Shown in pieces: positions 1 through 42,684 of a stretch of DNA of 42,684 nucleotides. The number at the start of each line of letters is the position of its first letter. Position 1 is the stretch's first letter. The DNA comes from Pirellulales bacterium (GTDB lineage Bacteria > Planctomycetota > Planctomycetia > Pirellulales > Thermoguttaceae), in NCBI GenBank assembly GCA_016933425.1, contig JAFGAY010000382.1, positions 1 to 42,684 of the forward strand. The letters are read 5' to 3'. A program made the translations under genes and the position numbers. Below the pieces are notes generated by a model. The model did not search any database and was not told the DNA's origin. It was given only the letters and a program-made list of their open reading frames with translations.

Positions 1-1
1 G

Positions 2-208
2 GCCGTGCTGACGATCTACCTGGCCACGGCGACCTGTGGGCTCGGCTCGCTGTTGTTGTACCAGGTCGACATGGTCGGGGCGTGCGTCGTGCTGTTGATG
101 GTCGCGTGCGTGCTGGTGCTGGTCGGCATTTTGGAAACGACCGCGCGGCGCCGGACCGAGCAGGTCAAAACGTCCAAAAACCAGCGCCGCCAACGCAAGA
201 CGAGGTAA
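2..208 (+). CDS. C-terminal end of a probable undecaprenyl-phosphate sugar-1-phosphate transferase (GT4/MraY-WecA type), partial
   Basis: The reading frame is open from the first base, so the gene begins outside the window; the GTG at 5 is probably an internal valine. The visible 68 residues form two hydrophobic segments (around LATATCGLGSLLLYQ and GACVVLLMVACVLVLVGIL) and a short basic tail. This ending is common in planctomycete WecA/MraY-like transferases, which load a sugar phosphate onto a polyprenyl carrier at the inner membrane. The O-antigen ligase-like gene starts 6 bases after the stop, which supports a polysaccharide operon. No catalytic motif lies in the visible part, so the family call rests on the helix pattern and the neighbour. 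Confidence 0.5.
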   Translation, partial: AVLTIYLATATCGLGSLLLYQVDMVGACVVLLMVACVLVLVGILETTARRRTEQVKTSKNQRRQRKTR

Positions 209-214
209 CGGCCC

Positions 215-2620
215 GTGACGTCGAAACGCAAACGAAAACCCCAGCCCTCCGGTTCCAACGGCCGTCCGGCCAAGGGACCGCGAACCGGCAAGATGGAAAC
301 GCTGCCGATACGGGAGACCGCGCTGCAACGCGGCCCGAGCGACGGGCCGCGACGCTGGCTTCTGGCGGCGACCGTGTTTGTGTTCGTCGCGCGGCCGTTG
401 GTGGCCAGCGAGTCGGTCGTTCAGGCGGGCGAGGGAATTTCGTTGGTCATGTTCTCGCTGCTGCTGGCGATTTGTTGGGGCATGATGATGATTCACCGCG
501 GTCGGCTCGCGCTGCGCGTCGGGCCGGCCGACGTCGCCGTGCTCGTCCTGCTCGTGTTGCACTCGGCCGCCGCGATTTGGGCGGCCCAGACAGGCAACCC
601 AAGGGCCGCCCTCAACGTGCTTTGGGCTTGGATCGGACTGGGCGTGGGCTTTTTCTTGTTGCGACAACTGGTTGCCGGCGCGCGCGAGGCGAGGACCGTC
701 GCCGCCGTGATGATCGCCCTGGGCGTCGCCCTGGCCGGCTACGGGATTTTTCAATACGTGATCGAGCTTCCCGATCTGCGGCGCGATTTCGCCCGGGATC
801 CCGAGGGAATGATGCGAGCCCAAGGGGTTTGGTACGAAGCGGGATCGGTGGCACGAGCCCAGTTCGAGCAACGACTGAACAGCCGGGAGCCATTAGCCAC
901 GTTTGCGCTAACCAACTCGTTGGCGGGCTACCTCGCGCCGTGGTTGGTGGCGGCTCTGGGCGTGGGGGCGCTGGGCGGTGTGGCGTGGCCTCGCTTCGGG
1001 GTGCCGTGGCCACGATTTGGGGTGCCATGCCCACGCTTGCGTGGGCATGAAAAGGAATCGAAGGAACATGCCCACGCAAGCGTGGGCATGGCACCCGGCA
1101 TGGCACCCGGCGTGGCACTCGGCGTGGGCATAAAGCCCGGCATGGTATCCGGCGCAATGGGAATACTTTTGGTCGTTGCGACGATGGGTGTTTGCCTCCT
1201 ATTGACCAAAAGTCGCAGCGCAATGGTCGCGGCGGCCGTGGGCCTGGTGTTGGTCGGTCTCGCGCGCATGGCCGCGCGGCGGGTGATCGGCTGGCGATGG
1301 CCGGCCGTCGGTCTGGCGGCCGTCGCCGCGATGGTGATCGTCGCCATGGCGGCCGGCGGACTCGATCGTGAAGTCGTGAGCGAGGCTGGTAAGTCGCTGG
1401 GCTATCGGCTTCAGTACTGGCGTTCGACCATGGCAATGATCGCCGATCATCCGTGGCTCGGTTGTGGGCCGGGCCAATTCCAGAACGCCTACTCGACTTA
1501 CAAACTGCCCGAGGCAAGCGAGGAAGTGGGCGATCCGCACAATTTCTTTTTGGAAATTTGGGCCACCTCGGGCACGGGAGCCCTGTTGGCTTTCATAGCG
1601 GTGCTGGGTTGCTTGGCGCATGGCATCTGGCGGCACTGGCGGACCACCGCCGGCGGTCTGCCGGTGCGGGAATTTGTGCCTGGGCCAGATGTTCACACTC
1701 AGTGGTTCGATGACGCCAGCCCATGGATCGTGGGCGGGGCCGCGGCCGGATTTCTGGCGGCGTGGCTGCTGGGATTATTGACCGGCAGCATGCCGAGCAT
1801 GGCCTTGCTGTTGATTGGCGGGCCGGCGGCAGCGGCGGTTGTGTTTTTGATGCGCGACTGGGTGGGCCGGGGTTCGCTGCCGGTCGCCGTTTTAGTGATC
1901 GGCTTGGTGGTGCTGTTGATTCATCTTCTGGCGGCCGGGGGAATCGGCTTCCCGGGCGTGGCCGGTACGTTTTGGCTGCTGTTGGCGTTGGGGCTGTCGG
2001 CGGTCGACGCGCGGCCGAGTCGCCAGTGGCCGCCAGCGGCCGCGTGGGTCGCCACGGTCGCGGTGGTCGTGCTGGCCGGGGCCTGTTATTGGACGGGATA
2101 CGCGCCGGTGCTCAGTGCCCGGGGACCCATGCTTGCGGCGGCGTTCGACGCCGTAAACCGGGAAGCCCACCTACGCACGGCCGCGGCGGCCGATCCGTGG
2201 TTGCCCGACTGTCGACGGGAACTAGCCGCCGTGGCGTTGGCCGACTGGCGCGAGCGGCGCGACGAGCGATCGCTCGATGAATTCAAGCAATACGCGGCCC
2301 AGGCGATGGAGCTTGATCCGCGTTTAGCCCCGTCGTGGGCCACGCTGGGGGACCAGTATCTGGAGGTATACGACGCCACATTGTCGGAGGACGACCTGCA
2401 ATCGGCCCTGGCGGCCTACGGCAAGGCCGCGATTCTTTATCCCAACAAGGCCGAATTCCATGGCAAGCTGGCCATTGCCCTGGAGCGGTCGGGCCAGGGA
2501 GCCGCTGCGTTGGAGGAGGCAAAAATGGCCCTGCGCCTGGATGATGCCATGCCCCACCACGACAAGAAGATGCCCGACAAACACCGAAAGCGCTTGCTGC
2601 GTATAGTAGCTGGTTCGTAG
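215..2620 (+). CDS. O-antigen ligase/polymerase-like membrane protein with C-terminal TPR region
   Basis: An 801-residue polytopic inner-membrane protein. After a basic N-terminus (TSKRKRK) come many hydrophobic segments. The Wzy_C/O-antigen ligase signature is visible near residues 411-450 as HPWLGCGPGQFQ followed by DPHNFFLEIWATSG. These proteins join or polymerise lipid-linked glycans on the periplasmic side. Residues ~640-801 are soluble and look like TPR helices (SWATLGDQYLEVYD, AALEEAKMALRLDD), a layout usual for planctomycete and myxobacterial members. The GTG start sits 6 bases after the upstream stop, suggesting one operon. Codons ~268-310 are an oddity: a block of palindromic repeat DNA is translated in frame as Gly/Pro/Met/His-rich sequence (see the repeat entry). 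Whether it acts as ligase or polymerase cannot be told from sequence. Confidence 0.85.
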   Translation: MTSKRKRKPQPSGSNGRPAKGPRTGKMETLPIRETALQRGPSDGPRRWLLAATVFVFVARPLVASESVVQAGEGISLVMFSLLLAICWGMMMIHRGRLALRVGPADVAVLVLLVLHSAAAIWAAQTGNPRAALNVLWAWIGLGVGFFLLRQLVAGAREARTVAAVMIALGVALAGYGIFQYVIELPDLRRDFARDPEGMMRAQGVWYEAGSVARAQFEQRLNSREPLATFALTNSLAGYLAPWLVAALGVGALGGVAWPRFGVPWPRFGVPCPRLRGHEKESKEHAHASVGMAPGMAPGVALGVGIKPGMVSGAMGILLVVATMGVCLLLTKSRSAMVAAAVGLVLVGLARMAARRVIGWRWPAVGLAAVAAMVIVAMAAGGLDREVVSEAGKSLGYRLQYWRSTMAMIADHPWLGCGPGQFQNAYSTYKLPEASEEVGDPHNFFLEIWATSGTGALLAFIAVLGCLAHGIWRHWRTTAGGLPVREFVPGPDVHTQWFDDASPWIVGGAAAGFLAAWLLGLLTGSMPSMALLLIGGPAAAAVVFLMRDWVGRGSLPVAVLVIGLVVLLIHLLAAGGIGFPGVAGTFWLLLALGLSAVDARPSRQWPPAAAWVATVAVVVLAGACYWTGYAPVLSARGPMLAAAFDAVNREAHLRTAAAADPWLPDCRRELAAVALADWRERRDERSLDEFKQYAAQAMELDPRLAPSWATLGDQYLEVYDATLSEDDLQSALAAYGKAAILYPNKAEFHGKLAIALERSGQGAAALEEAKMALRLDDAMPHHDKKMPDKHRKRLLRIVAGS
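1020..1096. repeat. 30-bp perfect inverted repeat inside the O-antigen ligase gene
   Basis: Bases 1020-1049 and 1067-1096 are perfect reverse complements (30 bp arms, 17-base spacer). Each arm contains its own small palindrome, ATGCCCACGC-TT-GCGTGGGCAT and the matching version with AA. Degenerate GGCATGGCACCC-type copies continue to about 1145, and related GGGGTGCC words lie just upstream from ~985. The whole block keeps the reading frame open. It looks like a dispersed palindromic (REP-like) element that landed in a tolerant loop. Confidence 0.85.
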
Positions 2621-2624
2621 AATT

Positions 2625-2663
2625 GTAATACTTCGGCCGACTGAAGCATTACCCTTTCTTTTC
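2625..2663 (+). terminator. Possible intrinsic terminator after the O-antigen ligase gene
   Basis: Four bases after the stop codon, GTAATACTTC (2625-2634) and GAAGCATTAC (2643-2652) form a 10-bp stem with one mismatch and an 8-base loop. A pyrimidine-rich, T-rich run (CCTTTCTTTTCTCTT) follows. The next gene starts at 2696. Confidence 0.5.
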
Positions 2664-2695
2664 TCTTGCGGCGCGACTTGGACGGAAATTGTGTT

Positions 2696-3886
2696 ATGAA
2701 GATTTGGCTTTGGGCATTTTTGGCAATCGTAATCGGTGGTGCAATTGGGGGGGCTTATGCGCTCAGGCCGCTCGGTTTTTCGGCCGGCGAGTTGCCGTCT
2801 CCCCAGGCGGTCGTTCCACCTCGGCCGGCGGTGCCCGGCGAAGCGAGCCCAGAAACCAAGGGAATTCCAAGAGTCGTCGTGGAGCAAGAGGTTTTTGATT
2901 TCGGCACGATGGACGCCAAGGAGGAAAAGAAACATGCGTTCGTCATCCGCAACGAGGGCAACGGTTTACTCGAAATCGAAAACCAGGGCACAAGCTGCAA
3001 GTGCGCGATGAGCGACTTCACGACCCGGACAATCGGACCGGGCAAATCAACGAAAATCACGTTGACCTGGACGGCGAAGGAGTATTTCGGCCCCTACGAG
3101 CAGAGGGCCACGATCCACACGAACGATCCGGAACAACCTAAAATCACGCTGGCCGTGAAGGGTCGGGTAACGGCGGCGCTTCGATCCTCCCCCCCGGAGG
3201 TGGTTTTTAGCGAGATGCCCGCGGGCCATCAGGTCAAGAGCAAGGTCCACGTGTTCGCATATCGTTCCGACGAGCTTACGCTAACCGACGTCAGTCTGGA
3301 GGACGCGAGCACGGCGGAATACTTCGACGTGACGTCGTCGCGTCTTTCGGCCGAGCAGCTCGCGGCGGAAAAGGACGCCAAAAGCGGCTACGAACTGGCG
3401 ATTGCGATAAAACCCGGGTTGCCTCTGGGGCGATTTCGGCAGACAATCCTCGTGGACACCAATCTGCCGAAGGACGCCCGGTTGGAAATCCCGATCAAGG
3501 GAAAAGTGGTCAGCGATTTTTCGATCGTGGGCCGCGACTGGAACGAAGAGCGTCAGACGTTGTCTTTGGGAATTTTACCGCCGGGCGAGGGAGCCGACCG
3601 TACGCTTTTTCTCGTGGTGCGAGGACGATACCACCGCTCGATCGACGTCGAGGTGGCCGAGGTTTTTCCTCCCGAATTGCTGACGGCCGAATTGGGCGAA
3701 CCAACCGGCGTGGGCAGCGGGAGCGTGGCGCGGATTCCATTGCGGATTCGAGTTGCCAAGGAAAGCGGCCCGGCCAATTACTTGGGGTCGCGGCAAGCCC
3801 CGGCCGGCCATGTGATTCTGAACACGAACCATCCGCAAGCTCCCCGGATCAAGGCGCTGGTCAGTTTCGCGGTCGAGGGTGGGTAG
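2696..3886 (+). CDS. DUF1573 domain protein, membrane-anchored or exported
   Basis: 396 residues. I take the ATG at 2696, because MKIWLWAFLAIVIGGAIGG gives a clean N-terminal signal or anchor helix; a TTG at 2666 would only add 10 residues in front of it. Residues ~60-155 match the DUF1573 pattern: FDFGTMDAKEEKKHAFVI, then the conserved Cys pair in GTSCKCAMSDF, then Gly-Pro-Gly and a beta strand ending in HTNDPEQPKITLAVKG. Two further Ig/ASPM-like beta domains follow (~160-275 and ~285-396), the last closing with ILNTNHPQAPRIKALVSF. Planctomycetes carry many such exported proteins of unknown function. It may be co-directional with the cytochrome 93 bp downstream. Confidence 0.85.
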   Translation: MKIWLWAFLAIVIGGAIGGAYALRPLGFSAGELPSPQAVVPPRPAVPGEASPETKGIPRVVVEQEVFDFGTMDAKEEKKHAFVIRNEGNGLLEIENQGTSCKCAMSDFTTRTIGPGKSTKITLTWTAKEYFGPYEQRATIHTNDPEQPKITLAVKGRVTAALRSSPPEVVFSEMPAGHQVKSKVHVFAYRSDELTLTDVSLEDASTAEYFDVTSSRLSAEQLAAEKDAKSGYELAIAIKPGLPLGRFRQTILVDTNLPKDARLEIPIKGKVVSDFSIVGRDWNEERQTLSLGILPPGEGADRTLFLVVRGRYHRSIDVEVAEVFPPELLTAELGEPTGVGSGSVARIPLRIRVAKESGPANYLGSRQAPAGHVILNTNHPQAPRIKALVSFAVEGG

Positions 3887-3979
3887 TGCGGCGTGCGATG
3901 GACAACCGAGGATGTGGAAAACAAGGAAGTCGGCGAGAAGGATCTCCGGGGCTCTTAAAAACGATGACGGATCAGATTC

Positions 3980-6043
3980 ATGCGCGTTTTATACTTATGT
4001 TTCATCCTGCTGGCCGGCATTGTCGCGCTATCGACCGGATGTTCTCGCTCGGATAATTCGTCGAAACCGGATCCGGCGGCCAGCTCGCCGTCGGGTGGTT
4101 GGGCGTCGAATGAGAAGAACCCGGCGGCGGAAACCTTACCTCCGCCGGCCGACCCGTTCAGCGACGCAGACAAGTCGGCGGCATCCATGCCGCTACCCCC
4201 GGTTTTGCCCCCACCCGAGGAACCGGCGCAAGAAGAGGCCGTCGATCGCGATGCGCCGGCGCCCGCCGAGACGGAGCCGGCGACGGAGCCGCCGGCCGAC
4301 GCCTTTGCGCCGCCTCTGGCCCCTGCCCCGTCCGAACCGCCGGCGCTGCGCAATCCGTTGCGCGAGACGCCGCCGCCCGATGCGGCGGAAGCCTCGAATC
4401 CGATGCGTCGGCCGCAAGCTCCGCTGCCCGATTCGGAGGAGCCCAACGCAGCGCGGCCCATGGAACAGCCTTCCGGTGATCGCTCGTCACAAGGTGAATC
4501 GAGTGTATTTCCCCAACCGCCGCCGACGGCGCCACCCGACGCGACAAAGACCGACGCGCCCGGCGGCGAGCACGCACCGGAGGCGTCGCCTTCGCCCCCG
4601 GCTGCCGAGACGCCGGTCGTCAAGGCCGAGGAAACGGAAACGGAAAAGGAACCCTTCGATCCGATCAAGGAAAACGGTCCGATTTTCGTCGGGTGGCCGC
4701 GGCCGAAGTTGTCGCTGGTGATCACGGGCCGCGAGGACGGCTACATCGAGCCGTGCGGTTGCGCGGGCTTGGACCGGATGAAGGGAGGCCTGAGCCGCCG
4801 GCACGCGATGATCGAGTCACTTCGCAAGCAAGGCTGGCCGGTGGTGTGCGTCGACGCCGGCGGGTTGAGCAAAGGCTACGGCCCCCAGGCCGAGATTAAA
4901 TTTCAGCGAACGGTCGACGCCATGCGCAAGATGGGCTACGACGCGATCGGGCTGGGGATCAACGACCTGCAGCTTCCAACGGCCGAGTTGGTGTCGGTTG
5001 CGGCCGAGCCGAGCCCGTTTGTTTCGGCCAACGTGGGGTTGTTCGGCCTGGACGCCGGGGTGACGGCCAAAACAAAGATCGTTGAGGTTGGCGGTCTGAA
5101 GGTGGGCGTAACGGCCGTTTTGGGTAAGTCGTATCACAATCTGCTCGCCAACAACCCGGAGATCGAGCTGGCCTCGCCCGAGGACGCCATCGCCCAGGTT
5201 TTGCCGGCGCTGAAGAAGAATTGCAACTTGCTGGTGTTGTTGGCCTTCGCGACGAAGGAGGAGTCGATCGCGTTGGGAAAGGAGTTTCCCGATTTTCAGC
5301 TTGTGGTGACCTCCGGCGGCCCGCCCGAGCCGCCCAGGGAGCCGCTCCAGATTCCCGACACGCAGTCCTTGTTGATCGAGATGGGCGAGAAGGGGATGAA
5401 TGCGGTCGTGCTGGGGCTCTACGACGATCCGGCCAAGCCGCTGCGCTATCAGCGCGTGCCGTTGGACTCGCGATTCGCGGCGTCGAAGGCCATGTATCGG
5501 ATCATGGTCGCCTATCAGGAGGAACTCAAGCGGCTAGGGCTTGAGGGGCTGGGAATTCGGCCGGTTTCCCATCCGCAAAGCGACGTGAACGGCCCGTTCG
5601 TCGGCTCGGAGCGGTGCAAGTCGTGCCACGAGGAGTCGTATCGCGTGTGGAAGAAGAGCGGCCACGCGAAGGCGTGGCAAACGCTGGTCGAGGGCGATCC
5701 GCCGCGCAATTTCGATCCCGAGTGCATCAGTTGCCACGTGATCGGCTGGCATCCGACCAAGCATTTTCCCTACAAGACCGGTTTTCTCAGCGCGAAAAAG
5801 ACGCCCGAGATGCTCGACGTTGGCTGCGAGTCGTGCCACGGTCCCGGCGGAGCTCATTGCGACGCCGAGGACGGCAGCGACCTGGCGCTGCAAGAGAAGC
5901 TCTATGAAGCCGTGCGCGTGACCAAGGAAGAGTCGCAAACGAACCTATCCAAGATGTGCCAGAATTGCCACGACCTGGACAACAGCCCCGATTTCAACTT
6001 CGAGACCTACTGGCCGAAAGTCGAGCACTACGAGGAAGAGTAA
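3980..6043 (+). CDS. Tetraheme cytochrome c554-like lipoprotein with a phosphoesterase-like domain
   Basis: 687 residues. The N-terminus is a lipoprotein signal with lipobox LSTGC, Cys21 being the lipidation site. Residues ~22-215 are a Pro/Glu/Ala-rich linker. Residues ~230-510 follow the order of a UshA/5'-nucleotidase-like metallophosphoesterase (EPCGC near 257-261, GGLSRRHAMIESLR, VVCVDAGG, MGYDAIGLGINDL), but positions that normally bind metal appear changed: GNHE reads GIND and the GD motif reads GG. The C-terminal domain has four CxxCH heme sites: CKSCH (546), CISCH (582), CESCH (616) and CQNCH (660), plus a conserved SGHAKAW His, as in cytochrome c554-type folds. It should sit in the periplasm or on the outer membrane and carry electrons; the partner is unknown. 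Family certain at the heme domain, less so in the middle. Confidence 0.85.
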   Translation: MRVLYLCFILLAGIVALSTGCSRSDNSSKPDPAASSPSGGWASNEKNPAAETLPPPADPFSDADKSAASMPLPPVLPPPEEPAQEEAVDRDAPAPAETEPATEPPADAFAPPLAPAPSEPPALRNPLRETPPPDAAEASNPMRRPQAPLPDSEEPNAARPMEQPSGDRSSQGESSVFPQPPPTAPPDATKTDAPGGEHAPEASPSPPAAETPVVKAEETETEKEPFDPIKENGPIFVGWPRPKLSLVITGREDGYIEPCGCAGLDRMKGGLSRRHAMIESLRKQGWPVVCVDAGGLSKGYGPQAEIKFQRTVDAMRKMGYDAIGLGINDLQLPTAELVSVAAEPSPFVSANVGLFGLDAGVTAKTKIVEVGGLKVGVTAVLGKSYHNLLANNPEIELASPEDAIAQVLPALKKNCNLLVLLAFATKEESIALGKEFPDFQLVVTSGGPPEPPREPLQIPDTQSLLIEMGEKGMNAVVLGLYDDPAKPLRYQRVPLDSRFAASKAMYRIMVAYQEELKRLGLEGLGIRPVSHPQSDVNGPFVGSERCKSCHEESYRVWKKSGHAKAWQTLVEGDPPRNFDPECISCHVIGWHPTKHFPYKTGFLSAKKTPEMLDVGCESCHGPGGAHCDAEDGSDLALQEKLYEAVRVTKEESQTNLSKMCQNCHDLDNSPDFNFETYWPKVEHYEEE

Positions 6044-6066
6044 AGGCGAGGGTAAAGATCGAATAT

Positions 6067-6140
6067 CCCAGATCTCAAATCCCAGATCTCAAATCTCAAA
6101 TCTCGGATCTCAAATTTGAGATCTGAAATTTGAGATTGGG
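6067..6140. repeat. Palindromic tandem array of AGATCTCAAAT units between convergent genes
   Basis: Short units of the type CCCAGATCTCAAAT are repeated in tandem and then mirrored (TTTGAGATCTGAAATTTGAG, then GATTGGG), so the block is both a tandem repeat and a long imperfect palindrome. It lies 23 bp after the cytochrome stop and 24 bp before the end of the convergent gene at 6165. It could end transcription from both sides, or be a dispersed repeat. Confidence 0.75.
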
Positions 6141-6164
6141 GTTTCGAGTTATTCCGCCTACCGC

Positions 6165-8741
6165 TCAATACCTTGCCGGGGCGGGTTCGAGGGGCGCGGG
6201 GCCGCCCGCCGGCGGCGCCATGGTCGGTTGGTTGCGCCGGTCGGCGGTTTGCGGCGGGTTTTCTTCCTGGGGCGCGGTCGCGCCGAGCATGGGGCGTTGG
6301 CCGGGCAAGTCGAAATCACCCTGGTAGAAGTGGGTGGTTTCCTCGCCGACGAGCTTGGTGCCCAACGGCCGGCAATAAACCTCGGCGCGAAACATGTGGT
6401 TGCCCGCCGCCTGCGCCTGCGCGGCGATCTTCAGCACGACCTTCTTGCCGGCCGGGACGACGCCGATCGCGTCGAACAACACCTGGCCCGGCTGAAGCTT
6501 GTAGGGTGCTCCTTTGGCCGAGACGGGCTCAATACCCTGCGAAAAATAGACGACTGCCTCAACGTCCGAGGCGTCTTTCGTTCCCCGGTTGTGGATCGTA
6601 ATCGTGTAGTCGGCCGTTTGACCCAACGGCACCGGGCCCGACGGGTCGCATACCTCGAGGGCCAGATCGGCGATCGATTCGACTCGCGTAACGGCCGTCG
6701 CCTCGGCCGAAACCCGCTTGGCGATGGCTTCGACCTTCATTTGGGTGTATCCCTCGCGGGCCAATTGGCATTGGACCGACAGCTCTTGTTCGGTTCCCTC
6801 GGCCAGCCGATCGAGTTTCCATTGGACCGATTGCCCGTCGGACGCCGCCTGGCCGTGGTTGCCGGCGGCGATCAGCTTGGCCTCGGGTGGAATCTTGGCC
6901 ACAAGCCGAACGTCCTCGGCCGAGGCGTTGCCCGAGTTGCGAACCCGAATCCTGTAGGTCGCCACGGCGCCGGTGAACTGGACCTTCGGGGCGTCGACGG
7001 CCACCTCGACGTTGGCCTTGCGCACCAGAAGGGTTTCATTCAATTGAGCCCGGGCGGGGCCGTCGCAACGCAACTCCATCTGAACGGCAAGCGAGCCGGG
7101 ATTTCGGGCGACCAGCTCCATGTCGATCACTTTTCTTTCGCCTGCGGCCAGCGTGCCCAGGCGATGTTGCGTCGGCGCGCCTTCGCCGGGCACCAGCGGC
7201 ATCATCATCAGCACCAATTGATCAGCGGCGCCGTTGCCCGTGTTGGAGATTTCAAGTTTGAAAATCTGGGGTTCGCCGAAATGGACTTCGCGCGGACCGG
7301 CCAGGCGGAGGTTGAGCTTGGGTTCCTCGACCTGAATCACGGTTTGCGATGTGATGGGGGTGAAATCCCAGCGGACGGCCAGATCGATTGGCCGGCTCTG
7401 ACGCGGCACAATGGCCAGCGTGGCTTTCTGGCGAACCTTGGCTTCCATCGGACCGATCTTCCAGACCAACTGCCGGCCGCCGCCGGCGCCCGGCTCCGCG
7501 AAAATCGCTCCGCTGGTGGCTTCGCTTCCGACGACGTCGGCCCAGTCGGGCAAGGCCATGGTGACGACCACGTTGTTGGCCGCCACGTCGCCGGAGTTTT
7601 CGACGTGGACCTCGTAGGTTGATTGCTTGCCAACCGCGATCCGCGCCGGACCAAGCGTTTGAACGTTCAACATGGGGCTGCGCCGAGTCAGCAGAACTTG
7701 CGCGCCGCGCGGCGAAGGGTCGCCGGACACGGAAGCCACGCCGGCAGCATCGGGAACCGTCGGGGATGAAGTCTCCGGAACGCTCGGATGGGCTTCGGCG
7801 ACTGATTCAACCATCGGAACCGTTGCTGGATGGCCGGGTTGCTCGGGCGCCCGGGTCGGCGTTTGCTCGGTAAGGCTCGGACCGGCGGCGGGATTCGGCT
7901 CAGGATCGGAGGGCGCGACCGAAGATTCGGCCGGTCGTCGCGGGGCCAACGTCGGAACTCGTCGCTCGGCTTGACGCGGCGGGGCCATGGTTGGTGCGGC
8001 CGTGGCACGCGATGAGGCCGCCGCCGGTTGGGCCGGAGCAACGTCGGACGGCTTGGATTCCGTCGGCGTGTTGCCAAAAACCGACTGGCGGAAGCGAGCG
8101 AGTCGCTGGTGCAATGGCGCGGACGTTCCGCTCGGGCCGGATTGTCCACCAACCGATGAATTTGGCCCGCTGGCCGGCTGATTTTCGGTTATGGTCGTGT
8201 TGCGGACCACAAGGCCGCCAGTCGCCGGCGTGGACGACACGGACGCGGCGACCGGTGGATCGCCGGCCGACGGCGGCATCGGACCCGACGTATTGCCCGT
8301 GGCGTTCCACGGCGAAGCGCCCAGCGGCACCCTTGGTTGCGAGGACTCGGGCGTTGGCTCGGGCGTCGACGCGGTTAGCTCGGCCCTGGTCGGATAGGCT
8401 TCGTAGGGCGACATGCCCGACGAACTCGTGTTGGTATTGCCGCTAGGCTGGCTCGACGTCGTGGGATTGGCCGCATCGAGCGACTTGGCGGGTCGAATCG
8501 CGCTGCCCGTCCGGGGCGATGCGTCGTCGTCGAGCATCTGCTGCTCGTGTCCGGTCGACGATTGGCTGCCCGGCAGCCGCGAGAAAATCCCGTCGACCAC
8601 CTTCACGCCGAAACGATCGACTCGTTCGAGCAGTGAGGGGCTCGACGATTTTTTGACGGTTTGGGCGTTGGCCCGGGCGTCACCCAGCAGCCACGCGGCG
8701 GCGAGCGTTACCACGACAATAAGTATTTGCTTGTGAACCAT
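6165..8741 (-). CDS. Exported protein with four CARDB/DUF11-like beta repeats
   Basis: 858 residues. MVHKQILIVVVTLAAAWLLGDARANAQ is a typical signal peptide. Residues ~28-340 are low-complexity Pro/Ser/Thr-rich sequence, probably a flexible spacer. Four Ig-like repeats of about 100-120 residues start near 355, 473, 574 and 692, each with a line such as STYEVHVENSGDVAANNVVV, FKLEISNTGNGAADQL, YRIRVRNSGNASAEDVRL or YTITIHNRGTKDASDVEA. This is the CARDB/DUF11 'conserved repeat' pattern of cell-surface proteins. The C-terminal tail is Pro/Gln-rich. There is no C-terminal anchor or catalytic motif, so the role is structural or adhesive at best guess. Downstream of the kinase gene on the same strand, but separated by 310 bp, so probably its own transcript. 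Confidence 0.8.
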   Translation of the reverse strand: MVHKQILIVVVTLAAAWLLGDARANAQTVKKSSSPSLLERVDRFGVKVVDGIFSRLPGSQSSTGHEQQMLDDDASPRTGSAIRPAKSLDAANPTTSSQPSGNTNTSSSGMSPYEAYPTRAELTASTPEPTPESSQPRVPLGASPWNATGNTSGPMPPSAGDPPVAASVSSTPATGGLVVRNTTITENQPASGPNSSVGGQSGPSGTSAPLHQRLARFRQSVFGNTPTESKPSDVAPAQPAAASSRATAAPTMAPPRQAERRVPTLAPRRPAESSVAPSDPEPNPAAGPSLTEQTPTRAPEQPGHPATVPMVESVAEAHPSVPETSSPTVPDAAGVASVSGDPSPRGAQVLLTRRSPMLNVQTLGPARIAVGKQSTYEVHVENSGDVAANNVVVTMALPDWADVVGSEATSGAIFAEPGAGGGRQLVWKIGPMEAKVRQKATLAIVPRQSRPIDLAVRWDFTPITSQTVIQVEEPKLNLRLAGPREVHFGEPQIFKLEISNTGNGAADQLVLMMMPLVPGEGAPTQHRLGTLAAGERKVIDMELVARNPGSLAVQMELRCDGPARAQLNETLLVRKANVEVAVDAPKVQFTGAVATYRIRVRNSGNASAEDVRLVAKIPPEAKLIAAGNHGQAASDGQSVQWKLDRLAEGTEQELSVQCQLAREGYTQMKVEAIAKRVSAEATAVTRVESIADLALEVCDPSGPVPLGQTADYTITIHNRGTKDASDVEAVVYFSQGIEPVSAKGAPYKLQPGQVLFDAIGVVPAGKKVVLKIAAQAQAAGNHMFRAEVYCRPLGTKLVGEETTHFYQGDFDLPGQRPMLGATAPQEENPPQTADRRNQPTMAPPAGGPAPLEPAPARY

Positions 8742-9051
8742 TTTCGTTTCCCGTTATGGCATGAAGAGGCACTTGGATTGGGCATAATCGCATCGTCTCT
8801 ATCGGTTGGATTGAATTGGTTGGTTTAGCTAAGTTTTCCGGTTCGATAATATGGGCAATAAGCGAGAGGTAGGCAATGCTAGGCGTGGCGAGGATCTACA
8901 TTACGGCCGTCACATACAAGTTGCGTTGTTCGAGGATAATAGCCGCAGGCGGAAGCCCGCGAGCGGTGTAAAAAAACGCCCAGCGCACCCCCCACGGATA
9001 GTCTGGGAACCGCTTAACCGTGGATCCGCTTCCTTACGGGCGCGGTTCGGT
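8742..9051. other. Intergenic region with one dispersed hairpin repeat
   Basis: This 310-bp gap lies between the kinase stop and the start of the CARDB-repeat gene. Apart from the short repeat at 8940-8968 I see no coding signal. The half next to 8742 is AT-richer and presumably holds the promoter of the minus-strand gene; no convincing -35/-10 pair could be picked. Confidence 0.5.
8940..8968 (+). repeat. Dispersed hairpin repeat, TAGCCGC...CGGAAG...CCGCGAGC family, copy 1
   Basis: The sequence TAGCCGCAGGCGGAAGCCCG followed by CGAGCGG can fold into a GC-rich hairpin. A near-identical unit lies on the opposite strand at 25474-25503, with the same TAGCCGC, CGGAAG and CCGCGAGC blocks and a few substitutions. 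Confidence 0.6.
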
Positions 9052-10701
9052 TTATTGGCCGAGATAACGGCTCATGGTCCGCAGCCGGTGGACCAGATAG
9101 CTGACAACCGCCGCTTCGACGACCAAGGCGACGGCGAAAAGGATGTGCCGGTCGATCGCCGTGTCGAAATGTTCGGCCAGATAGGGTCGTCGATAGTAGA
9201 AGTCGACGACGAGAACGCCGTAGGAGAACAACGACAGGAGCGTCATGTAGGAAACGAATCGGACCCGAAACCACAGGCCGGAAGCGACGATCAGCAACGG
9301 ATAGCCGATGACCAGCGGGCTGGCGACTCCATCGGCCAGGAAGAGGAGCGCGGCCAGGAGAAACACGGCGTCGAGCGTTCCCCAGCCGAAGCAGGCGGGG
9401 ACAGCCCAACGTTCGCGCGCGACAAACTGCTGGAAGCCAATGGACATGCCGGCCCAGAGGGCCACCAACAACGAAATTTCCCAGTGAAACGCCTGGTCGA
9501 CGGCGCCGTGGTAATAGTTGACCAATTCGACCGAGTAAAACACGGCCAACGCGCCCAGCCGCGAGGCCAGCGCCGGCTGACGCCGCGTCCAACGACGCAC
9601 CCGCTCGGTCCAACCGGGCATTTTCGCCGCCAGCGGCTCGCCTCGGGCGAATCGGTCGAGGTCGTCGGCCAGATCGTCGGCCGACCCATAGCGAGCCTCG
9701 GGCGATTTGGCCAGACATTTCAGACACACTTGTTCGAGTGCCCGGGGCACTTTGCTGTTGAACCGTCGCGGAAGCTCCGGCTCGCGCGAAAGAACGTGAA
9801 GCACTGTTTCGACGGGCGTAGGCTCTCGAAATGGGGGACGGCCCGTCAGGAGTTCGTAGAGGATGGCTCCCAAGCTGTAGACGTCGCTGGCCGGGCCGAC
9901 CAACTCGTTGCGGCCGGCGGCCTGTTCGGGCGACATGTAGCTGGGCGTGCCGGCGATCACGCCGGTGGCGGTTCGCGTCGCGTCCGACTCGAAAATCTTG
10001 GCCAGACCGAAATCAGTCACGTGGGGGTGGCCCTCGGCGTCCAACAGGATGTTCGACGGCTTCAAGTCGCGATGGACGATGCCGTGGTGGTGGAGTTCGG
10101 CGATGGCCCGGGCGGTGGCCGCAACGAGCCGGACGATCTCGGGCGTGTCCATGGGGCCCTGGGCGAGACGTTGGGCCAGGCTGACGCCGTCGATCAGCTC
10201 CATGGCAAAAAAATGCCGCCCGTGGAGCTGGCCGACCTCGTGAATGTGGACGATGTTGGGGTGTTGGAGCCGCGCGGCGGCCTTGGCCTCGGCCTGGAAA
10301 CGTCGCAGGTGCTCGATCGACTCGACGTGGCTGGCCAGGATCATCTTGACGGCCACCGTCCGGTCGAGCGCCGTCTGGCGGGCCTTGTAAACAATGCCCA
10401 TGCCGCCGCGTCCGATTTCCTCGATAAGTTCGTAGGGGCCAAACTGCCGCCGGGCGGCGTCGGAAAGCCCCTCGTCGTCCGTTGCCGCGGTGCCGTCGAC
10501 GATTTCCCGTGCTATCGGATCATCCGGAACCTCGCGCACGAAGCTGTCGAGTACGTCGAGACAGTCGAGCGCGGAATCCAGCTCGGGATGCTCGCGCCGC
10601 AAACGGTCGCGGTCAACCGGCTCGCCGGCGTGAAGCCGGTCCACGTAGTCGTTCAACAACGAGAACAGCGCGTCGTCCGAAGATGGGTTTGTGTGGTTCA
10701 T
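9052..10701 (-). CDS. Membrane serine/threonine protein kinase (Hanks type)
   Basis: 549 residues. Residues 1-85 are a leader often seen in planctomycete kinases (LLNDYVDRLHAGEPVDRDRL). The kinase domain spans ~93-355: glycine loop IGRGGMGIVYKA, Lys in TVAVKMIL, catalytic loop HRDLKPSN near 208-215, DFG near 230, and SYMSPEQAAG near 255. All key residues are present, so it should be active. After a juxtamembrane stretch, the C-terminal ~170 residues hold five or six hydrophobic helices with little periplasmic sequence, instead of the usual single helix and sensor domain. The start overlaps the stop of the ECF sigma gene by 4 bases (ATGA), so the two are translationally coupled and probably work together. 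The substrate is not shown, though the sigma factor is the obvious candidate. Confidence 0.93.
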   Translation of the reverse strand: MNHTNPSSDDALFSLLNDYVDRLHAGEPVDRDRLRREHPELDSALDCLDVLDSFVREVPDDPIAREIVDGTAATDDEGLSDAARRQFGPYELIEEIGRGGMGIVYKARQTALDRTVAVKMILASHVESIEHLRRFQAEAKAAARLQHPNIVHIHEVGQLHGRHFFAMELIDGVSLAQRLAQGPMDTPEIVRLVAATARAIAELHHHGIVHRDLKPSNILLDAEGHPHVTDFGLAKIFESDATRTATGVIAGTPSYMSPEQAAGRNELVGPASDVYSLGAILYELLTGRPPFREPTPVETVLHVLSREPELPRRFNSKVPRALEQVCLKCLAKSPEARYGSADDLADDLDRFARGEPLAAKMPGWTERVRRWTRRQPALASRLGALAVFYSVELVNYYHGAVDQAFHWEISLLVALWAGMSIGFQQFVARERWAVPACFGWGTLDAVFLLAALLFLADGVASPLVIGYPLLIVASGLWFRVRFVSYMTLLSLFSYGVLVVDFYYRRPYLAEHFDTAIDRHILFAVALVVEAAVVSYLVHRLRTMSRYLGQ

Positions 10702-11321
10702 GGTGAAACGTCTTCGTCGAGTGTTTGTTCGAGCCGTTTGAGGGCCCGCATCCAGAGCATTTGCGCGGCGGGACGCGAGCGGTTCATTTGCTGGGCGACT
10801 TCGGAAAACGGCAGACGCTGAAAATTGCGCAGGGCAATCACCTCGCGATAGTCGTCGGGCAGTTCGGCCAGGGCGGCCGCCACGCGAAGCTCATTGTCCA
10901 TCCGCGCGACTTCCTGGCTGGGCGTCGCGCCGGGGGCGGCCGGCTCGGGAGCCCCGGGAGCGAGTGTGCTCGCGGCTGGATCGCGCCAGCGGACCTCGCG
11001 GCGCGTTTGTCGCTTGGCTGTGCCGCGATAGTGCCGCACAAAGTCCGCCAGGTTGTGTTTCAGGATGCCGCGGAGCCAGCCCAGCCATTCTTTTTCCGAC
11101 GCGCCGTCGAAGCGGGCGAAATCGCGATGGGCTTCGAGCATCGTCTGCTGAACGACGTCCGAGGCGTCGACTTTCGCGCGGAGCCACGTCTCGATCTGCG
11201 CCTGGGCGACCACGCCCAGGTAGCTTCGGCACAAGGCAAACAAACCGTCGCGGCACGCGGCGTCGCCGGCGCGCGCCTTGCGAATCAACTCGGAGACGTC
11301 TTGCTTTGAAGTCTGACTCAT
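10698..11321 (-). CDS. ECF-type RNA polymerase sigma factor
   Basis: 207 residues, with a two-domain ECF layout. Region 2 includes the -10 recognition helix area VDASDVVQQTMLEAHRDFARF split around residues ~50-75 and WLGWLRGILKHNLADFVR. Region 4 is LPDDYREVIALRNFQRLPF, followed by the HTH FSEVAQQMNRSRPAAQMLWM and RALKRLEQTLDE. The linker (~105-140) is Ala/Pro-rich. Directly followed by and overlapping a Ser/Thr kinase gene, the arrangement expected for planctomycete ECF groups controlled by phosphorylation and not by an anti-sigma factor. No anti-sigma gene is present. It starts 35 bp after the bioB stop. Confidence 0.92.
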   Translation of the reverse strand: MSQTSKQDVSELIRKARAGDAACRDGLFALCRSYLGVVAQAQIETWLRAKVDASDVVQQTMLEAHRDFARFDGASEKEWLGWLRGILKHNLADFVRHYRGTAKRQTRREVRWRDPAASTLAPGAPEPAAPGATPSQEVARMDNELRVAAALAELPDDYREVIALRNFQRLPFSEVAQQMNRSRPAAQMLWMRALKRLEQTLDEDVSP

Positions 11322-11356
11322 GAAGTCACCTTCGATGAAACGAGTTTGCTACCTAA

Positions 11357-12379
11357 TTAATGCGCTCCATCGAGGACCGGCTCGAAGCCGAGGGCTTCGA
11401 GCATTTCATAATCGGCGCTGGGCGGCTGGCCCTTGGTCGTCAGATAGTCGCCGACGAAAATCGAGTTGGCGACGTACAGGCCCAGCGGTTGCAGAGGACC
11501 GAGGCTCCGTTCGCGTCCGGCGGCGATGCGGAGTTCGCACTTGGGATTGGCCATGCGGAACAGCACGAGGGTCCTCAGGCACACCCGCGGCGTGAGATAG
11601 TCGACGCCGGCCAAGGGAGTGCCGGGAATGGGGATGAAGAAATTGATCGGAACAGCCTCGATGGCCAGCCGGCCGAGCCGCAGGGCCAGCTCGACCAGGT
11701 CGTCGGCCGTTTCGCCCATGCCGACAATGCCCCCCGAGCAGATTTCGAGCCCCGCGCGCCGTACGGCGGCAAGCGTGTCGAGCCGCTGCTTGTAGGTATG
11801 CGTCGTGCAGATGCTCGGGTAGAACCGCTCGGACGTGTTCAGGTTGTGGTTGATCCGATTGACGCCCGCCAGGGCGAGCCGCCGGGCTTTTTCGTCGGTG
11901 AGCAGTCCCGGCGAAACGCAGACCTTGAGCCGGTGGGCTTGCTTGATTCGAGGGACGACCTCTTCGATCGTCGCCAGAACGGATTCGGACGGTTCGCGGC
12001 CCGAGGTCACAATGCAATAGGTCTTGGCCTTGTGCCGAGCGGCCTCGTCGGCGCCGGCGAGCAATTCGTCGGGCGAAAGGAGTTCGTGGCGGTTGATTTC
12101 CGCGCGGCTCGCGCGCGACTGGCTGCAATAGCCGCAGTCCTCGCCGCATTTTCCGCTGCGCGCGTTGATGAGAAAGTTGAGGTGCATCCGGTTGCCGAAC
12201 CAATGGCGGCGGATACGATAGGCGGCCGCGATCTGGTCGATGAGTTCCGCGTCGTCGGCGTCGAGAATGGCCCGGGCCTCGGACGGTTCGAGCACGTGGC
12301 CGTCCAAGATGCGTTGGGCCAGCGCGTGCCACTGGCTGTTGGAGGTTGACTTAGGATCGATTCCAGAACTCTGACTCAT
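11357..12379 (-). CDS. bioB: Biotin synthase (radical SAM)
   Basis: 340 residues from the ATG at 12379. This start is supported by an AGGAG (bases 12391-12395) about 11 bases upstream; the longer frame to 12499 has no such support and its extra residues look like non-coding sequence. BioB inserts sulfur into dethiobiotin, the last step of biotin synthesis, using two iron-sulfur clusters. The SAM-binding CxxxCxxC is seen in SGKCGEDCGYCSQS near residue 70. Other family blocks follow: ELLSPDELL, TYCIVTSGREP, CVSPGLL, HNLNTSERFY, CSGGIVGMGET and NFFIPIPGTPL. Length is normal. bioA lies on the same strand at 15708-17066, but a chemoreceptor and repeats separate them; bioF and bioD are not in the window. 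Confidence 0.96.
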   Translation of the reverse strand: MSQSSGIDPKSTSNSQWHALAQRILDGHVLEPSEARAILDADDAELIDQIAAAYRIRRHWFGNRMHLNFLINARSGKCGEDCGYCSQSRASRAEINRHELLSPDELLAGADEAARHKAKTYCIVTSGREPSESVLATIEEVVPRIKQAHRLKVCVSPGLLTDEKARRLALAGVNRINHNLNTSERFYPSICTTHTYKQRLDTLAAVRRAGLEICSGGIVGMGETADDLVELALRLGRLAIEAVPINFFIPIPGTPLAGVDYLTPRVCLRTLVLFRMANPKCELRIAAGRERSLGPLQPLGLYVANSIFVGDYLTTKGQPPSADYEMLEALGFEPVLDGAH

Positions 12380-12390
12380 GGTGTGAATAA

Positions 12391-12395
12391 CTCCT
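12391..12395 (-). promoter_or_regulatory. Ribosome binding site that fixes the bioB start
   Basis: AGGAG on the minus strand, 11 bases before the ATG at 12379. Confidence 0.65.
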
Positions 12396-12476
12396 CTCAA
12401 CTCAACCAAATCACCAACCGAACTACGACCGTAAGGGAGCGGCCCTGCCAGCCGATAACGCCGGTAACGGACTCTT

Positions 12477-12506
12477 TTACCACGGAGGCACGGGAACACG
12501 GAGACG
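12477..12506 (+). repeat. Dispersed ACCACGGAGGCACGG-type repeat
   Basis: TTTTACCACGGAGGCACGGG followed by AACACGGAGA is an internally repetitive word set (CACGGAG / CACGGGA / CACGGAG). From memory, related 'accacggag-acacgg' strings are scattered in many planctomycete genomes. A short relative (TTACCACAGAGGC) occurs at 17212. Confidence 0.4.
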
Positions 12507-12576
12507 GTTCAAACCTTGTACCCGCCATTGTCGCCATTTGGCTCCGTTTGGCAAGTGGAGGGGCCGCTGGACCAGT

Positions 12577-12726
12577 TATTGACCTTCGCAGAAGTAGTGA
12601 GTCCAGAGCAACGAACGCGACTTGGAGGGACGCGCTCCGTCGCGTCTATGAAATTCGGTTAGTACCGGCCACGACGGAGCGTGACCCTCCAACGCCGGGG
12701 TGTCACTAATTCTGCGAAGGTCAATA
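12577..12726. mobile_element. MITE-like element with 24-bp terminal inverted repeats
   Basis: The ends 12577-12600 (TATTGACCTTCGCAGAAGTA and GTGA) and 12703-12726 are reverse complements with one mismatch. Inside them a second pair, GGAGGGACGCGCTCCGTCGC (12624-12643) and its imperfect complement around 12669-12690, extends the palindrome, so most of the 150 bp could fold into one long cruciform. It has no reading frame. It sits between bioB and the chemoreceptor gene. A target-site duplication is not clear. Confidence 0.7.
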
Positions 12727-12821
12727 GTTGACACGCCCCAAGCTTGTGAAGGGCGTGGAAGTGTTGAAAAAACATGCCCCTCGAGCCTCCGGGCGCGTCA
12801 CCCTACGTGCCTCGGATTTCC

Positions 12822-15404
12822 TCAGATGCGGAACCGTGAGACGACGGTTCGCAGGCGGTCGGCGTTGGCGCCGAGTTGTTCGCTACTGGCCGCCATTTCC
12901 TCGCTTCCGCTGGTGACTTGCTCGGTGACCTTGGCGATGCCAACCACGGCGGACGACACTTCGGTGGCGATCGTGGCTTGCTCGATGGTGAGCTGGGCAA
13001 TCTGGCTGATGCCCTGGGCCGTGCTCTCGACGCCGGCGATGATTCGTTTGAGTGATTTGCCGGTCAAGTCGCTCAGCTCGGCGCCTTCCTCGACCCGTTG
13101 GGTTGATTGGCGGATCAGCTTGGCGATTTCGTCGGTCGCCTGGTTCGATCGTTCGGCCAGCTTGCGCACTTCGTCGGCGACCACGGCGAAGCCGAGCCCG
13201 TGCTGGCCGGCGCGGGCAGCCTCGATCGCCGCGTTCAGCGCCAGCAGGTTGGTCTGGTCGGCGATTTCGGAAATGACCTGGATGATTTCGCCGATTTGCT
13301 TGGCGCTTTGGCGCATGAGTTCCATGGCCTCGGCCGATTTCTGGATGGCCTGACCGCCTTCCTCGGCCAGCAGGGTGGTCTCTCGGGCGACCTTGTCGGC
13401 GTTTGAAGAGTTTTCCTTAACAGCCTTGATGGATTGCGTGAGTTCCGCGATCGACGAGTTCATCTGCTCGAGACTGACGCTCTGAGCCTGGGCGCCTAGG
13501 GCAAGCGTCTGCGTGCTCTGGGCGATCATGAAGGATCCTTCGGCGAATTGATCCGTGCTCTGGGTCACCTCGGCGATGATTCCGGCCAATTCTTGAAGCA
13601 TCCGCTGGATGCCGACGGCCAACTCGTCGATAGGCTCGTTTCCCTCGATCTCGATTTGCCGGGTCAGATCGCCCTCGGCGGCGGCCGCGACGACTTCCAA
13701 CAAGCGGTCCACCTTGCGCCGGAGGACGGTCGCTTTACGCTGTTCTTCCTCGGCGCGGCGGCGTTCTTGGTTGGCGAGTTCGCGTTCCTGATGCTGTTGT
13801 GCTTCCAAGTGTTCCTGTCGGCGTCGGGCGACTTCGGCGGCTTCGCGTTGTTCGGCCTCGGCCGCGCGGCGTTCCTGTTCGGCGCGATCGGCTTGAGCGG
13901 TTTTTTCGCGTTCCCCGGCTTCCTTGATGTCGTGGACCATCTGGCCGAGGTCGCCGGCCATCTGGTTCAAGGCGGTGGCGAGCCGGCCCACCTCGTCCTT
14001 TCGCCGAATGTCGAGCCGTCCGCCCAAGTTGCCCCGCGCGATCGTTTGCGCGAACGCGGTGCATTTTTGTATTGGCCCCACGATGGCCGGGGGAAGGACG
14101 AATGCCAGGCCAAAAGCCAAGAGTCCGCTAACGACGCCGGCGAGCATGGACACCTTGGTCAGCAGGTTGGCGCGGGCCTCGACGGTCTTGGTTCGGTCGA
14201 GGGCCAACTGTTCGATTCGTCCGGAGAGCGATCGCATGATCGGCTCCAATTGATGGACGGCTTCGTCCATGGCCCGCATATTGACCGCGATCACGCGATC
14301 CTCGGCCACGAGCTCGTCGAAAGCCCTCTGATACTCGTTCAGCGCGAACTGGGCTTGTTCGAGCGATTGAGGATCGATTTTCGATCGTTCCAGGGCTTCT
14401 AAAAGATTTTCGATGGCTTCTTGCGTCTGACGGACGTATCGGTCTTGATTTCGCAGCAGGTAGTCCTTCTCGCTCATCCGGATGCCCAGGATGAGTTGAT
14501 TGACCTGGCACACGTTCATGCGGTCGACTTCCCTCGCCATGGCGTCGAGGGCATCGTCTAGCCGGGTAACTATCGCGATAAGCGGCGCCGTTCGGCCTCC
14601 GGAACCGTTGTCGGGATTTGGCTCGGGACCAGGGGGTGTTTCTCGGTCGGTCGGAGTTGTGGTTTTTTTCGACCCGACGCGTGCCGGACCAAGCCTGGCT
14701 TCGAGATAATCCTGTTGAAGATCTTGATAACGCGTGAGGCATTCAGACAGATGTTGGCGTGTTTCCTCGTTGCAGGTGCTCCGAACGATGCACACGCGCA
14801 TGTTCTCGGCCGCCGCTTGCCACTCTTGAACGTGCTCGATGGTCGCCTGGCGCAGGCAGTCCTTTTCAGCCTCGCGTAGTTCCGAGAGGCCATGGTTGAC
14901 GTCGTCCAAGGCGTGCTGCTTCATTCGGTCGGCCAGCAAGTGCATGACCTGGCGCAGATGTCCCTGCAGTCCCGCGTTGTAATCGAGGCCACGCTGCTGC
15001 CACGCGGCGACGACGCGCTGAAAAGCTTGCCCGTAGCGATCCGACAGCGCGGCTGCGTTCATCGCCTGGTCGGCCATGTCGGCGTATCCGGCGTTTTGGG
15101 CGGAGGCGCGGATCGTCTTGCACTGGGCGAGCAACTGGGCAAGCTCCTCGTCGAACCGGGCCGCGAATTGTTGATCGCGATGGAGAATAAATCCTTTCTC
15201 CGACCGGCGGCATTGAAGCATGCATGCCTTGGCCCGGCTCACGTCGCGGTCCATCGCGACTTCGGTATGCAACAGATCGACAAACGCATTGCCGGTCATG
15301 ATCGTTGCATACTGGTAGCCCGCGAGACTCGCGACGAGAAAGCCGACAATGCCGCCGACCCCCATCCACAATCTCTTGGTCAAGGAAAGACTGGACCCAC
15401 GCAT
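12822..15404 (-). CDS. Methyl-accepting chemotaxis protein with tandem HBM-like sensor modules
   Basis: 860 residues from the ATG at 15404, chosen because AGGAG lies 11 bases upstream and the next residues ([20 protein letters not shown]) form the first membrane helix. The periplasmic region is all helical with two HBM-type signature lines, [16 protein letters not shown] (~66) and [15 protein letters not shown] (~308). The second helix is [20 protein letters not shown] (~418-438). A HAMP domain, a long Arg/Glu/Gln-rich coiled coil (~495-560), and a second HAMP-like unit ([14 protein letters not shown]) follow. The methyl-accepting hairpin is canonical: [20 protein letters not shown] near 711 and [15 protein letters not shown]. 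It would sense a small ligand and control a CheA kinase, but no other che gene is nearby. There is no C-terminal CheR-binding pentapeptide. Confidence 0.94.
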
Positions 15405-15707
15405 CAAGGGACAATCTCCTTCCGGTCTTCCGGTAAACACTTTGTCCGTGCGACATGCGTCGTCGACGGCGATGCGGGCGGGCAAGGCCCGCCGGCAATC
15501 AGGGATTTCCGTGCCCCGGTTCGCGCCGATGGCGCGCCGTGTGGGTTTCGTCATCTGTCGCCGTTTCGCGACAAACGAGACAAACCCAGGAAACCATAGG
15601 ACATACGTCGCGGGGACGCGGGCCGCCAAGGGGCCTTTTTGACGTGCCCGGGGTCGAGTGCCACGGATAATGCGGCCGGTGAGGGTTGTTCGGCGCGTGC
15701 CGGCTGG
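15405..15707. other. Intergenic region between bioA and the chemoreceptor, with hairpins
   Basis: A gap of 303 bp. The 5' end holds the chemoreceptor ribosome binding site (AGGAG on the minus strand at 15416-15420). A small palindrome GCGGGC-AAG-GCCCGC lies near 15477-15491. The strongest structure is the nested stem at 15542-15588. No gene seen; the frame that runs through this gap into the chemoreceptor lacks a ribosome binding site. Confidence 0.5.
15542..15588. repeat. Nested stem-loop (TGGGTTT...AAACCCA)
   Basis: TGGGTTT (15542-15548) pairs with AAACCCA (15582-15588), CGT pairs with ACG inside it, and TGTCGC (15556-15561) pairs with GCGACA (15568-15573) around a 6-base loop. It may be a dispersed repeat, the terminator of bioA, or a leader structure of the chemoreceptor mRNA; no T-run follows on either strand. 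Confidence 0.5.
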
Positions 15708-17066
15708 TCACGAGGCGGTTGCCTGGATGCCCTCTTCGACAGCCTCGCAAATCCGGTCGAGTTGGCTTGTCGAAACGCACAACGGCGGCATGATCACCAG
15801 CACGTTGCCCAAGGGGCGAATCCACACGCCATGATCCAGGGCGCGGCGACAGACGCGAATTCCCCGCTTTGCCTCCCAGGCAAAGGGTTCCCGAGTAGCC
15901 TTGTCGCGGACCAATTCGACGGCGCCGATCAAACCGCGCTGACGAGCGTCGCCGACCTCGGGCAATCGGGCGATCCTCGCAAGATGTTCGCCAAGCCGGG
16001 CAATCTTCGGTTGAATCGCCTCGAGCGTGCGTTCGTGCTCGAAAATGTCGAGGGTCGCCAGCGCCGCCGCCGCGCCAAGCGGATTGCCGCCGTAGGTGTG
16101 CCCGTGGAAAAACGTCTTGCCCTCGGCATAGTCGCCCAAAAAAGCGCGGTGGATCTCGTCCGTGGCCAACGTGGCCGCAAGCGGGAGGTAACCGCCGGTT
16201 ATTCCTTTGGCCAGGCAGAGCAAATCCGGCGCGACCTGCTCGTGCTCGCAGGCGAACATGCGGCCCGTGCGACCAAAACCAACGGCCACCTCGTCGGCGA
16301 TCAAAAGGACGTTGTATTCGCGGGTCAATTCGCGGATGCCCCGCAGATAACCGGGCGGGTGCATGATCATGCCGGCTGCGCCTTGAACCAAAGGTTCGAC
16401 GACCATCGCGGCGATTTGCTCATGACGCTCTTCGAGCAGCGTTTCGAGCCGGCCGAGGCAATGGTCCAAGAGTTCCTCGGACGAAACGCCCTCCGGCGGG
16501 CGATAGGGATTGGGCGTCGGCAACCGCAGCACGTCGAACAGGAGAGGCCGGAACATGGCATGAAAACGCTCGACGCCGCCCACACTCACACCGCCGAGCG
16601 TGTCGCCGTGATAGGCGTTGCCCAGGGCGATGTACTGAGTTTTTTCGGGCCGCGGCCGCTCGCATTGACGCCAGTATTGAAAGGCCATTTTCAGGGCCAC
16701 TTCGACGGCTGTCGCTCCGTCGTCGGAAAAGAAGACGTGGGAAAGGCCCGACGGAGCGATCTCGGCCAGCCGTGCGGCCAGTTCGATCGTCGTCGGGTTG
16801 GAAAGCCCTAACGAGGTGACGTGGGCCACCTGGTCCAACTGGCGTCGAATGGCCTCGTCGATTGCCGGATGGCGGTGGCCGTGAACGTTGCACCAAAGGC
16901 TGCTCACGCCGTCGAGATACTCGCGGCCCTCAAGGTCGACCAGCGTGCAGCCGTAAGCCTTCTGAATCACCAGCGGCTCGTATTCGGCCATTTGGGTAAA
17001 CGGATGCCAGACGTGCCGGCAGTCCCACTGATGGAGTTGTTCCTGGGTCGGTTGCTGCCTGGTCAT
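15708..17066 (-). CDS. bioA: Adenosylmethionine-8-amino-7-oxononanoate aminotransferase
   Basis: 452 residues, normal for BioA. This PLP enzyme moves an amino group from S-adenosylmethionine to 8-amino-7-oxononanoate to give diaminopelargonic acid in biotin synthesis. The family opening is clear (WDCRHVWHPFTQMAEYEP, then YLDGVSSLWCNVHGHRHP), as are FFSDDGATAVEVALKMAFQY near 112, YHGDTLGGVSVGG, the cofactor region LLIADEVAVGFGRTG, the PLP lysine in LCLAKGITGGYLPLA near 285, and HGHTYGGNPLGAAAALATLD near 320. The specificity residues typical of BioA against other class III aminotransferases (the WHPFTQ opening and Tyr in AYHGDT) are there. Same strand as bioB but not contiguous with it. Confidence 0.95.
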   Translation of the reverse strand: MTRQQPTQEQLHQWDCRHVWHPFTQMAEYEPLVIQKAYGCTLVDLEGREYLDGVSSLWCNVHGHRHPAIDEAIRRQLDQVAHVTSLGLSNPTTIELAARLAEIAPSGLSHVFFSDDGATAVEVALKMAFQYWRQCERPRPEKTQYIALGNAYHGDTLGGVSVGGVERFHAMFRPLLFDVLRLPTPNPYRPPEGVSSEELLDHCLGRLETLLEERHEQIAAMVVEPLVQGAAGMIMHPPGYLRGIRELTREYNVLLIADEVAVGFGRTGRMFACEHEQVAPDLLCLAKGITGGYLPLAATLATDEIHRAFLGDYAEGKTFFHGHTYGGNPLGAAAALATLDIFEHERTLEAIQPKIARLGEHLARIARLPEVGDARQRGLIGAVELVRDKATREPFAWEAKRGIRVCRRALDHGVWIRPLGNVLVIMPPLCVSTSQLDRICEAVEEGIQATAS

Positions 17067-17457
17067 GGGGCGTTGGTCTCTCTCCGCCGGGTTTCCAATG
17101 TTGTCTAATCTGGTTTGCGAAATGCCCGAAATTGTTTCTGGATAAGGACTTACGAGCGAATGCCCATAAAAACCGGTAAGATGGGCTCCTTAATGGTTGT
17201 GGCGTCATATATTACCACAGAGGCCCGGTTCGTCGTAAGACGCCTGACAGACCTTCCCAGACGACCACGCCAAGCAAGACCGGGCAGGCGGTTTTTTCGT
17301 GCCAAAAGATGAAAAAAGGGGACGGGCACTTTCTGCCTGAAATGCCCCTCGGGCGCCGTCCACAAAAGGCGTCTTTTCCTTTTTCATGGCATGGCCGGCC
17401 AAGCGCGAACCCGGCGGATCGAAAGCGTCGCGCGTCGATTACTTGGGAGAAAATCCA
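17067..17457. other. Intergenic region upstream of bioA and of the small membrane protein
   Basis: 391 bp between divergent genes, so it should hold both promoters. I could not pick reliable promoter boxes. The right half has a palindromic repeat (17313-17363) and the ribosome binding site of the plus-strand gene (GGGAG near 17445-17449). No coding sequence seen. Confidence 0.5.
17313..17363. repeat. Short hairpin repeat beginning AAAAAAGGGGACGGGCAC
   Basis: GGGCA (17324-17328) pairs with TGCCC (17343-17347), and TTTC pairs with GAAA inside, with loop TGCCT. Flanking GGAC and GTCC extend the pairing loosely. The leading A-run followed by GGGGACGGGCAC is, from memory, a recurring word in planctomycete intergenic DNA. 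Confidence 0.4.
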
Positions 17458-18153
17458 ATGACTCACGAAGGTAGCGGCGACCAGGGGGCTAATCAAGTCG
17501 CCCAACACGAACATCAGTTGTATCAAGCGGCGGGTATCACGAGCAGCAGCACGACGGTGCAGATTGTTGCCGGCGCGGCTGCCGTCGTTCTGACCATTCT
17601 CGGCCTGGCCGGGCTCAACCCGATGTACATGGCCGCCGTCGCCACGCTGGCCGTTGCCTCGGCGCTGGTCGTCCAAGGAATTACGGTGGGCACGTGCTAT
17701 TCGCACGTGGTCAACGACGCGGGCGGAATGCATCCGATCGCCGACATCCGGGCCGGCCTGACCGCCGAGTTCGTCGCGGGAGCCACGTGCGTGGTGTTGG
17801 GTATTCTCGCGCTTTTGGGCATCGAAGCGCCCACGCTTACCGCCGTGTCGGCCATCGTGTTGGGGAGCGGCATTCTCCTGGGAGCGGGAATCGCCAATCG
17901 GCTCGCCCATTTCGCGTCCGATCGCGCGGCGCATCATCCGTACTTCAAGAACATGATTACCGACGCGGTGACCGCGGCCGCGGGAGCCGAAGTGCTTGTC
18001 GGCGGCGGCGCGATCGTGCTGGGCGTGATTGCTCTGGTCGGCTCGCTGTCGTACACCCTCACGCTGGTCGCCCTGTTGGCGCTGGGCGCCTCGACGTTGA
18101 TCACCAGCACGGCCGTGGCCGGCAAAATCGGCGGGGTTTGGGCCAATAACTGA
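17458..18153 (+). CDS. Small membrane protein of three internal two-helix repeats
   Basis: 231 residues from the ATG at 17458, which has GGGAG 8 bases upstream; the frame continues upstream to 17386 without such a signal. I do not recognise a named family. A hydrophilic His/Gln-rich start (~1-30) is followed by three similar hydrophobic units beginning near residues 34, 103 and 177: VQIVAGAAAVVLTILGLAG, AEFVAGATCVVLGILALLG and AEVLVGGGAIVLGVIALVG. Each is followed after about 5 residues by a second helix (MAAVATLAVASALVVQGI, LTAVSAIVLGSGILLGAGI, LTLVALLALGASTLITSTA). So it is a six-helix protein built by triplication. It stands alone on the plus strand between bioA and the porin and ends at a strong terminator. 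Confidence 0.75.
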   Translation: MTHEGSGDQGANQVAQHEHQLYQAAGITSSSTTVQIVAGAAAVVLTILGLAGLNPMYMAAVATLAVASALVVQGITVGTCYSHVVNDAGGMHPIADIRAGLTAEFVAGATCVVLGILALLGIEAPTLTAVSAIVLGSGILLGAGIANRLAHFASDRAAHHPYFKNMITDAVTAAAGAEVLVGGGAIVLGVIALVGSLSYTLTLVALLALGASTLITSTAVAGKIGGVWANN

Positions 18154-18223
18154 GCACGGTTCGACAAAGCGCGGTTGAACGTGGCGGAACCGAAAAACTC
18201 CGCCGCGTTTACCCGATGGATTT

Positions 18224-18271
18224 CAAGAACCAAGGGCACGTGGCATTTACCACGTGCCTTTGGTGTTTCTT
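18224..18271. terminator. Bidirectional terminator between convergent genes
   Basis: ACCAAGGGCACGTGG (18229-18243) pairs with CCACGTGCCTTTGGT (18250-18264), 14 of 15 positions, around a 6-base loop. CAAGAA on one side and GTTTCTTG on the other give T-rich exits in both directions. It serves the gene ending at 18153 and may also serve the porin gene ending at 18451. Confidence 0.7.
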
Positions 18272-18298
18272 GCCAGCCGGATCTCATTCCAACTTGGT

Positions 18299-18401
18299 AG
18301 GTCAGTCACCCCCGTGCCTGACAATATCGAGCAACCAAGCGCACAATCGCGCGCCATTGGGAGTCGCATTTAGAATTGTCAGGCACGAGAGTGCCTGACC
18401 T
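18299..18401. repeat. Inverted-repeat element, GTCAGGCAC family, copy 1
   Basis: The 27-bp ends 18299-18325 and 18375-18401 are complementary at 24 of 27 positions, both containing GTGCCTGACAAT or its complement, with a 49-bp interior lacking any frame. The right end is itself palindromic (GTCAGGCAC-GAGA-GTGCCTGAC has 9-bp arms). The same core occurs at 20712-20772 on the other side of the porin gene. Confidence 0.7.
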
Positions 18402-18450
18402 GCGATGCTATGATGTTGATTCGCCGCTCCGCGTTTCGTGCCGCGCGATT

Positions 18451-20445
18451 TCAGAACAGCACGATCAAGTCGAAGCCGTAAAGCAGTTGCCGGTTGGACT
18501 GGCCGCCGTCAAAGGGGCGGTGGCCCGCCGGGCTTTCGCCGTCGTACCAGTCCCAGCGGACCTCGGGACGCAGGAGGAAATTGGGGCCGGGCTGCCAATT
18601 CAAACCGAGCGTGAGTTCATAGAAATCGCCCGGATAAGGCCCGGTCGCCAGGTTGCCGTCGCCCAATCCGCGGACGCGGGTGCCGTGGACGTCCTCGAAC
18701 CATTCGACGCGGGCGCCCAGGGCGAAAGTTTCGGTCAACTGACAGAGGAAATACTGGCTCAGCCCGTACCATTCGGCCTTGGCGATGCCGTGGGGATTTC
18801 CGCCGACGCTCTGGCCGTAGTTATGTTCGAGAATCCATTGCAGACCGTCGGCCGGGCGCAATTGGCCGACGAGGCTGTAGATCGTCGTCTGATTGCCGGG
18901 ACCTTGCTCGCCGCTGACGAGGCCGAACTGAACCGCGCGGCGGCCTTCGGGATCGGCCCAGTGGACGGCCGCTAGCGCGCCGAGTTGGTTGGACCCATCG
19001 GTATCATCGAACTGATCGATTCCGCGGCTGAGCCCACCGGAAACGAGCAAGCCGTCCTCGACCGCGTACGACGCTAACATGCCGGTGTGGGTGAACGGCT
19101 CGCCGTATTGGAAGGCGTAGCTGTGGGAATAGAAAAAGTTTTCGGGGCCGGGCACGACTTCATAGCCCATGATCGAGTAAAAATGCCCAAGCCGGACCGT
19201 CAGGTCGTTCAAGGCCGCGTCGAAATAGAACTGGGGCAAAGCAAGTTGGTAGAAACGCTCGTTCTGGTCCCATCGGGCTTCGAGTCCGTCGGCCGCTTTT
19301 ACGAATCGGGCATCGGTGCCGTAGAGCAGGTCGATGCGCCCGCCGAGGTCGAATCCGCCGCCTTGGGTGCACGTAGGCCGCTCGAGAAACAAATAGAGCT
19401 GGTTCATCTGGTATTCGGCGCAACGGTCGTTGAACGTGACCGTTCCGTTGTAGCGATCGGCTGGCCGGTTGGCCGCCCCGGTGATTCCCTGATCGACCCA
19501 CCCACCGATCGTGAAGTCGCGCGAGGTCAACAAACGCGGTCTGAAAAGACGAAACGGTTCGTCGCCGGCAGACACGGCGGGACCAGGGACGCCAGGATAA
19601 ACATTTTGGTCTATCCCGGAATCGGCGTATTGCGGCGGCGCGTATTCGGAGTAGTATTCCAGTTCTTGCCCTGGGTCGCGTTGGTTAACATGCGACGGAT
19701 CGGGTTCAACTCGCGGTGAATCGACTTGTGGAACGGCCCGCGGCGGGTATTGGTCCGTCGGAGTCGAGTCGGTCCAAGGAGCGCCGGGCACGACGTCGGG
19801 CAACGTGCGGCGCGGCGGCAACCGGGGTGGAACGCTTCGATCTTCTTCCAGAAGTCGCGGAGCGGCCAGACCCCGAGAATTTTCGTCCATGGGATCGGGT
19901 GGAAGCATCGCCTGGAGCGATGGGAGCACACGAGGCATGGGCGGCGCGGGCTCGATCGTGTCGGCGGGCTCTTCGTAAATCGCCGCCATGAGACGTTGAA
20001 GGTTATGCGACCGGAGGGCACTGCCTTCGTGGGTGGCCTGGACAATCGGGGCGATTGCCGCCTGGCCGGACGGTGCGGCGTCTTCGACAAAGCACCAAGG
20101 TCCGCTTGGTGGAGCAACGGCCGGCGGGGGGACGCTCGCCGAAGCACTAATTGGTTCGACGTTTTCCGCCGCGTCGGATGAATTGGCTGCAAGGACCCGA
20201 ATCCGGCTCTGCCCGGCGACGGTCTCATGGGCCGGCTCGTCGCCAAGCAATCGCATGGTGCTGGGCGCGTCGGTTTGATGGGAATCAACCGGCAATAACA
20301 CGGGATCGGCGGTAGGGCGAAGCCCTGGACTGTTGGCTTGGTCGGCCAAAACGCCGGGCAAGCCCAGCAAACCGACCAGGGCAATCGTAAGGACTCCCCA
20401 CACGGCTCTGGTCGTCATGTTTTTAGAAGTCGAAAGGACATTCAT
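18451..20445 (-). CDS. Outer-membrane beta-barrel porin, BBP2/OmpL-like
   Basis: 664 residues from the ATG at 20445 (a second ATG at 20418 would give a shorter signal; neither has a strong ribosome binding site). A signal helix (VWGVLTIALVGLLGLPGVLA) is followed by a long low-complexity Pro/Ser/Asp-rich region up to ~270. The C-terminal ~390 residues form a putative beta-barrel: GGWVDQGITGAANRPADRYN, YQMNQLYLFLERP, FDLGGRIDLLYGTDARF, PQFYFDAALNDLTVRLGHFY, ending in LLYGFDLIVLF with a terminal Phe, as outer-membrane proteins have. The pattern fits PF07642 (putative beta-barrel porin-2), abundant in planctomycetes. It should allow diffusion of solutes; specificity unknown. The gene is flanked by related hairpin repeats. 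Confidence 0.82.
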   Translation of the reverse strand: MNVLSTSKNMTTRAVWGVLTIALVGLLGLPGVLADQANSPGLRPTADPVLLPVDSHQTDAPSTMRLLGDEPAHETVAGQSRIRVLAANSSDAAENVEPISASASVPPPAVAPPSGPWCFVEDAAPSGQAAIAPIVQATHEGSALRSHNLQRLMAAIYEEPADTIEPAPPMPRVLPSLQAMLPPDPMDENSRGLAAPRLLEEDRSVPPRLPPRRTLPDVVPGAPWTDSTPTDQYPPRAVPQVDSPRVEPDPSHVNQRDPGQELEYYSEYAPPQYADSGIDQNVYPGVPGPAVSAGDEPFRLFRPRLLTSRDFTIGGWVDQGITGAANRPADRYNGTVTFNDRCAEYQMNQLYLFLERPTCTQGGGFDLGGRIDLLYGTDARFVKAADGLEARWDQNERFYQLALPQFYFDAALNDLTVRLGHFYSIMGYEVVPGPENFFYSHSYAFQYGEPFTHTGMLASYAVEDGLLVSGGLSRGIDQFDDTDGSNQLGALAAVHWADPEGRRAVQFGLVSGEQGPGNQTTIYSLVGQLRPADGLQWILEHNYGQSVGGNPHGIAKAEWYGLSQYFLCQLTETFALGARVEWFEDVHGTRVRGLGDGNLATGPYPGDFYELTLGLNWQPGPNFLLRPEVRWDWYDGESPAGHRPFDGGQSNRQLLYGFDLIVLF

Positions 20446-20845
20446 TGGACGAACTTCGCGATAGGTGCAGCATCCCCCCCAAGAAACCGACAAAGTCCTG
20501 ATATCCGTTATCGTCTATTTAATCGGAAGACTCCGCACAAATTACCCTGTCGATTGGTTTCTTGCATTTCATGGTTGGTGGGTGAATGGGAAAAATGGAA
20601 AAATAAACATTATGGGCAAGGTGTTTCAAATCCGGTCGAACCATGTAATAGACCGTTCGGGGATGTTAAAATCCAAGTAACCCTTCAGCCGAATGGCGGA
20701 AAACCTGTTAGTTTCCGTAGGTCAGGCTGTGCCTGACATGCTTGTTGTCAGGCACAGCCTGACCCACGGAAAATCCCGTACGGAAAACCATGAAATCGGG
20801 AAGTAATTCCTGGACACCCGCTAAGAGAAAGAATAAGGATTCGTG
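20446..20845. other. Intergenic region between divergent porin and oxidoreductase genes
   Basis: 400 bp, AT-richer than its surroundings around 20500-20650, as expected for promoters of the two divergent genes. It contains the hairpin repeat at 20712-20772. No coding signal; the oxidoreductase ribosome binding site (AAGGA, 20835-20839) is at its right end. Confidence 0.5.
20712..20772. repeat. Hairpin element, GTCAGGCAC family, copy 2
   Basis: Arms 20712-20738 and 20746-20772 are complementary at 26 of 27 positions around a 7-base loop (TGCTTGT). Each arm carries the smaller near-palindrome GTCAGGCTGTGCCTGAC or its complement. Same family as 18299-18401. It lies about 75 bp upstream of the oxidoreductase start, in the probable promoter or leader. 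Confidence 0.8.
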
Positions 20846-22141
20846 ATGTCGCGTTCCATCAGTCGTCGTCGAGTGCTTCAAGCCGGTGCGTTTGCCGGCG
20901 CGGCGGTTTGGCTTTGTGGTCGAAGCGTGGGAGCGGACAGCCGGTCGCCCAACGACAAATTGAACATCGCCATCATTGGTTGCGGCGGTCAAGGCAATTG
21001 GAACCTGAAGCATCTCACGGGCGAGAACATCGTGGCCCTTTGCGACGTCGACGACCGCCGTGCCGGCGACGCGTACGAACGATTTCCCAAGGCGAAAAAG
21101 TATTACGACTTCCGCCGGATGCTCGACGAGATGGACGCCCAGATCGATGCCGTCGTGGTGAGCACGCCGGACCACACGCATTTTCATCCGGCCGTCACGG
21201 CCATGCGGATGGGCAAGCACTGCTATTGCGAGAAACCAATGGCCCACAACGTGGCCCAGGTCCGCGCAATGACTGAGTTAGCCGCCGGAAAGAAGTTGGC
21301 CACTCAGTTGGGCGTCCAGCGCCACGCGATTCCTAACATGCACCGCGTGGTCGAGTTGATCCGTTCGGGCGCGATTGGGCCGGTCCGCGAAGTTTATGCC
21401 TGGGTGGGCAGCGATCGGGGAATGCCGCCGATGCCGAAAAAATTCCCGCCGGTTCCATCTCACCTGAAATGGGATCTCTGGCTGGGGCCGGCGCCCGAAC
21501 GGCCGTATAGTCCGGCCTATGTTCCCTACACCTGGCGTTTCTGGTGGGATTTCGGCAGCGGCGACATCGGCAACTGGGGATGCCACATTCTCGACATTCC
21601 CTTCTGGGCCCTGGGGCTTCGCTATCCGACGAAGGTGGCGGCGTCGGGCCCGCCGGTCGACGCCCAACGGACGCCCAAGTCGATGGACGTTCGTTACGAG
21701 TTTCCGGCCGACGGTCCGCGGCCGGCCGTCACGCTCCACTGGTCGCAGAAAAAAGGCGGTCCGAAGATTTTGGCCGAACATAAAATGCCGCTTGTCGGCT
21801 CGGGCGTGCTTTTCATCGGCGATCGAGGCATGTTGCTTTGCGACTTCGGGCGCCGATGGCTGCTTCCGAAGGACAAATTCGCCCAATTCGAGCCGCCGGC
21901 CCAGAGCATTCCCGACTCGCCCGGTTTCCATCAGGAATGGATTCAAGCCTGCAAGGGCGGCCCAGCGGCGACGTGCCATTTTGACTACTCCGGCCCCCTG
22001 AGCGAAACCGTCGTGCTGGCCAACGTGGTTTATCGCGTAGGCCACGAGTTCGACTGGGACGCAGCCCAACTGAAGACGCCGGGAAGCGACGACGTCGAAC
22101 GGTATCTGCGGTATGATTATCGCAAGGGATGGGAGATTTGA
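20846..22141 (+). CDS. Tat-exported Gfo/Idh/MocA family oxidoreductase
   Basis: 431 residues from the ATG at 20846; AAGGA 6 bases upstream supports it (a GTG one codon earlier is possible). The N-terminus is a twin-arginine signal (SRRRVLQAGAFAGAAVWLCG), so the enzyme is folded with its cofactor in the cytoplasm and then exported. The NAD(P)-binding fold shows IAIIGCGGQGN near 45, VVVSTPDHTHFHPAV, and the family Lys in CYCEKPMAHN near 130. The substrate domain has WDLWLGPAPERPYSPAYVP and SGDIGNWGCHILD near 238. These enzymes oxidise or reduce sugars, inositols and related compounds; planctomycetes have dozens. Substrate cannot be told. A terminator shared with the convergent RNase D gene follows. 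Confidence 0.92.
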   Translation: MSRSISRRRVLQAGAFAGAAVWLCGRSVGADSRSPNDKLNIAIIGCGGQGNWNLKHLTGENIVALCDVDDRRAGDAYERFPKAKKYYDFRRMLDEMDAQIDAVVVSTPDHTHFHPAVTAMRMGKHCYCEKPMAHNVAQVRAMTELAAGKKLATQLGVQRHAIPNMHRVVELIRSGAIGPVREVYAWVGSDRGMPPMPKKFPPVPSHLKWDLWLGPAPERPYSPAYVPYTWRFWWDFGSGDIGNWGCHILDIPFWALGLRYPTKVAASGPPVDAQRTPKSMDVRYEFPADGPRPAVTLHWSQKKGGPKILAEHKMPLVGSGVLFIGDRGMLLCDFGRRWLLPKDKFAQFEPPAQSIPDSPGFHQEWIQACKGGPAATCHFDYSGPLSETVVLANVVYRVGHEFDWDAAQLKTPGSDDVERYLRYDYRKGWEI

Positions 22142-22153
22142 GAGGATGCGGCC

Positions 22154-22195
22154 ATTTCTCCGCCTTTGGTAATACCGCAGCCAAAGGGCGGAAAT
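22154..22195. terminator. Bidirectional terminator between convergent genes
   Basis: ATTTCTCCGCCTTTGG (22154-22169) pairs, with a one-base bulge, with CCAAAGGGCGGAAAT (22181-22195). The flanks ATTTC and AAATTTC give weak T-runs. It lies 13 bp after the oxidoreductase stop and 12 bp from the end of the RNase D gene. Confidence 0.65.
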
Positions 22196-22206
22196 TTCTC
22201 GGCCGC

Positions 22207-23430
22207 CTACCGAATCGGATCGAACGCCAACGGGTGATCGCTGGCGGGGTCGGTGATGCGGACGGACATGTTGCCGGCCAACAGGTCGTCGAATAGATGG
22301 CCGACCACTTCGGCGCGCCAGCCGCGGGCCAGCGGGGGCGGTTGTTCGGGACGGCCGTAGGCGCGATGGGCGATCAGCTCGCGGATTTGATTGGGCGTGC
22401 CGACGATGGCCGGAGCAAGCGACCGCTCGCGGCAAACGCTGCCCAGGGCCGAGAAGAGGAATTGCCCAAGGACGGAAAGCTGCGGAATGTTCTGCGCGGG
22501 AGGGATGCTGGGGCACTCGTCGTCGGCCAGATCGAGGGCCCGTTGAATGTGCCGGGCCAGATCGTCGACGCGGTGCTGCAAATCGCCTCGTTCCAGTCCG
22601 CGAACGGAGCGTATCCGGCGGGGCTCGGCCGTCTTTCGCTTGGCGAGCTCGACGAGAAGATCGTCGCGGAGCACGTGGCGGACGGGTTTGTCGCGTCGGG
22701 CGGCCTCTTTCTCGCGCCATCGCCACAGCTCGCGCAAAACGGCCAGCCCGCGGCGGTCGAGCCCCGAGTTGCCCGAGACGCGCCGCCATTGCTCGCGGCC
22801 CGAGTCGTGGGCGATTTGCTCGCGCCAGGTGTTCATTTCCTCGCGGAGCCATTCCATTCGTTCAAGCTTCTCGAGACGTTCGCCCAGGGCGGCTCGCAGC
22901 GGATGAAGGTGGCGCACGTCGTCGGCCGCGTATTCAATCTGCCGGGCCGACAGAGGCCGGCGGCGCCAGTCGGTTCGGGTCTCGTGCTTGTTCGGTTTGA
23001 GACCGAGGACGCGGGCGATGAGCGAGCCGTAGGCGGCCGGGTACTCGATGCCGACCAGCCCGGCGGCGATTTGCACGTCGAACACGTTGGCGGGCAGGCG
23101 GCCGACGTCGCGAAAACAGAATTCCATTTCGCCGCGGCCGGCATGCAGAATGATTTCCTGATCGCCCTCGACCAGGGCCTGCCAGAGCGGCGCGAGATCG
23201 TCGATCACCATCGCGTCGACCAATGCCACCTCGCCGCGGTCGTCGACCAGTTGAACCAGGCACAGTCGGGGACGATGCGTGTATTCGGAAACAAATTCGG
23301 TGTCGAGGCCCACTGTGCGCGACTTGGCCAGGCGGCGGCAATAGTCGGCCAGGACGTCGGGGGATTTAATTTCGAGAGGGAGCGTGTGTGTCAAGGATGT
23401 GGATCGGTTTCGGGGTTGCTGTTGGCCCAA
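22207..23430 (-). CDS. rnd: Ribonuclease D
   Basis: 407 residues. RNase D trims 3' ends of structured RNAs such as tRNA precursors. The DEDD exonuclease motifs are visible: I in VGLDTEFVSEY near 41, II in ILHAGRGEMEF near 98, and III in YAADDVRHLHPL near 168. In motif II the usual Asp appears as Glu (GEMEF), which is seen often in this phylum as I remember it. An HRDC-like helical region (RGLAVLRELWRWREKEAARR) spans ~225-285, with a second helical region to the end. The start is a TTG at 23430: no ATG or GTG exists in the N-terminal part, and AGGAAG 3-8 bases upstream overlaps the stop codon of the GH5 gene, so translation is probably coupled. Confidence 0.9.
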   Translation of the reverse strand: MGQQQPRNRSTSLTHTLPLEIKSPDVLADYCRRLAKSRTVGLDTEFVSEYTHRPRLCLVQLVDDRGEVALVDAMVIDDLAPLWQALVEGDQEIILHAGRGEMEFCFRDVGRLPANVFDVQIAAGLVGIEYPAAYGSLIARVLGLKPNKHETRTDWRRRPLSARQIEYAADDVRHLHPLRAALGERLEKLERMEWLREEMNTWREQIAHDSGREQWRRVSGNSGLDRRGLAVLRELWRWREKEAARRDKPVRHVLRDDLLVELAKRKTAEPRRIRSVRGLERGDLQHRVDDLARHIQRALDLADDECPSIPPAQNIPQLSVLGQFLFSALGSVCRERSLAPAIVGTPNQIRELIAHRAYGRPEQPPPLARGWRAEVVGHLFDDLLAGNMSVRITDPASDHPLAFDPIR

Positions 23431-23433
23431 GTG

Positions 23434-23439
23434 CTTCCT
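23434..23439 (-). promoter_or_regulatory. Ribosome binding site for the TTG start of RNase D
   Basis: AGGAAG on the minus strand overlaps the TAG stop of the upstream glycosidase (23438-23440) and precedes the TTG at 23430. It decides this unusual start and implies translational coupling. Confidence 0.6.
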
Positions 23440-24553
23440 ACGGTTTTCCCTTCGCTTGCTCCGGTTTCATTTCCTTGATGAATTGGTCGAGCCAATCGGC
23501 GACGATGACCGAACGGAGCTCGCCTTCCTGACGGTATTCGTCCTGGGTCTGACCCCAGTAAAAACTGAGCCAGCCGGCAGCGATCGGACGCGATTGATCG
23601 ATGAATCGCGCCATGTCGTCGAGGGAACATTTTAGCGGAAACGTCTCTTCGACGACGACCGGTTTGCCCACGGCGAACCCCCGGAGGGTTGCGACTGCGT
23701 CGTTCACTTTGCCGTGTTCGGGATAAAGGTGGACGGAGATGAAATCAAGCTCATCGGCGATGACGCCGGGAACAAAGCCCGAGCTAAGACCCGGCCGGTC
23801 GAGGCTCCAGGGCACGAGGCCGACGGTGATCAGGTGCCGCTGGTCGTAACGGCGGATGGCGGCGACCATGTGCTTGACCCATTGGCTGGCGACCTCCTGG
23901 CGCGGACGGTTGCCGGCGTCGCGGGTGATGTACTGGATGTAGTGTTTTCCCTCGAGGGGCTGGCCAAGCCAATCATCGCGGCGGTCGCCTTTGCCGGGCA
24001 CAACTGGCTCGTTCATCAAGTTGTAGCAGAAGACGGCCGGGCTGTCGGCGCACGTCTTGGCGACCGCTTCCCAGAAAACGGCCTGAGCGTTCCATCGGGC
24101 TTGCTCGTCGAGACGATCGTACCACGCGGGCGAGTCGCCTTTGTGATAGCAGCCCAATCCCGTCAGGTCGAGATAAAGCCCGAGCCGCTCGGTCAGCTTG
24201 AGCAGCCGTGCCAGATTTTCCAATGACGCCGCGTTGGGTTGATTCGGCGTGGTCATAAACCGGCCGAACTGGAGGTGAACGCGGACGACCGTGGCTCCGA
24301 GACGTTTCATCTCGGTGAAATCTTCCTCGACGGCGGCCCAGTTCTTGGTCCAGTAGTCTTCGATCAACCTGCCCGAACGGTCATGATCGTAGTTGAAGCC
24401 CCAGGGGACAAAAGTCTCTCCGGAGGGATCGAGGACGAAACCCTTTTGGTCGTCCGAGACTCGAATCCAATCAAGTGGATCGGCCGAAGCCAGGGTCGGG
24501 GCCGCGAGCAACACGAGAATCGCAACCAATCGGTGGATTTGGGCGTGGATCAT
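23438..24553 (-). CDS. Exported glycoside hydrolase, GH5-like
   Basis: 371 residues. Signal peptide MIHAQIHRLVAILVLLAAPT, cleaved around ASA-DP. The rest looks like a (beta/alpha)8 barrel of clan GH-A: FVPWGFNYDHDR, LGATVVRVHLQFGRF, LYLDLTGLGCYHKGD, the acid/base Glu in FCYNLMNEPVV near 180, ISVHLYPE, and the nucleophile Glu in PVVVEETFPL near 300. Both catalytic glutamates are where the cellulase/mannanase family needs them. The natural substrate is probably a beta-linked polysaccharide or glycan, but the subfamily cannot be assigned. The stop overlaps the RNase D ribosome binding site, an odd functional pairing. Confidence 0.85.
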   Translation of the reverse strand: MIHAQIHRLVAILVLLAAPTLASADPLDWIRVSDDQKGFVLDPSGETFVPWGFNYDHDRSGRLIEDYWTKNWAAVEEDFTEMKRLGATVVRVHLQFGRFMTTPNQPNAASLENLARLLKLTERLGLYLDLTGLGCYHKGDSPAWYDRLDEQARWNAQAVFWEAVAKTCADSPAVFCYNLMNEPVVPGKGDRRDDWLGQPLEGKHYIQYITRDAGNRPRQEVASQWVKHMVAAIRRYDQRHLITVGLVPWSLDRPGLSSGFVPGVIADELDFISVHLYPEHGKVNDAVATLRGFAVGKPVVVEETFPLKCSLDDMARFIDQSRPIAAGWLSFYWGQTQDEYRQEGELRSVIVADWLDQFIKEMKPEQAKGKP

Positions 24554-24858
24554 GGCTCTCCTCGGGCGTTTAGGTAAACGTTGTGGTAGTTTGGGTAAAG
24601 TTGTCGAGAAATACTTTAACTCGCAATCCCCCAGGGGGGTTTTGGCTTTTGCGTCATCATTCTATATTCATAATCGACTCTATGCAAAGTCGTCTTTTTG
24701 ACGTTTGTTGGTATCGTGGAATTTGGGCCGACTTTTTTGGATCGCGTACGACGCGAAGGTTCTCGGTCGGCCGGAAGAGGTTGGGCAATGCGCGACGTGG
24801 GAAGGGATTGCCGATTTTGGCGAAAACGCCCGCGGCCCACGCGACACGGAGAAGCACC
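24554..24858. other. Intergenic region between divergent glycosidase and PEP-CTERM genes
   Basis: 305 bp. An AT-rich stretch around 24600-24700 probably holds promoters for both genes. A compact GC palindrome CCCCCAGGGGG lies near 24629-24640, followed by TTTT. I looked for a sigma-54 GG-N10-GC element, as some PEP-CTERM genes have, and found none with correct spacing. Confidence 0.45.
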
Positions 24859-25473
24859 ATGAGACGCTGTCTTTCGTTGATTTGCGTCGCCATCTTGACG
24901 GTTGTGTTTTCCGACCGCGTTCAAGCCAACGCGGAGGTCGAGGTGCGTTTTGAAGACGTGCCGGCGAACCAGCAATTTCTGAATCCCGATCTGCCGGCTG
25001 TGTTTGCCACCGAGGGCGTTTCGGTCGTTCTGACCAAGTCGAACGACCAATCCTACGCCGAAATTGGGACGGAAAACCGCGCTCAGTCGAGCGGCAATGA
25101 ATTGCGTCTCTGGAACGGGACTCGGGCCGAGATCGACTTGGGGGCCGCTTCGAACGAAGGGGATTTCTTTTTTGCCGATCTCGACGGGGCCAACTACGTC
25201 GAAATCAACGGCGTTTCGCTGAGCCTCGCCGTGCTTCGGTCGTCGTTTGCCGGACGGATTGGCGGGGTCGATTATGTCGCGGCGCCCATGGGAACTCCCT
25301 GCTTCGTCATGCTCAACGGACCGATCCAAACGCTCGCCTTCTGGGGCGCCGATCTGGCGGTCGACGAGATTCACCTGGTGCTCGTTCCCGAACCGTCGTC
25401 GATCGCGTTGCTGCTGGGCGTTGCGGTTCTCGTACTGGGGCGCCGCCGGCCGGGACGGAGCCGCACGGCCTGA
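24859..25473 (+). CDS. Small secreted PEP-CTERM protein
   Basis: 204 residues from the ATG at 24859, which has GGAG 7 bases upstream and opens directly into a signal peptide (MRRCLSLICVAILTVVFSD, cleaved near VQANA). The body is beta-rich with no recognised catalytic motif (FEDVPANQQFLNPDLPAVFA, GDFFFADLDGANYVEINGV). The C-terminus is a textbook PEP-CTERM tail: VPEPSSIALLLGVAVLVLG followed by RRRPGRSR. Such tails are cut by exosortases, which link the protein to the surface or matrix. No canonical exosortase gene is in the window. The gene stands alone and ends at a hairpin repeat. Confidence 0.85.
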   Translation: MRRCLSLICVAILTVVFSDRVQANAEVEVRFEDVPANQQFLNPDLPAVFATEGVSVVLTKSNDQSYAEIGTENRAQSSGNELRLWNGTRAEIDLGAASNEGDFFFADLDGANYVEINGVSLSLAVLRSSFAGRIGGVDYVAAPMGTPCFVMLNGPIQTLAFWGADLAVDEIHLVLVPEPSSIALLLGVAVLVLGRRRPGRSRTA

Positions 25474-25503
25474 CGCCGGCTCGCGGACTTCCGTCCGCGG
25501 CTA
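25474..25503 (-). repeat. Dispersed hairpin repeat, TAGCCGC...CGGAAG...CCGCGAGC family, copy 2
   Basis: Directly after the PEP-CTERM stop codon. On the minus strand it reads TAGCCGCGGACGGAAGTCCG then CGAGCCGGCG, a close relative of copy 1 at 8940. It can fold as a hairpin and lies between convergent genes, so it may serve as a terminator for both. Confidence 0.6.
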
Positions 25504-25528
25504 CAATTCCTTGCTTTCCCGGTTTTTT

Positions 25529-28500
25529 CTATGGGTTCGTGTATTGGAATAATTCTTGGTCCACGACGTCGAGCTTGATCTCGTCGGAGTTGGCCTTCAG
25601 TTCGGGAGCGTACATGGCCGAGCCGCGGGTCGGCAGGGCGCTGAAGCGTCCGGGAATTTCGGCCCGCATCCGGTAGCTCACCGAATGGCGACCCCGGGCC
25701 AGCGCGCGGACGAGAAACACGACGCGATTGTCGCGGAACTCGACGTAGGCGCCCAAGTCGTTGCCGTTGTAGCCGCTGCGGACCTCGACCGGCTCGAATC
25801 CGGCCGGCTTCATGTCCTCGAAAATGAGATACTCATAGTCGTTCTTGCTTTCCAGTTCGAGTTCGATCTCGACCAGATCGCCGCTGACGACTTCGTCACC
25901 CGTCGCCAGCGGGACTCGCTCGTATTTTTCGATCTTCTGGTCGACGACCTGGCCGCGCGAGCCGGCCGCCTTGATCGTGGCGTCGACCGGTTTGAGCCGG
26001 TAATACTTGCGCTGGACCTTGATTTCCAGGCCGGCGGCCTTGATAAAATCCTCGAGCGTGAAATTGGTCTGATAGGCGTTGTAGTAGAGCGGCCCGCGCC
26101 CCTTGCGGCGCAGCTCGATCTCGTGGGAACCGCTGGCGAGTTGGTCGCCTTCCAACACGAGTTTGTTGTCGAAATCGAACAGGTTTTGCGGCGTGATTTC
26201 GACGGCCTTTTGCAGTTTTCCGTCGAAGTAGACCTCGACGGTCATCTCGGGCCGGTCCTCGCCGCTGGCCTTGAGAAAATCGGCCATGGCCTCGATGCAA
26301 ATGGCCGTATCCCGGGTCGAATTCCAGTAGGTCGCGTGTTTGCGGTTGTTCAACAGGTATTTGACCAGCCGCGGGGCAACCTCGCCCTTGGGATCCGTGC
26401 GGCACAAGAGCTTCAGGTAGTAAGCCTGGGCCTCGTACTCGCTGCCGTACCAGCACCACCAGTAGCCGCCCGGCAGGTTGAGCCAGGCCGTCTGATTTTC
26501 GTCGTCCTGCTGGAGATACTGGCCGAGGTTGCGGAGGATCATGGCGAGTTTGTCCTTCTCGCCTTGTTTTTCCAGCGCCAGGCCGTACATGGCCATGCTG
26601 TAGACGGCCAGGCGAGTGCGATCGCGATAGAGGTAGTCGCGCATGGCGTCGTTTTTCACGCCGGCGTCGACCAGCACCATGTAGACGAAAGCGTCGAGAT
26701 TGTCGGCCGTGCGTTTCCAGGGCCGGTTCTTCTTGTGCTGCGGATCCTCGTCGGCGTTTTTCAGCTTAACAACCTCATTATCCTGATAGCGCGTGAGCCA
26801 GGCCACGCCGCGTTCGAGGACACCGGGCACGAGCGCGACCTCGTTCTCCTTGGCGATTTGCAGTCCGTGGACGACGTAGGCGGTCGTGTGCGAGTAGGAT
26901 CGTTCACCCCAGCCGCTGAACCATCCCCAGCCGCCGTCGCCGCACTGCATTTGGGTGAGCGCGTTGACGCCGTCGCGGACCATGCGCCGGACCTCGGCCG
27001 AATCGAAGACGGGATTGCGTATCCCCTCTCCCTGAGGGAGAGGGCCAGGGTGAGGGTGTGTTCCCCACTGCTTCGCCCGCTCGGCATCGTCGCCGATTTC
27101 CTGCGCGTTGAGATTGGTCCGTTTCTTGCGAACCTCGTCCAAGTCGATGCCTTTGCTTAGGAGAATTCGCTGGACGATCACGGTCGGCAGGAACCGGCTC
27201 AAGGTCTGCTCGGTGCAGCCGTAGGGATACTCGACCAGATACGGCAGCGCGTCGACCATGGCCCCGGCCAGCGTGGGCGAGTAGCGAATTTCCAACCGCG
27301 ACTGCGCCGGCCGGCGGTCTTCCGGAACCTGGATCGTGAATTTGCCCGAGTCGGCCCCCGGCCGTATCGAACCCGAGTAGCTCTCGGTTTTCAACATGCC
27401 GTGGACATAGCAGGGCAGGCGCATTTCCATGGCGTCCGACTCTTCGTCGGTCAGCGCTTTCATGCGGACCACCGCTTCGCCTTCCTCCTTGACGTCGACC
27501 CACCAGTTGATGCGTTTCTCGCCGCCCGGCGCGATGCGGACCATGCGAATCAGTTCGCTGGTGGTGCGAAGCTGGGGATGGCCGACCTCGATCGAGATTT
27601 GAACCTCTTTTTCCTTCTCCAGATAGTTATGGACGTTGGCCGAGAGCGTGACTCGATCGCCCTGCACGAAGAATCGCGGGGTTTGCATGCGCAGGATAAG
27701 GTCCTTGCGCGTCACAACGTCGGTCTGGCCTTGGCCGACCCGGGCGCCGGCGCCCATGGCCCAGGCCTTGATGCGCCAAGTGGTCAGGTTTTCGGGCATG
27801 TCGAGTTCGACCTCGGCCGTGCCGTCGCTGTCGGTCGAGAGTTCGGCGACCCAAAGGGCCGTGTCGGCGAACTTGGTGCGCACGGTCGGCTCGACGAGTT
27901 GGGCCTCGCCGTTGGCGGGAGCTGCCTCGGCCAAGTCAAGGATACAGAAATCCAGATCTTCGCCTCCGTCGGCCGGCGCCGCGGACTTCATGGCGGCTTT
28001 GGGCATCATCATTCCGCCGCCCATCATTCCGCCGCCTAGAGCGATGCCGCGACGGGAAACCATTTGCCCGTCATCCTCGGAGGATTGGACTTTATCCGTC
28101 CCCAGTTCCTCGATCTGCGTAGCGCCGAACACGCCCAGATTGTTCATGGCCGTGGCGTTCTTTTCGATCAGGTTGCCCGAGGTCCGGCCCAGGTTCGAGC
28201 TGGTCTGGGGGTGATGGTGGCGGACCCATTTCCAGAAGAATTCCTTGATGTCGGGCACGTTCGATCCGCCCGAGATGTACTCGACCGACTTGTCGTAGAT
28301 CGACAGCACGGTCGAGCCGACGAACGGCTTGCCCAGCAGATCGGTCAGTCGGACCTTGACCTTGGCTTTTTCGCCCGGTCGATATGCATCGGCCGACGGT
28401 TCGACGGCGACGTTGAGGATTCGTTTCTCGGGCGGGACGACGATTTGGCGCGACTCGGTATACACGCGGCCGTCGGCTACGGTGACCGCTTCGACGAAGA

Positions 28501-31500
28501 AATTGGGCATGTCGTCCGGCTCGACGCCGATGGGCACGATCGTGCTCTTGCCTTCCAGCCGGAGCATCTTGGGCGGCAGGTAAATTCCGTTGGACGGACG
28601 CAGGAACAGCAGCACGGTCGAGCCCGGCCGGTCGGTGTTGACCTGCAACAGGACTTTCTCGCCCGGCTGATACTGTTTTTTATCCGCGACGAGTTCGAGT
28701 TGGTTGAAGCGGAACTCGCGGCCGTCGAATCCCCGGCCGATGACGGTGAAGAGATAGCCGCCTTCGATCGCGTGGCCCTCGGCGTCGGTCACCTGGTAGC
28801 TGAGACGGTACTGGCCCGGCTCCGAGGCGGAAAACTTCATGGCGGCGCGGCCGTAGTCGTCGGTCGGTAGGGTCCATTTTTGGACCGGGTCTTCGACCGG
28901 TTTACCATCCTTGTAGGTGATTTTCCGCAGCGTGAGTTGGCCCTGGCCTTGAACGCCGCGGCCGGCGAGCGTTCGGGCGTCGAAGTTGGCCTGGACCATG
29001 TCGCCGACGCGGTAATAGCCTCGGTCGATCCAGGCACACACCGAAAACGGCCGCCGCGCAACCAGCACCGAACCGGCGCCGACGATCGTTCGCCGCGACT
29101 GGTCGGTCACTTCGGCCGTGATCGAGTAGCGATGGTCCTGGTCGGGGTGGACGAGCTTGGCCAGCTCGGTGTCGATCGTGACTTTCACCTCGCCATTGGG
29201 GCCGATGTCGACGGTTTGCTCGGCGACGACCTCGGGCGGCATGTGCGGCCCGCGCCACCACGGCGGCACCGGGCAGCGCCAACCCCATCTATACCAACCG
29301 GGATACCACGAATACTCGCCGCCGAACCACCAATAGCCCGGCCCATAGAGCCAGTCCCACGGCATGACCGGATACCAGCGCCCCTCGTGGTTGGTTCGGG
29401 TGATTTTGTATTTCACCTTGGCCTGGGTCACAGGCGATCCGAAGTAGTATTTCGCGCGGATGACCGCCTCGATCTTTTCGCCGAGCATGACCGGCTTGTC
29501 GGGAGCGTCGACGGCGACCTCGAACTCGGGCTTTTTGTATTCCTCGACGCGGAAATTGCCGCTGCCGAGGTGGTCGCCGTTGGGCCGTTTGACGTTCATG
29601 CGCCAGACGCCCAGCGGCGCGTCCTCGGCCAGCTCCAACGAGCCGGCAATGCCGCCATACTCGTCGGCCGTGGTCGATTTCTCGACGACTTTCGCATTTT
29701 TCGCGTCGCGGATTTCGACCAGGAACGCATCGCCGGCAAATGGCGAGCGATCCGGCGCGTCGTAGCGGGTGTTGGCGATCCAGAATTTGTAGTGCACCTT
29801 TTGCTGGGGACGATAGACGGGCCGGTCCGTGATGGCGTAGGCTTTCGTGGCCTCGTACTTTTGCCGGTGATACTTGCCGTACCAGACGCCCTCGAAGCCG
29901 AGATAGGCCAGCCGGCCCTCGGGAGTTCGCGCGATGACGAGCCATTGGTATTGGTTTTTCTGGTCGCGGGTCTCGGGCGTGACCTGGCCTTCGGCGTTCG
30001 TGGTTTCGGCGAATTGAAGGACGTCGAGCGTAGCCGGTCGGCCTTGGTTCCACACCTGGCGATAGCCGAAAAACTCGACGTTGGCCCGGTCGATCGGCCG
30101 GCCCGTCACCGCGTCGGCGACATAGTACAGGTTTGCTCCGTTGAGCCGCTTTTGGACAATGGCCGTGTCGGCGACCCATAGAATGATGTAACTCGTGTTT
30201 CCACCGGTCATTTTGGCTTTGACCAGATAGGCGCCCGGTTGGCTGAGCGGAGTCGTCACCGTCACGCGGTTGTCGAAATGGTCGGGTCGCGGGTCGAGCT
30301 TCATTTGCCAGTTGGCGACCAGGCGGCCGACATACTTTCGCTGGTTCTCGGTGACCAATCGCCAGCCGAGGTTGTCGAGGGTCAATTTTTGCCAATCGAG
30401 CTGCTTGGGACGCGATTTTAGATAGGCCTTGACGTCGGCCAGCAGGTCTTCGATTTTGATTTCGTGGGCCGTGAAGACGACCTGGTTTCCGTTGCGGAAG
30501 CGATATTCGACCGTGGCCCCCTGCCCTGCCGGCTGATCGCCGACCGGCTCGAATCGGCCCCAGTTGCCGACGATCTGGTCGAGTCGCGCTTGCCAATTTT
30601 TCTCAGCATCGTGATGGTTCATCTCGCGGTGGAGGGCGACGATCTGGCGGCAATATTCGGCCGCCTTGGGATACTGGCGGCGGTTCTCGAAAATGCCGAC
30701 CAGACGGTCCAACGCCACCGCGGCCGTGCTCCAGGACGAATCGCGCTGCGAGGCGATCTGCTGATAGATCTTGATGAAGTTGCATTCGTCGGGCAGTTTG
30801 AACCGGCGGATTCCCGTGGCCAGACGAGCGATCGTCTCGTCTTCGCCAAGAGTTGCCAGTGCGTAGGTGCCGCTTTGGTTTTCCTTCGAATCGTCGACGT
30901 CGTTTCGCCCGAACCGCCACCCAAACTCGGCCATGGTTTGGACGCCGAACTGGTTATGGAGAAAGTCGGCGAATTGAAGCTGCAATTGCGAATTTCTGCT
31001 CGGGGCGTACTTGCCCGCTTCGGCCAGACACCACCGCCACCGCTGGCCGTCGTTGGCCGAGGCGTCGAACGCGGGTGGCACGGCGTAATAGATAGGGTTG
31101 CCCGCCTCGTCGACCGGCGCGCCCTGAACGCCGCCGTCGTAGCCGCTCCAGCCGGGTTCGTAGTCGGGCAAAACATCGAGATCGGTCAGGTATTGCAGCC
31201 GCCAGGCTTCCTGCCAGCCGCGATCGCTCAGCAGCACGGTGGCGAAATATTGGAAGAACGAGGAGACCTCGCCCAGCACACCTTGGTTCGACGGCCGTCC
31301 GGCGACCAACTCGCCGGCGCCGGCTTGCTGGGCCAACGGCATGGCCTGATGCATGAGTTGCAACGCGCGGACGCGGTCGCGGGCCTCGGCGTTGACTATC
31401 CGACCGTCGCCCCGATGGGAGCCCCGTTGAAATTCACCGGCGATGATGTAGCCAAAGTGCATCCGATCCATGTAGGTTCGGGCCGCGGTCTGGAGCAATC

Positions 31501-31816
31501 GCCAGTTGTGGGAGTGAACCTTGACGACCGCCTCGCGCAAAGCGTCGATTTCGTTGGTCCGATTGAGCTGAATGAGACATTCGACGGCGCAAAGCAGGTC
31601 GGTGGATACCTGGAGGGGATCGGTTTGCGGGTCGAGAGCCAGGCCGCGGAATTGGTCGAATGCGTCTTTGAAATTGCCGTCGTCCAGGTCCGCCTTGGCC
31701 TGTTGGCGTACTTGGGTCGCGTCGGGAGCGACGCCGGCGGCCGGGTTCGACGTCGCGGCCAGTGCCGTGGCCAGTGCCCAGGGGATGAACGTCGAAAGAA
31801 TCCAATGGTTTTTCAC
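25529..31816 (-). CDS. Large bacterial alpha-2-macroglobulin with thioester
   Basis: 2095 residues. The GTG at 31816 has AGGAG 8 bases upstream and opens a signal peptide (MKNHWILSTFIPWALATALA). After a ~600-residue N-terminal region come macroglobulin beta domains (DRPVYRPQQKVHYKFWIAN near 658, WIDRGYYRVGDMVQANFDA), the A2M-family line LWVAELSTDSDGTAEVELDM near 1310, and the thioester motif YPYGCTEQTLSRF near 1530. The thioester domain continues with GDGGWGWFSGWGERSYSHTT. Such proteins trap proteases that attack the cell. Residues ~1255-1290 are Met/Gly-rich (GGGMMGGGMMMP) and may be the bait. At ~1584-1595 the insert HPHPGPLPQGEG comes from a dispersed DNA repeat. No PbpC gene is next to it, unlike in enterobacteria. 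Confidence 0.93.
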   Translation of the reverse strand: MKNHWILSTFIPWALATALAATSNPAAGVAPDATQVRQQAKADLDDGNFKDAFDQFRGLALDPQTDPLQVSTDLLCAVECLIQLNRTNEIDALREAVVKVHSHNWRLLQTAARTYMDRMHFGYIIAGEFQRGSHRGDGRIVNAEARDRVRALQLMHQAMPLAQQAGAGELVAGRPSNQGVLGEVSSFFQYFATVLLSDRGWQEAWRLQYLTDLDVLPDYEPGWSGYDGGVQGAPVDEAGNPIYYAVPPAFDASANDGQRWRWCLAEAGKYAPSRNSQLQLQFADFLHNQFGVQTMAEFGWRFGRNDVDDSKENQSGTYALATLGEDETIARLATGIRRFKLPDECNFIKIYQQIASQRDSSWSTAAVALDRLVGIFENRRQYPKAAEYCRQIVALHREMNHHDAEKNWQARLDQIVGNWGRFEPVGDQPAGQGATVEYRFRNGNQVVFTAHEIKIEDLLADVKAYLKSRPKQLDWQKLTLDNLGWRLVTENQRKYVGRLVANWQMKLDPRPDHFDNRVTVTTPLSQPGAYLVKAKMTGGNTSYIILWVADTAIVQKRLNGANLYYVADAVTGRPIDRANVEFFGYRQVWNQGRPATLDVLQFAETTNAEGQVTPETRDQKNQYQWLVIARTPEGRLAYLGFEGVWYGKYHRQKYEATKAYAITDRPVYRPQQKVHYKFWIANTRYDAPDRSPFAGDAFLVEIRDAKNAKVVEKSTTADEYGGIAGSLELAEDAPLGVWRMNVKRPNGDHLGSGNFRVEEYKKPEFEVAVDAPDKPVMLGEKIEAVIRAKYYFGSPVTQAKVKYKITRTNHEGRWYPVMPWDWLYGPGYWWFGGEYSWYPGWYRWGWRCPVPPWWRGPHMPPEVVAEQTVDIGPNGEVKVTIDTELAKLVHPDQDHRYSITAEVTDQSRRTIVGAGSVLVARRPFSVCAWIDRGYYRVGDMVQANFDARTLAGRGVQGQGQLTLRKITYKDGKPVEDPVQKWTLPTDDYGRAAMKFSASEPGQYRLSYQVTDAEGHAIEGGYLFTVIGRGFDGREFRFNQLELVADKKQYQPGEKVLLQVNTDRPGSTVLLFLRPSNGIYLPPKMLRLEGKSTIVPIGVEPDDMPNFFVEAVTVADGRVYTESRQIVVPPEKRILNVAVEPSADAYRPGEKAKVKVRLTDLLGKPFVGSTVLSIYDKSVEYISGGSNVPDIKEFFWKWVRHHHPQTSSNLGRTSGNLIEKNATAMNNLGVFGATQIEELGTDKVQSSEDDGQMVSRRGIALGGGMMGGGMMMPKAAMKSAAPADGGEDLDFCILDLAEAAPANGEAQLVEPTVRTKFADTALWVAELSTDSDGTAEVELDMPENLTTWRIKAWAMGAGARVGQGQTDVVTRKDLILRMQTPRFFVQGDRVTLSANVHNYLEKEKEVQISIEVGHPQLRTTSELIRMVRIAPGGEKRINWWVDVKEEGEAVVRMKALTDEESDAMEMRLPCYVHGMLKTESYSGSIRPGADSGKFTIQVPEDRRPAQSRLEIRYSPTLAGAMVDALPYLVEYPYGCTEQTLSRFLPTVIVQRILLSKGIDLDEVRKKRTNLNAQEIGDDAERAKQWGTHPHPGPLPQGEGIRNPVFDSAEVRRMVRDGVNALTQMQCGDGGWGWFSGWGERSYSHTTAYVVHGLQIAKENEVALVPGVLERGVAWLTRYQDNEVVKLKNADEDPQHKKNRPWKRTADNLDAFVYMVLVDAGVKNDAMRDYLYRDRTRLAVYSMAMYGLALEKQGEKDKLAMILRNLGQYLQQDDENQTAWLNLPGGYWWCWYGSEYEAQAYYLKLLCRTDPKGEVAPRLVKYLLNNRKHATYWNSTRDTAICIEAMADFLKASGEDRPEMTVEVYFDGKLQKAVEITPQNLFDFDNKLVLEGDQLASGSHEIELRRKGRGPLYYNAYQTNFTLEDFIKAAGLEIKVQRKYYRLKPVDATIKAAGSRGQVVDQKIEKYERVPLATGDEVVSGDLVEIELELESKNDYEYLIFEDMKPAGFEPVEVRSGYNGNDLGAYVEFRDNRVVFLVRALARGRHSVSYRMRAEIPGRFSALPTRGSAMYAPELKANSDEIKLDVVDQELFQYTNP
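27021..27060 (-). repeat. Dispersed CCCTCACCCTGGCCCTCTCCC repeat, inside the macroglobulin gene
   Basis: The minus strand carries ACACCCTCACCCTGGCCCTC then TCCCTCAGGGAGAGGGGAT, with the short palindrome CCCTCTCCCT-C-AGGGAGAGGG. It is read in frame as HPHPGPLPQGEG within the thioester domain. A second, decayed copy lies at 32019-32050. Confidence 0.8.
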
Positions 31817-31977
31817 GATCGGATCTCCTGTTTGGTCGTGAGGGAAGCGTCCACGCGGAACGGATCAGTCATGTCTCATGGACGCCGCGCGCGGCGTGTG
31901 AGTTCCACGCACAAGCATACCCCGTCGGGCCATTCCGGACAGCAGACCCTACTGTAGGTGGGGGTGTAGGGGCTGTT

Positions 31978-32056
31978 TTGAGAAACTCGCCGGCTATTTC
32001 GGAAACCGGAGATACCTGCCCTCACCCTACCCTCTCCCAGAGGGATAGGGAACAAT
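31978..32056. other. Short gap with a second CCCTCACCCT repeat copy
   Basis: Between the macroglobulin start region and the end of the aspartyl-protease gene. The plus strand at 32019-32050 reads CCCTCACCCTACCCTCTCCC then AGAGGGATAGGG, matching the repeat within the macroglobulin gene except for short gaps and substitutions. As a hairpin right after the stop at 32057 it may end transcription of the upstream minus-strand gene. Confidence 0.65.
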
Positions 32057-33676
32057 CTAGCGCCGGCGTTGGCGGAAAAGCAAGATGGCCGCGAGGCCGA
32101 TTAGCGAGACGAGCGCGGAAGGCTCGGGCACCAGGGCGGAGGCTTCGGTCGAGAAACGCCAGTCGCCCCAATTGGCTGCCAGAATTGCAGCGTCGGCCGC
32201 ATTGACCAGGCCGTCGTCGTTGAAATCGGCGTCGCCGGCCCCGCCCGACACGCTCGCGCCCCATTGGGCGGTCAGAACGGCGGCGTCTTGTTCGTCGACC
32301 AGCCGGTCGCCGTTGGTGTCGCCGGGCACCAGCGGCACGACGACCTGGTCGGTGTCGGGATTCAGGTCGAAGTAGATCGTGCCGGCTCCAGTGTCGGCCA
32401 ATTGGCGGAAGTCGAGTTGGATTTGCTCAAAATAGGGATCGCCGTCGATCGTAATATCGAGCGATTCCCAATCAATGGTCATCGTGATTCCGCCGGTGAG
32501 GAAATCGGCGCCCAGCACATTGAACGGTAGTTGGGTCGCGTCTTCCGGCAGCACGAGAACCGTCAGTCCGCCTTCCTCTTCGGCGTTGATCGGGGCCCAA
32601 ACCAGGTCGACTCCTTGTTCGGTCGGCACGATGAGCTTGTCGATCATGAGGACTTCGGCGTCGACCGTGCCGCCGATCCCGCCAACGGTCATGGTCCCGA
32701 AGTTTTCCTGGTTGAAAGTGCCGTCGCCGTCCTCGTCGAGTCCCAGCGCAAACGCCATGTCGCGCGTGAGCAAACTCAACTGCGCGCCCGTGTCGAAAAG
32801 AAAATCGCCTTGGCAAATGACGGGTTTTCCCGAGGCGTCGTGATACTGGGCCTTGGCCGTGAGAAACGGAATCGGCGACCAAACGGGCAGCGGCGCGTCG
32901 GGAAATTCGTCGAAATCGACGCCGTCTTCCGGGTGGAAAACATACCGCGTGTCGACCGCCACGCTGTAGCGGTGGCCGTTGCCCTCGGGCAACACGGGCG
33001 TGGGATCGCCGGGCCCGGCCGTCGGAAAGGAGACGCCCATTGACTCCATTTCGAAGATGTCGGTCACGCCGAACCAGCCCGTGAAATCGAGCGTCGTTAC
33101 GCGGCCGAGCATGGCGGGCATGCCGATCAAGCCGGTGAAGCCGCCCTCCTCGGCGGCCTGGCCTGCCAGGTCAAGATTGGGATTCGAGAGAATGCGAACC
33201 TGGTCGGCCGATTGTTCCAGGAAAACACTCGTGCCGTCGGTGCCCGAAACCGACAGGTTGTAAGGAGCCGAGACGTGGAGTTCGGAAAAGCCCGCGACGC
33301 CTTGCTCGTAGTAGAAACCGTCGGTCTGATAGCCGTAATGATAGAGGTCGGCGGCCGCGTCGCTGACCATGAGCACGCTATTGGCGCCCGTGTCGAGGAG
33401 CACGCGGTTATAGGGAAAGACGCCGTAGCCGGCGTCGTAGGGTCCGATGCCGACTAGATTGCCGTATTGATCGTAGGTCGATAGCTCGATTTCGACGTAG
33501 GGCTGATCCATCAGGTCCGACTGGCGGCCGACGTTAATATAGGGCCGCTGGCCCGCCGACGAATTGGCCATCGCCAGAATCGCCAGACATGCGAGAAAGA
33601 CAATCCGCGCGGAACCAACGTGGACACACAGGCCCGGGCGGCCGGCCCTTGCCGGCGGCAAACAGAAAGACGTCAT
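32057..33676 (-). CDS. Secreted aspartyl-protease-like protein with dockerin and PEP-CTERM tail
   Basis: 539 residues from the ATG at 33676 (a GTG three codons earlier is possible; GGTGA lies 5 bases before the ATG). A signal helix (IVFLACLAILAMANSSAG) is followed by two lobes with the aspartyl-protease active-site pattern: VLLDTGANSVLMVSD near 93 and FLFDTGAQLSLLTRD near 293, each followed by a hydrophobic-Gly strand, so both catalytic Asp are present. Residues ~427-480 hold two type I dockerin/EF-hand loops, DTNGDRLVDEQD and DFNDDGLVNAAD. The end is a PEP-CTERM tail, VPEPSALVSLIGLAAILLF then RQRRR. It is expected on the cell surface. Peptidase activity is likely from motif but not shown. 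Confidence 0.85.
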   Translation of the reverse strand: MTSFCLPPARAGRPGLCVHVGSARIVFLACLAILAMANSSAGQRPYINVGRQSDLMDQPYVEIELSTYDQYGNLVGIGPYDAGYGVFPYNRVLLDTGANSVLMVSDAAADLYHYGYQTDGFYYEQGVAGFSELHVSAPYNLSVSGTDGTSVFLEQSADQVRILSNPNLDLAGQAAEEGGFTGLIGMPAMLGRVTTLDFTGWFGVTDIFEMESMGVSFPTAGPGDPTPVLPEGNGHRYSVAVDTRYVFHPEDGVDFDEFPDAPLPVWSPIPFLTAKAQYHDASGKPVICQGDFLFDTGAQLSLLTRDMAFALGLDEDGDGTFNQENFGTMTVGGIGGTVDAEVLMIDKLIVPTEQGVDLVWAPINAEEEGGLTVLVLPEDATQLPFNVLGADFLTGGITMTIDWESLDITIDGDPYFEQIQLDFRQLADTGAGTIYFDLNPDTDQVVVPLVPGDTNGDRLVDEQDAAVLTAQWGASVSGGAGDADFNDDGLVNAADAAILAANWGDWRFSTEASALVPEPSALVSLIGLAAILLFRQRRR

Positions 33677-33894
33677 GACATTCACCGATCGCGAGTCGGA
33701 CTTGCCCGGCCCCGCGTGGTGTTGCCCCGCGGCAGCGCAAGCGACTGGCCCGGACGCGCGCTGGCCACGACCACAATAGTATTTTACAGCACGATGGGGA
33801 TTTCGTCACGAGATAAAATGGCAAACAGCACCCCACGAATGGTTTGGCCATTCCCGTTGCTTGGGTAAGACGCCCCCTGACGCGCGACCCTTTG

Positions 33895-36564
33895 CTATGG
33901 TCCGGTCGCGCTCGGCGTTTGGGCGGGTTTCGGCTCGCGTGAAATTTCGCGCAGAATCGTGTAGAGGACTTCGTTGCGGCGGCGCGTCGGTTGATCTGGC
34001 TCGGCCATCCAACTGCCGCCCAGGGACTCGTCATTCAGAACCGAGGCGAAACCGACTGCCATGACGGTTCCTTTGCCGAAGCGGACTCCGGCGGCGACCG
34101 TCGCCGAGGAGGGCGAGGTCGACGCGCGATCAGGCTGGCTGCTCGAGGTCGTGGACACTACCTCGGCGATCGGCGTTCCGCCGGCTACGCGCCACGCCCG
34201 ATCGACGTCGACGCCCATCGACTGCCCGAACATCCGCAGCTCGCCGGCCACGGGGGCCCAGGTTTCCATCGAAAGCCCAAAGGGCCGGAGCACCCCATTG
34301 GCCGTCGAATGGGGATTGGTTGGCGCGTCGAGCACCAGCAGACGGCCACCCTCGGCCACGTAACGGATGAGCCGGTCGCGGTAGGCCTCGCTCGCCGGTC
34401 GGGTCGGGCAGATCACGACGAGCACGTCGCCCGACAACGCCGCGTCGCCTTTGGCCCGAGTCGTGTAACCGATGGTTCCCCGGGCCGCGTCGCCTGGTCT
34501 GGCGGGTCGATGGACTCGCGGGATCCACTGCTCGAGCAATCCGTAGCCGGCCCCGCCACCCTGGGTATAAGCGCCTTTGGACAGCGGCACTTCCGACAGG
34601 CCGCGATCGATCACATAGAGAAAAGGTTCCTGGCCGTCCTTGGGTTGGATGGGCGGCATTGTCCGGGCGGCCACCGCGCCGACGACGGCGGCGCACGCCA
34701 CGGCGCCGAACAGTCCGGCCGAGAGAACCACGAGCCAGCCGCCCGGCGCGCGGCGGCCGAGCCACATGCCCGCCGCCAGCAGCGCGAGTCCCGCCAGTCC
34801 GACCGGCACGACCACGGTAAGCCACGTCCATCGGTTGTCCAGGGGGCTGCCGTGATTGAGCCAGGAAAGCATATTGAGCATCAGTTCGGCCTTGCCCGGC
34901 TGAAAGATGCAGAAGTTCGAAAAGATGGTTGAATCGGTGAAGGCCAACACCCGGCCTTTGCCGTATCGGGCCGCCCAAAGCTGGACGAAAGGACCCGTGC
35001 GCATCTCCGCGCGATATTCGGCCGGCGGGTGGTAATTCTCGCTATTGTACAGGGCTTGAAGGCTCCAGAGCCCCCGGTTTTCGATGGCCGATCGGCCCCA
35101 ACTCAGGCCCGGGTCGATCGAGCACGAGACGGCGAAATCCATTCGGCCGACGTGCATCACGGCCGGATGGGGAACGGCCGCCGCGCGAAACGGCTGTTCA
35201 TAGGGCGTGCCGACGCGAAACAGCAGATCGTTGCGAAACGTGAACCCGAGCCGCCGGGCCACGTCGTTCAAAAAGGTGCTCGATTTGAAGACGTTCGTGT
35301 GGTCGCCGATCATGAGCAGTCCGCCGCCGTGCTCGACGAACCGCACGATGGCGTCGACCTCGTCGGTCGACATCCGCGAGGTGGGCGTTTTGAGCACCAG
35401 CACGTTGCACCCGGCCAACGATTCGGCGCTGATGGGCGTGTTGCGGTCGATCCGCGAGGTGTCGAAGAAATGCGAGGCGTAGTCGTAAATCACGCGGTAG
35501 GTATAGCTGGCCTTTTCGCCAAACGTGTTTTCGTCGTAAGCGGCGTCGGTCGGTTCCCAGAGCGAGCACCGCTCGGCCACGCGAATGCGGCCCTTGCCGG
35601 CCGTGCCGATCGGGTCCCACGCCCAGGGAAACGTCAGCAAAGCGGCGCCCAGCGCAACCAGGCAGCCGGCAACCAGCCGGCGCCGCGGGCCCGGCACGAC
35701 AGGAGGTCCGGCGTCGGGCGTCTCTTGATTTGCCTCTCTCGCCGGCCGCGTCGAGACGAACCACCACGCCAAGAGAACCGGACCGACCAGCAACAGCGCC
35801 GGCAGCCACCAGGCGAAACATTGGTTCATCACGGTCGGCGGCGCCGACGGGTCGGCCAGGGCCGAACGCTGGGCATAAAAACCCAGCACCAGGGCCAGCC
35901 GAATCGGCAGCCACGCGGCCACGACCAGCACGAGCGTGAACAAAGCTCTCATCCACGTCCCCGCGCGCCGCGGCCGGCCGGCCGTCGCCAAGGCCAGCAT
36001 GACCGCCGCGCCGACCACCAACGCGACGACCGACGGGGGCACGAGCAGGTCCCAGGTCGCCCCGAGCGGATCGACGGCGGTTGGACCTCGCACAGCCAAC
36101 GTCGAGCCGGACGTGCCCGCCTCGGCGCCAAAAAGCCGCGCCACGCCGCCGACCATCGTGGCGAGCGGGGCTGGCACGTCGTGCGATCGGGCCGTGAACA
36201 CGGCATAAAGATACAGGGCCACCCCTTGCGCCAGGAGCACGCTGCCCGACGCCACCGCCGCCGGGGCAAACCGCCGTGGCCACGCACGCGGGATCGGCGC
36301 GACCGCCAAGACCAGCCCGGCCGCGAGCAACAGCACGCTGACTTTTTCGGGCCACGGCATGAACCAGACGGCGGGCAACAGCAGCACCAGCCCGATCGTC
36401 CCGTCGCGCCGCTCGGGAAGTCGAAATTCAACGCCCGCGAGCAGGGCGACCCCGGCGGCCGCCAGGACAACCCCGAGCCACGCAATGGCCGGCGCGTAAT
36501 AGCCCAGCCCGGGCAACCACGAGACGGCCAGCAGTCCGACGGCCAACCACATTCGTAGGGTCAT
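33895..36564 (-). CDS. Large membrane protein: exosortase-like helices plus two GATase/DUF4350-like domains (paralogue B)
   Basis: 889 residues. Residues 1-~300 are eight or more membrane helices. Near 150-230 a layout like exosortases is seen (VARLFGAEAGTSGSTLAVRG, then PLGATWDLLVPPSVV, then WLPIRLALVLGFYAQR), but the catalytic Cys place holds no Cys. Domain 1 (~330-570) has CNVLVLKTPTS near 389, IVRFVEHGGGLLMIGDHT, and GKGRVLAFTDSTIFSNF. Two helices follow (~581-636). Domain 2 (~640-889) has DVLVVICPTRP near 713, LIRYVAEGGRLLVLDAPT and GKGTVMAVGFASVLNDES. These strands fit GATase1-like/DUF4350 or GldG-type folds. The start overlaps the stop of the upstream gene (ATGA). The two proteins share this order of parts, so they are probably an old duplication. 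Function unknown. Confidence 0.7.
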   Translation of the reverse strand: MTLRMWLAVGLLAVSWLPGLGYYAPAIAWLGVVLAAAGVALLAGVEFRLPERRDGTIGLVLLLPAVWFMPWPEKVSVLLLAAGLVLAVAPIPRAWPRRFAPAAVASGSVLLAQGVALYLYAVFTARSHDVPAPLATMVGGVARLFGAEAGTSGSTLAVRGPTAVDPLGATWDLLVPPSVVALVVGAAVMLALATAGRPRRAGTWMRALFTLVLVVAAWLPIRLALVLGFYAQRSALADPSAPPTVMNQCFAWWLPALLLVGPVLLAWWFVSTRPAREANQETPDAGPPVVPGPRRRLVAGCLVALGAALLTFPWAWDPIGTAGKGRIRVAERCSLWEPTDAAYDENTFGEKASYTYRVIYDYASHFFDTSRIDRNTPISAESLAGCNVLVLKTPTSRMSTDEVDAIVRFVEHGGGLLMIGDHTNVFKSSTFLNDVARRLGFTFRNDLLFRVGTPYEQPFRAAAVPHPAVMHVGRMDFAVSCSIDPGLSWGRSAIENRGLWSLQALYNSENYHPPAEYRAEMRTGPFVQLWAARYGKGRVLAFTDSTIFSNFCIFQPGKAELMLNMLSWLNHGSPLDNRWTWLTVVVPVGLAGLALLAAGMWLGRRAPGGWLVVLSAGLFGAVACAAVVGAVAARTMPPIQPKDGQEPFLYVIDRGLSEVPLSKGAYTQGGGAGYGLLEQWIPRVHRPARPGDAARGTIGYTTRAKGDAALSGDVLVVICPTRPASEAYRDRLIRYVAEGGRLLVLDAPTNPHSTANGVLRPFGLSMETWAPVAGELRMFGQSMGVDVDRAWRVAGGTPIAEVVSTTSSSQPDRASTSPSSATVAAGVRFGKGTVMAVGFASVLNDESLGGSWMAEPDQPTRRRNEVLYTILREISREPKPAQTPSATGP

Positions 36565-39401
36565 CGCGGCACCTCCTTGCCGACGCGCGACGTCTCTGGG
36601 GAAGCCCGACGAGTTGCATCAGGCGGAATCCACTCACGCTGGCCTTTGATCCACGACAAGAGCCACCGCCAGAAGTGGGCGTTGTCCGGGGCGCTGGCGA
36701 CGATGCGATTGTCGAAATACCCGTGATTGAAATTCAAGGCGAAGCGGCTGTCGCCGATCAGCACCACGCTTCCCTTGTCGAGAACGCGATGGATGACCAC
36801 CGGTTGCTGATTGAAACCCCAGACGAGTTTCCAGGAATGAATGTCCTTGCAGTCGATCGGCCAGGCCTGGAAAAACCAGACGCTTCCCGGCGTCTTGTCG
36901 TCTCCGAAGATCGTGTTGAACTGACCAAAGGCTTCGGGAAACTGGCCCATCGGCTCTGCCTCGGCCTGGTTGGAGCCGGTCGGCGAGGGCGAGGGCTGCA
37001 GCTCGAACTCGAATTCGCCCAACAGCCCGCGGGCCGCGGCGGCCTCGGTCGCGCCGACCATGAGGATTGCGTGGCCGCCCTTCTCGACAAACTCGCGGAT
37101 CTGGCGAATCTCGCCGGGCGAAAACGGCTGCGCCGGGCCCATCACGACCAAAAGCGAGGCATTTTTGAGTTGCTCGGGATTCCAGCGGTCGAGCTTCAGG
37201 GGCAGGTATCCATTGCGCGCCAGGGTGAGCAAAAATCCATCCATCCCGTCGTTGGCCCAGGGCCGATCGCTGCCGACTTCGAAGTGCGACGCGTCGACAT
37301 AAGCGATCGGGCGGCCGAGAACGGTCGGCGAATTCTGCGTCGGCGCCGCAGGAACGGGACCATTTGCCCGGGCCTGGCACGTCGCGCCGACAAGGACGGC
37401 GGCCAGGGTGAGGCAGACGGCGGTCGCGCGGACCGGGCTCGGGCGCCAAACGATCAGAGCAAACGCGCCGAGGTAGCCCAGCAGGGCGAGCACTTGTCGC
37501 CACATCGATTGTGGATTGCTGGGCCGGTTGGCGAGATAAGCCAGCAGGCGACCGGTAAAACCGTAACCATCGGCCATGCCCAGGTTGGTCAAGTGCCAGT
37601 CGTCGGCCACCGCGACCACGGCGCCGCGACCCACGAGGCGCTCGGCCGCGAGGGTCACGTCGCCCCATTGGCCCGCGGCGTCGGGCAACGCATTGCCGCC
37701 CAGGCCGGTGTTTCCCGGCTCGCTCAGGCCCCAGCGACCGATGAGGATGGGTCGACTGGGCCAGCCGGCGTCGATCGTGCATCCCCATTGGAGCGTTTGC
37801 CCCAGCGTGCGGAGCGACGTGCCCAACACGGCCGGATGGGTCGAGCCCGACAACGCGCCGATCCACGATTCGGTCGACGGCAGCGCCGTGTCGTCGCGGA
37901 ATGCCAGACCGGCGAAATCGAGCAACTCGTTGATTGGCCGGATGTTGCCGGCAAGCAAGGCCGCATCGCCGGGCTCGTCGGCCGGGTTCGAGTGAATTTC
38001 CTGCGCGATGGTCGGACCGGTCACCACCAACAACGAACCGCCGGCGCGAACGTAGTCTTCGATCCGCCGGCGTTGATCCTTCGGCCACGGCTTGAAGGGG
38101 TAGATGATCATGAGGACGTCGGCCCGCTTCAAATCCTCGTCCGCGAGCGCGTCGGACACGATCCACTGGCCGCCCAGGTTTGCAACCAAGGACGGCAGCA
38201 GTCCGTAGGTTCTCGCGCGATCGGGCTCGAGGACGCCGTGCGCGGGCGGGGTCCAGTCGACGTTGCCGCCGCCGTAAGCCACAACCGTTTTGCCCGACAG
38301 GTCGCCGCGTCCCGGCGGCCAGGCGGCCATGAAACCCGCCAGCACGGCCGCCGCGACGGCCGCCGCGAAAAGGCCCCGGGCCAGACGGCGCGCGGCGACG
38401 TTTTCATCGGTTGGCGAGGGATGCGGCTCGGTCGAACCCGAGGATAATTCGCCGGAGGCCGGCGCGGGCGAGACGCCCGTGGCGCCCGACCTGGGCTCGA
38501 CGGATTCAGTCGGCGGGGCTTCGAGCGGCGACCACCGGAGCATGGCAGCGGCGATGATGGTCTGGAGCACGGCCGCCGCCAACGGCATGGCCCAGGGGAT
38601 CCAGCCGCGAAGTTCGGCCAGGACGTTCCAGCCCGTCGGCCGGTAGTCGCCCGGATCGAGCGAAGCGGGCATCGGCGGCTCGGGCAGCGCGGCGGCCAGT
38701 TGGGTGGCATGGGACAGACCGACCAGGTAGATCGCCTGGACAATGAAAATCGCCACGGCCGCCGCGACGGCCCGACCGGTGCGGGGCGGCGGCGTGGACC
38801 GAAGCCAGCCGATATAGAAAACGGCCATCAAAAACAGCAAGTCGACTCCGCCGAGCGAACCGCCGACCGAGGGCGAATCGCCGCCGGCCAGTCCGCCGAG
38901 CCATCCCAGGGCATGGCCAATGGCGTTGTCGATCGACCAGGCGGTAGGCACCGTATGGCACGCGGCCCGAAATACGGCCAGCGAACCGGCCGCGGCCGCA
39001 ACGATCATCAGGACTTGGCGCTCTCGACCACCTGCGCCGAAGACCAGCGAAGCCAGGATAGCGGCCGTGACCAAACCGTCGACTGTCGGCAGCCCGTCGC
39101 CCAGAAGACTAAACGCGGCGCCGACGGCAGCCACAACCAGCACGACGATCCATCGGCGCCACGACAGCCGAAGCGCGACAACCACGGCGATCAACAACAG
39201 GCCGACGACGGCGTGGCGCAGCGGGGTGACTAAAAAACCAGTCGAACCGGCCGCGACCCAAACCGCCAGTATTCCACAGACAGCCGCGACAACCACCGGC
39301 CAGGCCATGCCCAACGATGCGGCCTTGCCGGATGATTGGCGATTAGGCTTCTTGCCCGGTTTGACATTTGGCGGATCGGGTTGATTACGGGTGCTGGACA
39401 T
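36561..39401 (-). CDS. Large membrane protein: helical domain plus two GATase/DUF4350-like domains (paralogue A)
   Basis: 946 residues, first gene of the pair. A basic, Pro/Asn-rich start (~1-30) is followed by about eight helices to ~345, including ALGWLGGLAGGDSPSVGG, GGVDLLFLMAVFYIGWL and IVQAIYLVGLSHATQ, which line up in order with the exosortase-like stretch of paralogue B. Domain 1 (~350-630) has VLMIIYPFKPWPKDQ near 427, IEDYVRAGGSLLVVTGPT and GRGAVVAVADDWHLTNLG. Two hydrophobic segments follow (~636-675). Domain 2 (~690-946) has LLVVMGPAQPFSPGE near 750, IREFVEKGGHAILMVGAT and DKGSVVLIGDSRFALNFN. No catalytic Cys-His-Glu set is seen, so these are probably binding domains. No ABC transporter is near, unlike for GldG. 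Confidence 0.7.
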   Translation of the reverse strand: MSSTRNQPDPPNVKPGKKPNRQSSGKAASLGMAWPVVVAAVCGILAVWVAAGSTGFLVTPLRHAVVGLLLIAVVVALRLSWRRWIVVLVVAAVGAAFSLLGDGLPTVDGLVTAAILASLVFGAGGRERQVLMIVAAAAGSLAVFRAACHTVPTAWSIDNAIGHALGWLGGLAGGDSPSVGGSLGGVDLLFLMAVFYIGWLRSTPPPRTGRAVAAAVAIFIVQAIYLVGLSHATQLAAALPEPPMPASLDPGDYRPTGWNVLAELRGWIPWAMPLAAAVLQTIIAAAMLRWSPLEAPPTESVEPRSGATGVSPAPASGELSSGSTEPHPSPTDENVAARRLARGLFAAAVAAAVLAGFMAAWPPGRGDLSGKTVVAYGGGNVDWTPPAHGVLEPDRARTYGLLPSLVANLGGQWIVSDALADEDLKRADVLMIIYPFKPWPKDQRRRIEDYVRAGGSLLVVTGPTIAQEIHSNPADEPGDAALLAGNIRPINELLDFAGLAFRDDTALPSTESWIGALSGSTHPAVLGTSLRTLGQTLQWGCTIDAGWPSRPILIGRWGLSEPGNTGLGGNALPDAAGQWGDVTLAAERLVGRGAVVAVADDWHLTNLGMADGYGFTGRLLAYLANRPSNPQSMWRQVLALLGYLGAFALIVWRPSPVRATAVCLTLAAVLVGATCQARANGPVPAAPTQNSPTVLGRPIAYVDASHFEVGSDRPWANDGMDGFLLTLARNGYLPLKLDRWNPEQLKNASLLVVMGPAQPFSPGEIRQIREFVEKGGHAILMVGATEAAAARGLLGEFEFELQPSPSPTGSNQAEAEPMGQFPEAFGQFNTIFGDDKTPGSVWFFQAWPIDCKDIHSWKLVWGFNQQPVVIHRVLDKGSVVLIGDSRFALNFNHGYFDNRIVASAPDNAHFWRWLLSWIKGQREWIPPDATRRASPETSRVGKEVPR

Positions 39402-39688
39402 GGAACGGAAGGTTTTGGATTAAGGGAACGCTAATCCACGCTAATCGACGCTCATGAAATCATCGGCCGAATTCGACGATGAGAACGCGATTTTGACATG
39501 AAGGATATCCTTAACATTTTGTGCGGATTGCGCCAACTGAGATCGACGCAAAGAAGATTAAGGGGGGAGAACAAGGGGAACGAGGCAAGAGATGACGCGC
39601 GTGCCCGTGGCTCGGGCATGGTTCACCATGAAGGAGAGGACCGCGACCGATGGCAGCTTGGTTGCTTTAGGGGCGGCGCGGGGGGCGG
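39402..39688. other. Intergenic region with short ACGCTAATC tandem units
   Basis: 287 bp between the two minus-strand genes. Bases 39428-39454 carry three units of about 10 bases (ACGCTAATCC, ACGCTAATCG, ACGCTCATGA), a kind of small repeat I recall from other planctomycete intergenic DNA. The rest shows no coding signal; it should hold the promoter for the large membrane protein pair, near the AT-richer stretch 39480-39560. Confidence 0.45.
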
Positions 39689-41077
<1,389 letters not shown>

Positions 41078-41557
41078 GGAATCACCTGGGTAGCCGTTCA
41101 CCCCAAACAAAGTGGGCGATTTGGGGGATATGTGGAAAGCTGTCGGCAAATATCTACGTTACGGCTCAGGGTTCGTCAACACATCATAGGCGGTTTCGGG
41201 GGTGTACCCAGGCGAGACCGGCCGATTGGTTCCGATCATGCCTTTTTACCGAGTTTCAAGGGATGGGGACCATTTTGATCAGCCAGGCGGTCTTGCTTTG
41301 GTGTCCAGAAAAGTTTCCAAAGAAAACATCCCCTCTTCCGAGTATACAAAGAGGGGTTTTCCCCACGTTTAGGGACATGTTTTCTGGATATGCCACTGTA
41401 TCAGGGGGTGGATTCCCTAGATTCGGGGTATTTCGCAGGCTCTAGGAGTGTACTACTATTTAGCGAGATGACACGTTGCGCCTCGAAAGTTGAGGTTGTT
41501 GTCGCTCGTCAAGCCGGATCGCCAAACAGCATACCCATCCAGGTCGGGAGAAGTCTT
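41078..41557. other. Shared regulatory region between two divergent response regulators
   Basis: 480 bp without coding signal. It should hold the promoters of both regulators. The centre (41304-41389) is strongly palindromic, with nested inverted repeats described separately. The ribosome binding site of the plus-strand gene (GGGAG, 41546-41550) is at the right end. Confidence 0.55.
41304..41389. promoter_or_regulatory. Nested inverted repeats, possible operator or terminator
   Basis: TCCAGAAAA (41304-41312) pairs with TTTTCTGGA (41381-41389); AGAAAACAT (41321-41329) pairs with ATGTTTTCT (41377-41385); and CCCCTCTT (41330-41337) pairs with AAGAGGGG (41349-41356), followed by TTTT. The inner hairpin with its T-run could end transcription on either strand, since a T-rich run follows in both directions; the outer pairs could be regulator half-sites. 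Confidence 0.45.
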
Positions 41558-42190
41558 ATGAGTATCTCGCTTCTTATTTGCGATGACCACGAAGTCATTC
41601 GGACGGGGCTCACCAGTCTGATGGCAGGGTCGGACATCAAGATTGTTGCTGAAGCCTCTAACGGCAAGGAAGCGATCGAGCAGGCTGTCAAGCATCGTCC
41701 GGACGTTATTCTTCTGGACATCCGCATGCCCGACGGCGACGGATTGGCCACTCTCGAAAAACTGCGCGCCAAGGTTCCCGAGAGTCACGTCGTCATGCTC
41801 TCAACGTACGACAACCCAACCTACATTGCCCGGGCCGTTGCCTTGGGAGCGAGCGACTACGTGCTCAAGGGCGCGCCGCGCGACGCGATTATTGCCACGA
41901 TCACGGCCGCCGCGCAGGGCGAGTCGCCCTCGCGGAGCGGCGAGTTGCGGCGCGTGGCCGGCGCCATGAAGATCCGCCAGGTCCTCGACGACGACGAAGT
42001 GCCGCTCACCCAGCGCGAGACGCAGGTCCTCCGCCACGTGGCGTTGGGGCTGAGCAACAAGGAAATCGGCCGCTCGCTGGAAATCAGCGTCGAGACGGTC
42101 AAGGAGCACGTCCAAAACATCCTGCGCAAAATCGCCGTCAGCGACCGAACGCAGGCCGCCGTTTGGGCTGTCCGACGCGGCTTGGTGTAA
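41558..42190 (+). CDS. LuxR/NarL-type response regulator
   Basis: 210 residues from the ATG at 41558, supported by GGGAG 7 bases upstream. The receiver domain opens with ISLLICDDHEVIRTGLTSLM, has the phospho-acceptor Asp in VILLDIRMPDGDG near 54, then VVMLSTYDNPTYIARAVALG and the conserved Lys in DYVLKGA. The C-terminal HTH is of GerE/LuxR type: LTQRETQVLRHVALGLSNKE and SVETVKEHVQNILRKI. Both signalling residues are intact, so it should be switched by phosphorylation. No sensor kinase gene is nearby. Divergent from the sigma-54 regulator. A stem-loop follows the stop. Confidence 0.93.
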   Translation: MSISLLICDDHEVIRTGLTSLMAGSDIKIVAEASNGKEAIEQAVKHRPDVILLDIRMPDGDGLATLEKLRAKVPESHVVMLSTYDNPTYIARAVALGASDYVLKGAPRDAIIATITAAAQGESPSRSGELRRVAGAMKIRQVLDDDEVPLTQRETQVLRHVALGLSNKEIGRSLEISVETVKEHVQNILRKIAVSDRTQAAVWAVRRGLV

Positions 42191-42201
42191 TATTGCAGTG
42201 G

Positions 42202-42224
42202 TTCCCGGCGCAAGTTGCCGGGAA
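42202..42224 (+). terminator. Stem-loop after the LuxR-type regulator gene
   Basis: TTCCCGGC (42202-42209) pairs perfectly with GCCGGGAA (42217-42224) around a 7-base loop, 11 bp after the stop codon. There is no T-run, so an intrinsic terminator is likely but not certain. Confidence 0.5.
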
Positions 42225-42289
42225 ACAACTGTTGGCGCGAGCACTTCTCGAGGGTGCTGGCTTTCGCAGGGGAGGCGGTGGAAGCAGCC

Positions 42290-42684
42290 ATGTTTGGCGC
42301 GGGCAAACCCATCGAGATCATCGTCACGGATTTGACCCGCTTTGCCAACGAAAACCTCGTCTGCATGGCGGGAATCCACCGCGAGAGCGGCCAGTGCATT
42401 CGTCCGCGGCCCTATCTGGATTCCGACCTGTGCCAGCACCTGGGGCTTTTGCCGGGCGCGATTTTGTGTGGGCGTTTCGCGCGGATGCGAACCGAATTGC
42501 CTCACTCGGAGGATCGCTGCTGGCGGGGACGGCGCGTGTATCGCGGGATGTGCCGCCCAGACGAGTTTCGGGCAGTCCTGGAAGCAACCGCCCGGCCGAG
42601 CATCGTGGAGGGCTTTTCAGGCTCGCCGGAGCCGGGCCAAAAATATTATTCCCTGGACTCGCCGCCGCCGGTCTCGCTCATCAC
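42290..42684 (+). CDS. N-terminal part of a probable dual-OB-domain protein, partial
   Basis: The frame is open to the window end, giving at least 131 residues with no stop. It begins MFGAGKPIEIIVTDLTRF, then LVCMAGIHRESGQCIRPRPY and LPGAILCGRFARMRTELPHS. The order 'VTDLTRF ... LVC-AGI ... CIRP' is typical of the dual OB-fold proteins found singly in many bacteria and often near defence or mobile genes; that comparison is from memory. The ATG at 42290 is chosen; an in-frame GTG at 42278 sits too close to its GGAGG. Function unknown. Confidence 0.6.
   Translation, partial: MFGAGKPIEIIVTDLTRFANENLVCMAGIHRESGQCIRPRPYLDSDLCQHLGLLPGAILCGRFARMRTELPHSEDRCWRGRRVYRGMCRPDEFRAVLEATARPSIVEGFSGSPEPGQKYYSLDSPPPVSLI

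Follow-up and report, generated by a model that had tools for sequence, protein, structure and literature searches.

What two large membrane proteins, encoded one after the other by overlapping genes, contribute to a planctomycete cell is the question raised by this locus. The window, that is, the whole stretch of 42,684 nucleotides that was analysed, carries both genes on the minus strand: PA (946 aa, positions 36561..39401), the first of the pair, and PB (889 aa, positions 33895..36564), whose start codon overlaps the PA stop codon by four bases (ATGA), an overlap already pointed out in the initial annotation and evident in both open reading frames. The genes were called with a codon-score ORF caller, and the codon usage of both frames scores as coding. 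The Pfam model DUF4350 matches PA at E=5.6e-18 and PB at E=1.5e-14, and AlphaFold2, with orthologue alignments as input, gave models with a pLDDT of 84.7 and a pTM of 0.85 for PB, and of 77.8 and 0.79 for PA.

Both models present the same topology, in which about 9-10 hydrophobic N-terminal helices are followed by a soluble domain, a pair of transmembrane helices and a second soluble domain. In PA, the polytopic N-terminal domain (aa 30-360, 38322..39314, minus strand as all those below), delimited by the modelled helices and by conservation, precedes a first soluble domain, PA-S1 (aa 365-630, 37512..38309), the internal transmembrane pair (aa 631-682, 37356..37511, from the model) and a second soluble domain, PA-S2 (aa 695-925, 36627..37319), both soluble domains being GIFT/GATase1-like by Pfam, profile-profile comparison, AlphaFold2 and Foldseek. 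In PB, the corresponding parts are the N-terminal polytopic domain (aa 1-315, 35620..36564), which is weakly exosortase-like as judged from the model, its conservation and hhalign; PB-S1 (aa 320-575, 34840..35607), set by the model and conservation; the modelled transmembrane pair (aa 576-640, 34645..34839); and PB-S2 (aa 645-880, 33925..34632), set by profile-profile comparison and the model. The single architecture proposed earlier for both proteins is thus borne out by predicted topology, Pfam and profile-profile comparison; the helical N-terminal domain stands as well, with 9-10 helices rather than about eight. As for the earlier statement that the helical parts also align, it is true of the predicted topology, but not of the sequence, since the N-terminal domains do not beat a permutation null: when the two were compared by profile, permuted controls scored as well in 53/150 local and 29/150 global alignments, and sequence homology between them was rejected. 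Therefore, given the modelled topology and the homology of the soluble domains, the earlier anatomy was right except for this one alignment.

The soluble domains belong to a known family. Pfam reports DUF4350, ABC_transp_aux and IFT52_GIFT in both proteins, DUF4350 as two stretches in each; PF14258 scores 66.3 and 55.2 bits against a cut-off of 30.4, and PF09822 and PF23355 are also above their cut-offs. All four domains are homologous by profile-profile comparison, as had been claimed, the closest match being that of PB-S1 with PA-S1 (E=2e-21), followed by PA-S1/PA-S2 (1e-13), PB-S2/PA-S2 (3e-12) and PB-S1/PB-S2 (2e-8). The FVxxGGxLL motif described in the initial annotation proved to be real, its GG being near-invariant in every copy (87 and 83 orthologues), at G413-G414 and G739-G740 in PB and at G454-G455 and G775-G776 in PA. 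Foldseek placed the soluble domains with IFT52-GIFT, OST48 and GH42/GATase1-like folds, with a TMt of up to 0.71 for IFT52, and returned no match among viral proteins at E<=0.001. Although membership in the DUF4350/ABC_transp_aux/IFT52_GIFT families (PF14258, PF09822, PF23355) is clear by profile and fold, no family model was found to span the arrangement of polytopic domain, GIFT domain, transmembrane pair and second GIFT domain, in tandem genes. Conservation within the pair is by far highest in PB-S1, where 56 columns reach 90% or more, and the near-invariant E331, W336, K392, E402, H422, T423, D446, H466, D544, S545, T546 and S549 include a polar set whose conservation suggests a ligand-binding or active site. 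Neither a glycosyltransferase motif nor a catalytic site was identified.

The pair is conserved across MAGs of Planctomycetota, Verrucomicrobiota and Lentisphaerae. In a search for relatives in 60 genomes, PB was found in 23 of the 37 genomes of the window's family, and deeper relatives are present in other planctomycete families. In addition, a scan of genome contigs yielded 80 loci, which belong to Planctomycetota (Pirellulales, Phycisphaerae, Sedimentisphaerales), Verrucomicrobiota and Lentisphaerae, a few being MAGs labelled with other phyla. All are MAG records, and many upstream regions are cut off by the end of the contig. PA accompanies PB in 76 of the 81 loci (the window counted), with the order PA then PB on one strand, the 4-base overlap recurring very often. 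This constancy in nearly every two-gene locus supports the earlier suggestion that the two products form a complex.

The principal finding concerns the gene upstream of PA. A long array of the heptad T-x-C-P-x-x-x was found near the pair in 27 of the 80 relatives, nearly always on the same strand and directly upstream of PA, in secreted proteins with up to 97 copies of the repeat and up to 120 Cys; their N-terminal parts, where present, contain DUF7901/GEVED or other domains, and many of them end in a recurrent tail, CPA[I/V][E/D][V/A]xCPT[I/V]. In a PB tree of 87 rows, where the window's clade comprises 42 rows with a support of 100, the heptad gene adjoins the pair in 25 of the 27 informative rows outside that clade, the deep outgroup being set aside, and in none of the 32 informative rows within it. 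A hand count, which adds L140 (a variant array) and G162 (a divergent, adjacent gene), gives a (TxCPxxx)n gene next to PA in 27 of 29 informative loci outside the clade, and, of the two loci lacking it, one belongs to a genome, G105, with heptad genes at other places. Across a phylum sample of 294 genomes, heptads occurred in 5/13 strong PB-positive genomes vs 1/281 of the others (p=4e-7), a count which omits G251 (frame stop) and G313 (DNA satellite). The window genome itself has no TxCP heptad, and the literature searched held nothing relevant on the repeat sequences.

In the deep outgroup, the place upstream of PA is occupied by an RHS-repeat protein in four loci and by a CarboxypepD_reg-domain protein in two; two of the RHS proteins terminate in a hydrophobic stretch and a basic tail. 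The pairing of the deep outgroup with RHS proteins, not with Thr-Cys-Pro (TCP) proteins, is a counterpoint to the pattern seen elsewhere.

Within the window's clade, the repeat is shorter. In one subclade, a secreted-protein gene with (TT[C/S]APx)n hexads is found upstream of PA in seven loci, directly in six and at about 2.4 kb in L093, and, since Ser largely replaces Cys in some of these proteins, the residues that stay constant in the hexad are Thr and Pro. The TTCAP pattern was absent from the 60 genomes searched for the window's family, where a pentad, (TCxPx)n, is present instead: among the 37 family genomes, 21 have both PB and the pentad, 2 PB only, 3 the pentad only and 11 neither (Fisher p=2.6e-5, uncorrected for ancestry), and none of 13 order-level outgroups carries it. 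On an rpoB tree, phylogenetically independent pairs all point in the same direction and are too few for significance. The three PB-negative genomes with pentads and the two PB-positive ones without the strict pattern stand as a counterpoint; one of the latter two, G016, has a Cys-rich gene with A/T-C-x-P repeats beside PB.

Moreover, pentad or Cys-rich genes adjoin PB in L089, L091 and L102 and lie less than 2 kb away in L138 and L162. Eight loci, among them those of the two other genomes of the window's genus, have a cysteine-synthase-type PALP gene after PB, on its strand. The window genome encodes three TCP-repeat proteins: one of 196 aa that contains 48 Cys, another pentad protein, and a YTV protein bearing a TCAPA block. 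The first of them scores above the cut-off of the Pfam high-sulfur keratin model, a likeness of composition. The third belongs with the YTV cysteine-rich cell-wall proteins of planctomycetes (PF07639) and carries TCAPA pentads in addition, whereas the heptad, hexad and most pentad proteins are without the YTV domain, and heptads are found also in Phycisphaerae and Verrucomicrobiota. As no TCP-repeat gene adjoins the pair in the window, its own link to these proteins rests on its relatives and on co-occurrence.

Taken across these lineages, a secreted Thr-Cys-Pro protein either adjoins PA/PB or co-occurs with them, and an association of the pair with such proteins is very probable. That the pair acts on them directly is also probable, to a lesser degree. 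In our main reading, to which a probability of about 55% is assigned, PA and PB would join as a heteromeric inner-membrane complex which matures Thr-Cys-Pro repeat envelope proteins by attaching glycan or by anchoring them. The repeat protein, on which a signal peptide is apparent by inspection, would be exported by means of that peptide; the complex, with its four presumed glycan-binding GIFT domains in the periplasm, would recognise it on the outer side of the inner membrane and finish it, most likely by glycan delivery or attachment to the Thr-rich repeats or else through its anchoring in the envelope. The substrates would be (TxCPxxx)n proteins ancestrally, (TT[C/S]APx)n proteins in one subclade and (TCxPx)n proteins in the window's family, and the product a surface layer rich in Cys, Pro and Thr, stabilised by disulfides. 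Repeats rich in Thr and Pro are typical carriers of O-glycans. GIFT domains have been proposed to be sugar binders, and one is carried by OST48/Wbp1 (PMC7226087), while planctomycete envelopes have been described as proteinaceous, with much proline and cysteine and with disulfides that stabilise them (PMC3035269). A finishing complex is favoured because of the sugar-binding proposal for GIFT, the conserved set of PB-S1 and the O-glycan-like nature of the repeats taken together.

The likeness to the oligosaccharyltransferase subunit OST48/Wbp1 extends to a GIFT fold beside transmembrane helices and to the Foldseek match; unlike that subunit, PA and PB are two paralogues with two GIFT domains each, and no Stt3/PglB-like partner was seen. 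No recurrent glycosyltransferase neighbour was seen in the loci examined either, and glycan chemistry by the pair on the repeats is a tentative proposal. More speculative still is the fullest version of the idea, in which PA/PB would stand at the centre of a hitherto undescribed system for protein finishing in the PVC group, perhaps a complex for O-glycosyl (or other covalent) transfer derived from an exosortase-like membrane fold and GIFT domains, which would decorate or anchor mucin- and keratin-like Thr-Cys-Pro repeat proteins and so build the protein envelope of planctomycetes with its high content of proline and cysteine.

In the literature searched, no machinery dedicated to the assembly of such Cys-rich surface proteins was described. 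PA/PB are a concrete candidate, being two conserved genes which stay with secreted Cys/Thr/Pro-repeat proteins over three phyla while the repeat period shifts from 7 to 6 to 5, and the association suggests an undescribed machine that builds or finishes the unusual cysteine-rich surface of planctomycetes and their relatives. In addition to substrates and genomes, the pair offers residues for experiment (H422, D544-S545-T546, R222 and W171), and, if the proposal is true, a further function would be added to the GIFT domain, which is common to cilium transport, eukaryotic N-glycosylation and bacterial gliding.

The same adjacency would also be expected if PA and PB served sorting or export only, tethering, translocating or anchoring the TCP-repeat (or RHS) protein with no glycan chemistry, the GIFT domains acting as protein-binding scaffolds, a role in which they are also known. 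The recurrent heptad tail could serve as a recognition signal, and the RHS proteins of the outgroup are surface proteins too, two of them with the terminal hydrophobic stretch and basic tail already described. Nevertheless, the near-invariant H/T/D/S/T set of PB-S1 speaks more for a ligand or active site than for a scaffold, and the heptad tail was not seen in pentad or hexad proteins, so that we regard sorting or export without glycan chemistry as rather unlikely.

Less credit still is given to the view of PA/PB as a general envelope module, a sensor or quality-control device, whose link to TCP proteins in the window's family would reflect shared ancestry only. The adjacency is mostly lost in the window's clade, the independent-pairs test is underpowered, and a sigma-54 response regulator or activator is found nearby in 11 loci; against this, the adjacency persists over three phyla, where repeats of different period occupy one and the same position, and in some genomes of the window's clade a pentad gene does adjoin PB. 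A general module is, in consequence, improbable.

The N-terminal membrane domains had been described as exosortase-like helices without the catalytic Cys, a claim which the data support weakly, for PB only. No NCBIfam or Pfam family covers either domain. In PA, the near-invariant residues are G180, G185, D187, L189, Y225, L226, P269-W270 and P273; in PB, a predicted beta-hairpin (149-168) precedes a helix with W171 (84/87), and R222 is invariant (87/87). None of 80 N-terminal domains (48 of PB, 32 of PA) matched the curated exosortase models (PF09721, TIGR) at E<=5, and an exosortase HMM of our own gave at best a marginal 10.6 bits. By hhalign, with reversed and permuted controls, the PB domain scored 30.7 against an exosortase alignment vs 19.3±3.5 for the segment-permuted null, with nulls as good in 0/150 local and 5/150 global comparisons, whereas PA gave 2/150 and 20/150, the global value being noise. 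In the global alignment, whose register is approximate, W171 and R222 fall close to the Cys and the Arg of the exosortase, respectively; within the same approximate register, the exosortase triad (Cys, Arg, His/Arg) is not complete, PB having Trp at the Cys position, the Arg kept as R222 and a variable residue (N/D/Q/H) at the His position, and PA a Gly-x-Asp motif. The modelled topology of the PB domain resembles that of exosortases, of which no solved structure was found by sequence search, and an exosortase-like fold in PB is possible.

Like PB, exosortases and archaeosortases (PF09721) are polytopic, with a predicted hairpin before the functional helix and a similarly placed invariant Arg, and a tie to surface proteins may be shared with both PA and PB; unlike the pair, they have no large soluble domains. 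From this likeness, it could be argued that PA and PB are a catalytically dead exosortase pair which serves PEP-CTERM sorting as a non-catalytic partner, the more so as the window holds two PEP-CTERM proteins and, as stated in the initial annotation, no exosortase. The same genome has a canonical exosortase on another contig (C387), adjoining a chain-length-determinant-like gene, and no exosortase was found in any of the 81 PA/PB neighbourhoods. Exosortases are about equally frequent in PB-positive genomes and in the phylum sample (4/8 vs 48/119), with no correlation, and the literature searched on inactive exosortases held nothing relevant. With neither adjacency to nor co-occurrence with an exosortase, the proposed sorting partnership is not supported, and a dead-exosortase pair is very improbable.

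Equally hard to credit is a pair of GldG-like auxiliary subunits of an ABC-2 transporter with its ATPase and permease encoded elsewhere: PA and PB share with GldG, the gliding/T9SS-associated ABC auxiliary protein, a GIFT-type soluble domain in a membrane-anchored protein and score above the Pfam cut-off for ABC_transp_aux, but reach only 13.9 and 11.2 bits against a GldG equivalog cut-off of 389.85, are without GldA/GldF-type partners, have N-terminal domains which match no ABC-2 permease family, and show an ABC-ATPase-like neighbour in just 2 of 81 loci, both on the opposite strand, and a transporter operon in none. Of the earlier GldG-like proposal, only the soluble domains stand. Membership in both systems thus fails because no exosortase model matches, the GldG score is below its cut-off and the partner genes are absent. 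In the window, the pair is flanked upstream by a sigma-54 response regulator and downstream by an aspartyl-protease-like PEP-CTERM protein.

The window genome encodes a YTV-repeat protein of 672 aa (L256:1785-3803, G000:C180) with an inserted block of TCAPA pentads, and by its sequence this protein joins the pentad family, secreted proteins with (TCxPx)n repeats, to the known YTV proteins, the cysteine-rich wall proteins of planctomycetes. In the heptad proteins, (TxCPxxx)n, encoded upstream of PA, the first gene of the membrane-protein pair, a tail of the type CPA[I/V][E/D][V/A]xCPT[I/V] is common at the C-terminus, behind the array (loci L100, L113, L142, L114-L117, L120, L127 and others), and it may serve as a recognition signal. 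In the hexad proteins, (TT[C/S]APx)n, of loci L108 and L110, TTSAPV is the predominant repeat, and these mostly-TTSAPV arrays resemble the mucin repeats of animals.

As regards the second gene of the pair, PB, a small Hpt-domain gene lies near it, downstream, in three loci (L102, L104, L138), and another (L254:2543-2878) adjoins the pentad gene of the window genome, which suggests that the cluster was formerly longer. A PALP gene, of the cysteine-synthase type, is found downstream of PB in L085, L086, L094, L099, L104, L138, L147 and L162, in some of which a hemerythrin-domain gene sits between the two. In the window, a bacterial alpha-2-macroglobulin of 2095 aa (25529-31816) is encoded downstream of the pair, and a sigma-54 activator-type regulator (39689-41101) is adjacent to or near it, as in 10 relatives (11 loci altogether). 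In the deep relatives of the pair, L204, L205, L207 and L209, the gene upstream of PA encodes a giant RHS-repeat protein, and in some of them it overlaps or almost abuts PA.

The pair also occurs in MAGs named Nealsonbacteria, Spirochaetales and Nitrospira (L095, L137, L140, L146). The Nealsonbacteria bin is likely mixed or wrongly named, since the PB tree (87 rows) groups both its loci with those of planctomycetes.
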